This document shows, in pieces, positions 1 to 54,037 of a DNA stretch of 54,037 nt. Below the pieces are notes generated by a model. The model worked only from the letters and a program-made list of their open reading frames with translations, was not told the DNA's origin and ran no database searches. The position numbers and the translations under genes are program-made. The DNA lies in assembly GCA_001799285.1 (NCBI GenBank), contig MGTD01000032.1, forward strand, positions 1 through 54,037. Reading direction: 5' to 3'. The DNA comes from Deltaproteobacteria bacterium RIFOXYD12_FULL_56_24 (GTDB lineage Bacteria; Desulfobacterota; Desulfobulbia; Desulfobulbales; Desulfurivibrionaceae). Numbering within the stretch: the first letter of the stretch is position 1; every line of letters begins with the position of its first letter.

Positions 1-6
1 TGTGTC

Positions 7-714
7 TTGGCATGCCGACGGCATTATCCTGCCTGTCAGGGGATAAAATTGGCTTTTTCAGGGCCGACTATTGTAGAGAAAATTCAATTGATCTGTGCTC
101 GCCGTAGCATCAATGACCAGAAACGGCTGGTTATTAAATCAATATCAAGATCAAGCAATGGGGAAATACTTGTTGTAAATCATCCTGATTTACCCACTTG
201 TACCACCAAGACATGTCTTTTTTATTACCAAAAAAAAAGAAATTCTCTTCGCGCGATTGAATGTGAGCAAATTAAATATTTAAATGGTTTTTTGGGCTAC
301 AAATTTCCAACCAAGATTTTCGACCTTATTATCAGGCAATCTCAACGAGTAAGCACTCCAAACAATTCTTCTGTTGTTTTTTGTATCCAAGGCAAAAGCC
401 GAATTTTTCACGGGAAAATTGATGACATTTCTAGCAATGGCGCCAAATTTCTCGTCAATATTTCATCTATCGTAACAAAAAATACTATTATCGAAAATTT
501 AACGATGTCACTTTTTTACCGTTCTAAATACATAGAGGAGATGAACATTCATATTCCTCAAGCAAAAGTGACTTGGCTCGAAGGTGATGAGACAACAACA
601 AATACCCTTGGCGTTCAATTCCTGCTTAAGGGGAAAGACTATGATCAACTGTCTAGTTATTTGGACTTACGCTCAATTGAAGATTCCAACAAAGATAGGT
701 CTATAAACTCGTAA
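7..714 (+). CDS. PilZ-domain protein (start uncertain, possibly runs off the left edge)
   Basis: Probable c-di-GMP receptor. The C-terminal half carries the two PilZ signatures: RxxxR (RQSQR, about residues 110-114) and [DN]xSxxG (DISSNG, about 140-145), followed by a beta-rich stretch ending in LGVQFL. The N-terminal 100 residues are not recognised and may be a YcgR-like accessory domain. The first possible start here is a TTG at position 7 with no visible ribosome binding site, and the frame is open to the window edge, so the true start may lie outside. The gene is clearly AT-richer than the genes that follow, which suggests a different origin. A hairpin terminator follows directly. PilZ family is fairly safe; target and output are unknown. 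Confidence 0.65.
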   Translation: MACRRHYPACQGIKLAFSGPTIVEKIQLICARRSINDQKRLVIKSISRSSNGEILVVNHPDLPTCTTKTCLFYYQKKRNSLRAIECEQIKYLNGFLGYKFPTKIFDLIIRQSQRVSTPNNSSVVFCIQGKSRIFHGKIDDISSNGAKFLVNISSIVTKNTIIENLTMSLFYRSKYIEEMNIHIPQAKVTWLEGDETTTNTLGVQFLLKGKDYDQLSSYLDLRSIEDSNKDRSINS

Positions 715-715
715 G

Positions 716-737
716 AAAACGGGAAACCTCCGTTTTT
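716..737 (+). terminator. Rho-independent terminator after the PilZ gene
   Basis: The inverted repeat AAAACGG/CCGTTTT with a 7-nt loop begins 2 nt after the stop codon and runs into a short T stretch. It lies between the convergent PilZ gene and the metallo-hydrolase gene. Confidence 0.6.
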
Positions 738-811
738 CCCTCGACTTTACTTGTCATGGATGTCCCCGATTGATTTACCCCCATTGCGGTTGCCTATGCG
801 GAGGAGAAGGC

Positions 812-1759
812 TCAGAATTCCATGAGCAGCCCGTCATAGGCCAGCTCCACCTCCAGCAGGCCTTGGCCGTAGATCTCGGCGTATTTCCTAGTATCTGCCA
901 AAAATCGGGCCAGCCCCTCGTCGTCACCGGTATGCTCGCTGTGGAAGAGGCAGAGACGGCGGACCTCACTGATGACCGCAAGCTCCACCCCGACCAGATT
1001 GCTGGAGTGACCCCAGTTTTCCTTGTCCACCAGAGCATCCCGCAGGGAGTACTGGGCGTCAAAAATCAACAGGTCCGCCCCCTTGCAGAAATCGACAAAG
1101 GGATAGCCCTTGGAGTCGCCATTCTCCTTATGTTCGCCGTCGGTGGCATAGACCATGGTCCGGCCCTGCCGCCTGATCCGAAAGGCATAGGAGTCGCCTG
1201 GGTGGTTTAGCCTCATTGGCGTGACCGTAAAGCCGTTGATCGTATACTCCTCATCCGGTTCCAGTTGGACGAATTCGATCTCGGCCGCCATGGCGGCCAG
1301 GGGCACAGGGAAACTTGGCATCTTCTGCTGGTTTGTAAAGACCTCGCTCAGCCGAGGATGGCAGCCATGGATAATGATCCGGTTGCCAGGCCTATAGGCG
1401 GGCATAAAAAAGGGAAAGCCCTGGATGTGATCCCAGTGCGGGTGGGAGAGCAAAAGGTGAAAGGTGGCGGGGTGGCGGCCGGCCTCCGGGCTCCCTCCCA
1501 GGTCCCGCAGACCGGTGCCGGCATCGAGGATCAACCGCTCCTCGCCGCTCGCCACCTCGACACAGGAGGTGTTGGTGCCGAAACCGCCGGCCACGGCAAA
1601 GGGGAGTTCATCGATAAAGCGCTGCCGCTCCTCGGCGGTGGCCAGTGATCGCTCGCCGACCAGTTCCAGGGCGCGGAGCAGCTTAGCCCGGATGGTGGCC
1701 GCCGAACAGCTGGTCGGCAGAGAGCCTCGACTCCCCCAAAATCGTACGTTCATCCCCAT
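812..1759 (-). CDS. Metallo-beta-lactamase-fold hydrolase
   Basis: A 315-aa soluble protein of the MBL fold. It opens with VRFWGSRGSLP, typical of the MBL subgroup related to class II cyclic-nucleotide phosphodiesterases and RNase Z. The metal motif HxHxDH is present (HPHWDH, residues 106-111), with later ligands in LNHPGDS, YATDGEH and FHSEHTGDD. The likely activity is metal-dependent phosphodiester or ester hydrolysis; the substrate cannot be told. Two ATGs (1757-1759 and 1751-1753) could start it. It is the last gene of the minus-strand partner-switching cluster, 44 nt downstream of the RsbU-type phosphatase, so it may process a small molecule or nucleotide in the same response. Confidence 0.8.
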   Translation of the reverse strand: MGMNVRFWGSRGSLPTSCSAATIRAKLLRALELVGERSLATAEERQRFIDELPFAVAGGFGTNTSCVEVASGEERLILDAGTGLRDLGGSPEAGRHPATFHLLLSHPHWDHIQGFPFFMPAYRPGNRIIIHGCHPRLSEVFTNQQKMPSFPVPLAAMAAEIEFVQLEPDEEYTINGFTVTPMRLNHPGDSYAFRIRRQGRTMVYATDGEHKENGDSKGYPFVDFCKGADLLIFDAQYSLRDALVDKENWGHSSNLVGVELAVISEVRRLCLFHSEHTGDDEGLARFLADTRKYAEIYGQGLLEVELAYDGLLMEF

Positions 1760-1803
1760 ATCTTTGCTATCCCTCGGATGTTGTTTGGTTGTAGCTATTA
1801 AGC

Positions 1804-3765
1804 TTACAGGGCAAGGACGTTACTCCCATTGCCAACGGCCCCCCCCCGGTACTCGATGGCCAAGAGGGTGATATCATCCGCCTGGGCCGCCTGGCCGGCG
1901 AACTCCTGCACCGAGTCCATGGTCCTCTCCACCAGCACCTGCACCGGCTGGCGACCGAACCCGCGCACGGTATCGAGCAGGCGTTGATCCGAATAGAGGA
2001 GATCCTCCTCGTTCCGGGCCTCGGTAACCCCGTCGGTGTAGAGCAGTAACTGGTCGCCGGCCGCAAGCCGCATGGCCGCCGGGCGGTATTTGCTACCCTC
2101 CATACCCCCCAGCACCAGGCCGGGCGGTACGCTAAGCCACTCCACCTCCCCGCCCCTACGGATAACCACCGGTGGATTGTGGCCGCCATTGGCAAAGGCG
2201 ACCTCGCCGCTGGTAAGATCGAGCACCCCGCAAAACAGGGTCACGAACATGGCGGAGTCGTTCTCCAGGCACAACTCGTTATTCACCTGCTCCAACAGCA
2301 CGGCCGGGGGGATGTCAACGCCCGCCATCCCCTTAAGCAGGGTCTTGGTGACCGCCATGAACAGGGCCGCCGGCACCCCCTTGTCCGAGACATCACCCAC
2401 CGAAAAGAGGAGGTGGGTCTCATCGAGCAGGAAGAAGTCGTAGAGATCGCCCCCCACGTGGCGCGCCGGTTCCAGTCTGGCAAAGATATCGAAACTGGTC
2501 TTGTCCGGGAAGGGCGGGAAGTGCTTGGGCAGGAAGCTCATCTGGATGGTGCGGGCGATCTTCAGCTCGCTCTCGATCCGTTCCTTGGCCGCGGTGGTCT
2601 CGGCCAGATCGGCGATGTATTCCTTGAGCGCCACTTTCATGTCGCCAAAGGAGCGGGTCAGGTCGCCGACCTCGTCATTGGCGCCCACGTTCGGCAACTC
2701 GATATCCAGGTTGCCGCGGGCAATCTCGCCGGTGGTGAGGGCCAGGGTGGTGAGCGGTCGGGTGACCGAGCGGGCGATCATGGCGATCACCAGCCCGAGA
2801 AGCAGAAAACCTGCGGCCCCGAGCAGGATGACCGAGACGGTGAGCTGGCGGACCGGGGCAAAAAGCTCGTCCGCGGGAAAGACCACCCCCAGGGACCAGC
2901 CGCTCATGAGCAAGGGCTCATAGGCCAGCCAGGCCGGCCGCTGGCTGTGGAAATCGGTAAAGGAGGTAAACCCCCTCTTGCCCTGGATCATGGCCTTGCC
3001 GATGGTCCGCAGGGAGTCGTCGTGCCGTTCCTCAGCAAGGCTAAAGAGGCTCTCTCGGATGATCAGGCGGGGGTCGGGATGGGTGACCAGCACGCCGTTG
3101 GCCGAGACCAGAAAGGCATAGCCGGTCTTGCCGATCTTGACGCTCTCCACCAGCTGTTTGAGCCAGGCGAGGGAGATATCGGCGGTGACCACCCCGGCCG
3201 CCTTCCGGTCGCCCCCCTGTTGCCGGAAGAAGGGGACCGAGTAGGTGGCCATCAGGATGTTGCCGCCCCCCTCGTCATAGTAGGGCTCACTCCAGCTCGG
3301 CCGCCCCAGTTCCGTGGGGATCTGATACCAGTCGAGATAGAAATAGCGGTAGTCGTCCCCGCCCAGATAGGTGATGGCCGGTTTCCCCTCCTCGCGATAA
3401 CAGTAGGGCGCAAAGTAGAGGGAGTCGGCGGCAAAGCCGTGGGGCTCATAGGCTATGGCCGAACCGTAGATCTCCGGGTTACGAGTCACGGTATCGCGCA
3501 GGAGCTGCAACAGCCCTTCTTGGTTGTAGCCGTCGCCTCCCACCACATCGGCCAGGTTGGCGGGGATCTTCTGCACCCCGGCAAGGACGGATTGAATCCG
3601 ATACACCGTGGCCAGGGAGAGGTTCCTGGCACTGCCCTCCACCTCACGCAGCACGATCCTCTTGGTGAAGAAGTGGTTATAGGCCGCCGTGGCGCCAAAG
3701 ATGACCGAGGTGCCGGTCAGGATCATGACGATCAGTCTGGCCGCCAGTCCGATTCGTTTACTCAT
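1804..3765 (-). CDS. Membrane RsbU/SpoIIE-type PP2C phosphatase with dCache sensor and HAMP
   Basis: A 653-aa transmembrane phosphatase expected to dephosphorylate a STAS anti-sigma antagonist. Order of parts: TM helix (about 7-27), a large periplasmic dCache-like sensor (about 30-300), second TM helix (about 310-335), HAMP (about 335-390), a short coiled coil, then a PPM/SpoIIE phosphatase domain (about 415-640). Metal-binding motifs are visible: GGDLYDFF, GDVSDKGVPAALFM, NGGHNPP, YTDGVTEA and ADDITLL. Its ATG overlaps the stop codon of the upstream binding-protein gene by 4 nt (ATGA), so the two are translationally coupled. The STAS and RsbW-like genes of the same cluster supply the likely substrate and the opposing kinase. 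Confidence 0.9.
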   Translation of the reverse strand: MSKRIGLAARLIVMILTGTSVIFGATAAYNHFFTKRIVLREVEGSARNLSLATVYRIQSVLAGVQKIPANLADVVGGDGYNQEGLLQLLRDTVTRNPEIYGSAIAYEPHGFAADSLYFAPYCYREEGKPAITYLGGDDYRYFYLDWYQIPTELGRPSWSEPYYDEGGGNILMATYSVPFFRQQGGDRKAAGVVTADISLAWLKQLVESVKIGKTGYAFLVSANGVLVTHPDPRLIIRESLFSLAEERHDDSLRTIGKAMIQGKRGFTSFTDFHSQRPAWLAYEPLLMSGWSLGVVFPADELFAPVRQLTVSVILLGAAGFLLLGLVIAMIARSVTRPLTTLALTTGEIARGNLDIELPNVGANDEVGDLTRSFGDMKVALKEYIADLAETTAAKERIESELKIARTIQMSFLPKHFPPFPDKTSFDIFARLEPARHVGGDLYDFFLLDETHLLFSVGDVSDKGVPAALFMAVTKTLLKGMAGVDIPPAVLLEQVNNELCLENDSAMFVTLFCGVLDLTSGEVAFANGGHNPPVVIRRGGEVEWLSVPPGLVLGGMEGSKYRPAAMRLAAGDQLLLYTDGVTEARNEEDLLYSDQRLLDTVRGFGRQPVQVLVERTMDSVQEFAGQAAQADDITLLAIEYRGGAVGNGSNVLAL

Positions 3766-4742
3766 TCATCACCCAACCCCATGACGAAAAATTTCTCATA
3801 AGGGGGATACCCCTGCAACTGACCGCCACTCCGCAGCTCCGCGGCCACCCGCTGGTAATCCTCTCGCTTCAGGATCCCGAATCCCGGCCTGTCGGGCAGC
3901 ATGATGTCACGCATGCGGGCCAGCATCCACTCCTGGTGGGCTCGGTTGGTTGATACCTTGGCCGCCTCGGCCCGGCGAAGCACCACGTCCACCGCCTCAT
4001 CGGGATGGGCAAAGGCATAGCGCCACCCCTTGAGGCTCGCGCGCACAAAGGCCCGGCAGAGCGCAGGTTTGGCTGCCCAGGTCGAGGCCAGACAGTAGAT
4101 GCCGTCTTCCGGCATGTTGAGGCCGTAATCAAAGAAAAAAAATGGGGTCAGGTCGCCGGGCTCAAGGCCCGCGTTCAGCAACATGTGGTACTCGTTGTAC
4201 CACATGGCCGAGATCACATCGACCCCACCCCGCAGGAAGAGATTGGCTGTGGTCCCTTGGGAGACCGGGGTGATCGCAAGCCGGAACTTCCGGAAAAAGG
4301 CCCGGGGCTGGATCTGATACTCGTCGCCCCACATGCCCACCCGCCGGCCATTTAGGTCCTCGGGCCGGGTGATGCCGCTCCCCCGGCGGGCCACCAACAT
4401 CAAGGAGGATCGCTGCACCAGCTGGGCCAGATTGACTACCGGCAACCCCTGGGCTCGGACCTCCAGACCCCGGCCCAGGAAGAGGGTGCCGAAATCCGCC
4501 TTGCCGCTGGCCAGGAGATCGGTGGGGGGAAGAGATGGCCCACCCTCCAGGATGCGCACCGTTATCCCCTGCTCGCGGAAAAATCCCTTCTCCTCGGCTA
4601 GGTAGAAACCGGCGAACTGGGCCTGGGGCACCCACTGGGGGATAAAGGTCACCACGGGCAGCTCGGCGGCCGGCCCGGCCATGGCCGGTGCCACCCAGGT
4701 CAAGATCAGCAGGATGATCAGTAGCTTCAGTATCCGGCGCAT
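3762..4742 (-). CDS. NMT1/THI5-like periplasmic binding protein
   Basis: A 326-aa secreted binding protein with a clear signal peptide (residues 1-22, cleavage after APAMA). The mature part has the NMT1/THI5 (SsuA/ThiY-like) pattern: FIPQWVPQAQFAGFYLAEEKGFFREQG, then a middle domain with the LNGRRVGMWG motif. Family members usually deliver pyrimidine, sulfonate or nitrate-type ligands to ABC transporters. No permease or ATPase gene lies nearby. Instead it is coupled by a 4-nt overlap to a sensor phosphatase, which suggests it presents a ligand to the dCache sensor rather than to a transporter (inference). It begins about 170 nt after the RsbW-like gene, across a repeat-bearing gap. Confidence 0.85.
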   Translation of the reverse strand: MRRILKLLIILLILTWVAPAMAGPAAELPVVTFIPQWVPQAQFAGFYLAEEKGFFREQGITVRILEGGPSLPPTDLLASGKADFGTLFLGRGLEVRAQGLPVVNLAQLVQRSSLMLVARRGSGITRPEDLNGRRVGMWGDEYQIQPRAFFRKFRLAITPVSQGTTANLFLRGGVDVISAMWYNEYHMLLNAGLEPGDLTPFFFFDYGLNMPEDGIYCLASTWAAKPALCRAFVRASLKGWRYAFAHPDEAVDVVLRRAEAAKVSTNRAHQEWMLARMRDIMLPDRPGFGILKREDYQRVAAELRSGGQLQGYPPYEKFFVMGLGDE

Positions 4743-4759
4743 CGTCTCTTCTTTAACAA

Positions 4760-4902
4760 GAATTCAGGAGTCAGGAGAAAAGAGCTCGAATTGAGCAGTT
4801 TTTACGCCCGCCCCAAGTCAGTTTCGGGCCAACGGCAACACCGACGAGCCCCTGCCATTCGTTTGATAACACCTGCTATTCAGAATTCCAACTCCTGAAT
4901 TC
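4760..4902. repeat. Inverted repeat pair in the gap between binding-protein and RsbW-like genes
   Basis: GAATTCAGGAGT (4760-4771) and its exact complement ACTCCTGAATTC (4891-4902) bound the 174-bp gap. Variants of the AATTC/AGGAGTC motif recur inside it. It looks like a dispersed intergenic repeat rather than a gene; no ORF is supported here. Confidence 0.5.
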
Positions 4903-4916
4903 CGACTCCCAAGCAG

Positions 4917-5387
4917 TTACCTTTTCTTAAACGAAATCGTCAGCACATTCTGATCGGACCGCCGTTCATAACGGAGCTCCTCGGCCATCTGGCGGGCCAA
5001 AAAGACCCCGAGCCCCCCGATCTCCCGGTCCTCCAACCGCAGGTCCGGATCTGGATCGCTCACGGACAGGGGATCAAATGGTTCGCCCTGGTCGATAATC
5101 GTCAAGCGAAAGCCGCTCCCGTCCCCATCGCAGGCTACAGTCACCGGCCCGCCACCCGCCGGGTAGGCGTAGCTGATCACATTGGCCAAGAGATCGTCAA
5201 CCGCCACCTCAATCCGGAGGCACTGCCCAGGGCCGACACCATGGCGTTCGGCCTGGAGGACAATGAACTCCTTGAGGGGTGTCAGGTTGGCGAACTCGGC
5301 GGCCAATGTTAGCTGGTCCGCGGACTGGGAGGAGACGACCCCCGCCTCCTCGACCGTGACGGCCTTTCTGCTCGATCCCAATCCCAT
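4917..5387 (-). CDS. RsbW/SpoIIAB-like serine kinase (anti-sigma factor type)
   Basis: A 156-aa GHKL-ATPase of the partner-switching type. The ATP-binding boxes are seen as EVAVDDLLANVISYAYP (N box), DQGEPFDP (G1) and GLGVFLARQM (G2). Family members phosphorylate a STAS antagonist on serine and sequester a sigma factor or other target. Its start codon touches the stop of the STAS gene (shared base 5387), so both are co-translated. No sigma factor gene is visible in the window, so the output partner is elsewhere or is not a sigma factor. Confidence 0.88.
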   Translation of the reverse strand: MGLGSSRKAVTVEEAGVVSSQSADQLTLAAEFANLTPLKEFIVLQAERHGVGPGQCLRIEVAVDDLLANVISYAYPAGGGPVTVACDGDGSGFRLTIIDQGEPFDPLSVSDPDPDLRLEDREIGGLGVFLARQMAEELRYERRSDQNVLTISFKKR

Positions 5388-5719
5388 TAGAGCTTGGTCA
5401 GGGCCTCGGCCCGGTCGGTACAGATGGTGAAGATGGTAGAAAACCCGGAGATGTCAAAGACCTCCTTGACCACACCGCCAAGCCCGCACAGGACCACGGT
5501 TCCCTCCATGGGTTTAAGCTTCTTGGCCAGGAAAAGCATACTGCGCAGCCCGGCACTGCTGATATATTCCAACAGGCCGAGATCGATGAGGAAACACCGT
5601 TCGCCCGCCTCCAGCCGCTCTTCCATCTCTCTCTGAAAATCAGGGGCCGTCACCGCATCCATGCGGCCCGACACCTCCATGATGCACAGCGCCTTCTCCT
5701 TGCTCAGCTTAACCTCCAT
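5387..5719 (-). CDS. STAS-domain anti-sigma factor antagonist (SpoIIAA/RsbV-like)
   Basis: A 110-aa single STAS domain. The conserved motif around the phosphorylatable serine is YISSAGLR, with Ser55 aligning to the RsbV/SpoIIAA site. It is the first gene of the minus-strand cluster and is directly coupled to the RsbW-like kinase. Expected cycle: the kinase phosphorylates and inactivates it, and the membrane PP2C phosphatase encoded downstream restores it. A good ribosome binding site (GGAGG) lies just upstream of the ATG. Confidence 0.9.
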   Translation of the reverse strand: MEVKLSKEKALCIMEVSGRMDAVTAPDFQREMEERLEAGERCFLIDLGLLEYISSAGLRSMLFLAKKLKPMEGTVVLCGLGGVVKEVFDISGFSTIFTICTDRAEALTKL

Positions 5720-5909
5720 CGCCTCCCTCCTACCGAATTAATACCACACCCACTCTCTCCGGGCACCATCCATGTGCCCCCATCCTACCTGTCTTCGACC
5801 CGCCAGACAAGTTCCTAATTGCCGAAACCTATCCAACTCCCGGCCATCGGGCGATGGCTGACGGAGGTAAGTCAAAAAGATATAAAACAAATCGCCATTA
5901 ACTCAACTA

Positions 5910-6495
5910 TTGCCTTTCAAATACGCACGGTTGGGCGAAGGGTATAGCAATCCGACGCTAAAAAAAGCTTTTGAGGCGCTCTGTCTGGCGCAGGTAGCCC
6001 GTAGAATTACCTCTATTGCTCCTGCTGGTCTACCGTTGGGGGCAAGTGCTTCGGTCAAGGTATTCAAGGCGCTGATGCTGGATCTGGGCTTGATGCGCTA
6101 CCTGTCACGATATTGAGTATGCCAAGGGGGATCTGCTTGCCATCTATCACGGCGCCATGGCTGAACAGTTTGTCGGGCAAGAGATGTTGGTATCGCAGCA
6201 GGGAGCCCTTTATTACTGGAACAGACAGGCAAAAAGCAGTTCCGCCGAGGTTGATTATCTGGCGGTCATTGACGGCATAATTCATCCGGTGGAGGTTAAA
6301 AGAGGCGCTACCGGCAGTCTGAGAAGTCTGCATCTTTTTTTGGCTTTGTATCCGGAGTGCGGTACGGCGCTGGTCTTTTCCGATCAGCCGTATTCCGATC
6401 TTCCAGAACAAAAAATTACTTTTTTACCTCTGTATACTGCTTTTGCAGCAACGAAACCGTCGGGCACAAGAACAGAGTCAGGATTGACATTTTAA
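5910..6495 (+). pseudogene. Remnant of a DUF4143-type AAA ATPase, truncated and frameshifted
   Basis: Two reading frames together look like the C-terminal part of the common AAA_14/DUF4143 ATPases. The first (to the stop at 6114-6116) contains YARLGEGYSNPTLKKAFE and ends in DLGLMRYLSRY. The match continues in another frame from about 6103 (IEYAKGDLLAIYHGAMAEQF, then YYWNRQAKSSSAEVDYL, HPVEVKRGATGSLRSL and LPEQKITFLPLY). The frame change falls near 6100. The N-terminal P-loop domain is missing upstream. A frameshifted, 5'-truncated gene is the simplest reading. Confidence 0.7.
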
Positions 6496-6513
6496 CTTTG
6501 GCGGCCATGGGCG

Positions 6514-6536
6514 CCACCACCATCGTGGTGGTGGCA
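6514..6536. repeat. Perfect 9-bp hairpin between two gene remnants
   Basis: GCCACCACC and GGTGGTGGC are separated by 5 nt. There is no T run, so it is a poor terminator candidate. It sits exactly between the ATPase remnant and the CorC/CNNM remnant. Confidence 0.45.
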
Positions 6537-6564
6537 TAACCTATTGCACCATTGCGGTGCCGAT

Positions 6565-6834
6565 ATGACGGAGAAAGATATTCCCGCCATGCTGGCGGAA
6601 GAGTCGCAGGCAGGGCTGATCGAAAAGCACGAGCACCAGATGGTGCGCAATGTCTTCCGGCTGGATTGCCGCCAAATTTCCTCACTGATGACACCGCGCA
6701 GCGAAATCGTCTATCTGGATCTTACGCAGCCTTTTGAGCAAATCCTGGAAGAGTTGGCCAACAACTCCGATCACTCACGCTTTCCAGTATGTCGGGGTGG
6801 GATGTACGAGGTGCTGGCCAGCCGACTGCCTTAA
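6565..6834 (+). pseudogene. Fragment of a CorC/CNNM-family (HlyC, CBS-domain) membrane protein
   Basis: The translated stretch matches the linker and first CBS segment of DUF21-CBS (CorC/HlyC) proteins: EEEI-like start, AGLIEKHEHQMVRNVFRLD, ISSLMTPRSEIVYLDL, then HSRFPVCRGG. The DUF21 membrane domain, second CBS and CorC_HlyC domain are all absent, and it stops soon after the RGG. With no membrane part and no visible start signal it is best read as a dead internal fragment, next to the ATPase remnant in the same decayed patch. Confidence 0.65.
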
Positions 6835-6953
6835 TCCCGGGAGAAGCCGGATCGCCGGGATTAAGCGGTTGCGGAGCAAGAACAGCAAGAACAGATAGAT
6901 AGAAGCTGACCTGCCGATCCAGTCCGGGACTTGCCGTCCCCATTCTACCACTA

Positions 6954-7565
6954 TTACTGCTCCAAAATCCCAACAATATCAGGAACAGCCTGCTTCATCA
7001 CCTCCTGTATGATGGTGCGGAGCATGGTTTCCGCCAGCCGGTCGCGGTCCTTGATTGCCAGATCGCTGCCTTTTGCCTCATAATGGAGCTTGCGCACCGG
7101 CATGCCGTTTTTCATCACCGTCAGGGAAATCTTGACGGTGCAGGAGGCGTTGACCCGGGAAATATTGTGGACCTGATCGACACTCACTGTTGCAGCGGTG
7201 ATCTCCACCACCTTATTAAAAAGATCCGGGGCTTTTTTTGTCGGGATCACCTGGTAACCGGTTCGGCTAAGCTCGATGTTCATGGCGTTCTGCACTATGC
7301 CGGATGGAGAGACGCCGCTCCACAGAGTATCGATCATTGCGCCTTCGGCGTTTTTGGTATTACCGATGGTCCAGGCCCCTGAGGGGGTTGGCGGTTGCAG
7401 CTCGGCATTAATGAGATAGAGGTCGCCGCCGCCGAAGCGGGTGGTGGATATGGGGTCGTAGCGCAGAACAAGCTGCCGGGTATAGGTGGCGCAGCCACCC
7501 AGGAAAAGGAGAGTTATAAGGCCAATGGCCAGGAGGTTGCGACGGCGGGGGGTGAAATGGGGCAT
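6954..7565 (-). CDS. Predicted outer-membrane or periplasmic lipoprotein
   Basis: A 203-aa protein with a lipoprotein signal: basic start MPHFTPRRRN, hydrophobic stretch, and lipobox LGGC with the lipidated Cys at about residue 25. The remainder is a compact alpha/beta domain without a motif I can assign firmly. It recalls YajG/ABC-type auxiliary lipoproteins (conserved WSGVSPSGIVQNAMNIELSRTGYQV, repeated beta-hairpins). A strong ribosome binding site (AAGGAG) precedes the ATG. It stands alone on the minus strand downstream of rlmN. Confidence 0.7.
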   Translation of the reverse strand: MPHFTPRRRNLLAIGLITLLFLGGCATYTRQLVLRYDPISTTRFGGGDLYLINAELQPPTPSGAWTIGNTKNAEGAMIDTLWSGVSPSGIVQNAMNIELSRTGYQVIPTKKAPDLFNKVVEITAATVSVDQVHNISRVNASCTVKISLTVMKNGMPVRKLHYEAKGSDLAIKDRDRLAETMLRTIIQEVMKQAVPDIVGILEQ

Positions 7566-7667
7566 GTGGTTCTCCTTGGGGTGGACTTTAATTCTTCATC
7601 GGAATGTTATGCTCAATGGGGTTGGTAAGTCAATGGAAAAACCTGCAAGGGCCTGGGAGGGGAGGGG

Positions 7668-8717
7668 TTATTCTTCCTCGTCCGCCTCTGCCGCCAGCTG
7701 ACCGCAGGCTGCGGAGATATCGCCGCCCCGGGACTCGCGGATCAGGGCGGTTATGCCAGAATCGCGCAGGGTTTGCTGGAACAGCTCCACCCGTTCCCGG
7801 TCTGGACTTTGGTAGGGGAAGGTCTTGTTTTCGTTGTACGGCAGGAGGTTGACCTTGCAGCGCAGCTTGTGCAGCTTTTTGATCAGCAGCCGGGCGTGGC
7901 GGACGGAATCATTGAGATCCTTGATCATGATGTATTCGATCATCACCTTGCGGCGGCTGGGCAGGGGATAGGCGCGGCAGGCGGCGAGCAGCTCGTCCAC
8001 CGGGTAGGTCTGGTTGATGGGCATCAGTTGGCTGCGGGTTTCGTCGTCCGCCGCGTGCAGAGAGATGGCGAGGTTGACCGTCACCGCCTCGCCCAGGGCT
8101 TTGAGCTTGGGGATGATGCCGCAGGTAGAGACGGTGATCCTCCGGCTGGAGAAATCGAGGCCGGTCTGCTCCATGAGGATGTTGAGGGCGTCGATCAGGT
8201 TGTCGAAATTGGCCAGCGGCTCGCCCATGCCCATGAAAACCAGGTTGTTGATCCGGTTTTTGCCTTGGGCCTGGACAATCTCGGTCACGGCCTGGACCTG
8301 ACCCACGATCTCGGCCGCGCTCAGATTGCGGACAAAGCCCATGGTGCCGGTGAGGCAGAAGTTGCAGCCCATGGCGCAGCCCACCTGGGAGGAAACGCAG
8401 AGGGTCAAGCGTTCGTCCTCGGGGATGAGCACGCTCTCGATGATTGCCCCATCGGCCAGGCGAAAGCCGTACTTGACGCTGCCGTCCTGGGAGCGCTCTT
8501 CCATGGCAGGGGTGAGGCGGCTGATCGTGGCTATGTCCGCAAGTTTGGCGCGGACTTCCTTGGAGATGTCGGTCATCTGGGAGAATTCGCTGATCAGGGG
8601 GCGGTAGAGCCAGGCAAAGATTTGCTGGGCCCGGAAGGCGGGCCAGCCCTGGACTTTGACCAACTCGCGCATCTGGGTCAGGGTGAAGTTTTTCAGCTCG
8701 GTTTTTTCCGTTTCCAT
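7668..8717 (-). CDS. rlmN: 23S rRNA (adenine2503-C2)-methyltransferase, also acting on tRNA
   Basis: A 349-aa radical-SAM methyltransferase of the RlmN/Cfr family. The 4Fe-4S cysteines are C114, C118 and C121 (GCAMGCNFC). The conserved methyl-carrying cysteine is near the C terminus (C338, in SAACGQL). GEPLANFDN and SLHAADDETR are family motifs. It methylates C2 of A2503 in 23S rRNA. Length is normal. The ATG overlaps the stop of the upstream radical-SAM gene by one base, forming a two-gene unit. Confidence 0.95.
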   Translation of the reverse strand: METEKTELKNFTLTQMRELVKVQGWPAFRAQQIFAWLYRPLISEFSQMTDISKEVRAKLADIATISRLTPAMEERSQDGSVKYGFRLADGAIIESVLIPEDERLTLCVSSQVGCAMGCNFCLTGTMGFVRNLSAAEIVGQVQAVTEIVQAQGKNRINNLVFMGMGEPLANFDNLIDALNILMEQTGLDFSSRRITVSTCGIIPKLKALGEAVTVNLAISLHAADDETRSQLMPINQTYPVDELLAACRAYPLPSRRKVMIEYIMIKDLNDSVRHARLLIKKLHKLRCKVNLLPYNENKTFPYQSPDRERVELFQQTLRDSGITALIRESRGGDISAACGQLAAEADEEE

Positions 8718-9589
8718 TACAGGGCTCGCAAGTATTCGGGTTTGAGTCTGGTTTGCCCGGCCAGGGCCTGGTCGATGGCCGCAAGCACCGCCTCTTTGTC
8801 CCGGGGCATTCTGGCGTTGATCGCCAGGTAGTTGGAGGCGTGGTTGCTCTGGAGCTGGCCCTTTTTCAGGTCGAGGTGCTCCACCATGGTGCGCAGTTCG
8901 CGCAACATCCCGTGTTGGTCGGGAAGTTTGAATTCTCCAGCTTTTTCAAGCTGATAGAGCTGGGTATTCTTAAGCAGCATGAGGGTAAGGATGCCGGTCT
9001 GGTTGGGCTCCATGGCCGAAAGCACCCGGCCGGTGGCCTGGGCATGCTCCTGGGAAAGGGCAGTCCCGGCGATACCGAGCAGGGCGGTGACCGAGAGAAA
9101 GAGATTGGCCGCCTTAACCCGTTGGCCCGCCGCGATCATCTGCGCAGCATCCGCGCCCTTGTCGATTGCGCGCAACACTTCGTCGTGGCCGCTCTCCAAC
9201 CCCATGTACACCCGGTGCAAGCCGAGCGCTTTCAGTTCCAGAAGCTGAGCCACGCTTTTATTGCGGATGGCCCGGGCATTGCCGTAGAGGCTTACCCGGT
9301 TCACCCAGGGCAGCATCTGCCTGATCTTGGTGAGCAGCTCCACCAGCCGGTTCTGGCTCAGGGCCAGCACGTCGCCGTCGGCCAGGAAAACCCGGGACTG
9401 CCTGCCACAGTATTGGGCGGCAAAGTCAAGGTCCGCCTCGACAATTGCCTGATCCTTGATGCGGAAGCGCTCTTCCTTGTAAGTGCCACAGAAGGTGCAC
9501 CGGTTATGGGAGCAGCCCACCGTCACCTGGAGGATGATGCTGTCCGCCTCGCTGGGCGGGCGGATGATATGGGCGCCTTCGTAGTGCAT
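8717..9589 (-). CDS. Radical SAM protein of unknown substrate
   Basis: A 290-aa radical-SAM enzyme. The cluster motif is unusual in spacing: GCSHNRCTFC gives C-x4-C-x2-C instead of C-x3-C-x2-C, followed by GTYKEERFR. Later parts fit an elongator-like radical-SAM barrel (FLADGDVLAL, RVSLYGNARAI, LHRVYMGLESGHDEVL). The start RPPSEADSIILQVTVGC is shared by a widespread uncharacterised family. It lies upstream of rlmN with a 1-nt overlap and follows serC across a hairpin-forming 72-nt gap. The reaction is not known. Confidence 0.8.
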   Translation of the reverse strand: MHYEGAHIIRPPSEADSIILQVTVGCSHNRCTFCGTYKEERFRIKDQAIVEADLDFAAQYCGRQSRVFLADGDVLALSQNRLVELLTKIRQMLPWVNRVSLYGNARAIRNKSVAQLLELKALGLHRVYMGLESGHDEVLRAIDKGADAAQMIAAGQRVKAANLFLSVTALLGIAGTALSQEHAQATGRVLSAMEPNQTGILTLMLLKNTQLYQLEKAGEFKLPDQHGMLRELRTMVEHLDLKKGQLQSNHASNYLAINARMPRDKEAVLAAIDQALAGQTRLKPEYLRAL

Positions 9590-9592
9590 ATT

Positions 9593-9649
9593 TCAGCTAT
9601 AAGCCTTCAGCTTTCAGTCATCAGCTGACGGCTATCAACTTATAGCTGA
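9593..9649. repeat. AGCT-rich inverted repeat between serC and the radical-SAM gene
   Basis: TCAGCTATAAG (9593-9603) is exactly complementary to CTTATAGCTGA (9639-9649). A smaller palindrome, TCAGCTGA, lies between them. The whole 57-bp unit can fold into a branched hairpin. It may influence read-through from serC or simply be a dispersed intergenic repeat. Confidence 0.6.
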
Positions 9650-9661
9650 CAGCTGCCTCAA

Positions 9662-10744
9662 TCAACCGTTCTTCTTCTCGAATTCCTGCATGAAGGCAAC
9701 CAGCGCCTCGACCCCGGTCTTGGGGAAGGCGTTGTAGATTGAGGCCCGGCAACCGCCCACGGAGCGGTGCCCCTTGAGGCCGTCCATCCCCAGGGCGGTG
9801 GCCTCCTTGATGAACTGGGCCTCCAGCTCCGGGGTGGGCAGGTTGAAGGTGATGTTCATCTTGGAGCGAGAGCCTGCTTTAGCGTGGCCTCGGTAGAAGT
9901 CAGTCGCGTCGATAGCGTTGTAAAGGATGGAAGCCTTTTCCCGGTTGATCTTTTCCATGGCCGCGATGCTGCCCAGTTTCTTGAGCCATTTGAGGACCAG
10001 GCCCATCACATAGATGGAAAAGCAGGGAGGGGTGTTGAACATCGAGCCGTTGTCGGCGTGGGTCTTGTACTTGAACATGGTGGGCAGGCCATCCGGGGAG
10101 CGATCCAGTAGATCCTCGCGGATGATGACCACCGTAACCCCGGCGGGGCCCATGTTCTTCTGAGCCCCGGCATAGACCAGGCCGAAGGGGGTGATGTCAA
10201 ACTCGCGGGAGAGGATGTCCGAGGACATGTCGGAGACCAGCATCTTCTCGCTTTTCGGCATATCAAGGAACTGGGTGCCGTAGATGGTGTTGTTGGTCAC
10301 GAAGTAAAGATATTCCGAGGCCGGATCCACGGTATACTCGTTATCCTTGGGCACCTGGTTGAAGGTGGAAGCCTCGCTGGAGTAGGGGACCTCGATGTTT
10401 CCGAACAGCTTGGCCTCCTTGATCGCCTTCTTGGCCCAGACCCCGGTGTTGAGGTAGCTGGCGGTCTTGCCGGAGCCCAGCAGATTCATGGGAATCATGG
10501 CGAACTGGGTGGAGGCGCCGCCCTGGAGGAAGAGTACCTTGTAGTTGGCCGGTATCTTCATCAGCTCGCGCAGGTTCGCCTCGCACTCGTCCACCACGGC
10601 GATGAATGCCTTGGAACGGTGGCTCATCTCGATGAGGCCCATGCCCAGGTTGTTGAAGTTTACAATGTCCCTGGCTGCCTGGGTAAGTACCTCCTCGGGG
10701 AGGGTGGACGGTCCGGCGCTGAAGTTGTAAATTCTCTCGGGCAT
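9662..10744 (-). CDS. serC: Phosphoserine aminotransferase
   Basis: A 360-aa PLP enzyme of the class V aminotransferases. It converts 3-phosphohydroxypyruvate and glutamate to phosphoserine (serine synthesis, and possibly pyridoxal phosphate synthesis). Family features: start MPERIYNFSAGPSTLPEEVL, PLP-lysine segment VYAGAQKNMGPAG, and C-terminal GLKGHRSVGGCRASIYNA. Length is normal. The ribosome binding site AAAGGAG lies 6 nt before the ATG. It is divergent from miaA across 174 nt. Confidence 0.95.
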   Translation of the reverse strand: MPERIYNFSAGPSTLPEEVLTQAARDIVNFNNLGMGLIEMSHRSKAFIAVVDECEANLRELMKIPANYKVLFLQGGASTQFAMIPMNLLGSGKTASYLNTGVWAKKAIKEAKLFGNIEVPYSSEASTFNQVPKDNEYTVDPASEYLYFVTNNTIYGTQFLDMPKSEKMLVSDMSSDILSREFDITPFGLVYAGAQKNMGPAGVTVVIIREDLLDRSPDGLPTMFKYKTHADNGSMFNTPPCFSIYVMGLVLKWLKKLGSIAAMEKINREKASILYNAIDATDFYRGHAKAGSRSKMNITFNLPTPELEAQFIKEATALGMDGLKGHRSVGGCRASIYNAFPKTGVEALVAFMQEFEKKNG

Positions 10745-10918
10745 GATCTTCTCCTTTGTGGAATATATGGTATATAGATGTCTTTATATGTTGATAATGC
10801 AGGTTTTTCCGGCCTGAAGCCGCTTGCCGGCCAGCTTGATTGCAAACGTGTATTTGTACCGGAAACCAGTCCGAAGAACAATTCTTTTCTTTGCCGTATA
10901 TAAGGTACGCTGCCAGCC

Positions 10919-11875
10919 ATGGATGGGACTGTTACCGAATCACCGCTTGCCGAACCCGTGCTTGTTCTTATCGGCCCGACGGCCGTGGGCAAGACCGCGC
11001 TTTCCCTCGCCCTGGCCGAGCAATTTTCCTGCGAGATAGTCGGCCTTGATTCCATGCAGATTTACCGGCACATGGATATCGGCACCGCCAAGGCCACCGC
11101 CGAGGAGCGCGCCAGAGTGCCCCATCATCTTCTCGATGTAGTCGATCCGGACGAGGAGTACCATGTGGGCCGTTATGTGGCGGACGCCACCGAAGCCTGC
11201 CGGCGGATCATCGCCAGGGGCAAGCGCCCCCTGGTGGTGGGCGGGACTGGCCTTTATCTCAAGGGCTTGCTGGAAGGGCTGTTCGAGATTCCCGCCGTGC
11301 CGGAAAAGGTGCGGGCCAGTCTCCAGCAGCGCTTGGCGGAAGAGGGGAGGGCGCTTCTTTTTGCTGAGCTTGAGCAATGCGACCCGGAATCAGCCAGCCG
11401 CATCCACACCAACGACACCCACCGACTTCTGCGGGCACTGGAGATTTTTCAGGCCACCGGCCTAAGCTGGAGCGAACATCTCCGCGCGCAAAAGGTCCGG
11501 CCGGCCTTGAGCAAGGCTTTGCAGATCGGCTTGCTTTGCGAGCGGGAGGCGCTTTACGAGCGGATCAACCTGCGGGTGGAGCAGATGGTTGCCGAAGGGT
11601 TGCTCGGGGAGGTGCAAAAATTGCTGGCCCTGGGGTATGAGCCTGGCCTGAAGGCCATGCAGTCCATCGGCTACCGGCACATGCTCCAGTTTCTCCAGGG
11701 TCATTGGGACTGGGACGAGACCCTTTTCCTGCTGGCCAGGGATACCCGGCGTTATGCCAAGCGGCAGATGACTTGGTTTGGCAGTGATCCGAATATCCGT
11801 TGGTTTGCTCCCTCGGAGCCAGCGAAAATTTTTGCCTGCATCGATGGTTTTTTTACCGGAACAGAAGGAGAGTGA
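10919..11875 (+). CDS. miaA: tRNA dimethylallyltransferase
   Basis: A 318-aa enzyme that adds a dimethylallyl group to A37 of UNN-reading tRNAs, preparing the substrate of MiaB, which is encoded about 5 kb downstream on the same strand. Visible: P-loop GPTAVGKT (residues 19-26), DSMQIYRHMDIGTAK, VGGTGLYLKGLLEGL, and C-terminal GYRHMLQFLQG and DTRRYAKRQMTWF. The start is the first of two close ATGs; no strong ribosome binding site is seen. The stop is 7 nt before pgsA. Confidence 0.95.
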   Translation: MDGTVTESPLAEPVLVLIGPTAVGKTALSLALAEQFSCEIVGLDSMQIYRHMDIGTAKATAEERARVPHHLLDVVDPDEEYHVGRYVADATEACRRIIARGKRPLVVGGTGLYLKGLLEGLFEIPAVPEKVRASLQQRLAEEGRALLFAELEQCDPESASRIHTNDTHRLLRALEIFQATGLSWSEHLRAQKVRPALSKALQIGLLCEREALYERINLRVEQMVAEGLLGEVQKLLALGYEPGLKAMQSIGYRHMLQFLQGHWDWDETLFLLARDTRRYAKRQMTWFGSDPNIRWFAPSEPAKIFACIDGFFTGTEGE

Positions 11876-11882
11876 GCAGCGT

Positions 11883-12446
11883 ATGAATATTCCAAACATT
11901 CTCACCATCGGCAGAATTCTCCTGGTCCCCATACTGGTTATTTTTCTTTTGGAAGGCAGGGAGCTCGCCGCTTTTTGGGTTTTTGTCCTGGCCGGGGTTA
12001 CCGATGCCCTGGACGGTTTCCTGGCCAGGGTGTTGAAACAAAAAACCGAGTTCGGCGCCTTTATCGACCCCATTGCCGACAAGCTGCTGCTGATCACTTC
12101 CTACATTACCCTGGCGGTGCTGGGGGTTCTGCCGAAATGGCTGGCCGTGATCGTGGTGAGCCGGGATGTCCTCATCTGCGGGGGAATCGGCATTCTCATG
12201 CTCTATGACCGCGACTTCAAGATAAAGCCGTCCCTGGTCAGCAAGGTGACTACCTTTCTGCAGCTGCTCACCGTAACGTATTATCTCGGCCACGAATATC
12301 TCCAGCCTCTTTTCCCCACAGGTGTCTATTTGATTTATGCCACGGCTGCCTTCACCGTTTTCTCCGGAGTCCATTACATCATCAGGGGGGTTGGCATTCT
12401 TGGCGACCCTGAGACAGCCACGCCTCGTCAGGAAAACGATAGGTAA
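11883..12446 (+). CDS. pgsA: CDP-diacylglycerol-glycerol-3-phosphate 3-phosphatidyltransferase
   Basis: An inner-membrane CDP-alcohol phosphatidyltransferase that makes phosphatidylglycerol phosphate. The signature D-G-x2-A-R-x8-G-x3-D-x3-D is complete (DGFLARVLKQKTEFGAFIDP, then IAD). About 187 aa with four to six hydrophobic helices, the usual size. The frame is open further upstream, inside miaA, but MNIPNILTIGRILLVP is the family N terminus and GGAGAG lies about 12 nt before this ATG, so I chose it. It is co-transcribed with miaA and probably recJ. Confidence 0.93.
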   Translation: MNIPNILTIGRILLVPILVIFLLEGRELAAFWVFVLAGVTDALDGFLARVLKQKTEFGAFIDPIADKLLLITSYITLAVLGVLPKWLAVIVVSRDVLICGGIGILMLYDRDFKIKPSLVSKVTTFLQLLTVTYYLGHEYLQPLFPTGVYLIYATAAFTVFSGVHYIIRGVGILGDPETATPRQENDR

Positions 12447-12508
12447 AATATTCTCGTTAATCAAAACAAATAGAATAAAAACATAAAGTATTTTATAAAG
12501 GATAACCT

Positions 12509-14254
12509 TTGTCTGCAATTGAGAAAATCTGGGAGATAACGCCTGTTGATCACGAGCGGGTAAGCCTTTTGGCCGCGGAGCTGGACCTGCCCAAGCCGCT
12601 GGCGGCAATTCTTTTGCGCAGAGGCGTGGAAACCCGGGTCCAGGCAGAGCGTTTTTTTTCACCCTCCCTGGCCGATCTGCCTTCGCCCTTTCTCATGCAG
12701 GGCATGACGGCAGCGGTGGCGGTGGTTTTGTCGGCTCTGGCGAAACAATCGCCGGTAATCATTTATGGCGACTACGATGTGGATGGCACCACCGGGGCGG
12801 CCCTGCTTTTTCTATTCCTTAAAAAAATCGGTTTTTTAAAGGTATACGTCTGTCAACCTCACCGTTTGCATGATGGTTACGGGCTGCATCTGGAGGCAAT
12901 CAGGCGCACCCTGCCGGTTGACGTTCTGGAACAGGCGCCCCTGGTGATTACCGTTGACTGCGGGATATCCAGTCAGCCGCAGGTTCGGCAATTAAGGGAG
13001 ATGGGCTGCACGGTAGTAGTTACGGATCACCATCAGCCGCCCGAGGAGTTGCCCGAGGCCGAGGCCGTATTAAATCCACGGCAAAAAGGGTGCGGCTTTC
13101 CGGAAAAAAATCTGGCCGGAGTCGGGGTTGCCTTTTATCTGGCCATGGGGATCAGAAAGGCGTTGCATGAACAGGGACGGTATAACTCCGGGCTGGAGAT
13201 GCCCAATCTCAAGGGTTATCTGGACCTGGTGGCGGTGGGCACCGTGGCGGATATGGTCCCGATTACCGGAATAAATCGCATATTAGTTAAAGCAGGACTT
13301 GAGGTTTTTGGCGGCTCCGTGCGCCCCGGTCTGGCGGAACTCAGCCAGGTGTCAGGCATTGCCGGATCCGTCGTAACCAGCGAGGATATCGGCTTTCGTC
13401 TCGGACCTCGCCTTAATGCCGCGGGAAGGATGGGTGATGCCGGGAGGGCCTTGGCCTTGTTGATTGCGGAGGACCATGGACAGGCCAGGGCGCTGGCCCA
13501 GGAATTGAACTGCGAAAACGAGCTGCGAAAATCGGTGCTGGAAACTATGTGCCGTGAGGCCATGCTACAGGCAGAAACGGCGGTAAAGGCTGGAGAAAAT
13601 GGGCTCATCATCACCGGGGCAGGTTGGCATCCGGGCGTGATCGGCATTGGGGCGGCCAGAATGGTGGAGAAGTTTAATCGGCCCACGCTGTTTTTTACTA
13701 TTAATGATGGCTTGGCCAAGGGTTCCGGCCGATCAGTGCCAGGCGTGAACCTGTATGAGATACTTAAGGAAAAGGATCATCTTTTTGCGGCCTTTGGCGG
13801 GCATGAAGCAGCGGTGGGATTGACCATGCCGACGGAGAATTTGCCGGAGCTGGAAGAATATTTTCAAAAGCGGCTCGGCGAGATCGTTACCGAGACGATG
13901 CTTGCTCCCAAGGTCGCCATTGCCTGGGATGACGAAGGCGGCAATATATTTACCCCAGCATTTTTGGCGATGTATGAAAAGCTGGCGCCGTTCGGCATGG
14001 GAAATCCGGAGCCGGTTTTCAGTGCTCAGGGGCTAGCGGAGAAACCCCGTGAGGTTGGCGTCAATCATTTAAAATTCACCGCGCGTTTCAACGGCGCGAT
14101 TCTCGACGGCATTGGTTTTGGTCTGGGCGGCTTTCAAAGCATTATGGGTAACGGCCAACCGCTCAGAATGGCCTTCAGGCTCCGCCGTAATAATTTCAGC
14201 AGCAAAACCAGCTGGCAGGTTGAAGCGGTGGATTTCAAGCAGTTATCAGTCTGA
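12509..14254 (+). CDS. recJ: Single-stranded-DNA-specific 5'-3' exonuclease
   Basis: A 581-aa DHH-family exonuclease used in recombination and mismatch repair. Motifs in order: IYGDYDVDGTTG, ITVDCGISS, VVTDHHQPPEELPEA, VAVGTVADMVP, GPRLNAAGRMGDA, and the DHHA1 part with GSGRSVPGVNLYEIL and FGGHEAAVGL. An OB-like C-terminal domain follows. The start is a TTG preceded by AAAGGAT in an AT-rich 60-nt gap after pgsA. Length and motif set are normal. Confidence 0.94.
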   Translation: MSAIEKIWEITPVDHERVSLLAAELDLPKPLAAILLRRGVETRVQAERFFSPSLADLPSPFLMQGMTAAVAVVLSALAKQSPVIIYGDYDVDGTTGAALLFLFLKKIGFLKVYVCQPHRLHDGYGLHLEAIRRTLPVDVLEQAPLVITVDCGISSQPQVRQLREMGCTVVVTDHHQPPEELPEAEAVLNPRQKGCGFPEKNLAGVGVAFYLAMGIRKALHEQGRYNSGLEMPNLKGYLDLVAVGTVADMVPITGINRILVKAGLEVFGGSVRPGLAELSQVSGIAGSVVTSEDIGFRLGPRLNAAGRMGDAGRALALLIAEDHGQARALAQELNCENELRKSVLETMCREAMLQAETAVKAGENGLIITGAGWHPGVIGIGAARMVEKFNRPTLFFTINDGLAKGSGRSVPGVNLYEILKEKDHLFAAFGGHEAAVGLTMPTENLPELEEYFQKRLGEIVTETMLAPKVAIAWDDEGGNIFTPAFLAMYEKLAPFGMGNPEPVFSAQGLAEKPREVGVNHLKFTARFNGAILDGIGFGLGGFQSIMGNGQPLRMAFRLRRNNFSSKTSWQVEAVDFKQLSV

Positions 14255-14390
14255 TTTTATTTAATTTTATTTTAATATACATAATATACATTATGCGACG
14301 TTGTGTATTAATGCGAAACTTTAGACTGTTGGAGCTCTCCCTTTCGCGAGCATTTTTTCTTTTTTCTTGGTAAAGAAATCTTCTGCTATT

Positions 14391-14457
14391 GATGGTGATA
14401 ATTACCGGTGGATTTGTAACAAACCGAATCCGCTTTATTCTGAGATGGTGATAATTA
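14391..14457 (+). repeat. 14-bp direct repeat in the purB leader
   Basis: GATGGTGATAATTA occurs exactly at 14391-14404 and again at 14444-14457, the second copy ending on the A of the purB start codon. The surrounding 200 nt after recJ is AT-rich and otherwise has no feature I recognise. Confidence 0.4.
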
Positions 14458-15902
14458 TGAATCGTGATATCTATCAGGAACCCCTGGTCAGCCGCTACAC
14501 CAGCCGCGAAATGCAGGAGCTTTTTTCCGAGCGCACCAAATTTGAAACCTGGCGCCGCTGCTGGATCGCCTTGGCTGAGGCCCAGCATGAGATGGGTCTT
14601 ACCGATCTCGTTACCAGCGGTATGCTCGATGAACTCCAGGCCCATGCCACTGATATTGATTTCGAATTGGCCTCAGCCAAGGAAAAGGAAATCCGCCACG
14701 ATGTCATGGCCCATGTCTACGCCTATGGCCTCAAGTGCCCTACTGCCGAGCCGATTATTCATCTTGGCGCCACCTCCCAGTTCGTCGGCTGCAACACCGA
14801 TTTGCTTCTGCAGAAAAAAGGGCTGCAACTCGTCAAGAAAAGCCTGGTTAATGTCATTGCCAATCTTGCCGCCTTCTGTCGCCAGCATAAAGGTCTGGCT
14901 ACTTTGGGCTACACCCATTATCAGCCAGCCCAACCAACCACGGTCGGCAAGCGCAACACCTTGTATCTTCAAGATCTTCTTATGGATCTCGACTATCTTG
15001 AGCACCTGGAAGCGCAGATCAAGGCGCGCGGGGCCAAGGGCACAGTCGGCACCCAGGCAACCTTCATCGAGTTGTTTAAGGGGGATCACGACAAAGTTCG
15101 TAAAATGGATGAACTTGTTGCTAAAAAGCTTGGATTTTCCGAAGTTTTTGCCGTTACCGGTCAGACATATACCCGCAAGCTCGACATGAAAACCGTGGAG
15201 ACCCTGGCCGGCATCGGCGCCACGGCCCACAAGTTTGCCGTGGACCTGCGCTTGCTCAGCAATCTCAAGGTTCAGGAAGAGCCATTTGAAAAGCATCAGG
15301 TCGGCAGCTCGGCCATGGCCTATAAGCGCAATCCTATGCGCTCCGAGCGGATGACCGGCTTGGCGAGAAAGCTCATGGGGTTGGTAGGCAATTTTGGTGC
15401 AACTTACGCCAATCAATGGTTTGAGCGAACCCTTGACGATTCGGCCATTCGCCGCATGGATATCCCTCAGGCCTTTCTTCTTACTGATGCAATATTAAAG
15501 TTGTTTCTCAATGTTTCTCAGGGAATGGTTGTCTATCCGAAACAAATTGCCCGTCATCTTGCCCAGGAGCTCCCTTTCATGGCCACGGAGCAAATCCTCA
15601 TGGCCTGCGTGGAGAAAGGCAAGAGCCGTCAGGAGATGCACGAGGTGATCAAGATTCATTCGGTCGCCGCCGGCAAGGTGGTCAAGGAGGAAGGTAAGGA
15701 AAACGACTTGCTGGTCCGCTTGGCCAACGATCCGGCTGTACCATTTTCGGTGCGGGAACTCCAGGATTTGATCGGCGACGGCAGCCAGTTTGTCGGTCGG
15801 GCGCCGCAGCAGACCGATGAATTTCTCGATGAGGTGGTCATGCGTCGTCTTGTCCAATATAAGGATATTCTGGGCGGGGTTGATTCTGCCCTTTCCGTGT
15901 GA
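14457..15902 (+). CDS. purB: Adenylosuccinate lyase, eukaryotic-like subtype
   Basis: A 481-aa fumarase/aspartase-superfamily lyase. It splits SAICAR and adenylosuccinate in purine synthesis. The signature loop is SSAMAYKRNPMRSERM. The N terminus (YQEPLVSRYTSREMQELFS, then a W-R-x-C-W-x-A-L-AEAQ pattern) and the signature resemble the animal ADSL type rather than the common E. coli or Bacillus forms. I start it at MNRDIY (ATG 14457); an ATG at 14445 is also in frame. Its TGA overlaps the next ATG by one base, coupling it to the DUF4911 gene. Confidence 0.93.
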   Translation: MNRDIYQEPLVSRYTSREMQELFSERTKFETWRRCWIALAEAQHEMGLTDLVTSGMLDELQAHATDIDFELASAKEKEIRHDVMAHVYAYGLKCPTAEPIIHLGATSQFVGCNTDLLLQKKGLQLVKKSLVNVIANLAAFCRQHKGLATLGYTHYQPAQPTTVGKRNTLYLQDLLMDLDYLEHLEAQIKARGAKGTVGTQATFIELFKGDHDKVRKMDELVAKKLGFSEVFAVTGQTYTRKLDMKTVETLAGIGATAHKFAVDLRLLSNLKVQEEPFEKHQVGSSAMAYKRNPMRSERMTGLARKLMGLVGNFGATYANQWFERTLDDSAIRRMDIPQAFLLTDAILKLFLNVSQGMVVYPKQIARHLAQELPFMATEQILMACVEKGKSRQEMHEVIKIHSVAAGKVVKEEGKENDLLVRLANDPAVPFSVRELQDLIGDGSQFVGRAPQQTDEFLDEVVMRRLVQYKDILGGVDSALSV

Positions 15903-16135
15903 TGGATACCATGGCAGCAACCAGCCTGGCCTGTCTCCGTATCCGTATTGCCCCGGAGCAGATTTATTTTTTAAAATTTATTCTCGAGGCCTACGATAAT
16001 CTGACGATCATGTCCACCGTGGACCGGGTCGAAGGAGTGGTTGAGCTGAAATATCCCCTCGAACTGGAACAGGATGTGAAAGGGGTATTGCAGAGCATGT
16101 CCCGGCGTCTCGGACTGGAAGATTTCAATAGTTAA
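15902..16135 (+). CDS. DUF4911 family small protein
   Basis: A 77-aa protein of unknown role. The pattern (LRIRIAPEQIYFLKFILEAYDNLTIMSTVD, then VVELKYPLELEQDVKGVLQSM) fits the DUF4911 family found beside miaB in Desulfobacterota. It shares one base with the end of purB and is followed 15 nt later by miaB, so it is an operon partner. The sequence is compact, soluble, alpha/beta and cysteine-poor after the first residues. A role in RNA modification or regulation is only a guess from position. Confidence 0.75.
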   Translation: MDTMAATSLACLRIRIAPEQIYFLKFILEAYDNLTIMSTVDRVEGVVELKYPLELEQDVKGVLQSMSRRLGLEDFNS

Positions 16136-16150
16136 GGTAAGACATTAAGA

Positions 16151-17479
16151 ATGACACAGCTTCTTTACATAGAAACCTTTGGTTGCCAGATGAATGAGCG
16201 TGATTCGGAGATCATGGCTCAGCTTCTCGGCGAGCAGGCCTATCTCCAGACCGATCAGCCCGAACTGGCCGATGTGGTAGTGGTCAACACCTGCAGTATC
16301 CGCGGCAAGGCTGCGCACAAGGCCTACAGCTGCTTTGGCCGCTACAAAAAGCTCAAGGAAAAAAAACCAGATCTCATCCTGGCAGTGACCGGGTGCGTGG
16401 CCCAGCAGGACGGTGCGGCCCTGCTGGAGCGCATGCCTTATATCGATATCGTCATGGGTCCGCAGGCGATCTACACCCTCCCCTCTCTGGTGGCGGCGGC
16501 CCGCCGGGACAAAATGCCCCAGGTGGTCACCGATCTTTCCGCCGAGTTTGTCATCCCCCCTTTTCTGCCCAGCCTGGCCGAGGGCCCTGCCCATAAAAGG
16601 TTTATCACCATCATGCAGGGCTGCGATAATTTCTGCACCTACTGTGTGGTCCCTTATACCAGGGGCCGGGAAATAAGCCGGAATTTCGCCGACATCATGG
16701 GTGAGGCTACCCATCTCGTGAGCCATGGCGTCAAGGAAATCACCCTTATCGGTCAGAATGTCAATTCCTACGGCAAAAAGGGCGCCCATCGACAAAGCCA
16801 GGGTTTTCCCGAGCTTCTGCGGGCGGTGGCCGGGATCGACGGCTTAGAGCGGCTCCGTTTCACCACCTCCCATCCCAAGGATCTTTCCGAGGAGCTGATG
16901 CGCTGTTTTGTCGAGATCCCCTCCCTGTGTCCGCATTTTCATCTGCCGGTCCAGTCCGGGTCAAACAGCATCCTTAGCCGGATGAACCGTAAGTACACCA
17001 TCGAGGCCTATCTCGACAAGGTGGCTCGATTACGAGAGTACCGGCCGGATATAGCCCTGACCACCGACATCATCGTCGGCTTCCCTGGAGAAACAGACGA
17101 TGATTTTGCTGCCACCATGCAGACGCTGGAGACGGTGCGCTACCACGGCTCCTATTCCTTCAAGTATTCCGACCGGCCCAATGCCAAGGCTGCCGATTTT
17201 CCCGACAAGATCGTGGAAGAGGTCAAGACCGAGCGGCTGGCCCGCTTGCAGGCGCGGCAGGAGGAGATTGCCCTGGCGCTCAAGCAGGCGGAAATAGGCA
17301 GGATCGTGGAGGTCATGGTGGAAGGGGCAAGCAAGGCTCCGGCCAATCAGTGGAGCGGCCGGACCGGGAGTAATCAGATCGTGAATTTTTCCTGCGCAAG
17401 CCAGCTGGTTCCGGGGGATTTGCTCATGGTGGAGATCGAGGGTGCCTGTCAGAATTCTTTGCGGGGGAAAATGATTTAG
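16151..17479 (+). CDS. miaB: tRNA-2-methylthio-N6-dimethylallyladenosine synthase
   Basis: A 442-aa methylthiotransferase that completes ms2i6A at tRNA position 37, using the product of MiaA. It has all three expected parts. The N-terminal UPF0004 domain carries cluster cysteines in FGCQMNERDSE, VNTCSIRGKA and VTGCVAQQD. The radical-SAM domain has GCDNFCTYCVVPYTRGRE (C-x3-C-x2-C), and a TRAM domain follows. Length is normal. It ends the purB-DUF4911-miaB run. Confidence 0.95.
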   Translation: MTQLLYIETFGCQMNERDSEIMAQLLGEQAYLQTDQPELADVVVVNTCSIRGKAAHKAYSCFGRYKKLKEKKPDLILAVTGCVAQQDGAALLERMPYIDIVMGPQAIYTLPSLVAAARRDKMPQVVTDLSAEFVIPPFLPSLAEGPAHKRFITIMQGCDNFCTYCVVPYTRGREISRNFADIMGEATHLVSHGVKEITLIGQNVNSYGKKGAHRQSQGFPELLRAVAGIDGLERLRFTTSHPKDLSEELMRCFVEIPSLCPHFHLPVQSGSNSILSRMNRKYTIEAYLDKVARLREYRPDIALTTDIIVGFPGETDDDFAATMQTLETVRYHGSYSFKYSDRPNAKAADFPDKIVEEVKTERLARLQARQEEIALALKQAEIGRIVEVMVEGASKAPANQWSGRTGSNQIVNFSCASQLVPGDLLMVEIEGACQNSLRGKMI

Positions 17480-17540
17480 GTCACGAAAGTCAGGAAATAT
17501 TCAGGCAATGATTGTGTTATGATCAATATGATTTCGGGAT

Positions 17541-17572
17541 GTCGGGTTTCGCTTTGCTCTACCCTACCTACC
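17541..17572. repeat. Degenerate REP-like palindrome
   Basis: The stretch GTCGGGTTTCGCTTTGCTCT followed by ACCCTACC is close to the common bacterial REP palindrome in which GTCGGGTTnCGC faces GCnAACCCGAC. A run of TTCGTGG repeats follows, up to the next gene. The gap between miaB and the PHP gene (17480-17638) otherwise holds nothing I recognise. Confidence 0.4.
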
Positions 17573-17638
17573 CTCTTTTTTCGTGCCTTTCGTGGTTTTC
17601 GTGGCAAAAAAATCGTGGTTAAAAAATGGAGACCTCCC

Positions 17639-18289
17639 ATGATCGATCTGCATACCCACTCCCTGTTCAGCGACGGGGAACTTGTTCCGGCCGAGCATCT
17701 GCGCCGGGTGGAAATTCTTGGTTATTCAGCCATTGCCATCACTGATCACGCCGATTCTTCCAATCTGGATTTTATCATCCCGCGTCTGGTGCGAGCGGCG
17801 GCTGATCTGAACCGCTATTACAAAACCCAGCTTCTGCCCGGCATCGAACTGACCCATGTGCCGCCGGCGCAGTTTGCTGAACTGACCAGCAGGGCCCGGG
17901 AGCTTGGCGCCAAGATCGTAGTAGGCCATGGGGAAACCCCGGTTGAGCCGGTTCGGCCGGGAACCAATCTGGCTGCCCTTGCGGCCGGAGTGGATGTTTT
18001 GGCCCACCCCGGCTTCATCACCTTGGAAGAGGCGCAGCTTGCCGCGGAGAAGGGAATTCTTCTTGAACTTTCCGGCCGCCGTGGGCACTCGCTCACCAAC
18101 GGGCATGTGGCGAAAATGGCCATGGCTGCGGGCGCAAGTATGGCAGTGAACGCCGATGCTCACGGGCCGGGAGATTTTCTCAGCGCAAAAATGGCGGAAA
18201 CGGTTGCTTTAGGGGCTGGGCTTTCCGGCGAGGAGTATGCCCGGATTCGCGCTGCCATGGCGGCGCTGGTTGCGAGAGTGGCCGGTTGA
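17639..18289 (+). CDS. PHP-domain phosphoesterase
   Basis: A 216-aa PHP-fold metal-dependent hydrolase. Metal ligands are visible in IDLHTHSLFSDGE (HxH), AITDHADSS, GIELTHVPP, VGHGETPVEP and AHPGFI, and near the end NADAHGP. Relatives act on histidinol phosphate, 3',5'-nucleoside bisphosphates or short RNA; the substrate here is not clear. The frame is open upstream to 17519, but MIDLHTHS is the domain start and GGAG precedes this ATG by about 8 nt. It ends 6 nt from the convergent helix-hairpin-helix gene. Confidence 0.85.
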   Translation: MIDLHTHSLFSDGELVPAEHLRRVEILGYSAIAITDHADSSNLDFIIPRLVRAAADLNRYYKTQLLPGIELTHVPPAQFAELTSRARELGAKIVVGHGETPVEPVRPGTNLAALAAGVDVLAHPGFITLEEAQLAAEKGILLELSGRRGHSLTNGHVAKMAMAAGASMAVNADAHGPGDFLSAKMAETVALGAGLSGEEYARIRAAMAALVARVAG

Positions 18290-18295
18290 GTGAGC

Positions 18296-18754
18296 TCAAT
18301 CGGTAACGAGATGAGCCTTTAAGATTTTCAATTTTGCCGGGCCGACCCCCTTTACCGCATCCAGTTCCTCAATATTGTTGATCATGCCCTGTTGGTTGCG
18401 AAACTCGATGATTCGCCGGGCAAAGACCGGGCCGATCCCGGAAATGGTGGTCAGCAGCTCTTCGTCGGCTTGATTGAGGGGGATGGGCTGAAAAAACAGG
18501 GGGGTCAGTCTGGCCGGGAGCTGGGCGGCTGCACCCCCTGCCGGTTCGAACGCAAAGTCGACCGGTACCCGGTAGAGACCGGAGGTAACGGAATCATCCC
18601 GCCAGACAAGCTTTTGCGGGGCGACAGTTTGCCGGGAAAGATCGAAAAGTCCACTCCGTCTTGCCCCGGCAAGGCCCAAAAGGCAAAGGGCGAAAAGAAG
18701 CAGCGCCAGCGGGCGCCGATCCTTTGGCCCAGGCTCATTTTTTGTTCTGTTCAT
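18296..18754 (-). CDS. ComEA-like helix-hairpin-helix protein
   Basis: A 152-aa protein with an N-terminal membrane anchor or signal ([19 protein letters not shown], about 14-32), a linker, and a C-terminal paired helix-hairpin-helix domain ([20 protein letters not shown] and [18 protein letters not shown]). ComEA-type proteins bind DNA in the periplasm during uptake. No other competence gene is nearby, so DNA binding is supported but a transformation role is not. Its first 20 nt overlap the 3' end of cimA. Confidence 0.8.
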
Positions 18755-20327
18755 CCTTCATCAGCTTGTAGGTGATGCTGTCCACCAGGGCCTGCCAGCT
18801 TGCCTCGATGATGTCCGGGGAAACCCCCACCGTACCCCATTGGCTGTCGCGGTCCCGGGATTCGATCAGCACCCGCACCCTGGCCTCGGTGCCGTGTTCG
18901 CTGGCCAGCACCCGCACCTTGTAATCCTGCAGCTCCATCTCCTTGAGGTTGGGATAAAACCTGGTCAGGGCCTTGCGCAGCGACTTGTCCAGAGCGTTGA
19001 CCGGGCCGTTGCCCAGGGCGGCGGTATGCACCTCCTCGCCGGCCACGGCCAGGCGGATGGTGGCCTCCTCCTGCAACACCCCGTCCGTGGTCTTCTGGCT
19101 CATCACTCGAAAGCCGTGCAGGTCGAAATATTTCTTCGGGGTTCCCATGGCCCGGCGCATGAGCAACTCGAACGACGCCTCGGCCCCTTCGTACTGAAAG
19201 CCCTGGTTTTCCAGGTCTTTCAATTCCTTGACGATGGCGCTGACCACAGGATCTTTGCTGTCCAGATCCAGACCGAATTTCCTCGCCTTGACCAGCACGT
19301 TGCTTTTGCCGGAAAGATCGGAGATCAGTACCCGCCGCACATTGCCCACCTTTTCCGGCTCCAGATGCTCGTAGGTCAGGGGGTTGCGCTGCACGGCGCT
19401 CACGTGGATGCCGCCCTTGTGGGCAAAGGCGGACTGGCCCACGTAAGGCTGGTACTTGTTGGGGGAAAGATTGGCCAGCTCGGAGACAAAGCGGGAAACC
19501 TCGGTGAGCCGGTGCAGGTTGGCGGCGGCCGTAAACTCATAGCCCATCTTCAGGGCCAGGGCCGGCATGATCGAGGTGAGGTTGGCGTTGCCGCAGCGCT
19601 CGCCAAAGCCGTTGGCCGTGCCCTGCACCTGGGAGGCACCTAAAGAGACGGCGATCAGGGAGTTGGCCACCGCGCACTCGGAATCGTTGTGGGCGTGGAT
19701 CCCGAACTGCACAGCCGCCTTATTTGCTTTAAGATGCGTCTTCACCGCCTCGATGATCGCAGCCAGCTCAGTGGGCAGGGTGCCGCCGTTGGTCTCGCAA
19801 AGCGCCAGGCAGTCGGCGCCGCCGGCAATGGCCCGATCCAGAGTGGCCAAGGCGTATTCCCGATTGGCCTTGAAGCCGTCGAAAAAGTGTTCGGCATCAT
19901 AAAAGAGATGCTGGACATGGGGCCGCAAGTACTTCAGCGACTCCTCGATGATCAGCAGGTTGTCGTCGAGCCCGATGCGCAGGGCATCGCGGACATGGAT
20001 GTCCCAGGTCTTGCCGAAGATGGTGATTCCCGGGGTTTTCGCCTCAATCAGGGCATTGAGGTTGGCATCCTGCTCCGCCGGGTTGGCAAACAGCCGGGTG
20101 GAGCCGAAGGCCGTAACCTTGGTATGCTTGAGCTCGTACTTGCGAATCTCCTTGAAGTACTCCACGTCCTTGGGGTTGGAGCCCGGCCAGCCGCCCTCGA
20201 CAAAGTCGATCCCCAGTTCGTCAAACTTGAGGGTGATGCGCAGCTTGTCCTCCACCGAGAGGTTGAAATTCTCGGCCTGGGTACCGTCCCGCAGGGTGGT
20301 GTCGTAGATGGTGACTTGATGTGTCAT
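18735..20327 (-). CDS. cimA: Citramalate synthase
   Basis: A 530-aa enzyme of the DRE-TIM/isopropylmalate synthase family. It condenses pyruvate and acetyl-CoA to citramalate, opening the threonine-independent route to isoleucine. Catalytic start [43 protein letters not shown], and a C-terminal LeuA-type regulatory dimer domain (about 390-520). The long CimA-type form distinguishes it from LeuA and NifV. It lies 9 nt downstream of lysC, pairing two branched amino-acid entry steps. Confidence 0.92.
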
Positions 20328-20336
20328 GCCCGTAAG

Positions 20337-21554
<1,218 letters not shown>

Positions 21555-21907
21555 TGCTGCCTGCTGCTCCTCATCTATATATTTATGTTGATAAAAATAT
21601 TAAAAGAATCTACTGAATTCCCCTCCCGCAAGGGGAGGGAAGAATCCGTTTAATTTTCTGACTGGGAAGAGCCGGAAAAAATTCGAAAAAGCAGTGTGCA
21701 ACAATTTGATATTTTTTTCAACCGAACAAATTACTTGAGGCATGATTTTCCCCATGGGTAAAGGCTAAGTATCCCGCCTGAAAAAAAAACAGGCAAAAGA
21801 AACTTGTAATACTCGTCCGATTTTGCTAAACAATACAAGCCTAATTAAGGCAGGCCATCCATATGAAGGCGTGAGTGTCCGCTATAATCCTATGGAAAGG
21901 AGTATTA
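21555..21907. other. Divergent intergenic region with a small hairpin
   Basis: A 353-nt AT-rich gap between lysC and the M23 peptidase gene. It holds a 7-bp hairpin, CCCTCCC/GGGAGGG, with a 5-nt loop at about 21621-21639. No T run follows on either strand, so it is not a convincing terminator. Promoters for both genes should lie here, but I cannot place them. No lysine riboswitch was recognised. Confidence 0.4.
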
Positions 21908-23338
21908 ATGGTAGAAAAAAACAAGTTCTTTGCCCTTATTCGTCAGACGTGCAAGTCCTCCCTTTACCGGGTATGCCCTCCGTGTCTGGCCGCCCTCTCC
22001 CGGGGTTTGGCCCGCTTTCGCAGTCACACCAACAGACATTTGGTTATCTTTGTAAATACCTCTCATTTTCTTACCCTCGGGGTTTCCCTCGCCTTGGTTG
22101 TCGCCTTTTTTCTCTCTGCTGTGGGTGGGCAACCAATCCCGAATAAGCACGATTCGCACGCCACCGGCGAAATCGAAGAATTGCTGCCCGCTGTTCGGGA
22201 GATTGTCGGGGAGATTCAACCTGGGGATTCGCTGACTTCCTCCTTCCGCACCAACGGGGTTGAGGAAGAGGTGCAGGCCTCGGTGATCAGCGCCTTTGAC
22301 GGCGTGGTCAATTTTCGGGAAATGAAGCCCAACGACCGCTACACCCTGACCCTTGATGACGACGGCAGTCTGCTCAAATGCCTGTACGAATCAGGTCCGC
22401 TTGAGGTCCATGCCATCGAGCGCACCCCCGATGGCTCTTTAACAGCCAAGAAACTCGATATCTCCCTTGATTGCCGGACGGTAAAGTTGCGGGGCAAGGT
22501 CGAATCCTCACTTTTTGCCGCCTTTGCCGCCTTCAAGGAAGATGCCAAGCTTACCTACAGCTTTGCCGACATCTTTGCCTCAAAGATCGATTTCAACACC
22601 GAGATCAGGTTTGGCGACACCTTTGAGCTGGTCTTTGAAAAATATTACAAAAACAACCAGTTCGTCGGCTACGGCAAGATCCTGGTCGCGCGGTACAACA
22701 GCAAGGAAGTCGGCTCCCTGGAGGGCTTTTATTTTGACCAGGGCGGAGAGAAATCCGCTTATTTCGATCACCGCGGTAACGAACTGGGCGAATCTTTTAT
22801 CCGCTCCCCTCTCCCCATGGCCAGGGTTTCTTCCGGTTTTTCCTACAACCGTCGTCACCCGGTTTTGAATATTGTCCGCCCCCACCTGGGGGTTGATCTT
22901 GCCGCGCCGATGGGCACCCCGATCATGGCCCCCTCCGACGGCCGGGTAAATTTTGCCGGCTGGAAAGGCGGCTATGGTAAGCACATAATCCTTGAGCATC
23001 AAGGCGGTTTAAAAACCTACTATGGCCATCTTTCCAAATTTGCCGGCAATATCAAAGCCGGGACCCGGGTGCAGCAAAAGCAGATTATCGGCTATGTCGG
23101 CTCCACCGGCATCTCCACCGGCCCGCATCTTGATTACCGCATGGCCAAGAACGGGTTGTTCATCAACCCCTTGAATATCAAGTTTCATCCGCGCTCCCAA
23201 CTGGCGGGAACCAAGCTGGTTCTTTTTCACCAGGAATTTAAAACACTTACCCAGTTGGCCAGTAGCCTGGATGATCCTAAGGTCATTATGGTGAAAAACG
23301 TGGTGGTAACTCCGGGCAACCCGGTCACCATGCTCTAA
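21908..23338 (+). CDS. M23-family peptidoglycan endopeptidase, membrane anchored
   Basis: About 476 aa. A single N-terminal TM/signal helix (about 50-75, LVIFVNTSHFLTLGVSLALVV) is followed by an OapA/LysM-like middle region and a LytM (peptidase M23) domain (about 310-430). Zinc motif HLGVD (H326, D330) is standard, and YYGHLS carries another His. The usual HxH motif reads GPHLDYRM, so Asp409 replaces the second His, a variant seen in some M23 subfamilies. It cleaves peptide cross-bridges in the wall if active. I chose ATG 21908 because AAAGGAG stands 5 nt before it, not the in-frame GTG at 21875. Confidence 0.88.
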   Translation: MVEKNKFFALIRQTCKSSLYRVCPPCLAALSRGLARFRSHTNRHLVIFVNTSHFLTLGVSLALVVAFFLSAVGGQPIPNKHDSHATGEIEELLPAVREIVGEIQPGDSLTSSFRTNGVEEEVQASVISAFDGVVNFREMKPNDRYTLTLDDDGSLLKCLYESGPLEVHAIERTPDGSLTAKKLDISLDCRTVKLRGKVESSLFAAFAAFKEDAKLTYSFADIFASKIDFNTEIRFGDTFELVFEKYYKNNQFVGYGKILVARYNSKEVGSLEGFYFDQGGEKSAYFDHRGNELGESFIRSPLPMARVSSGFSYNRRHPVLNIVRPHLGVDLAAPMGTPIMAPSDGRVNFAGWKGGYGKHIILEHQGGLKTYYGHLSKFAGNIKAGTRVQQKQIIGYVGSTGISTGPHLDYRMAKNGLFINPLNIKFHPRSQLAGTKLVLFHQEFKTLTQLASSLDDPKVIMVKNVVVTPGNPVTML

Positions 23339-23342
23339 CCCC

Positions 23343-23813
23343 TTGCCCTGCCATGCCCCTTTTCATATCGTCCTGGTCGAGCCGGAGATCCCCCCCAACA
23401 CCGGGAGCATCTCCAGGCTGTGCGGGGCCACGGACACCGTTCTCCATCTGGTCCGGCCCCTGGGCTTTTCCACCGATGACAAGCATCTGAAGCGCGCCGG
23501 TCTTGATTACTGGAAGTTTGTTGATATTCGCTACTGGGACAGTTTCGAAGAATTTCTCGCAGCCCAGGATGAGCTGCGGTTGCATTTTTTCACCACCAAG
23601 GTGGAGCGGCCGTATACCGAGGTGCACTACCAACCCGGTGATTATCTGATTTTCGGTCGCGAAACCAAAGGGCTGCCGGAGGAGATCATCAACCTCTATC
23701 GGGAACGCTGCGCCACCATCCCCATGAGCAACCCCAACATCAGGAGCATCAACCTGGGGATGGCTGCGGCAGTGGTGCTTTACGAGGCGATCCGCCAGCG
23801 GGAAAGAGCTTAA
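23343..23813 (+). CDS. trmL: tRNA (cytidine/uridine-34 2'-O)-methyltransferase
   Basis: A 156-aa SPOUT methyltransferase of the TrmL type that methylates the wobble ribose of tRNA-Leu. Motifs: IVLVEPEIPPNTGSISRLC, LIFGRETKGLPEE, and the knot segment PMSNPNIRSINLGMAAAVVL. Length is exactly right for TrmL. The start is uncertain: a TTG at 23343, only 4 nt after the peptidase stop, is the first in frame, and no AUG fits. It is probably co-transcribed with the M23 gene. Confidence 0.9.
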   Translation: MPCHAPFHIVLVEPEIPPNTGSISRLCGATDTVLHLVRPLGFSTDDKHLKRAGLDYWKFVDIRYWDSFEEFLAAQDELRLHFFTTKVERPYTEVHYQPGDYLIFGRETKGLPEEIINLYRERCATIPMSNPNIRSINLGMAAAVVLYEAIRQRERA

Positions 23814-23886
23814 AAAAAACGCCCTTGAGCTTCCGGCCTTTCGTTGTTCTCTTAAGGCCTTAAAGTGAAGGGGTAGCGCCGAGCGT

Positions 23887-25311
23887 GTGATATCAATGTC
23901 CACCCATGAAAGCGCAAACAGGGCTTGTTCTCAACCTAACCGGTTGTTGTCCAGGTGGCGGTTGTACGCCTTTGAATTCATGGGACTTTGGTCCTCCCCT
24001 CCCGCAAGGCGACATCACGGCCAGGATATTCGTCTTGCCTGTGCCATAGGCCTTCCCTTCGGGATATATTTTTCTATCTTTAATCTCACGCATGGCTTCA
24101 CGATTCTGGGCATCATCGAGGGTGTGTCTGTTCTGTTTTTTTTGCCGTTGGCGTATTTTTTATCCGGCCGTGAGCGGATGACTCTCCTGGCGGAAAGCCT
24201 GGTCCTGCTGTGCGTCACCACCATTTTCCTTGCCCTTTTTCACTACGGCGGCATTTCCGGGACCGGAATTTACTGGATTTTCAGCCTGCCGCTCACCGCA
24301 TTTTATGTTGCCGGTCAATTTCGTGGCTGGCTATGGTCTTTTGCCTTGCTCGTCTTGATAGGAATTGTCCAACCATTTCCTGGTTTTACCAAGATTAATC
24401 TCCTGCACTCCCAGCTTGCCCTACTTTATTACACCGCCATCTCCGCCTCGTTCAACATGCTACGCACCAAGTACTCGGCAAGATTGCACCTGCTGACTAT
24501 TGAACTTACCGCTACCCTTAAGGAACTAAGGGAAACCCAGGCCCAGATTGCCCAATCGGAGAAAATGGCAGCGGTGGGTCAACTGGTGGCCGGAGTGGCC
24601 CATGAGGTCAACAACACCACTAATTTTATCTCCGGCGCCCTGCCGCCCCTGGGAAAACGTCTTGCCGAGCTTGTTCTTCTGTTGGCTAACATTGAGGCGG
24701 ATGGTGCGCCGAAACTAAAAAAGATTGAAGAACTCAAACAAACCATTGAGCTGTTGCTGGGCAATATTCGGGAAGGGGCGCGGCGCACCTGCAAGATAGT
24801 TACGGATCTTAAAAATTTTTCCCGGCTTTATGACGACCTGTCCCAGCCTCTCGACATTAACGAGGGGCTGGAAACCACCCTCGCTCTGGTTACCCCGGAG
24901 TATAAATACAAAATGGAGGTCATCCGCGAGTTTTCCGCAGATCTGCCCGTGGTGTACGGTTCTCAGGGCCAGCTGAACCAGGTATTCATGAATATAATCA
25001 TCAACGCTTTTCAGGCCCAGCCGAACACGGGGTGTCTGTTGATTCGCACCTTCCGCAGAAAAGATACCGTCCATATCCTTTTTAAGGATGACGGTCCCGG
25101 TATCCCGCAGGAGATTAAGAACCGGATATTCGAACCATTTTTTACCACTAAAGAGGTTGGCGTGGGGACTGGCCTTGGTTTGAGCGTCTCCTTTGGCATC
25201 ACCAATAAACACCGGGGCAGGATTATGGTGCGGAGCGAGCCAGGCCAAGGTGCGGAATTTGAAGTGATCCTGCCGGCAGGGCCGGATCCCAATATCCGCC
25301 CGCGAAATTGA
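23887..25311 (+). CDS. Multi-pass membrane histidine kinase (kinase 1 of the RiPP locus)
   Basis: A 474-aa sensor kinase with five or six TM helices (about 48-195) and no HAMP or large periplasmic loop. A coiled coil (TATLKELRETQAQIAQSEK) is followed by the H-box GQLVAGVAHEVNNTTNF (His239) and a HATPase with NIIINAFQAQP, FKDDGPGIPQEI and GTGLGLSVSFGITNKHRG. The core is strikingly like that of the kinase at 29902, so the two are paralogues of one locus. It starts at GTG 23887 or ATG 23896; the ribosome binding site is weak. Its stop is 7 nt from the convergent maturase gene. No receiver is encoded beside it. Confidence 0.88.
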   Translation: MISMSTHESANRACSQPNRLLSRWRLYAFEFMGLWSSPPARRHHGQDIRLACAIGLPFGIYFSIFNLTHGFTILGIIEGVSVLFFLPLAYFLSGRERMTLLAESLVLLCVTTIFLALFHYGGISGTGIYWIFSLPLTAFYVAGQFRGWLWSFALLVLIGIVQPFPGFTKINLLHSQLALLYYTAISASFNMLRTKYSARLHLLTIELTATLKELRETQAQIAQSEKMAAVGQLVAGVAHEVNNTTNFISGALPPLGKRLAELVLLLANIEADGAPKLKKIEELKQTIELLLGNIREGARRTCKIVTDLKNFSRLYDDLSQPLDINEGLETTLALVTPEYKYKMEVIREFSADLPVVYGSQGQLNQVFMNIIINAFQAQPNTGCLLIRTFRRKDTVHILFKDDGPGIPQEIKNRIFEPFFTTKEVGVGTGLGLSVSFGITNKHRGRIMVRSEPGQGAEFEVILPAGPDPNIRPRN

Positions 25312-25318
25312 TCATTAA

Positions 25319-26653
25319 TCAGGCGGCGGGATTAGGGGTAGCAGCCTCCTTGGCTGCGTACCGGTATTTAAGATCCTGCATCAACATTTTCTCCAGAGTC
25401 GCATCCAGAAACTCCTTCTGGCAGTCCACCCGTGCCATGCTCCCCTCACGTTGAAAGACCATGTAGCGGCAGCCGCCGAAGCAGAGCGGCAGGTATTTGC
25501 ATTCCCGGCATTTTTTCTCCTTTCGCCAGTGGTTGTGGCAATATTTTGTCTGCCAACCCTCCTGGATGCCGTTTATGATATCGCCGACTTCGTAACCCTG
25601 ATGGCCGATCATGGTGATGCATTTATAGATGAGCCCATCGTGATCAATGGTAAAGGCATCATCAATGTCCACCATGCAGGGGGCGGGCTGCATTTTGGCG
25701 AGGGGAAAACCGCGTTTTCCCAGCTCGTCCCTGATAAAAATGGCCGCTTCGATCAGCCATGGCTCGGCGGCCGAACAGCAACCGCCGCTGAACTCCGAGT
25801 TGGCGAACTGGTCGTTGATCTGCATCGCCGGATAAAACTGAACCTGCTGCAGATCATCGGGTTTAAGTCCTTCCGAAAGGAGCCGGTCGAGGAGGGCGGG
25901 AAACAGCGGGTAGTTTTCTCGGGTGTAGTTGCCGACCAGATTGATGGGCATAAGCTTGCAGCACGCCTTGACATTGGCGAGCACTGTGGCAAAGGAGGGC
26001 TCCCCCGACTTAAAGGGGCGGAAGCGATTGTGGTTTTCTTCCGGGCCGTCAAGGGTAATCTTTGCCGATTTGAGGCCGAGAGTGAGCATCTCCTCGACGA
26101 CTTTCGGACTAAGAAGCGAACCGTTGCTCACCAGATGGAAGGCGAACTTACCTTCCCGTTCCTCGGTGAATGGCTTGAGTTCGCGGGTCAGATGCCTGAT
26201 CCGGTCGAGGTAAAGTAGGGTTTCTCCGCCGTAGAAATTCAACACCAGCTTTTCGGTTTCCGGGTTGAAGCGTGCCTTTAGGTAGGCAATCACCTTTTCG
26301 GCGGTGGCCTGCTCCATGGCGCCGCCTTCTTTCTTACTCCCCTCGTAGCAGTAAACACAGGAAAAGTTGCAGGCCATCCCGAGAATGATCGAGGCCCGAA
26401 TGGCCCGGTTGATCCGGTTGACCTCGGCAAGCAGGCCAAGGGCGCAAGACAGTTCCTCGTCCAGGCTTTCCACTGCCATTCCCAGCCTGGCCATGACCGG
26501 GGCGTACTCAGTAGGCACCTTGCCCTTGGCCAGTTCCCCGGCGATCTCCTTCGGGAACATGGCGAAGGAGCACGTCCTGGTGGAAAACAACAGGTTCTGC
26601 GTTTCGCCGTTATGGTCGGCAGGGAAGTGTTTAAGATAAAATGATGGCTTCAT
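25319..26653 (-). CDS. SPASM-domain radical-SAM peptide maturase (geopeptide-maturase-like)
   Basis: A 444-aa radical-SAM enzyme that probably modifies the small peptide encoded just upstream. N-terminal part (1-90) may bind the precursor leader. The cluster site is GMACNFSCVYCYEGS (C95, C99, C102). The barrel follows (FYGGETLLYLDRI, HLVSNGSLLS, KITLDGPEENHNRFRPF). The C-terminal SPASM domain has PAPCMVDIDDAFTIDHDGLI and CRECKYLPLCFGGC, typical ligands for two extra 4Fe-4S clusters. The pattern recalls the putative geopeptide maturases of Geobacter. I start at MKPSFY; a GTG at 26690-26692 would add 13 residues. A hairpin lies between it and the precursor gene. Confidence 0.85.
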   Translation of the reverse strand: MKPSFYLKHFPADHNGETQNLLFSTRTCSFAMFPKEIAGELAKGKVPTEYAPVMARLGMAVESLDEELSCALGLLAEVNRINRAIRASIILGMACNFSCVYCYEGSKKEGGAMEQATAEKVIAYLKARFNPETEKLVLNFYGGETLLYLDRIRHLTRELKPFTEEREGKFAFHLVSNGSLLSPKVVEEMLTLGLKSAKITLDGPEENHNRFRPFKSGEPSFATVLANVKACCKLMPINLVGNYTRENYPLFPALLDRLLSEGLKPDDLQQVQFYPAMQINDQFANSEFSGGCCSAAEPWLIEAAIFIRDELGKRGFPLAKMQPAPCMVDIDDAFTIDHDGLIYKCITMIGHQGYEVGDIINGIQEGWQTKYCHNHWRKEKKCRECKYLPLCFGGCRYMVFQREGSMARVDCQKEFLDATLEKMLMQDLKYRYAAKEAATPNPAA

Positions 26654-26659
26654 GATGGT

Positions 26660-26691
26660 TGCCGTGAGAAGGGAGTGCCCTCCCCACGGCA
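26660..26691 (-). promoter_or_regulatory. RNA hairpin between RiPP precursor and maturase genes
   Basis: TGCCGTG (26660-26666) pairs with CACGGCA (26685-26691), and inside it GGGAG pairs with CTCCC around a 4-nt loop, giving a two-tier stem. No T run follows on the minus strand. It sits between the precursor stop (26698) and the maturase start, so it fits a stabilising or processing hairpin or a leaky attenuator that keeps precursor RNA above maturase RNA. Confidence 0.6.
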
Positions 26692-26697
26692 CATTGT

Positions 26698-26823
26698 TCA
26701 GTCAACGGTGGCAGCAGTGGACGGAGCCGGGGTGTTCGGCCGACAACATGCCGGGTTGGCAGCAATTTCCTTGGGGGTGACACCTTCTTCGAAAACAACC
26801 ACCTGTTCCTTTTGTGTTCCCAT
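26698..26823 (-). CDS. Putative RiPP precursor peptide (geopeptide-like), 41 aa
   Basis: A small ORF with a near-perfect ribosome binding site (AGGAGG, 8 nt before the ATG). The peptide begins MGTQKEQVVVFEEGVTPKEI, an acidic amphipathic leader-like half, and ends AANPACCRPNTPAPSTAATVD, with a Cys-Cys pair, three prolines and a Thr/Ser/Ala-rich tail. It has no signal peptide. It lies directly upstream of a SPASM radical-SAM enzyme and directly downstream of a TonB receptor, with a hairpin on each side. That arrangement is typical of RiPP precursors. The modification and activity are unknown. Confidence 0.75.
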   Translation of the reverse strand: MGTQKEQVVVFEEGVTPKEIAANPACCRPNTPAPSTAATVD

Positions 26824-26860
26824 GATATTTTCCTCCTTGCTTTGTGTAGGGTTGAACAAA

Positions 26861-26875
26861 GGGCTCGGTGAGCCC
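26861..26875 (-). terminator. Short hairpin upstream of the precursor gene, possible leaky terminator
   Basis: On the minus strand GGGCTC-ACC-GAGCCC is followed by TTTGTT, 37 nt before the precursor ATG and 30 nt after the TonB receptor stop. The stem is only 6 bp and the T run is broken, so partial termination or RNA end protection is more likely than a full stop. Confidence 0.5.
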
Positions 26876-26905
26876 GGTAGCACAGTTAAAACAGGACAGC
26901 CTCGT

Positions 26906-28762
26906 TCAAAAACGAACCGTAACACCCGCCTTCATCCAGCGGCCGGCGGTTTGAAAATCGTAGTCGGTGTACTGAGAACCGCTGAACAGATTGTTGACCG
27001 AAAAGAAGAGATCGTAGCCAATCTCCTGAAAACGGAAATGCCTGGACATGGTCATATCCCAGATGATCGTGTCGTATTTATGGGTGATGGCGTTTCGCCG
27101 CTGTTCTGCCCAGAAATAATGAGCGCCCAGCCTGCCGGAATAGAGGTCGGAATCGTACTTCAAGAGCAGATTGGCCACCTGTTGATCGTCGTTTTCAAAC
27201 CGGTTACCATACCAGTCAGTCATGGAATCGTAATAATCGGTATAAGTATAAGTGTAATTGAGCGCTGCGGAAAGGTTGTTCCATTTGGCGGTCTCGGCCT
27301 CAAGCTCCAGGCCGGTGTGGGTAGTCTTACCGGTATTGACATAAGCCCCCCAAAAGTGGGTGGGGACGCTGCTGTCCCAAGACCAGGAATCTTTTTCCCG
27401 GTTCTGGAACAGAGTGCTCTTCATCCGGAGAAAAGGCAGGGAGGTGTTTTCGAGACCGACTTGATAAGACCAGGCCTTGCTTGGCTGGAGGGTGGTCGAA
27501 TAGGTGAGGAGGGCGGAGGGCGGCCGTCTGAATCCCCTGGCCACTCCGAGGCGAAGAAGGTTGTTTGACGAAAGCTGCCAGGTCAGACCAAGGCTGGGGC
27601 TCAGCATATCATCGGCGTTCAGATTCTGATCGTAGCGTAAACCGGGAGTAAGTGCCCACTTGCCAAAATTGATGGTGTCGTTGATGAAAAACGCCCAGAA
27701 TTCATCAAAGATCCTGTCCGGCACCCCTTTGTCCTCATAGTAATTACGATGGTGTTCGCCCCCGACTACCAGACTGTTGCTGGCATTTTTCCAGTTAAAG
27801 TAGCCCTCCACAGAACGGAGCGAGGCTTCCCGGCTCATCCAGGGATGCCTGTATTCACGAGCGAAATTCTGATAGCTCAAATGGTAATTGCTGTTTTCTC
27901 CGGGAGCGCCGTCGAGGCTCAAAATCTGGAACTGATCGTCTTCTTCGGTGTAGAATCGTTCCCCCCAGAAATTGCGGGATGACTGCACATAGTAGGGGTT
28001 AAAGCGGCCCATGCTTGCGGTGAGGGTCGAGGCGAAGGGCAGATCGGCGGAGAGCTTGCCGTAAAAGGTTTCGAAATCGCGGGAGCGATCGAAATCCTCA
28101 CTTACCAGGCCATCGCTGTTCAGGCCGCCGGCATGGAAATAGTAGCCGATCTTCTTGATCTTGCCGGCAACTTCGCCGTTGTATGCCTGGGTATTGCCTT
28201 CCCCGTAAACTGCGGTAAGAGAGCCTTCGGGCCGAAGGTTCTTGCCGGTGCCCTTGGTGATGATGTTGATTACCCCGCCCAGGGAAGAACCCCAGGTGGA
28301 GGAAGCCGCTCCCTTGATGATCTCGATCCGTTCGATGATCGAAACCGGAATCGCGTTGGTTTCGTTGAATTCCGAGTCAATAAAGGACCAGCGCATCCCG
28401 TCCAGGAGCACGGTCACATGCTCGTAATCCGAATTGTGAACATGAAGACTGCTTGGCCCGCCGGGATCCCGAGTTGTGGACATAATGAACATCCCGGCGA
28501 CATATCTAAGCACATCCGCCACCGTATGGGCGCGCAAGGCCTCGATCTCTGCGGCGGTGACGATGCTGACGTTCTCCGCAACCTGGCTCATGGGCTTGGG
28601 AGCGCGGGTGGCGACCTCGACCAGCTGGGAATCATCGAAGTACATGGTCATGGGAGCTGAAGCCCCCCGCTCGGCTCCGCTGCTTAAGCCGGGCAGCAGG
28701 GCGAGGAGAAAAAAGGCTGTTCCGGCGGAGGTGCGACTAACAAAAAAAATTGGACGCAGCAT
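26906..28762 (-). CDS. TonB-dependent outer-membrane receptor
   Basis: A 618-aa beta-barrel receptor. Signal peptide 1-29 (cleavage near LSSGA). A TonB box candidate lies around VEVATRAP. The plug domain has AENVSIVTAAEIEALRAHTVADVLRYVAG and GGVINIITKGTG. The barrel of alternating amphipathic strands ends in GVTVRF with the terminal Phe expected for assembly. Related receptors import siderophores, cobalamin or peptides. Here it is the first gene before the RiPP precursor and maturase on the same strand, suggesting uptake or sensing linked to that peptide (inference). No cobalamin riboswitch was found upstream. A GGGAG ribosome binding site precedes the ATG. Confidence 0.9.
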   Translation of the reverse strand: MLRPIFFVSRTSAGTAFFLLALLPGLSSGAERGASAPMTMYFDDSQLVEVATRAPKPMSQVAENVSIVTAAEIEALRAHTVADVLRYVAGMFIMSTTRDPGGPSSLHVHNSDYEHVTVLLDGMRWSFIDSEFNETNAIPVSIIERIEIIKGAASSTWGSSLGGVINIITKGTGKNLRPEGSLTAVYGEGNTQAYNGEVAGKIKKIGYYFHAGGLNSDGLVSEDFDRSRDFETFYGKLSADLPFASTLTASMGRFNPYYVQSSRNFWGERFYTEEDDQFQILSLDGAPGENSNYHLSYQNFAREYRHPWMSREASLRSVEGYFNWKNASNSLVVGGEHHRNYYEDKGVPDRIFDEFWAFFINDTINFGKWALTPGLRYDQNLNADDMLSPSLGLTWQLSSNNLLRLGVARGFRRPPSALLTYSTTLQPSKAWSYQVGLENTSLPFLRMKSTLFQNREKDSWSWDSSVPTHFWGAYVNTGKTTHTGLELEAETAKWNNLSAALNYTYTYTDYYDSMTDWYGNRFENDDQQVANLLLKYDSDLYSGRLGAHYFWAEQRRNAITHKYDTIIWDMTMSRHFRFQEIGYDLFFSVNNLFSGSQYTDYDFQTAGRWMKAGVTVRF

Positions 28763-28957
28763 GTGGATCTCCCAAGCAAATAATTAAATATTGCGCATAA
28801 TCCTAACAGTTTAGGCGCTCCCCCCTGCTCTCCCCTTGATTAAAGACGGCCCTGCCGCGCATTTAACCCTGCAATCTCTGCTTGCACAATACCGTGCAAG
28901 GCTCTAGGATTACTGCATGTGTTTGACACCTATCATTTCCAACGGGTCTATCCACCG
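28763..28957. promoter_or_regulatory. Divergent control region between receptor and binding-protein genes
   Basis: It holds a perfect 7-bp inverted repeat with a 6-nt spacer, CTTGCAC/GTGCAAG (28881-28900), of operator size. It is framed by TAATCCTA (28798-28805) and its complement TAGGATTA (28905-28912). Both divergent transcription units of the RiPP locus start around here, so it is the natural place for shared regulation. Promoter boxes could not be fixed. Confidence 0.45.
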
Positions 28958-29905
28958 GTGAAAAAGTGTACCCCCCTCCTGGCGCTGTTGTTTCTGGCCT
29001 TGTCCGTTCCGGCCTGGGCGCTGGACTGCGTTCTGCTTCAGTCTTCGCCGCTCAAGCCCTATGAGGAGGCCCGCCAGGGCTTTGAAAATGGTTGGTTCGG
29101 CCAGCAGCATTCATCCTCTGGGCCGAAAAGTATTATCAGCGGCAACAACGTTACACATATTTTGCTTTCCGAGCAACAGACAACAAACGATTTTTCCCTG
29201 AAAAAACAACTGCAAGGGGCCCGACTGGTGGTGACCATCGGCGACCAGGCCCTGGAGTTTGTTAGAGGCCTGCGGGGGGTACCGGTGATCTATCTCCTGG
29301 CGCCCTCGGCCCCACCATCCCTGCCCAAAAACTTTGTCGGCATCGAGATGCGCATCCAGCCTTCCCGGCAGCTGGCCGCAATCAACCGGGCGCTGCCCAA
29401 GGTCCGCACCATCGGCGTCCTCTACAACCCGAGTAAATCCGGCCGCTGGGTGCAGGAGGCGCTGCTTTCGCCGGTTAACTCGGTCCAGACCATGCTTTTC
29501 AAAAAGTTCGACAAGCAGACCGGCGTGCCCGGCGCCCTTCAGGAGCTGACCGGCAAGATCGACGCCTACTGGCTGCTCCCCGATCCACAGCTAATCACGC
29601 CCCAGGTCTTGGGCAGCCTTTTTGAATTCTCCATGCGATACCGCGTTCCCATCATTAGCTTTTCGGAGAAATATCTGGCCCAGGGTGCTGCCTTGGCAGT
29701 GACCTTCGACACCGCCGACCTGGGGGCCCAGGCCGCCGAGCTTGGAGCGAATCTCGCTCGCAACGGCCTGGACCAGGACACCCCCGCTCTCATCCCGCCC
29801 CGCAAGGTCAGGGTGCTGGCCAATCCCACGGTGCTTATGCGATTGGACTTCCCCTTCGACCCATCCGGTATCGACGAAACCTATATCCCGGAGGTCGGAC
29901 GATGA
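28958..29905 (+). CDS. ABC-type substrate-binding protein (COG2984-like), sensor partner
   Basis: A secreted periplasmic binding protein of about 315 aa. Starting at GTG 28958 it has a good signal peptide (VKKCTPLLALLFLALSVPAWA, cut before LDC); a GTG at 28919 would add 13 residues with no benefit. The body shows the two-lobe COG2984 pattern (LVVTIGDQALEFVRGLRGVPVIYLLAP, KVRTIGVLYNPSKSGRW, DAYWLLPDPQLITPQ, RVPIISFSEKYLAQGAAL). No ABC permease is encoded nearby. Its stop overlaps the kinase start by 4 nt, which suggests a ligand-presenting role for that kinase. Confidence 0.82.
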   Translation: MKKCTPLLALLFLALSVPAWALDCVLLQSSPLKPYEEARQGFENGWFGQQHSSSGPKSIISGNNVTHILLSEQQTTNDFSLKKQLQGARLVVTIGDQALEFVRGLRGVPVIYLLAPSAPPSLPKNFVGIEMRIQPSRQLAAINRALPKVRTIGVLYNPSKSGRWVQEALLSPVNSVQTMLFKKFDKQTGVPGALQELTGKIDAYWLLPDPQLITPQVLGSLFEFSMRYRVPIISFSEKYLAQGAALAVTFDTADLGAQAAELGANLARNGLDQDTPALIPPRKVRVLANPTVLMRLDFPFDPSGIDETYIPEVGR

Positions 29906-31653
29906 ATCTTCTGAATTCGCTTTGGCTGAGGAGAAAATACTGGTGCCCGCATGGCTACCGCCTGAAGCTGTTCCTCTCCTTTCTCGGGGTTATGATCCTC
30001 TGCGGCGCCGGCCTGATTGTGCTTTTCGGCCAGATCCAGAGGCAGACCCTGCTGGAGGAGACCCACAGCCGAGGGAGATACGTTGCCTCGATCCTGGCCC
30101 GCAGCCTGGAAACCCCGCTTTTTTTTATGAACAGGGCGCAAATCAACGCGAATGTGGAGGCGGTTCTCGGAGTAACCGACCTCGTTGCCGTGTTCATCTA
30201 TGATAAGGATGGCCAGCGGATTTTTTCCCGTGTTTCGCCCCAGGCAGGCGCGTCCGCTTTCGGGCCGGAGGGATTGGCCCAGCTCGCCAAAATCATGACT
30301 GAATTCTTTATCCCAGGCGAGGAGGAGGTCAGCATTCATTGGCATCAGGGGCAGTTCCTTGCGTTCGACAAAAGGGTCATCAGCTCCGAACCGTCCAGCG
30401 ATCAGGCCTCTCTATTTTTTGACACCGGTGAGCAGCCAGAGAACGTGGTAACCGATCTTGGCGGCGTGCAGCTTGTTTTCAGCCTCGCCAATTATCAACA
30501 TAGCCTAGGGCAGATCATCCGGCATGCGGCCCTGGTCTTCCTCGCCTTTCTGCCCATTTCTCTGCTTATCGCTTTCCTGTTGGCCAGGGATGTGGTCAAG
30601 CCCTTACGCACTCTGGTCGAAGGCCTGCGAATCCGGCTGGGTAAGAGAGAAGAAGAAGAAGAAGAAGAAGAAGAAGAAGAAGAAGCACCCGATGAACTCG
30701 GCCAGCTCGACATCCGTCTGAAGCAACTGGTCGGCCGGCTTGACCAATCCTTTGCCACCATCGCGCAAATGAACGAAGGGCTGGAGCAACAAGTGGTTGT
30801 CCGCACCGCCGAATTAACCAAGGCCATGCAGGAGCTCAAGGAGACCCAGGCCCAAATAGCGCAGACGGAAAAAATGGCTGCCGTTGGCCAGTTGGTGGCC
30901 GGGGTGGCCCACGAGGTCAACAACACCACCAATTTTGTCACCGGCGCCCTGGCCCCCCTGGAAAAACGGCTGGCGGAGCTGCGAATGCTCGTGGCTGACC
31001 AGTCTAAGCAGGCGGAGCCGGAGCCTGATCGACCGGATCGGCCGGATCGGCCGGATCGGATTAAAGAGTTGATGCAAAGCATCGACCTGCTTCTCGGCAA
31101 TATCCGGGAAGGGGCCCGGCGCACCAGCAAGATCGTCACCGATCTTAAGAATTTTTCCCGGCCCGACAAAGACCGCGTTCACCAGATCGACATCAATCAT
31201 TGTCTGGAAAGCACCCTGGCCCTGGCCATGCCTGAGTACCGGTACCGGATCGAGCTGGTCAAGGAGTTCGCCCCGGATCTGCCCACGATTGCCGGTTCCC
31301 AGGGGCAATTATGTCAGGTGTTCATGAATCTGATCATCAACGCGGTCCACGCCCAGCCGGACAAGGGTTTTTTGCTGATTCGCACCTTCCGCGCCGAGGA
31401 TGGGGTGCATGTGGTGTTTGCCGATAAGGGGCCGGGTATTCCCAAAAAAATTCAGGCGCGAATATTCGAGCCTTTTTTCACCACCAAGAAAATTGGCACG
31501 GGCCTGGGCTTGAGCATTTCCTTCGGCATCATCAATAAACACCGAGGCACAATCCTGGTGCGGAGCGAGCCTGGCCAGGGCGCGGAATTTGAGATTATCT
31601 TGCCGGAAAAACCGGAACCGGTCATAATGCAGCATGAAGAGGATGAAAAATGA
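29902..31653 (+). CDS. Membrane histidine kinase with poly-Glu linker (kinase 2 of the RiPP locus)
   Basis: A 583-aa sensor kinase. TM1 about 22-44, periplasmic sensor about 45-205, TM2 about 207-230, HAMP, then twelve consecutive glutamates (250-261) and a coiled coil. H-box GQLVAGVAHEVNNTTNF (His337). A PDRPDRPDRPDR repeat lies between the two DHp helices. The HATPase has NLIINAVHAQP, FADKGPGIPKKI and GTGLGLSISFGIINKHRG. It overlaps both the binding-protein gene and the receiver gene by ATGA, so the three are coupled. The catalytic core is nearly the same as in the kinase at 23887. Confidence 0.9.
   Translation: MNLLNSLWLRRKYWCPHGYRLKLFLSFLGVMILCGAGLIVLFGQIQRQTLLEETHSRGRYVASILARSLETPLFFMNRAQINANVEAVLGVTDLVAVFIYDKDGQRIFSRVSPQAGASAFGPEGLAQLAKIMTEFFIPGEEEVSIHWHQGQFLAFDKRVISSEPSSDQASLFFDTGEQPENVVTDLGGVQLVFSLANYQHSLGQIIRHAALVFLAFLPISLLIAFLLARDVVKPLRTLVEGLRIRLGKREEEEEEEEEEEEAPDELGQLDIRLKQLVGRLDQSFATIAQMNEGLEQQVVVRTAELTKAMQELKETQAQIAQTEKMAAVGQLVAGVAHEVNNTTNFVTGALAPLEKRLAELRMLVADQSKQAEPEPDRPDRPDRPDRIKELMQSIDLLLGNIREGARRTSKIVTDLKNFSRPDKDRVHQIDINHCLESTLALAMPEYRYRIELVKEFAPDLPTIAGSQGQLCQVFMNLIINAVHAQPDKGFLLIRTFRAEDGVHVVFADKGPGIPKKIQARIFEPFFTTKKIGTGLGLSISFGIINKHRGTILVRSEPGQGAEFEIILPEKPEPVIMQHEEDEK
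30649..30684 (+). repeat. (GAA)12 microsatellite in the kinase HAMP linker
   Basis: Twelve identical GAA codons in a row give a Glu12 tract just after HAMP. The use of a single codon implies recent slippage rather than selection on the protein alone. Length changes by whole units keep the frame. Confidence 0.9.
31024..31059 (+). repeat. 9-bp tandem repeat coding Pro-Asp-Arg x4
   Basis: Four in-frame units of about CCGGATCGG encode PDR repeats inside the kinase DHp region. The first unit differs by two bases (CCTGATCGA). The kinase at 23887 has no such repeat at the matching place. Confidence 0.85.
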
Positions 31654-32156
31654 GTAAGAAAAAAGGCCGAGTACTCTATGTGGACGATGAGGAAATCAAT
31701 CTGATCAACTTCCGGGAAACCCTGCGGGATGATTTCGAGATCTTTATCGCCTGTTCCGGCCATGAGGCGCTGGCCCTTCTCGAGCGGGAGGGGGAGATGG
31801 CCCTGGTGGTCACCGACCAGCGGATGCCGAGGATGAGCGGCATTGAACTGTTGGCCATGGTAAGGGAGCTGTACCCGGACACCATCCGGATGATCATCAG
31901 CGCTTACACCGAGATCCACGAGCTGATCGAGGCCATCAACAAGGTAGAGGTTTACCGGTATTTCGTCAAGCCCTGGCAGGAAGACCAGTTGCGTCTCAGT
32001 ATCGGCAATGCGGTGGGCTCCTATAATCTGGGCCAGGAAATCAAGGATTTCGTTGATGAAGGAAGAAGGCATATGGCGGAAAGGCAACGGAATTTTGAGG
32101 AAAATGTAACTATCCAGCTCAAGGCCGGAAACAAACAAAAACAACCCAAACCGTAA
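31650..32156 (+). CDS. Single-domain response regulator with repeat-derived C terminus
   Basis: A 168-aa receiver protein: acidic pocket VDDEE (11-15), phospho-acceptor Asp56 (TDQRMPRMSG), switch Ser/Thr in ISAYTE, and Lys in YRYFVKPW. No DNA-binding or enzymatic domain follows, so it likely relays phosphate or binds a partner. The ATG overlaps the kinase stop (ATGA). The last 17 residues (VTIQLKAGNKQKQPKP and stop) are encoded by a dispersed repeat also found at 53.1-53.3 kb, so the original C terminus was probably replaced. Confidence 0.88.
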   Translation: MSKKKGRVLYVDDEEINLINFRETLRDDFEIFIACSGHEALALLEREGEMALVVTDQRMPRMSGIELLAMVRELYPDTIRMIISAYTEIHELIEAINKVEVYRYFVKPWQEDQLRLSIGNAVGSYNLGQEIKDFVDEGRRHMAERQRNFEENVTIQLKAGNKQKQPKP

Positions 32157-32303
32157 CTATCCAGCAGTGCCGTAGCTGCTAGGCAGAAGCCTGCGACGTG
32201 TGCTTGGTGCCCATGAGCAGGCTGATATAGCTGAGTTGAGCAGCTTGTCTGCTCAAACGAAACTTATACCCTCTGGGTGCAACAACGCAGATGCGGTGCT
32301 GCT
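32106..32303 (+). repeat. Family B MITE-like repeat, copy 1 (interrupted by repeat C)
   Basis: From GTAACTATCCAGCTC at 32106 through a second GTAACTATCCAGCAG at 32153 to GCAGATGCGGTGCTGCT at 32303 it matches the reverse complement of 53147-53288 almost base for base. About 55 nt (32228-32281) interrupt the match and equal hairpin repeat C. The terminal inverted motif GTAACTATYCAGCAG resembles family A ends. No transposase ORF is present. It overlaps the end of the first receiver gene and the first codons of the second. Confidence 0.85.
32228..32281 (+). repeat. Hairpin repeat C, copy 1, nested inside family B
   Basis: About 54 bp with the hairpin GAGCAG-CTTGT-CTGCTC, ending CCCTCTGGGTGCA. 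It is a close match to the reverse complement of about 48111-48160. Its borders coincide with the break in the family B repeat, so it inserted into that repeat. Confidence 0.8.
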
Positions 32304-32950
32304 TGCTGTTTATTGATGACGAGGAGATCAACCGGAACAACTTCCAGCAAACCTTTGCCGACGAGTACGAGATCCTGCTGGCCGCTTCGGGGGAGGAGGC
32401 TCTGGAGATCATGGCCCGGGAAGACGATCTCGCCCTGATCCTCTCCGACCAGCGGATGCCTGGCCTTTCCGGGGTTGAGATTCTTGCCCGGGCCCGAGAG
32501 CTTGTCTCGCAGGCGGAACGGATCATGATTACCGGCTATTCCGACCCGGACGACATCATGGCCGCCATCAATCAGGGGCAGGTGTACAATTATATCCTCA
32601 AGCCCTGGGCCAGCGGCGAGCTGCGTATCGCTATCATCCAGGCGGTGGAGCGGCATCAGCTGAAAAAGGAAAATCGGCTTCTGCTATCAGCCCTGGAAAA
32701 AAAGAATGCCGAGCTTGAAGAGCTGGTCCGGACCAGGACTCAGGAGCTGAAAAATCTCCAAAGCCTCCTGCCCATCTGCTCATACTGCCGGAAGATTCGG
32801 GACGACAAGAATGCCTGGCACGAGCTGGAGACTTATCTGCGCCGACACAATGACATCCTCTTTACCCATGGCATCTGTCCGCACTGCTACGAAAACATGA
32901 TGGGGGAACTGGCGGATATGGGGCAACGAAAACAACCTGACCAGGAGTAA
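32291..32950 (+). CDS. Response regulator with C-terminal Cys-rich (zinc-ribbon-like) segment
   Basis: A 219-aa protein: receiver (1-125; FIDDEE, Asp53 in LSDQRMPGLSG, Lys in NYILKPW), coiled coil (KKNAELEELVRTRTQELK), then the motif LLPICSYCRKIRDDKNAWHE, with THGICPHCYENMM further on (CxxC plus CPxC). That tail is common in signalling proteins of this phylum and may bind metal. Its ATG and first four codons (MRCC) lie inside the family B repeat, and no ribosome binding site is visible, so the native start was probably lost or replaced. It is the likely second partner of the two kinases. Confidence 0.82.
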   Translation: MRCCLLFIDDEEINRNNFQQTFADEYEILLAASGEEALEIMAREDDLALILSDQRMPGLSGVEILARARELVSQAERIMITGYSDPDDIMAAINQGQVYNYILKPWASGELRIAIIQAVERHQLKKENRLLLSALEKKNAELEELVRTRTQELKNLQSLLPICSYCRKIRDDKNAWHELETYLRRHNDILFTHGICPHCYENMMGELADMGQRKQPDQE

Positions 32951-32952
32951 GC

Positions 32953-34110
32953 CTATCTCTTATCCTTGGCCAGGGACAGGGCAAGCCGAGCCGCCCGTAC
33001 CGAGGCCCCTGGGCCGCCCAGCTGTTCCCGCACCTCGGCCAGACCGGCCAGCATGCGAGTGCGCTCTGCCTGGTTTGCCACCAGGCGCACGGTAGCAGCG
33101 GCTATTTTTTCCGGCACGGCCGCATCCTGCAGCAACTCCGGCACCACCTTCCGCTCGGCCACCAGATTGACCAGGGATGCATATTGTACCTTGATCAGCC
33201 GCCGACCCAAAAAATAGGTGAGCGGCGAAACCTTGTAAGAAATAACCATGGGTACCTCCAAAATGGCCAGCTCCAGGGAAACCGTCCCCGAGGCCGCCAT
33301 CACCGCATCGCAGGCCGCCATAAGTTCGTAGCGGTTTTCCCTGATCACCCGTACCTCGACCCCAGCCTCAGCCAAGCCGTTGGCCAGCAGATCAGCCTCG
33401 CTCAGGGTGGGGGCCAGGGGCAGGAGAAAGAACACCTTACCCATCTGCTCTTCTATCAGTTTTGCCGCCGCCAGAAAGGTTGGGAGCATTGCGGCTATTT
33501 CCCGCCTGCGACTGCCGGGCAGGATGCCGATCACCTTACTCTCCGGGGCAATGCCCAGGGAAGCTAAAAACTCGGTCCGGGGCCTGGCGGCGCGCACCGT
33601 GTCCAGGAGGGGGTGGCCCACATACTCCACCTTCATCCCGCGTTTCTGGTAAAACTCCTTTTCAAAAGGCAGGATCACGGCCAGCCGGTCCACCAGCTTT
33701 TTGATGGTCTTGACCCGGCCGCTGCGCCAGGCCCAGACCTGCGGACTGATGTAATAGAACACCGGGATGCCGAGCAGCTTGGCCTTTTTGGCCAGGATCA
33801 GGTTGAAGTCCGGATAGTCGATGAGGATCAAAAGGTCGGGGGGCTGCTCGCGGAGCCGTTTTTCCAGGGCGCGCATGGCCTCGCGAATGAAACGGAAATG
33901 ACTGATAACCTCGATGATGCCGACCACGGCCAGACGGGAGGAATCGTAAAGGATCTCCATCCCGCAGGAGGTAAGGGCCGGACCGCCGATGCCGCAGACC
34001 GCCAGATTGGGGGCCTGTTCCCGCATGGCGGCGACGAGCTTGGCTCCGTGCATGTCGCCGGAGGCCTCCCCGGCTACAAGCATGATTTGGAGGCTATTCA
34101 GGTTTGCCAT
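32953..34110 (-). CDS. lpxB: Lipid-A-disaccharide synthase
   Basis: A 385-aa glycosyltransferase (GT19) that joins UDP-diacylglucosamine and lipid X in lipid A synthesis at the inner membrane. Motifs: MLVAGEASGDMHGAKLV, FYYISPQVWAWRSGRVK, ILPFEKEFYQKRGM, IGILPGSRRREI and AASGTVSLELAI. Length is normal. It ends 2 nt from the convergent response-regulator gene and follows a Gfo/Idh/MocA gene by 12 nt, as in lpx clusters of related bacteria. Confidence 0.94.
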   Translation of the reverse strand: MANLNSLQIMLVAGEASGDMHGAKLVAAMREQAPNLAVCGIGGPALTSCGMEILYDSSRLAVVGIIEVISHFRFIREAMRALEKRLREQPPDLLILIDYPDFNLILAKKAKLLGIPVFYYISPQVWAWRSGRVKTIKKLVDRLAVILPFEKEFYQKRGMKVEYVGHPLLDTVRAARPRTEFLASLGIAPESKVIGILPGSRRREIAAMLPTFLAAAKLIEEQMGKVFFLLPLAPTLSEADLLANGLAEAGVEVRVIRENRYELMAACDAVMAASGTVSLELAILEVPMVISYKVSPLTYFLGRRLIKVQYASLVNLVAERKVVPELLQDAAVPEKIAAATVRLVANQAERTRMLAGLAEVREQLGGPGASVRAARLALSLAKDKR

Positions 34111-34122
34111 GGTTTTCTGATT

Positions 34123-35091
34123 TCAGCCATTGAGCAGCTGGCTATGGGTGTCGGCATGTTCCTTGATTCCGGCCATGATCTCCTGGGCCACAGCCAGAGC
34201 CAACCGCCCTTCTCGGCCCGAGACCTTAGGCTGGGTCCGGTTGCGGATATTCCTGACAAAATCCGCCAGCTCCAGCTCAAGAGCGTCCTGGTGCAAGTAG
34301 CAGGAAGAGATGACCTCCTCCTGGGGCATCCCGTTTTCGTCCAGCTCTTTGCCTGGCTTGATCACGGTTATTTCCTTCTTGCCGTAATCTACCGCCAGGA
34401 AAGAATGGGGCTGGAATATCCGGAGTCGCCGGATGTTTTCCCGGGAAACGCGGCTCACCGTAAGATTGGCGGTGCAGCCGTTTGCAAAGATCAAGCGGAC
34501 ATTGGCGATATCGGTGGTCTGGGTGAAAACCGGCATTCCCACTGCGTGCATGGAGGCGATGGGCGATTTGACCAGGCTTAAAATAATGTCGATGTCGTGG
34601 ATCATCAGATCGAGCACCACATCCACATCAAGGCCGCGGGGTTTGAAAACATGGATCCGGTGCGACTCGATGAACAGCGGCTGGGTGAGGTGCTCGGTCA
34701 TGGCCAGAATGGCGGGATTGTACTGTTCGATATGTCCGACCTGCAGGATGCGCTTCCCCTGATCGGCCAGGGCGATGAGCGCATCGGCCTCGACCAGCGT
34801 GGTAGTCATGGGTTTTTCCAGCATGACATCCTTGCCGGCCAGCAGGCAGGCGGAGGCTACCTCGTGGTGCAGGCTGGTAGGCACCACCACGCTCACCGCC
34901 TCGACCTGAGCGAGCAGTTCCCGGTAATCGGCAAAAGGCGTGGTATGGCAGACTGCGGCGACTTCTGCGGCGTAGGCAGGATTGAGATCAGCCACCCCCA
35001 CCAGCTCTACTTCCGGGTTTGCCATATATTTCTGAGCATGAAACTTGCCGAGATAACCTACCCCGATAACTCCGATGCGTGTCCGTGTCAT
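34123..35091 (-). CDS. Gfo/Idh/MocA-family oxidoreductase, lipid A-linked
   Basis: A 322-aa NAD(P)-dependent sugar dehydrogenase-like protein: Rossmann start GVIGVGYLGKFHAQKY, VVVPTSLHHEVASACL, GKDVMLEKPMTTT with the conserved EKP, and HDIDIILSL in the C-terminal domain. Such genes sit next to lpxB in several Desulfobacterota. A GnnA-type role (oxidising UDP-GlcNAc at C3 for 3-amino lipid A) is possible, but no GnnB aminotransferase is nearby. It reads into lpxB with a 12-nt gap. Confidence 0.82.
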   Translation of the reverse strand: MTRTRIGVIGVGYLGKFHAQKYMANPEVELVGVADLNPAYAAEVAAVCHTTPFADYRELLAQVEAVSVVVPTSLHHEVASACLLAGKDVMLEKPMTTTLVEADALIALADQGKRILQVGHIEQYNPAILAMTEHLTQPLFIESHRIHVFKPRGLDVDVVLDLMIHDIDIILSLVKSPIASMHAVGMPVFTQTTDIANVRLIFANGCTANLTVSRVSRENIRRLRIFQPHSFLAVDYGKKEITVIKPGKELDENGMPQEEVISSCYLHQDALELELADFVRNIRNRTQPKVSGREGRLALAVAQEIMAGIKEHADTHSQLLNG

Positions 35092-35119
35092 AATATTACT
35101 TCGCCTGCAAGCTTGAATT

Positions 35120-35281
35120 TTCGTAACCGTTCACCGGGGCGGTCACCAAAGCACCAATAACCGCCGGACTGTAATCGTTCAGAAGTGCCGCAGATTCGGA
35201 CAAGCGGATCGGCGCTGCGTACCTCGGGTACGTAAGCCGAGCCGATCGTCCGCAGATGTGGTGCTGCTGAACGGTTACGAA
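35120..35281. repeat. Family A MITE-like repeat, copy 3, inside a larger inverted repeat
   Basis: The core 35171-35278 starts GTAATCGTTCAG and ends CTGAACGGTTAC. Its middle (GCGTACCTCGGGTACGTAAG, then CCGAGCCGATCG and GATGTGGTG) aligns with the copies at 48.3 and 52.4 kb. An outer perfect 14-bp inverted repeat, TTCGTAACCGTTCA, lies at 35120-35133 and 35268-35281. It fills much of the 405-nt gap between two divergent genes. The remainder of the gap (35282-35496) shows nothing I recognise. Confidence 0.75.
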
Positions 35282-35496
35282 TTTTCTGAGAAATTACGCC
35301 ATTGCGCGGGAAGTGACAAGGTAAAAGGTGCGAGACCCAAGAGCCAGGATGCAGAAAACCCGCTTTGCCCTTTAAGCCTTACACCTTGAGCCCATAGGCG
35401 AGTTGTGCTACTATCTTTTTAGCTATCCGGCATGGAGCCGTAACGGTCAGTAAACTAAGATATGCCGGTCACCAGCGGCCCAGCCTTCGATACCAT

Positions 35497-38400
35497 ATGA
35501 ATCTGCCTCTAATTATCTCCAATCTGCGCCTCAGAACCAGGATCATCCTTGCCTGCGCAATTTTTGTCCTGATAGGGGTCTCCGCCCCTGCCCTGCTGCT
35601 TCCGCACCTTGTCGATCTTGACCGGCTCAAGGTGCGGCTAAGCGCCCAGGTAAACGCCAGGCTGGACGGCACCCTGCAAACCGACCGTCTGGAATGGGTC
35701 TGGTTGCCCCTGCCCCATCTGAACCTGCGCAACACCCATTTTACCAGCGAGGGGACCGTGCTGGCCGCGCCCAAAGCTGAGGTGTATCCGGACTGGTGGG
35801 CCTTCTTCCGTGGCCGGGTCCGAATCGGCAAGGTTCAGCTCGATAGCCCGGAGATCTGGGTGAAACGACTGCCGACTTCGTTCGCCGCCCCCATCGACCC
35901 CGAGCTTGCCGGCCTGAATCTGGTGATCCGCAACGGGGTCTTGCAGGTTGCCGAGAACAGCCAGTTTGCCGTGCTGCAAAGCCGCGATTTTTCCGTCAAA
36001 TCCCTGAACGGCAATGTAGCGATCAGTCCGACCGCCGTTAATTTCGGCCTTTCCGGCAAACCTGCGCAGGGTGGCAATCTTGCCTTCTCCGGCACCTATC
36101 AGCGGGAGGATGCCTCCTACCGCCTCAAATTTTCCTTCCGCAACTTCAATCTGCAGGAGATGTTTTTTTCCTTTGCCCAGGGCAAACTGACGCCCGGTGA
36201 TACCCAGCTCAATCTTACCGGCAACATTGAAGGCCGGGGGTTTGAAAAAATGTCCGGCAAGATCGTGGGCGACTCTCCCTGCCTGCTCGTTTATCCCAAG
36301 GATAAAAACATCCTGCTGAACTGCGGGGTTGTCGATCTGGCCTTTACCAAGGACGGCGATAACCTGCTGTTGACGCTCAAGGAACTTGAACTGCTTGAGC
36401 CGGGGTTCAAACTCGCCGGTACGGTTCGGAGTACTGCCGGAAGCAAGGCAGGCTCCGCGCCGGTGTGGCAGATCGATCTGACCGGCGAGGATCTTGATCT
36501 GACTAGGATTCGCGCGGCGGTACTCGCCATGTGGGGAAAAAACGAGATCGCCGGGAAGGTTGGCGAAATTGTGCAGGGCGGCACGGCGGGCAAAGCCGGC
36601 TTCAGTTTCAAGGGCACCGCGGTTGAGCTTGGATATGTACGCAACATGCACGTCACCGCCGAGAAAATTAACGCCACCATCAAAATACCGGCAGGTGATT
36701 TGCTGCTGACCAACACCACTGGCAAGATGCAGATAAAAGACGGCCTGCTCATCGTGGAGGCGGATCAGGGCCGGATGGGCAACAGCCTGGGGCGAAACGG
36801 CCGCTTGATTCTGGGGCTGCCGGATGATGATTTCACCTTCAAGCTCGATGTTGATATTGACGCAGATCTGGCCGAGCTTCCGGGGGTGCTGGCCCGGCTT
36901 GTCGAGTACCAGCCGTTTCAGAAGGAGCTGGCCAAGTTCAGCGGGGTCTCCGGACGGGCTAACGGCCATCTTCATCTGGGCGATCACCTCAATGATTTCC
37001 GGATCGCCATTGACGTTACCGCCGGGCAGGGCAAGGGACGCTACGCACCGTTGGCCTGGGATTTTGCCATCGAGGGAGGAGAGATGACCATTGCCCCCCC
37101 CATGCTGCAATGGCGGAACGTGCGGGGCGCCTACGGCCCCCATGTGGTGAAAATGGCAGCCGGGCAGGTACGTTGGCCGGACGATGTTTTTCTTGAGGTA
37201 AGCCAGCTTGAGGCCGTGCTGGCGGCAAAAGAGCTGGAAAAGGAAGATCTATCCTTTTTTAAGGAGATAAGCGAAAACCTGCGCCGCCATATTACCCGGG
37301 CCGATGGCAGAATAGAACTGCGCAATACCACCATTTCCGGGAAGGCCTCAAAGCCTGCCCTGTGGACGGCGGCCTCGGATATCCTGGTGCAAAATCTTGC
37401 CGTGGAGACGCCGTTTTTTCCGGAAACTCTTTTGATAAAAGAGGGAAATGGGCACTTCTCAAACAAGGAAATCACGGTTTCCTCAGCCACCGGCTCCATT
37501 TTCGGCGATACCTTCACCCTTGGCGCTTCTCTGACCCACCATGCTTTTGCCTCGCTGCGCGGGAAAATATCTATGCAAGGCAAAGTCGGACAGGGGTTGG
37601 GGCAATGGCTTAAGGAGAGGCAACTCATTAAGCCAGTCCTTTTCCCGCAACTCCCCTTTGAGGTGGAGTCCCTGCAGATCGACCTGCGGGAAGAAAAAAC
37701 CCAGGTAAAAGGTCTGATCCAGCCGGCGGGGATGATCTTCAACCCACCCAAAGCAGATTTCTCCCTGGAACTGGCCAAGGACGATGCCTTAAAAATGGCG
37801 GTGCATGTTTACGGCGGCACGGAAGAAGCCAGGATCGCCCTGGATTTCCCAGACAAAAACAGGGAGGCCTTTCTCTTTTCCTGGAAGGGGGAATTATCCA
37901 AGCAAACTGTTGACCAGCTGCTGGAGCGAAAAAACCTGCTCCAGGGCAAGATTGCCGGAGATTTCCAACTCCATCTCCCTTTGGATCCCGGCAAGGTTGC
38001 TTTCAGTGGAGAGCTTGAAGCTCATGATCTCCGCTGGGTTCTGGACGAAAAAGCGAATCGCTTTGTGGATATCAAGGAGCTTGGCCTTACAGGGGTTGGC
38101 AAGGACCTTAAAGTAAGACATCTGGCCTGCGCCTTCAACGACAAGGAGTTCGTGGCGGTCAAAGGGCTGGTCTCGCGGGTTGGTGACGGGTTTGTCCTGA
38201 AACTTGATCTCGCCTCTCCGGCGCTTTCCCAAAATACCCTGCTCGATTTTCAGGAAACCCTGAAACAGATCAGGGACAAGGGCGGCAAGCCGGCTTCTGC
38301 CGGCCACTCCCGGCAGACCCCTCCCTGGGAGAATATTACCGGCACGGTGGCCTTTACTGTCAATGAGTTCATCGCCGGTCATGCCCCCGGGAAGAGCACT

Positions 38401-39234
38401 GTTGATTCCAGTCTGATCTGGCAGCCGTTGGAGGGGGAAATCAGGATTCATCCCCAGGGGGAGTTATCCGCGCTGATAAGCAATGGCCGCCTCTGCTGTC
38501 TTGGCACCACCGGACAATGGTTTTCCACCCCAGAGCTTGGCAATAGCCATTTTGTCGTGGGCAATGCCTGTCCCACCCTGCCTCGCTTTGAAACCGTTCT
38601 CCCCTGCCTTGGCTACCCTCAGGATATCATTATCGGGGAATTTTCTCTTGATGCTCGCCTGGATGGGATGCTGGACAACTGGCAGGACGGGCATCTTCAG
38701 ATAGAATCACATCAGGGGAGGATTCTGCGCCTGAAGCTGCTTTCGAAGATTTTAAGCGTGGTCAATATTACGGACCTTTTCAGAGTGGATCAGGATGGGG
38801 ATGGCGCCGAAACATCTACCAGGGGATTCCCTTACAAGGATCTTCTTATAAAGGCCCATGTGAAGGAAAACGAACTTGTCATCGACGAGGCGGTGATCCG
38901 TGGTGAAGGACTTAATCTTTTCGCCAGGGGCAAGATGAATCTTGCCACCTTCGACCTGGATGTCGTGGTCTTGATCTCCCCGTTTAAAACCCTGGACGCC
39001 ATTGTCAGCAAGGTGCCGCTGGTAGGCAGGGTAATTGGCGGGGAAACCGCGACCCTTATCACCTTTCCGGTTGGGGTTACCGGCAGGGCAACTGACCCCC
39101 AGGTGACTCCCCTGCCTCCCAGCGCGGTGGGTGAGGGGTTGGTGAATATCATCAAAAGAACGCTGCTTCTGCCGTTTTATATTCTTTCCCCGATCTTGCC
39201 CGAAGAGGCACCGGAGCCCGAGAAGAAGCCGTAG
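35497..39234 (+). CDS. AsmA/TamB-like large envelope protein
   Basis: A 1245-aa protein with one N-terminal TM helix (about 15-35) and a very long periplasmic part of repeating beta-strands. The start (LPHLVDLDRLKVRLSAQVNARLDGTLQTDRLEW) is the AsmA-family domain. The C-terminal part (GRILRLKLLSKILSVVNITD, GEGLNLFARGKMNLATFDLD, then LVGRVIGGETATLITFPVGV) is the AsmA_2/DUF3971-type end. Such proteins help carry phospholipid between the membranes. It stands alone after the repeat-bearing gap, with a weak ribosome binding site. Its last 83 nt overlap the PilZ gene on the other strand. Confidence 0.85.
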   Translation: MNLPLIISNLRLRTRIILACAIFVLIGVSAPALLLPHLVDLDRLKVRLSAQVNARLDGTLQTDRLEWVWLPLPHLNLRNTHFTSEGTVLAAPKAEVYPDWWAFFRGRVRIGKVQLDSPEIWVKRLPTSFAAPIDPELAGLNLVIRNGVLQVAENSQFAVLQSRDFSVKSLNGNVAISPTAVNFGLSGKPAQGGNLAFSGTYQREDASYRLKFSFRNFNLQEMFFSFAQGKLTPGDTQLNLTGNIEGRGFEKMSGKIVGDSPCLLVYPKDKNILLNCGVVDLAFTKDGDNLLLTLKELELLEPGFKLAGTVRSTAGSKAGSAPVWQIDLTGEDLDLTRIRAAVLAMWGKNEIAGKVGEIVQGGTAGKAGFSFKGTAVELGYVRNMHVTAEKINATIKIPAGDLLLTNTTGKMQIKDGLLIVEADQGRMGNSLGRNGRLILGLPDDDFTFKLDVDIDADLAELPGVLARLVEYQPFQKELAKFSGVSGRANGHLHLGDHLNDFRIAIDVTAGQGKGRYAPLAWDFAIEGGEMTIAPPMLQWRNVRGAYGPHVVKMAAGQVRWPDDVFLEVSQLEAVLAAKELEKEDLSFFKEISENLRRHITRADGRIELRNTTISGKASKPALWTAASDILVQNLAVETPFFPETLLIKEGNGHFSNKEITVSSATGSIFGDTFTLGASLTHHAFASLRGKISMQGKVGQGLGQWLKERQLIKPVLFPQLPFEVESLQIDLREEKTQVKGLIQPAGMIFNPPKADFSLELAKDDALKMAVHVYGGTEEARIALDFPDKNREAFLFSWKGELSKQTVDQLLERKNLLQGKIAGDFQLHLPLDPGKVAFSGELEAHDLRWVLDEKANRFVDIKELGLTGVGKDLKVRHLACAFNDKEFVAVKGLVSRVGDGFVLKLDLASPALSQNTLLDFQETLKQIRDKGGKPASAGHSRQTPPWENITGTVAFTVNEFIAGHAPGKSTVDSSLIWQPLEGEIRIHPQGELSALISNGRLCCLGTTGQWFSTPELGNSHFVVGNACPTLPRFETVLPCLGYPQDIIIGEFSLDARLDGMLDNWQDGHLQIESHQGRILRLKLLSKILSVVNITDLFRVDQDGDGAETSTRGFPYKDLLIKAHVKENELVIDEAVIRGEGLNLFARGKMNLATFDLDVVVLISPFKTLDAIVSKVPLVGRVIGGETATLITFPVGVTGRATDPQVTPLPPSAVGEGLVNIIKRTLLLPFYILSPILPEEAPEPEKKP

Positions 39235-39703
39235 GAGGAGGGACGCTTTTGCGGGAAATGCCGGCTAACCAGGACGAAAAAAATCTTTTCAGCCAACCTC
39301 CTTCCCGGGGGTGGAGGCTGGCAAGATAGGCCTGTAGCCTGATAACGTTGAAATCATCCGGAGGGACAAGGAATTTCAGCCCCAGCTCAAAGTGCTTGAC
39401 CGGGCCGGAAAAAACGTGGTCAAACCAGACAGGCTGGACGGGAATAATCAGTTTTTCTCCCTCTTCTCCGTCTATTATTTCGAGATGAATGACCTTGGCC
39501 GGATCATCGCTGCAGTCATAAAAAAGGTGATAGCTGCCGGTATGGATGTGGTGGATGGAAAGGCGGGTTCCGTGCCGTGAGCTATCCACCATCATTCCCT
39601 GCACAGGGTCGGCAAGAGCCAGTCCGCTTTTGCTGTCGCGCAGGGTAAGCGTGACCGCCATGTTGACGTTGGCCCGCGTTGAACGCCTAAGTTCCTGGAT
39701 CAT
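39152..39703 (-). CDS. PilZ-domain protein
   Basis: A 183-aa likely c-di-GMP binder: RRSTR (residues 6-10, RxxxR) and VDSSRHGTRL (DxSxxG) form the binding signature, and FELGLKFLVP closes the domain. The last 40 residues are basic and low in complexity. The 3' end overlaps the AsmA-like gene by 83 nt in antisense. The reading is supported by the motif pair, but the C terminus may have grown by read-through into the neighbour. Confidence 0.72.
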   Translation of the reverse strand: MIQELRRSTRANVNMAVTLTLRDSKSGLALADPVQGMMVDSSRHGTRLSIHHIHTGSYHLFYDCSDDPAKVIHLEIIDGEEGEKLIIPVQPVWFDHVFSGPVKHFELGLKFLVPPDDFNVIRLQAYLASLHPREGGWLKRFFSSWLAGISRKSVPPPTASSRAPVPLRARSGKEYKTAEAAFF

Positions 39704-39845
39704 ACAGATTCGCCCCGGGTGGACTTGCCCCCATGCCGTTTAATGCCCGCCTGCCCTCCCCTCAAAGCCATCTACAGGATATTCCCGTAACACTTTGATG
39801 TCAAAGAATTTTTTTGCCGGATTGGCTTGCAAAAGTGAAAGTCGG

Positions 39846-40469
39846 TCAGTTTAACTTCTTGTCCTGAATTTCCTTTATAATCTCGCTGACCATTTGACCG
39901 TTGGGCGCCGTGGCCATGGGATTCAGGTTGACCAGCTCCTGCCAGGCGGCAATGGCGCCAGGCTGATCCTTAAGATCGTAAAGCAGGACAATTCCCTTGT
40001 TGAACCGGGAGGTATCATGCTTGTTGTTTGCCTGAATCGCCCGGTCAAAGGAAGCAATGGCCTCTTGCGGCTTGCCCACCCGGCGGTACATGACCCCGAG
40101 ATCGGTGAGCACATCGGCATTATTTGGGGCCAGGGCAAGGGACTTGTTGTAAGCGGTGATCGCCTTCTCTGCTTGATCTGAGTCAAAGTAAAGATGCCCG
40201 AGGTTGGTCCAGGCCTCGACATTTTCAGGATTCTTCTGCACCTCCAGCTCAAGCTGCAACAGCTTCTTGGCTTGATCGGGGTTTAGTTTTCCGGGTTGAA
40301 CTTGCGGCTGCCCACCGGCAACCTGGGCACTCCCGGAGCCTGCCGGCATCTTGTAGACACTGAAGACAATTCCTGAAAGAAAGCCGATGATCAGGCAGCC
40401 GAGGCCGATGAGAAATACGGTTTCTTTTTTAAAGCCGCCTGCGGGAGATTGCTCGGGTTGTGATGCCAT
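39846..40469 (-). CDS. Membrane-anchored TPR protein
   Basis: A 207-aa protein with one N-terminal TM helix (about 18-40, VFLIGLGCLIIGFLSGIVFSVY), a Gly/Gln/Pro linker, and three to four tetratricopeptide repeats (NVEAWTNLGHLYFDSDQAEK, DVLTDLGVMYRRVGKPQEA, SRFNKGIVLLYDLKDQPGA). It probably scaffolds a protein complex at the inner membrane. No neighbour names the partner. The gap of 118 nt to the yhaN gene shows no clear terminator. Confidence 0.82.
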   Translation of the reverse strand: MASQPEQSPAGGFKKETVFLIGLGCLIIGFLSGIVFSVYKMPAGSGSAQVAGGQPQVQPGKLNPDQAKKLLQLELEVQKNPENVEAWTNLGHLYFDSDQAEKAITAYNKSLALAPNNADVLTDLGVMYRRVGKPQEAIASFDRAIQANNKHDTSRFNKGIVLLYDLKDQPGAIAAWQELVNLNPMATAPNGQMVSEIIKEIQDKKLN

Positions 40470-40587
40470 GGGGGGAAGTCTCCTTGTTGAATTAGGGTTT
40501 AATACTGTTTATTGACAAGGGTAAGCCCTGCCACGCTTGTCTGACACGCATGGCAGGGTAAATGTTCCTGAAGAATGTACGATTTTA

Positions 40588-43500
40588 TCATGTACTAAGC
40601 TCATGCACCTGGAGTTCAGAGTTCTCGGCAAGCTGGCGCGCTTCGTCAACGATCCGGCGGTGATGGGTAAAGAGGATGATCTGGGTCTTGGCGGCCAATT
40701 CCCCAAGAATCTTGAGGGCGGCCCGGGAGCGGGCATCGTCGGCATTAACCAGGATGTCATCAAGGATAAAGGGCATGGGCTCATGGTCGGCCAGACGCCA
40801 CTCCAAAGAGGCCAGGCGCATGGCAAGGTAGAGCTGGTCCCGGGTGCCGGAGCTCATCCGCTCCACTAAAACCCTGGCGCCGTTCGACCTGGTTCCCACC
40901 AGCACCGGGTCGCCCTGATCATTTTCATCGGGCAGTAAGCCGGCAAAGGAGCCGAGAGTAAGTTCGCGGAAATAGCGGGAGGTGATGGCCAGCACCGGAG
41001 TCTGATTTTCACGGCGAAACCGCTCGATCTCGTTTTTCAAGACGAAGCCGGCCACCTTGAGCTGGATATAGCGCTCCGCCAAGCGCCTTATTTTGGCAAG
41101 CAGTCTGGCCCCCTGCTCCGCCGCCTCGGCGGCCCTGGCATTGCCGTCCATCTGCCGGAGCTGGTTTCTTTTTTCTCCGATGAGCACGGAGAGCCGCTTG
41201 CCTTCCGGGGCCAGTTCCAGCTCGATTTCCTGGGTCAGCCGGCCGATTTCTTCAGGGAGCTGATCCGGGTCGATCCCGGCTGTCTGACCTTCCAGCTCGG
41301 CAAGGGTAAGCCCCCCCGCTCCCTCAAGCAGGATCTTTTCCGTTTGCGCAAGACTCGCGGCCAGGCTCCGATACCGGGCCGAGCGTTCCTCCACCGCCTC
41401 CAGTTCCTCCGGCAAGACCCGTCCGGCCAGGCGGCAGAGTTCCGCGCCCTGCTGCTCCAGATCTTTCCGTTCCCCGGCCAGAAGGAGCGCCTCCTCTGCC
41501 TCTTGTTTCTCCTGTTCAAGATGCCCTTCCCGCAGGGTTCTTTCCGTCCGGGCCTGATTGAGCAGAGTCTTGAGCTGCGCCACGATCTCACTTGCCGGCT
41601 GGTTTATGCTCGCGGGGAAAAGCCTTTCCGCCAGAGCCATGGCGCCTTCCTCGAATCGCCTGGTGTCTCGGGCTATGCCGTCGATGCGCTTGCGCAGATC
41701 CTCGGCTTCTTTCAGCTTGTTAAAACAGCTGTGCAGATTGTCCAGAAGATCTCCGGCCTCGGCTGGGAGGATCACCCGGTCGCCGCCAAGATCGCCGGCC
41801 ACCTCCTGCCATTCCCGCCGCCAGGTCATCTGATCCTGAAGAAAATCAGCCTTCTTCCCTTCAAGCAGCCCTGCATTTTTCAGCAGGTCTGCCTTTTTCT
41901 CAAGGAGTCGGTTGCGCTTTTCTTCCAGGGCCGTAAGCCGGGAAAGGATCGCCTCCCCATGAAAAATAAGTGGTTCAAGCTCGCCCTCGCCGGTTTCGGC
42001 GGCAAGCCCCTCGGAAAGCCCTGCCAATTCCCTGGCCAAAGAGTTTTTCAGCTCCTGGCGTTCGAGACTCTTTCTTGCCAGCTCACGCTCATCCGCCTGA
42101 AGTTCATCCGCGCTGCGCCTCAGATCACCTGCTTCAACAAGCCAGGCCAGCATCTCCTTCGGAGACAAAGGAGTGATTGCGTAAGGCTCCCATAAAATAC
42201 GCCACTCCGCGGCAAGGGGGTTGAAGGCAAGAATGATTTGGCTTTGCTCATTTTCCAGTTCGGCAAGAAGGCCGGTCAGGTTCTGCTCCTCGGCCCGAAG
42301 AGCCGCGAAAGCCTGAACCCGGTCTGCTTCGTGACGGAGACGATCCGCCAGGGTATCAGCCTGCCGCACCTTTTTTTCGTAGGCTTCCGGCAGGGGCAGA
42401 TCCTGCCCGAAGGCGAGATCTTCTCCTGCGAGGTCTTCCCCCTTGAGCCACTGGCGGCAGAGAAGTTCCCAGCCCAGGTCGCGCCGGGACCGGAGAGCAA
42501 CAAGCTCTTCTTCCGTTGGCGTGTTTCCGGTGGTTTCAAGCTGCCGAATGCCTGCCTGGGTCTCTTTCAACCTTTTGTGCAGCCGTTCCCTTTCCTTTAT
42601 AATATCTCTCTGGCGCTCATCATGGAGGTGGAAAAACTCCTCGAATTTACGCACTGTTTCGAGCAGGGGCAAGCGCAAGGCAAGAAACCGGCTGAGTTCG
42701 CCGGACCAAAGGGCAAGTCGGCTCATGGCGACAAGGCAGTGGCGTTTTTTATCCTCGACCAGTTTTGCCCTGTTGCGCAAATCCTCATCGATTGCGCCGC
42801 CCTTTCTGGCCAGGCGGCAGAACTGCTGCAATCCTGCCGCCTCCTTTGCCTGGGGCAGCCGGGCGATTTCTTCGTCGAGCAGCTCAATTTCCCGCTGGAT
42901 ATCCCGCAAATCTTTTTCGGCTTGGCCAAGCCCCTCCTGCAAACCCTTGTGGCGGATGGCCAGATCACCGATGATCTTTCTCCGCCCGGAAACAGCCCGG
43001 AGAATTTCCACCTGTTCCAAAGAGATATCCTGGCGGACCATTCTAAGAAATTCCGCCGCCTCCCGCTTGCAGCTGATCCGCATTCCTTCTAAATTTGGCT
43101 GGTCTTCCCTGGCCTTGTTGTAGCCGCCCAGCCGCTGTTGCAGCTCTTCAATGGCGGCCTCCGATTCAAGCACCTCCTGATATGGGGAAACCTCCGCCAT
43201 TTTCCTGCGCTGGGCCGGCTTGCCGGCAAGGTCTGCCTCCCGGCGGCTCAAAGTATGAAGGGCTTTCTCAACCTCAAGGCGCCGAGCGTGAAAATCGTCC
43301 GGCAACACCACAACCTCGCCCAACTCGGCAAGCTGCTGGCGGAGGGCATTGCCCAGGGCAAGCTGGGGAAGCAGCTGGTGGATGCGCTCCAGCTGCCGCC
43401 GCCGCCGCTCTTTTTCTCCCTGTTGCTTTTCGATGAGCCGCAGGGCTTCCTGGGCCCCGGATAAACTGCTGTTGATCTCCTGCCACTCCCTGCTGGAAAG

Positions 43501-44091
43501 GGAGGCCTCGCGCACGATCCGCTGGGTTTCCTTGTAGGCGGCCAGGGCCTCGTTGATCTCCTGCTTTGCCCCGCGCGCCTTGAACAAGGCCTCGGCATCG
43601 CTATCCAGCCCGGCGAGAACCCCCCGCAGGGAAGAGATCCCGGCACCAGCGGAAAACAGGGCCTGACCGACTTCGCCCTTTTGGGCCAGGATATCCTCCC
43701 CGCCCCGGATAAGATCCTCGTGGCTCAAGCCATACAGCGATTCAAAAACCGCTTGCTCAGCGATGGGCAGGAAACCGGCCAGCGTCTCGGCCGTAATGGG
43801 ATTGCCTTCCGGGTCAAGAACATCCGCTTTTCGCTTCTTGCGCCGGGAAAAGGCAAGCTCGCGGCCATCTTCCGCCTGCAGGCAGCCGCCCACCAGCAAC
43901 TGCTCGTTGGCGTGGAGAAAGTTATCGGAAGTTTGATGCCCAAAGCCAAAAAGCCAGGCCTTGAGCGCCCGGAGGGTGCTGCTTTTCCCTGCCTCGTTGG
44001 GGCCGTAGACGATGTGCAGGCCGGGACCCAGCTCCAGGATGCGGTCGGTGAAAGGGCCAAAGGCCTTGAGTTCGAGTCGGGTTATCCTCAC
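40588..44091 (-). CDS. yhaN: SbcC/Rad50-like ATPase, YhaN family
   Basis: An 1167-aa SMC-like ATPase. Walker A is at the N terminus (HIVYGPNEAGKSSTLRAL), a very long Glu/Leu-rich coiled coil fills the middle, and the signature (MSSGTRDQLYLAMRLA) with Walker B (MPFILDDILVNADDARSR) is at the C terminus. No zinc-hook CxxC is seen, unlike SbcC, which fits the YhaN type. It forms an ATP-driven nuclease complex with the Mre11-like YhaO encoded just upstream; the genes overlap by 4 nt. Role: repair or processing of DNA ends. Confidence 0.87.
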   Translation of the reverse strand: MRITRLELKAFGPFTDRILELGPGLHIVYGPNEAGKSSTLRALKAWLFGFGHQTSDNFLHANEQLLVGGCLQAEDGRELAFSRRKKRKADVLDPEGNPITAETLAGFLPIAEQAVFESLYGLSHEDLIRGGEDILAQKGEVGQALFSAGAGISSLRGVLAGLDSDAEALFKARGAKQEINEALAAYKETQRIVREASLSSREWQEINSSLSGAQEALRLIEKQQGEKERRRRQLERIHQLLPQLALGNALRQQLAELGEVVVLPDDFHARRLEVEKALHTLSRREADLAGKPAQRRKMAEVSPYQEVLESEAAIEELQQRLGGYNKAREDQPNLEGMRISCKREAAEFLRMVRQDISLEQVEILRAVSGRRKIIGDLAIRHKGLQEGLGQAEKDLRDIQREIELLDEEIARLPQAKEAAGLQQFCRLARKGGAIDEDLRNRAKLVEDKKRHCLVAMSRLALWSGELSRFLALRLPLLETVRKFEEFFHLHDERQRDIIKERERLHKRLKETQAGIRQLETTGNTPTEEELVALRSRRDLGWELLCRQWLKGEDLAGEDLAFGQDLPLPEAYEKKVRQADTLADRLRHEADRVQAFAALRAEEQNLTGLLAELENEQSQIILAFNPLAAEWRILWEPYAITPLSPKEMLAWLVEAGDLRRSADELQADERELARKSLERQELKNSLARELAGLSEGLAAETGEGELEPLIFHGEAILSRLTALEEKRNRLLEKKADLLKNAGLLEGKKADFLQDQMTWRREWQEVAGDLGGDRVILPAEAGDLLDNLHSCFNKLKEAEDLRKRIDGIARDTRRFEEGAMALAERLFPASINQPASEIVAQLKTLLNQARTERTLREGHLEQEKQEAEEALLLAGERKDLEQQGAELCRLAGRVLPEELEAVEERSARYRSLAASLAQTEKILLEGAGGLTLAELEGQTAGIDPDQLPEEIGRLTQEIELELAPEGKRLSVLIGEKRNQLRQMDGNARAAEAAEQGARLLAKIRRLAERYIQLKVAGFVLKNEIERFRRENQTPVLAITSRYFRELTLGSFAGLLPDENDQGDPVLVGTRSNGARVLVERMSSGTRDQLYLAMRLASLEWRLADHEPMPFILDDILVNADDARSRAALKILGELAAKTQIILFTHHRRIVDEARQLAENSELQVHELST

Positions 44092-45344
44092 CGGCTTCCC
44101 TCCTGCCCAAGCAATCTGGCGATGAGCACCTCCTTGACTTCTTCAGCCAGGGGACCACGCCCTTCAGGGGAATCGGCAATAAGTTCACCTTGATGGAGAA
44201 GTTCCGGCGGCAGTTTACTTTGCAGCACCCCGATCTCCGGCACCAGCTCCAGGAGGATTGACGGCTGGAGGTCTAGCCGGTCAATAGCCTTAAGCAGATC
44301 CGCCAAGGGCGTTTCCGCCCCGATGCTTTCGTTCAGTTCCACGGGACGCTGGGTGGAAAATTGCACCTTCTCAAGCCACATTTCGCCAAGGCCCACGGCC
44401 AGAGCGCGAAATTCCTCGGTCAGGGCAACGGCCTCCCGGTGCAGCACGGCATGGGCCGGGCATTTGCCAACCAATTGCAGGCGAAGTGCCAGGGGCCTTC
44501 CCTCGGTGCCGGCCTGTTCACCCTCCATGGCCTGGCGGACCGCATCAATGGCCAGATCGATCGTGGCGCAGTCCGTGAGATCGACCCGGCACAGAGACCA
44601 GCGCAGCACATCAAGATCATGGTGCTCGACCGCATTGATGCGTCCTTCTTCCACCCGCACCAGGGTGGCTCCCTTGCCGCCGGTTTCCTGGATATGCCTC
44701 CCCTGGATATTGCCGGGGAAAACGATCCAGGGCAACCGGCTTACTTCCTCCCGCTGATGGACATGACCAAGGGCCCAGTAATCATAGCCTCTGGCCTTGA
44801 GATCGTCGAGGGCGCACGGTGCGTAAGGCTCATGGCCCTGTCTGCCGGTAAGCGAGGTATGGAGCAGGCCGATGTTCAGGTAATGCGGGAGAGCTAAGGG
44901 ATAATTACGGGCGATATTCTCGGCCAGGGCCCGGGTATGGTAGCCCTGGCCATGCACCGCCACTCCCAACTCTTCAAGGATAATGGTCTCGGGATGTTTG
45001 GTGGAAAAAAGGTGGACATTATCCGGCAGACGCAGGGCCTTGGTGATCTGGCTGGCCGCGTCATGGTTGCCGGAAGCCAGGAAGACCATGATCTTCTCCT
45101 TGCGCAGCCGGGAGAGCCGGTCGATGAAGAACAGGCCGGTGTGGTAATCCTTCCACTCCCCATCGTAAAGGTCGCCGGCCAGCAGGACAAAGGCGACCTG
45201 CTCCTCGATGGCCAGCTCGATAAGGTTGTCAAAGGCCCGTCTGGTTGCCTGGCGGATTTGTTCAACCGGCGCGTCGGCGTAGCCCTCCAGGCCGCGCAGC
45301 GGGCTGTCGAGATGGATATCCGCGGCATGAAGGAAGGTGAACAT
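44088..45344 (-). CDS. yhaO: Mre11/SbcD-like nuclease subunit, YhaO family
   Basis: A 418-aa calcineurin-like phosphoesterase. Metal motifs: HAADIHLDSPL, LAGDLYDGEW, LASGNHDA, a His in VHGQGYHTRA, and ALGHVHQREEV. The C-terminal part is a capping and ATPase-binding region. It precedes yhaN with a 4-nt overlap, the standard two-subunit arrangement. The gene just upstream is only a 36-codon fragment, whose stop lies 3 nt before this ATG. Confidence 0.88.
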   Translation of the reverse strand: MFTFLHAADIHLDSPLRGLEGYADAPVEQIRQATRRAFDNLIELAIEEQVAFVLLAGDLYDGEWKDYHTGLFFIDRLSRLRKEKIMVFLASGNHDAASQITKALRLPDNVHLFSTKHPETIILEELGVAVHGQGYHTRALAENIARNYPLALPHYLNIGLLHTSLTGRQGHEPYAPCALDDLKARGYDYWALGHVHQREEVSRLPWIVFPGNIQGRHIQETGGKGATLVRVEEGRINAVEHHDLDVLRWSLCRVDLTDCATIDLAIDAVRQAMEGEQAGTEGRPLALRLQLVGKCPAHAVLHREAVALTEEFRALAVGLGEMWLEKVQFSTQRPVELNESIGAETPLADLLKAIDRLDLQPSILLELVPEIGVLQSKLPPELLHQGELIADSPEGRGPLAEEVKEVLIARLLGQEGSR

Positions 45345-45347
45345 GGC

Positions 45348-45458
45348 TTACTTGACCAAAAGCAAAAAGGTGTCGCCGCCAGCCATGGTATTAATAAACC
45401 CGGCCACCCCCCCGCCAAGAATGAGTAGGAAAATATTGAGTACGGAAAAATCCTGCAT
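45348..45458 (-). pseudogene. 36-codon N-terminal fragment of a TSUP (TauE/SafE-type) permease
   Basis: With a strong ribosome binding site (GGGAGG, 4 nt before ATG) this short frame reads MQDFSVLNIFLLILGGGVAG, then FINTMAGG, and stops after FLLLVK. The GxxAGFINTxAGG motif is the usual first helix of TSUP anion permeases, whose full length is about 250 aa. The rest is missing. The stop lies 3 nt before yhaO, so the surviving start region may act as a leader that couples ribosomes into yhaO. A small functional membrane peptide is the alternative. Confidence 0.5.
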
Positions 45459-45564
45459 TCAACCTCCCGAAGTCATTGACTTTACTCACGCATAATTTCT
45501 CTGTACCACAGGCCTGATCAATATGCCAGCAAACATTGCCTCGCCCCGCATCCCCCCTTTCTTC

Positions 45565-45594
45565 TTGACACAAACCCTGCTGGGCAGATATCAA
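45565..45594 (+). promoter_or_regulatory. Candidate sigma70-type promoter for nadC
   Basis: TTGACA (45565-45570) matches the -35 consensus fully, and TATCAA (45589-45594, 4 of 6) lies 18 nt further on. It is 43 nt before the nadC start, at a good distance from its GGAGAGG ribosome binding site. Confidence 0.5.
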
Positions 45595-45637
45595 GAGAAT
45601 TCCGCACAGCAAAGAGAAGAGTGACCAGGGAGAGGTT

Positions 45638-46489
45638 ATGGATACCCAGATGGCAAGGCAACTGCAGCAGTTTCTTGAGGAAGACATTGGCCAGGGCGAC
45701 ATCACCACCAATTCGGTGTTTGGGCCCCAGCAGGAGGGAGAGGCCGTATTTATCGCCAAAGAAGAGTTTGTGGCGGCCGGGCTCGACGAGATCGCCCCTC
45801 TGGTCTTTACCACCCGCAACCCCGGGATCGTCTGCAGGTCTCTGAAAAAAGACGGCGATACAGCCCGTCCGGGCGAGCGGATCTTTTCCGCCCATGGTCC
45901 GGTGCGGGATCTGCTCAGTGCCGAACGACTGGCTCTCAACCTGGTGCAGCGCCTCTCCGGAATCGCCACCCTGACCGCAGCTTTTGTCCGGGAGGTCGAG
46001 GGTCTGCCGGTCAGGATCATCGACACCCGAAAAACCACCCCCGGCCTGAGAATTTACGAGAAATACGCGGTCCGGGTCGGCGGGGGACACAATCACCGCT
46101 TCAGTCTGGCCGACGGCATCCTGCTCAAGGACAATCATATCGCGGCAGCAGGCTCCATCACCCTGGCGGTAACGATCCTCAGGGACAAGGCGCCGCACAC
46201 CCTGAAGATCGAGGTCGAAACCGAGAATCTTGCCCAGGTTGCGGAATGCCTGGCCTGCGGGGTGGAGATCATCATGCTCGACAACATGGCCCCCGCCCTG
46301 ATGCGGGAGGCCGTGGCCCTGATTGGCGGCCGCGCCCTGGTGGAGGCCTCCGGCGGAGTGAATCTGGCCAATGTCCGGGAGATCGCCGAAACCGGCGTTG
46401 ATCTGATCTCGGTGGGAGCGCTCACCCATTCCGCCAGGGCCGTGGATATCAGCATGCGGCTGGTTGACAAAGAACCATCTCTATACTAA
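45638..46489 (+). CDS. nadC: Nicotinate-nucleotide pyrophosphorylase (carboxylating)
   Basis: A 283-aa quinolinate phosphoribosyltransferase, the last step of de novo nicotinate mononucleotide synthesis. Motifs: EDIGQGDITTNS, RLALNLVQRLSGIATLT, DTRKTTPGLRIYEKYAVRVG, GGHNHRFSLADGILLKDNHI and EASGGVNLANVREIAETGVD. Length is standard. It is preceded by a plausible promoter and leads a run of plus-strand genes (gmhA, an unassigned gene, hemC, cobA-hemD). Confidence 0.95.
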   Translation: MDTQMARQLQQFLEEDIGQGDITTNSVFGPQQEGEAVFIAKEEFVAAGLDEIAPLVFTTRNPGIVCRSLKKDGDTARPGERIFSAHGPVRDLLSAERLALNLVQRLSGIATLTAAFVREVEGLPVRIIDTRKTTPGLRIYEKYAVRVGGGHNHRFSLADGILLKDNHIAAAGSITLAVTILRDKAPHTLKIEVETENLAQVAECLACGVEIIMLDNMAPALMREAVALIGGRALVEASGGVNLANVREIAETGVDLISVGALTHSARAVDISMRLVDKEPSLY

Positions 46490-46540
46490 GCTTCCGGCAA
46501 CTTTTTTGTCCTCAATTTCTTTTCTTTCCCGAGGTATCCC

Positions 46541-47125
46541 ATGAACCGTCTTATCAACGAAAGCCTGAAGCATTCCATTGCCGCCAAGGAGGCGCTGGTC
46601 GCCACCCAAATGGGCTCCATCAAGCAGCTGGCCCAGTGGCTGATCGACACCATCAAGCGGGGCAACAAGCTGATGATCTTCGGTAACGGCGGCAGCGCCG
46701 CCGATGCCCAGCACATGGCGGCCGAGTTCGTCAACCGCTTTATGATCGACCGGCCGCCCCTGGCCGCCATCGCCCTGACCACGGACAGCTCGATCCTCAC
46801 CAGCGTGGGAAATGATTTTTCCTTCGACGACATCTTTCTCAAGCAAATTCAGGCCCTGGGCAAGGAAGGGGATCTGGCCCTGGGCATCTCCACGAGCGGC
46901 AACTCGCCCAACGTGATCAAGGCGGTGGAAGCGGCCAAGGCCCTGGGCATGCAAACCGCGGTGCTCACCGGCAAGGATGGCGGCAGGCTGATCGGACTGG
47001 CCGACCTGACCATCAACGTGCCCTCGCAGGTGACCCCGGCCATTCAGGAGGCGCACCTCTGGCTGGAGCATCTGCTCTGCCAGATCGTGGACGAGGCCTT
47101 ATACGGCCGCGGCGTTTCCGCCTGA
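46541..47125 (+). CDS. gmhA: Sedoheptulose 7-phosphate isomerase
   Basis: A 194-aa SIS-domain isomerase that starts ADP-heptose synthesis for the lipopolysaccharide core. Family motifs: FGNGGSAADAQHMAAEFVNR, ALTTDSSILTSVGNDFSF, GISTSGNSPNVIKAVEAA, and the C-terminal IQEAHLWLEHLLCQIVDE with the catalytic His and Glu. Length is normal. It is 51 nt after nadC and 18 nt before the next gene. Confidence 0.95.
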   Translation: MNRLINESLKHSIAAKEALVATQMGSIKQLAQWLIDTIKRGNKLMIFGNGGSAADAQHMAAEFVNRFMIDRPPLAAIALTTDSSILTSVGNDFSFDDIFLKQIQALGKEGDLALGISTSGNSPNVIKAVEAAKALGMQTAVLTGKDGGRLIGLADLTINVPSQVTPAIQEAHLWLEHLLCQIVDEALYGRGVSA

Positions 47126-47143
47126 TTCCCTGGACGACTCCCT

Positions 47144-48106
47144 GTGAAAACATACCAGCCCCTGGATTTTTCCGGCCTAAACACCTATTCTATCCACAGC
47201 CGTTACAGCAAGGTCACGGTGGATAATTTTGCCAAGCCCCTTGCCCCCGGCTCAACCCTCAAGGAGTTTATCGCCTCCCTGCCGGAGCAGCTGCTGGGGC
47301 TTGATTTTCCCGAACTGGTCGGCCGACTGGCCGCCAGCCACAAAAACAACCGGCCCATTGTGGTCGGCATGGGCGCCCATGTTATCAAGGTTGGCTTGAA
47401 TCCCATCCTCATTGATCTCATGGAGCGGGGGATCATCAACGCCATCGCCTTAAACGGCGCAGGCATTGTCCATGACACCGAGATCGCCATGGCTGGCCGC
47501 ACCTCGGAAGAAGTGGGTGACGTTCTGGGCAGCGGCGCTTTCGGCGCGGCTAAGGAAACCGGCGAGGTGGTGAATGCCGGGATCAACCAGGCTGCGAAGC
47601 TTGGGCTGGGCTTGGGCGAGGGGTTGGGCGAGTACCTGCTGGCCCAGAATTTCCCTTACAACCACCTGAGCCTGCTCGCCACGGCCAGGCGGCTTAAGAT
47701 TCCGCTCACCGTTCATGTGGCCCTAGGCACCGATATCGTCCATATCCACCCCTCCGCCAGCGGCGCGGCCATCGGCCAGACCAGCCATCAGGATTTCCGG
47801 CTCTTCTGCGCCCTGGTCGCCGATCTCGAAGGCGGGGCCTACCTTAACTTCGGTTCCGCCGTACTCCTGCCCGAGGTCTTTTTAAAGGCCCTCACCCTGG
47901 TCCGCAACCTTGGGCATGTGGTGAATAATTTCACCACCGCCAACTTCGACTTCATCCGCCACTACCGAACCATGACCAATGTGGTGAACCGGCCCACCAT
48001 GGGCGGCGGCAAGGGCTACAACATCATCGGCCACCACGAGTTGCTGATTCCGCTGCTGGCCGCCACCCTGCTCGACCATCTCCAGGAAAGTGTGCCGGAC
48101 AGATGA
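47144..48106 (+). CDS. Conserved protein of unknown function, deoxyhypusine-synthase-like pattern
   Basis: A 320-aa soluble protein with GTG start. I do not recognise it firmly. Conserved-looking stretches are PIVVGMGAHVIKVGLNPILI, NGAGIVHDTEIAMAGRTSEE, HVALGTDIVHIHPSASGAAI and GGAYLNFGSAVLLPEVFLKA. The NGAGIVHDxE...GRTSEEV part loosely recalls deoxyhypusine synthase-type proteins with a Rossmann-like NAD site, but the catalytic lysine region is not evident. It follows gmhA by 18 nt and is likely co-transcribed, which hints at a sugar-phosphate or envelope role. Confidence 0.6.
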   Translation: MKTYQPLDFSGLNTYSIHSRYSKVTVDNFAKPLAPGSTLKEFIASLPEQLLGLDFPELVGRLAASHKNNRPIVVGMGAHVIKVGLNPILIDLMERGIINAIALNGAGIVHDTEIAMAGRTSEEVGDVLGSGAFGAAKETGEVVNAGINQAAKLGLGLGEGLGEYLLAQNFPYNHLSLLATARRLKIPLTVHVALGTDIVHIHPSASGAAIGQTSHQDFRLFCALVADLEGGAYLNFGSAVLLPEVFLKALTLVRNLGHVVNNFTTANFDFIRHYRTMTNVVNRPTMGGGKGYNIIGHHELLIPLLAATLLDHLQESVPDR

Positions 48107-48107
48107 C

Positions 48108-48165
48108 TTGCACCCAGAGGGCATAAATTTCGTATGAGCAGGCAAGCTGCTCAACTTAGCTTTAT
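48108..48165 (-). repeat. Hairpin repeat C, copy 2
   Basis: It reads TTGCACCCAGAGGGCATAAA on the plus strand, with hairpin GAGCAG-GCAAG-CTGCTC. It is the reverse complement of the segment nested in family B at 32.2 kb, with a few substitutions. It lies directly after the stop of the unassigned gene. Confidence 0.75.
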
Positions 48166-48199
48166 CTTGCACAATCAACGGAAAAAAGATAAAGAACGG

Positions 48200-48231
48200 A
48201 GTCAAATTCATGCCGTTACCTGAATTTGACT
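48200..48231. repeat. Perfect 11-bp REP-like palindrome
   Basis: AGTCAAATTCA (48200-48210) and TGAATTTGACT (48221-48231) surround a 10-nt loop. It is one of three repeat types in the 372-nt hemC leader. Confidence 0.6.
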
Positions 48232-48258
48232 GCCGCGCCCCTGGACATGTTTCCGAGA

Positions 48259-48413
48259 GTAACCGATCAGGGGGGAGTGTCACCGGAAGTCAAATTACCA
48301 CGGAATAAGCGATCACAGGGTGCCGCAGGTTGCGGCAAGCGGGACGGCGATGCGTACTTTTGTACGTGAGCCGGGCCGATCGCCGCAAGATGTGGTGCCC
48401 TGTGACCGCTTAC
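48259..48413 (+). repeat. Family A MITE-like repeat, copy 1 (hemC leader)
   Basis: The part 48289-48413 matches 52419-52543 over 125 bp with roughly eight to ten substitutions and no gap. The match begins weakly at GTAACCGATCA (48259). Ends form an imperfect inverted pair: TAAGCGATCACAGGGTGCCG against TAAGCGGTCACAGGGCACCA on the opposite strand. No transposase is present. It fills the space upstream of hemC. Confidence 0.85.
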
Positions 48414-48478
48414 CTTCGAGACTATGGTCTTGGCCAAGGTGCCAGTCTGTTTGCCAACCAACAACAGAGGAACAATTG

Positions 48479-49414
48479 ATGCAGAAAATAATCAGAATCG
48501 GTACCAGGGCAAGTCTGTTGGCCCTTACTCAATCCAATTGGATCAAAGGCTTGATCGAGGCCCAATACCCGGATACCTCGGTGGAACTGGTGAAAATCAT
48601 CACCAAGGGCGACAAGATCACCGACGTGCCCCTGGCCAAAGTGGGCGGCAAGGGGCTGTTCGTCAAGGAGATTGAAGAAGCCTTGCTGGCCAACGAGGTG
48701 GATATCGCGGTACACAGCATGAAGGATGTGCCGGCCGAGCTGCCCGAAGGCTTGCACATCGGCATCATCACCAAGCGGGAAAACCCGTTTGACGCCTTCA
48801 TTTCCAATACCTGCGCCACCTGCCGTGAGCTGCCCCATGGCGCCAGGGTGGGCACCAGCAGCCTGCGGCGCAAATCCCAGCTGGCCAATATCCGTCCGGA
48901 CCTTGTCATTGAAGACCTGCGGGGCAATCTTGATACCCGGCTGCGCAAACTCGACGAGGGCCAGTTCGAAGCGATCATCCTGGCCGCCGCCGGCCTGAAC
49001 CGTTTGTCGCTCAGCGATCGGGCCAAGTCTTTTTTCACTGAAGAAGAGATGCTTCCGGCCGTGGCTCAAGGCGCGGTGGGCATCGAATTGCGGATCAGCG
49101 ATGCGGAACTGCTGGCCGGGTTGCTTTTCTTGGATCACCAGGAAACCTCCCTGGCGGTTCGGGCGGAACGCGGTTTTCTTCATCGGCTTCAGGGCGGCTG
49201 TCAGGTGCCCATCGCCGGTTTTGCCCGGCTGGTCGAGGGCAGGCTGGAAATGACCGGGCTGGTCGCTTCCGTAACCGGAGAAAAGATGGTGCGCCTTGAT
49301 TTATCCGCCGATACCACCGATCCGGAAGGGTTGGGGGTGCGGCTGGCGGAAAAGCTGCTGGCCGAAGGCGGGCGGGAAATTCTTTCCGAGGTTTACGGCC
49401 ACGAGATGGAATAA
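48479..49414 (+). CDS. hemC: Porphobilinogen deaminase (hydroxymethylbilane synthase)
   Basis: A 311-aa tetrapyrrole enzyme that polymerises four porphobilinogens. Motifs: IRIGTRASLLALTQSNWI, GGKGLFVKEIEEALL, DIAVHSMKDVPAELPEG, GTSSLRRKSQL, DLRGNLDTRLRKL, and the cofactor-binding Cys in LQGGCQVP (C241). The frame is open upstream to 48320, but that part is a dispersed repeat; ATG 48479 with AGAGGAAC upstream is the true start. It is followed by a terminator and then the next tetrapyrrole gene. Confidence 0.95.
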   Translation: MQKIIRIGTRASLLALTQSNWIKGLIEAQYPDTSVELVKIITKGDKITDVPLAKVGGKGLFVKEIEEALLANEVDIAVHSMKDVPAELPEGLHIGIITKRENPFDAFISNTCATCRELPHGARVGTSSLRRKSQLANIRPDLVIEDLRGNLDTRLRKLDEGQFEAIILAAAGLNRLSLSDRAKSFFTEEEMLPAVAQGAVGIELRISDAELLAGLLFLDHQETSLAVRAERGFLHRLQGGCQVPIAGFARLVEGRLEMTGLVASVTGEKMVRLDLSADTTDPEGLGVRLAEKLLAEGGREILSEVYGHEME

Positions 49415-49444
49415 GAGCTCCCCCCTCACCGGGTTGCCAAACCA

Positions 49445-49470
49445 AACCGGCCTGGCCGGTTTTTTTATTT
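49445..49470 (+). terminator. Rho-independent terminator after hemC
   Basis: AACCGG-CCTGG-CCGGTT (extendable to 8 bp) is followed by seven T residues. It is the clearest terminator in the window. It separates hemC from cobA-hemD, although both serve the same pathway. Confidence 0.85.
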
Positions 49471-49506
49471 TGGTAATTTGCGAGTTCATCCTTATTGAGA
49501 ATAATC

Positions 49507-51054
49507 ATGACAGCACATAGAGATAAAAAGGCAACACGTTCCAGGGGTAAGGTCTATCTAATCGGCGCAGGCCCCGGCGATCCCACCCTGATTACCGTCA
49601 AGGGTCTGGAGCTCCTCAAAAGGGCCGAGGTTCTGGTTTACGACTACCTGGCCTCTCCCAAGCTGCTCAAGTTCGTGCCCAAGGAGGCCGAACTGATCTA
49701 CGCCGGGAAAAAGGGCGGCCAGTGCCACGCCCATACCCAGGAAGAGATCAACCAGATGCTGGTGGACCATGCCAAAGCCGGCAAGATCGTGGTGCGGCTA
49801 AAAGGCGGCGACCCTTTCATCTTCGGCCGGGGCGGAGAGGAACTCGAGGAACTGGCCAGCCACGACATCGCCTTCGAGGTGGTGCCGGGGGTCACTTCGG
49901 CCACCGCCGCGGCCACCTATGCGGGGGTGCCCATCACCCACCGGGAATACACCGCCTCGGTGGCCTTTATCACCGGTCATGAAGATCCCACCAAAGAGAT
50001 CTCCAATATCGCTTGGGACAAGATTGCCACCGGCATCGGCACCCTGGTTTTTTACATGGGGATCAAGAATCTTTCTTTTATCACCGAAAATCTGATCAAG
50101 CATGGCCGCGCCCCGGAGACCCCGGTGGTGGTGGTACGCTGGGCCTCCACCCCGGTTCAGCGCTCGGTGGTTGGGACGCTTTCCACTATTGCCGAGGTGG
50201 TGAAAAAGGAAAAGATCACCCCTCCGGCCCTCATCGTGGTGGGCGAAGTCGTCAAGCTGCGCGACACCCTCAACTGGTTTGAGAAAAGGCCGCTGTTCGG
50301 CAAACGCATCCTGGTAACCAGAACCCGCGAACAGGCCAGCGAGCTGGTTCGCCTCCTGGAGGATCAGGGCGCTGACTGCGTGGAGGGGGCCACCATCGCC
50401 CTGGCCCCGCCGGACAGCTGGGAACCATTGGACGTGGAGTTGAACCGGCTGGGCGATTACCAGTGGCTGGTGTTTACCAGCATCAACGCCATCCGTTTCT
50501 TCTTTGCCCGGCTCTTTGAGCGGGGCCTGGACAGCCGGGCTCTGGCCGGGCCGAAGATCGCCGTGGTCGGCACCTCCACCGCGGAGATCTTGAAGGAATA
50601 CGGGCTCGCCGCCGATCTGGTGCCCGAGGAATTCACCGGCGAGGGATTGGCCGCCGGCATGGTGGCAAAGGGGGTAAAAGGCTGCAAGGTTCTCCTTCCC
50701 CGCGCCAAGAAGGCCAGGGAAATTTTGCCGGAGATCCTTCAGGAGAACGGAGCCGAGGTTGCGGTGGTGCCGGTGTATCAGAATATCCGGCCCAAGGATT
50801 ACGAGATGGTGCGCAAGGAGCTGGCCGAAGGCGAAATCGACATGCTCACCTTCACCAGCTCCTCCACGGTGACGAACTTTCTTGAGATGCTGGGACCGGA
50901 GCGGGATACTCTGCTGGCCGGGGTCAAGGTGGCAACCATCGGTCCGATCACCGCGAAAACCGCGGCAAAAGCCGGTCTGGCCATCGATGTGCAGCCAAAA
51001 ACATATACCATCCCGGCCCTGGTGGAAAGTATCCTTGATTTTTATGAAAAATGA
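49507..51054 (+). CDS. cobA-hemD: Fused uroporphyrinogen-III C-methyltransferase / uroporphyrinogen-III synthase
   Basis: A 515-aa bifunctional protein. Residues about 14-255 are the SUMT domain (VYLIGAGPGDPTLITVKGLE, RLKGGDPFIFGRGGEELEEL, FEVVPGVTSATAAATYAGVP). Residues about 265-515 are HemD (GKRILVTRTREQASELVRLL, WLVFTSINAIRFFF, LTFTSSSTVTNFLEML). It makes uroporphyrinogen III and methylates it to precorrin-2, for siroheme, cobalamin or the siroheme-dependent heme route used by sulfate reducers. The SUMT-HemD fusion is common in anaerobes. I start it at ATG 49507; a further in-frame start lies 12 nt upstream. Confidence 0.95.
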   Translation: MTAHRDKKATRSRGKVYLIGAGPGDPTLITVKGLELLKRAEVLVYDYLASPKLLKFVPKEAELIYAGKKGGQCHAHTQEEINQMLVDHAKAGKIVVRLKGGDPFIFGRGGEELEELASHDIAFEVVPGVTSATAAATYAGVPITHREYTASVAFITGHEDPTKEISNIAWDKIATGIGTLVFYMGIKNLSFITENLIKHGRAPETPVVVVRWASTPVQRSVVGTLSTIAEVVKKEKITPPALIVVGEVVKLRDTLNWFEKRPLFGKRILVTRTREQASELVRLLEDQGADCVEGATIALAPPDSWEPLDVELNRLGDYQWLVFTSINAIRFFFARLFERGLDSRALAGPKIAVVGTSTAEILKEYGLAADLVPEEFTGEGLAAGMVAKGVKGCKVLLPRAKKAREILPEILQENGAEVAVVPVYQNIRPKDYEMVRKELAEGEIDMLTFTSSSTVTNFLEMLGPERDTLLAGVKVATIGPITAKTAAKAGLAIDVQPKTYTIPALVESILDFYEK

Positions 51055-51063
51055 CCAGACTGC

Positions 51064-51097
51064 CAGCCCTCCCTTTTTTTCTGAAAATGGAGGGCTG
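51064..51097. terminator. Hairpin between convergent cobA-hemD and rubrerythrin genes
   Basis: CAGCCCTCC (51064-51072) pairs with GGAGGGCTG (51089-51097); the 16-nt loop holds seven T residues. There is no T run after the stem on either strand, so it is an imperfect bidirectional terminator candidate. Confidence 0.5.
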
Positions 51098-51102
51098 CAT
51101 CG

Positions 51103-51597
51103 TCAGGCAATCTTATCAAAGGCCTTTTTGCTGGCGCCGCATACCGGACATTTTTCCGGGGCCTCGCCCTCGCAGGTGTAACCGCACACCGAGCAGACAT
51201 GGAATTCGGTCTCTTCCCGGCTGCCGAGAGCATCCAGCGCCTTCTGGTACAGGGCAGCATGAATCTTCTCCACCTCATTGGCATAGCTGAAGCTGCGCTC
51301 GCCCGCCTTGTGCCCCTCTTCCTTGGCCGCGGCAATCATCTCCGGATACATCTCAGTAAACTCGTGGGTCTCGCCGCCGATGGCCTCTTTTAGATTGGCG
51401 GCGGTATCGCCTATGGCCTTGAGCGCCCGCAGGTGGGCGTGGGCGTGGATGGTTTCCGCGTGGGCCGCGGCGCGGAAGAGCCTGGCGACCTGCTTGTGCC
51501 CCTCTTTCCCCGCCTTGTCGGCAAAGGCCAGATACTTGCGGTTTGCCTGCGATTCCCCGGCAAAGGCCTCCCAAAGATTCTTTTCGGTTTTCGTCAT
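51103..51597 (-). CDS. Rubrerythrin
   Basis: A 164-aa peroxide-scavenging di-iron protein. The ferritin-like half has the iron ligands in FAGESQANRKYLAFA, AHAETIHAHAHL and YANEVEKIHAALY. The C-terminal rubredoxin-like centre is VCSVCGYTCEGEAPEKCPVCGASKKA-type (two CxxC pairs). It protects anaerobes against hydrogen peroxide. Length is typical of the short form. GGAGAAAACTC precedes the ATG. A 12-nt T tract lies upstream, in the region shared with dacB. Confidence 0.94.
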   Translation of the reverse strand: MTKTEKNLWEAFAGESQANRKYLAFADKAGKEGHKQVARLFRAAAHAETIHAHAHLRALKAIGDTAANLKEAIGGETHEFTEMYPEMIAAAKEEGHKAGERSFSYANEVEKIHAALYQKALDALGSREETEFHVCSVCGYTCEGEAPEKCPVCGASKKAFDKIA

Positions 51598-51720
51598 GAG
51601 TTTTCTCCTTTTCCTTGCTGTTTTTTTTTTTGCTGAAAATGGCTATTAATGAAAACCAATTAGTGGATAAATGTTTACATTCCTTAACGTAACATATTTG
51701 CCAAAATCAAGGTAAAGACC

Positions 51721-53139
51721 ATGGAAAAAAGGCTTCTTGCCGCATCACCGCCCTGGAGAAAGCGAAAAATGCGCCGCATTTTTTTCCTCGGCCTGGGTCT
51801 TTGTCTCGCCCTGCCCGCTTCGCTTTGGGCCGGGACAAAGCAGAGTCTGGAAAGCCTGGTGGAAAACGGCGGCCTCATCGTTACCAGAAATGGGGCCACC
51901 ATTTACGAGCAAAACGCTGACCGCCAGTTCATGCCGGCCAGTGCGCTGAAGGTCGGCACGGCCTTGGCCGCCATCCGGATACTCGGCAAGGACTACCGCT
52001 TTGCCACCCGGTTCTATCTCAGCGGTGACCGCGACCTGTACATTCGGGGGCTGGCCGATCCCCTGCTGGTTTCCGAAGAGGTGAGCCTGATTGTCGCCGC
52101 GCTCCGTAACCGCGGCCTTGCCGCCCTCCGCAATATCATTGTCGATGACAGCGGCTGCCGGCTTGAAAACGGAACTGATGGGGCCGGCAGCACCCTCAAT
52201 CCCTACGATGCCCAGAACAGCTGCCTGGCGGTGAACTTCAACACCATCAATCTCAGCAAGGGCGCCGACGGCAGCGTGCGCTCCGCCGAGGAGCAAACCC
52301 CCACCCTGCCGCTGATGCGGGAACTGGCGCAAGGATTGCCCACCGGCACCCACCGGATCAACGCCACGGCGACCGGCAACCGGAGCCTGGTAACCGATCA
52401 CGGGGCAAACCCACAAAGGTCAAATAACCACGGAACAAGCGGTCACAGGGTGCCGCAGGTTGCGGCAAGCGGGACGGCGATGCGTACTTTTGTCCGTGAG
52501 CCGGACCGATCGTCGCAAGATGTGGTGCCCTGTGATCGCTTACTGAGCCTGCGCTATGCCGGGGAGCTGTTCGCGGCCACTTTTAAAAACCAAGGGGTGG
52601 CGGTGCGCGGCGAGATCATCCCCGGACCGGTGCCGGAGGGGCTGACGCCCTTTTACGAACATGCCTCAAGCAAGACTATGGACGAGGTGCTGATCGGGCT
52701 GCTCAAGTATTCCAACAACTTCATCGCCAACCAGATTTTCCTGGCCATCGGCGCAAAAGAGTACGGCTGGCCCGCCACCTGGGACAAGGGCCGCCGGGCC
52801 ATGAACGGATTTTATCGTAACGAATTGGGGCTTTCCGAAAAGGATATTGTGGTTCGGGAAGGTTCCGGCCTCTCCCGGCAGAACCGGGTGACGCCCAAGG
52901 GGATGCTAGCCATCCTCGAAGCATTCAAGCCCCATGCCGGGCTGCTCTCCTTTGAAAACAACTGCCTGCGCAAGTCCGGCACCATGACCGGGGTTTACGG
53001 CTATGCCGGGTATTTTGCCGGAGAGCGCGGGCTGGACAGCTTTGTCCTATTCCTCAACCAGCCGAAAAACACCAGGGAGCAGGTGCTGGAACTGCTCGGC
53101 GCCCTGCACGAGGCCAAGGGGCAGGGCAAGAACTGGTAA
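51721..53139 (+). CDS. dacB: D-Ala-D-Ala carboxypeptidase/endopeptidase (PBP4, peptidase S13) with in-frame repeat insertion
   Basis: A 472-aa periplasmic penicillin-binding protein of class C. The signal peptide lies at MRRIFFLGLGLCLALPASLWA, so the ATG at 51769 may be the real start. All three active-site motifs are present: SALK (S74), SNN (S331) and KSG (K418). Residues about 224-275, between VNFNTINLSKG...NRSLV and LRYAGELFAATF, are encoded by a family A repeat read in frame and have no likeness to S13 proteins. The stop codon lies inside a second repeat (family B). Active-site parts are intact, so activity is possible if the inserted loop is tolerated. Confidence 0.88.
   Translation: MEKRLLAASPPWRKRKMRRIFFLGLGLCLALPASLWAGTKQSLESLVENGGLIVTRNGATIYEQNADRQFMPASALKVGTALAAIRILGKDYRFATRFYLSGDRDLYIRGLADPLLVSEEVSLIVAALRNRGLAALRNIIVDDSGCRLENGTDGAGSTLNPYDAQNSCLAVNFNTINLSKGADGSVRSAEEQTPTLPLMRELAQGLPTGTHRINATATGNRSLVTDHGANPQRSNNHGTSGHRVPQVAASGTAMRTFVREPDRSSQDVVPCDRLLSLRYAGELFAATFKNQGVAVRGEIIPGPVPEGLTPFYEHASSKTMDEVLIGLLKYSNNFIANQIFLAIGAKEYGWPATWDKGRRAMNGFYRNELGLSEKDIVVREGSGLSRQNRVTPKGMLAILEAFKPHAGLLSFENNCLRKSGTMTGVYGYAGYFAGERGLDSFVLFLNQPKNTREQVLELLGALHEAKGQGKNW
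52390..52543 (+). repeat. Family A MITE-like repeat, copy 2, inside dacB
   Basis: Bases 52419-52543 match 48289-48413 over 125 bp, and the flank from GTAACCGATCA (52390) also aligns loosely. The dacB frame reads through without a stop, adding about 50 residues including GHRVPQVAASGTAMRTFVRE. Confidence 0.88.
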
Positions 53140-53288
53140 CTATCCAGCAGCACCGCATCTGCGTTGTTATCAGCCTGCTCATGGGCACCAGCACACTTCG
53201 CAGGCTTCTGCCTAGCAGCTACGGCACTGCTGAATAGTTACGGTTTGGGTTGTTTTTGTTCGCTTCCGGCCTTGAGCTGGATAGTTAC
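53136..53288 (-). repeat. Family B MITE-like repeat, copy 2 (uninterrupted)
   Basis: A 153-bp element running from GTAACTATCCAGCAGCACCG (53136), through an inner CTGAATAGTTAC (53230-53241), to the outer CTGGATAGTTAC ending at 53288. It matches the reverse complement of the 32.1 kb copy but lacks the nested repeat C. Its first bases contain the dacB stop codon. The ORF that can be drawn through it is not a gene. Confidence 0.85.
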
Positions 53289-53315
53289 AAGAACTGAGAT
53301 TTATAAAAGCCGATT

Positions 53316-53591
53316 TCAGGGGAATTGTGAGTCGTATCGCACCCTGATTACGTCTTTGTTGATGCAGATATCGTGGATACCGACCAAGGCAGTTTTGTTT
53401 TTGGTTATATTTATTGCTTCAACCGGCCCTTGGGATACTTTAGCAAATTTAACGATATCGTTCAGATCGAAGCAAAAATCCGGCTCATTATCCATTGGCG
53501 AAAACACCACGTATTCATCAGTGCCTTTTTTGCCGAACAGGTAACGCGGTGATTCATTTGACGGGAAGATTGATTCAATTTGGACTTTCAT
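53316..53591 (-). CDS. Hypothetical protein, 91 aa
   Basis: A small acidic soluble protein starting MKVQIESIFPSNESPRYLFG, with no signal peptide, TM helix or known motif. The frame is open further upstream, but AAAGGAG stands 5 nt before this ATG, which decides the start. It is AT-richer than its neighbours and lies just beyond the family B repeat, in what looks like accessory DNA. I do not recognise a family. Confidence 0.6.
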   Translation of the reverse strand: MKVQIESIFPSNESPRYLFGKKGTDEYVVFSPMDNEPDFCFDLNDIVKFAKVSQGPVEAINITKNKTALVGIHDICINKDVIRVRYDSQFP

Positions 53592-54037
53592 CTTGCTCCT
53601 TTTTTTCTGGTTAACATTGTTGAAATCGCAAAAAAAGCCGCGATTACAACGGTTGCCGTACGTAACCATCTGATTTTGTGTCGCGGACCTGTGACCTTTT
53701 TCCCTTTTTACGAGACCATCAACATACAAGGGGAGGCAATAGGGTCCATTCGATTATAATCTAAAATTCTTGTCTGTAAAAAATATTTGCGGCCATAAAA
53801 CTTATAACCTGAAGTACCTCATTCCCTGTACCTCCCCCGGAATTCCCTGGAACGCGGGTCAGTCTCGGAATTGCAGTCTGCGGGGGCGAACCTGCCCCCT
53901 GTTTTTTTAATAAATGGCCATCCCGGATCACTAGTGTCCGGCTAGATATCAAATAAATTCAACACTGCTGTCTTATAAATTTGTAAGCAAAATCGGATAA
54001 ATAGAAGGCTCGGAGAGCTCCATGTGTTATATTGTTT
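53592..54037. other. AT-rich right edge without a supported gene
   Basis: About 446 nt of lower GC content. Open frames here are short, lack ribosome binding sites and show no family pattern. No tRNA, terminator or repeat shared with the rest of the window was recognised. Confidence 0.4.

What the first reader, a model, noticed from the sequence alone, without database searches (positions are those of the whole stretch)
26698..26823. Unannotated-size peptide with Cys-Cys core as the probable substrate
A 41-codon ORF with a near-ideal ribosome binding site, an acidic leader-like half and a Cys-Cys/Pro/Thr-rich tail sits between receptor and maturase. Gene finders often miss this size. The adjacent cysteines and the lack of a signal peptide fit a precursor for thioether or other radical chemistry.
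Basis: partly seen in the sequence, partly recalled or inferred. Interest (0 to 1): 0.75.

Follow-up and report, generated by a model that had tools for sequence, protein, structure and literature searches.

The report
Cysteine-pair precursor peptide, geopeptide type
A tiny, easily missed gene very probably encodes the starting peptide that a neighbouring radical enzyme modifies, and the peptide, enzyme, an outer-membrane receptor and sensor genes recur together in many related anaerobic bacteria, hinting at a self-made chemical that the cell takes back up and senses.

Summary
The 41-codon ORF at 26698-26823 (-) is real: strong ribosome-binding site, MGTQKEQVVVFEEGVTPKEIAANPACCRPNTPAPSTAATVD. 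The next gene is a radical SAM/SPASM enzyme above NCBIfam's cut-off for "geopeptide radical SAM maturase". Among 257 genomes of the order, the peptide profile hits 64 of 64 with the maturase and 4 of 193 without; of those 4, one has a maturase cut by the contig end and one a remnant. A profile built outside the window's family ranks this ORF first in its genome (E 4.6e-8). Of 98 distinct relatives, 96 have Cys-Cys and 98 the second Cys; K/R lies 8 residues later in 58 of 96, but not here. A hairpin separates peptide and maturase in 59 of 82 loci (z below -2). A TonB receptor (94 of 104 anchors), periplasmic binding protein (72) and histidine kinase (65) recur. The kind is already named (TIGR04229/TIGR04280), but the peptide model misses this member. 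Chemistry and function are untested; I favour an exported, recaptured, sensed ligand. A receptor-specificity test was negative.

The parts
26698..26823 (-). Precursor peptide gene, 41 codons plus stop; N-terminal leader-like block VVVFEEG...IA, Cys26-Cys27, Pro/Thr/Ala-rich tail
   Evidence: Translation; out-of-family profiles E 1.2e-8 in the window and 4.6e-8 in the genome
26832..26838 (-). Ribosome-binding site AAGGAGG, 8 nt before the ATG
   Evidence: Read; upstream strings
26660..26691 (-). RNA hairpin between peptide stop and maturase start, 14 base pairs, no U tract
   Evidence: z -4.75 against 200 shuffles; same position folds at z below -2 in 59 of 82 loci, 13 of 63 and 4 of 96 in two controls
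25319..26692 (-). Radical SAM/SPASM maturase, geopeptide type; listed from GTG at 26692, likely start ATG at 26653
   Evidence: TIGR04280 464 bits, cut-off 400; PF04055; three CxxxCxxC and seven SPASM cysteines present
26906..28762 (-). TonB-dependent receptor upstream of the peptide
   Evidence: PF00593 and PF07715 above cut-off; receptor near 94 of 104 anchors
28919..29905 (+). Periplasmic binding protein, divergent from the receptor
   Evidence: PF04392 44.5 bits, cut-off 25.9; near 72 of 104 anchors
29902..31653 (+). Histidine kinase, overlaps the binding-protein gene by 4 nt
   Evidence: PF02518; near 65 of 104 anchors
31650..32156 (+). Receiver-domain response regulator, overlaps the kinase gene by 4 nt
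   Evidence: PF00072
32291..32950 (+). Second receiver-domain response regulator, possibly of the same group
   Evidence: PF00072; membership of the group is inference

Best explanation
The ORF is the precursor of a radical-SAM-modified peptide (RiPP) of the geopeptide kind. Shown here by comparison: it is a conserved gene tied to the TIGR04280 maturase, with an N-terminal block (V/I-L-x-x-G ... V/I-A), a Cys pair whose second Cys does not vary in the set, and a tail of 8-14 residues after the pair in 90 of 98 peptides. Inferred: the N-terminal half is the leader that the maturase binds; the SPASM enzyme acts at or around the Cys pair, above all the second Cys; the hairpin after the peptide gene lets more peptide than enzyme be made; a protease encoded elsewhere cuts off the leader; the product leaves the cell (MFS transporters sit beside some relatives, none was seen here) and is taken back through the TonB receptor; the periplasmic binding protein with the histidine kinase senses it or its cargo. 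The confidence given is for the precursor claim with modification at the Cys region; for the exported and recaptured ligand I give about 0.5.
For: Peptide profile hits 64 of 64 maturase genomes and 4 of 193 others; 44 of the 64 gave no row to the profile. Out-of-family profiles find the window ORF. Peptide found at 97 of 104 anchors. Leader and core distances correlate with maturase distance with the receptor held constant, 0.39 and 0.31, p 0.001. Second Cys 98 of 98, first Cys 96 of 98 (first searches asked for CC, so biased upwards). Hairpin between the genes. Maturase above its cut-off with all radical SAM and SPASM cysteines. Receptor in 8 of 8 genus mates with the maturase and 1 of 9 without.
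Against: No biochemistry. NCBIfam's peptide model TIGR04229 gives the window peptide no match. G224 keeps binding protein, receptor and peptide with no maturase in the stretch seen, nor a genome match at 1e-60. The window peptide lacks the common P at +4 and K/R at +8. Core and receptor distances show no link once the maturase is held constant (0.04, p 0.26). No MFS match in window 20001-34000 and MFS near only 11 of 104 anchors; the binding protein is missing near 17 of 86 well-covered anchors.
Confidence: 0.9

Rival explanations
1. Product as metallophore: the modified Cys region binds a metal outside the cell; receptor, binding protein and kinase import and sense the loaded form, as methanobactin does for copper (recalled).
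For: TonB receptor near 94 of 104 anchors, MFS near 11; four MFS proteins tested match PF05977, transmembrane secretion effector; Cys pair.
Against: No metal-linked gene recurs in the neighbourhood; no link of core to receptor distance; the binding-protein family is nearest to solved proteins that I recall as amino-acid binders.
Confidence: 0.4
2. Product as signal: the modified peptide is a pheromone read by receptor, binding protein and kinase, without a metal.
For: Binding protein, kinase and receiver genes overlap by 4 nt in the window; 58 of 86 well-covered anchors have receptor, binding protein, kinase and peptide; G224 keeps receptor, binding protein, kinase and peptide without a maturase.
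Against: Core and kinase, binding-protein or receptor distances show no link beyond the maturase. A signal peptide of this kind taken in by a TonB receptor is not known to me (recalled).
Confidence: 0.25
3. Product as a redox cofactor or electron carrier, in the manner of PQQ or mycofactocin (recalled).
For: Radical SAM/SPASM maturation; hosts are related to anaerobic sulfur and metal metabolisers (lifestyle recalled).
Against: No oxidoreductase recurs beside the cassette among the families listed; sequence of the tail varies, unlike a fixed cofactor.
Confidence: 0.15
4. Product as an antimicrobial peptide.
For: Variable tail after a conserved leader block.
Against: No immunity-type gene recurs; a TonB receptor and kinase cassette is unusual for a bacteriocin (recalled).
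Confidence: 0.08
5. The peptide is not a maturase substrate but a small metal-binding or regulatory protein that shares the operon.
For: G224 has the peptide without a maturase and G124 only a maturase remnant.
Against: 64 of 64 co-occurrence; peptide and maturase distances correlate; two peptides before one maturase in L182.
Confidence: 0.04

Closest known systems
Geopeptide (TIGR04229) with geopeptide radical SAM maturase (TIGR04280), NCBIfam
   Same: Maturase over the curated cut-off; leader block and Cys pair of the same pattern; relatives in the same cassette reach 29.6 bits with TIGR04229
   Different: The window peptide has no TIGR04229 match; longer Pro/Thr-rich tail, no P at +4 or K/R at +8
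Ranthipeptide and SCIFF maturases (CteB 5wgg; PapB family NF047865)
   Same: SPASM enzymes with detectable similarity: 5wgg E 4e-13, PapB model E 3.3e-36
   Different: PapB model 125 bits against a cut-off of 340; few D/E in the core; Cys pair in place of spaced Cys (recalled for those families)
Methanobactin system
   Same: By analogy only (recalled): short peptide with Cys in the core, modifying enzyme, TonB receptor and exporter
   Different: Methanobactin uses an MNIO enzyme, not radical SAM (recalled); here the enzyme is radical SAM

Membership tests
Geopeptide system (TIGR04280/TIGR04229) | Adjacent maturase passes the TIGR04280 curated cut-off | tested here: met
   464 bits against 400
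Geopeptide system (TIGR04280/TIGR04229) | Precursor passes the TIGR04229 curated cut-off (30 bits) | tested here: not met
   No match for the window peptide; nearest relative 21.2 bits, best of ten others tried 29.6; 0 of 9 genomes pass, some of them Geobacter-like in gene order. So it is filed as a diverged relative, not as a TIGR04229 member
Geopeptide system (TIGR04280/TIGR04229) | Peptide beside the maturase and conserved with it | tested here: met
   97 of 104 anchors; 64 of 64 genomes
Radical SAM/SPASM peptide maturases | CxxxCxxC plus seven SPASM cysteines | tested here: met
   Present in the window protein; 94 or 95 of 95 aligned maturases keep each; TIGR04085 53 bits, cut-off 27
Ranthipeptide | Thioether from Cys to side-chain carbon of an acceptor, often D/E (recalled) | tested here: inconclusive
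   Bond not testable here; D/E at +1..+8 in 11 of 98
RiPP in general | Shown modification of a ribosomal peptide and leader removal | not testable with these tools
   Needs mass spectrometry

The most novel reading that the evidence does not exclude
The geopeptide is a self-made, radical-modified Cys-pair ligand that is exported, recaptured through its own TonB receptor and read by a periplasmic binding protein with a histidine kinase: a closed make, release, recapture and sense loop (metallophore or pheromone) spread through the Desulfobacterota, and to my knowledge (recalled) the first such loop built on a radical SAM peptide.
Probability: 0.35. Interest if true: 0.8.

Novelty: new member of a known kind. 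Interest (0 to 1): 0.52.

Why it matters
Geopeptide has a name in NCBIfam, but three searches of the held open-access library by name (geopeptide, TIGR04280, TIGR04229) found no paper; most subscription papers are not held. None of the peptides tried reached the TIGR04229 cut-off. The survey gives a wider definition of the precursor (V/I-L-x-x-G block, Cys-Cys, often K/R eight residues on), a hairpin that may set the peptide-to-enzyme ratio, and a receptor, binding-protein and kinase neighbourhood. Together they make product, uptake and sensing directly testable.

Tried and rejected
An apparent binding-protein/kinase fusion in L100 holds an unread base and garbled sequence at the join and is not counted. 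Three maturases (L168, L170, L171) have a C-terminal extension of roughly 250-290 residues; the one tested, from L171, has no Pfam match. A link between receptor and core distances was tested and not found. Rfam gave nothing up to E 0.1 at 22000-34000. The G209 hit of the peptide profile (E 0.0056) lacks the leader block and any TonB, binding-protein or maturase match in the 6 kb fetched (kinase domains only) and is taken as chance. The consensus promoter scan was no richer than shuffles. Literature: PMC4289311 was seen only as passages; its Geobacter text concerns lasso peptides. Haft and Basu 2011 is not held. The other searches gave listings without a paper to the point, or nothing.

Full report
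OBSERVATION. The ORF at 26698-26823 (-) translates to MGTQKEQVVVFEEGVTPKEIAANPACCRPNTPAPSTAATVD. AAGGAGG lies 8 nt upstream of its ATG. It starts 82 nt after the TonB receptor gene and ends 44 nt before the likely maturase ATG at 26653, all on the minus strand.

NEIGHBOURS. The downstream protein matches TIGR04280, geopeptide radical SAM maturase, with 464 bits (cut-off 400) over the full model. The upstream protein is a TonB-dependent receptor (PF00593, PF07715). Divergent from it lie a periplasmic binding protein (PF04392), a histidine kinase and a receiver protein, each gene overlapping the next by 4 nt. Convergent with the maturase is a second histidine kinase, 23887-25311.

SURVEY. TIGR04280 at E 1e-60 or better occurs in 64 of 257 genomes of the order, 61 with a match over the cut-off, and at 1e-80 or better in 35 of 395 genomes drawn from the phylum, 31 over the cut-off. 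At the looser 0.001 all 27 family genomes and 12 of 14 control genomes ring, as for any radical SAM model, but no control passes the cut-off. One scan of named genomes gave two relatives, a Desulfocapsa and a Desulfobulbaceae MAG (Desulfocapsa is in Desulfobulbales). I fetched 101 stretches around these maturases.

PEPTIDES. A search by Cys-Cys, then a profile over 24,417 reading frames, gave 100 peptides, 98 distinct. Of the 104 anchors 97 have one. Without one: L069 and L124 (maturase cut by the contig end), L179 and L180 (short upstream sequence), and L126, L183 and L187 (maturases below the cut-off). The peptide of L186 was taken by eye; the profile did not hit it. In L070, L071, L074, L173 and L177 the peptide lies about 1-2 kb upstream, in the last four with an MFS gene between. 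In L174 it is on the other strand. L182 has two peptides before one maturase.

ANATOMY. Counted from the second Cys over 98 distinct peptides: V/I at -17 in 82, L at -16 in 69, G at -13 in 67, A at -6 in 68, Cys at -1 in 96, Cys at 0 in 98, P at +4 in 54, K/R at +8 in 58 of 96; 40 end exactly at +8 and 90 have 8-14 residues after the second Cys. The two without the first Cys, L116 and L118, came from the profile search, also end at +8 and lack K/R there. Because the first searches asked for CC, the Cys figures are biased upwards. The window peptide and its nearest relative share CCRPN(T/S)PAPS, have neither P at +4 nor K/R at +8, and have longer tails.

LINK TO THE MATURASE. A 25-row peptide profile over the same 257 genomes hits 68: 64 of 64 with a maturase and 4 of 193 without. 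Twenty of the 64 gave a row to the profile; the other 44 did not (my count). Of the four extras, in G125 the maturase runs off the contig, G124 has a maturase remnant, G224 keeps receptor, binding protein, kinase and peptide but shows no maturase in the 10 kb seen, and G209 is a weak hit taken as chance. In 69 loci (from 76, after removing maturases over 90% identical) peptide distances correlate with maturase distances when receptor distance is held constant (core 0.31, leader 0.39, both p 0.001), but not with receptor distances when the maturase is held constant (0.04, p 0.26; 0.10, p 0.11), nor, in 34 loci, with binding protein (-0.01, p 0.54) or kinase (0.08, p 0.17). The data tie peptide to enzyme and give no support for receptor specificity towards the core.

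INDEPENDENT CHECK. With the window, its family and its nearest relative left out, 86 peptides give a model that hits the window ORF at 1.2e-8 (next 0.12), and 20 such peptides give a model that ranks it first in the whole genome at 4.6e-8 (next 0.06). A Shine-Dalgarno-like motif precedes 99 of 100 peptide genes, but starts were chosen partly by it.

HAIRPIN. The RNA between peptide stop and maturase start folds better than dinucleotide shuffles: mean z -3.15, 59 of 82 loci below -2, against 13 of 63 receptor-to-peptide gaps and 4 of 96 stretches inside the maturase gene (gaps outside 20-160 nt were left out, 20-200 for the receptor control). In the window it is a 14-pair stem (z -4.75) without a U tract; some relatives have one. 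I read it as a partial terminator or stabiliser that raises peptide over enzyme; that is inference.

CASSETTE. A receptor match lies near 94 of 104 anchors, binding protein near 72, kinase near 65, MFS near 11. With at least 3.6 kb upstream in hand, 58 of 86 have receptor, binding protein, kinase and peptide; 17 of 86 lack the binding protein. Apart from antisense readings of the maturase, no other family in the cluster listing reaches more than 10 loci. In Geobacter-like gene orders (L154-L159, L161-L163; label inferred from high TIGR04280 scores) the receptor and its partners are divergent from peptide and maturase. In the genus the receptor (1e-60) is in 8 of 8 genomes with the maturase and 1 of 9 without. 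Four transporters tested match PF07690 and PF05977 above cut-off. No MFS match lies in window 20001-34000.

ENZYME. The three CxxxCxxC cysteines are in 95 of 95 aligned maturases, the seven SPASM cysteines in 94 or 95, and an eighth, Cys292 counted from the ATG, in 89. The best solved relative is 5wgg, E 4e-13. Thioether chemistry is plausible, but no acceptor residue is conserved, so I leave the bond open.

KNOWN OR NEW. NCBIfam also holds TIGR04229, geopeptide (22 positions, cut-off 30 bits). Six of 25 profile members match it at E up to 1, best 1.8e-4; the window peptide does not. L154 reaches 29.6 bits. None of nine genomes tried passes its cut-off, and 7 of 14 controls ring below it. So the kind is named, its reach is wider than the model, and the window peptide is a diverged relative. 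Searches of the held library for geopeptide, TIGR04280 and TIGR04229 found no paper; most subscription papers are not held.

VERDICT. What the product is and does remains open; the neighbourhood favours a released and recaptured ligand.

Noticed in passing
window 28881-28900: Palindrome CTTGCACAATACCGTGCAAG between the receptor and binding-protein genes; L060, L062, L063 and L068 hold the same layout with matching changes on both arms (CTTGCGC-N6-GCGCAAG), so it may be an operator.
   Followed up: partly
window about 30647-30685: Run of GAA codons (poly-Glu) in the histidine kinase gene, a possible slippage-prone repeat; a short repeat of GGATCGGCC-like units follows near 31030-31060.
   Followed up: no
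window 23887-25311: A second histidine kinase, similar to the one at 29902-31653, is convergent with the maturase.
   Followed up: no
L168, L170, L171: Maturases with a C-terminal extension of roughly 250-290 residues; the L171 extension has no Pfam match.
   Followed up: partly
L116 and L118: Precursors that keep only the second Cys (GC and NC in place of CC) and still end 8 residues later, beside maturases above the cut-off.
   Followed up: partly
L194 (G224) and L192 (G124): Receptor, binding protein, kinase and peptide kept while the maturase is absent nearby (G224) or only a remnant (G124).
   Followed up: partly
L183 and L187: Maturases below the TIGR04280 cut-off sit beside similar family-5 solute-binding-protein genes (PF00496 shown for L183), without a TonB receptor match.
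   Followed up: no
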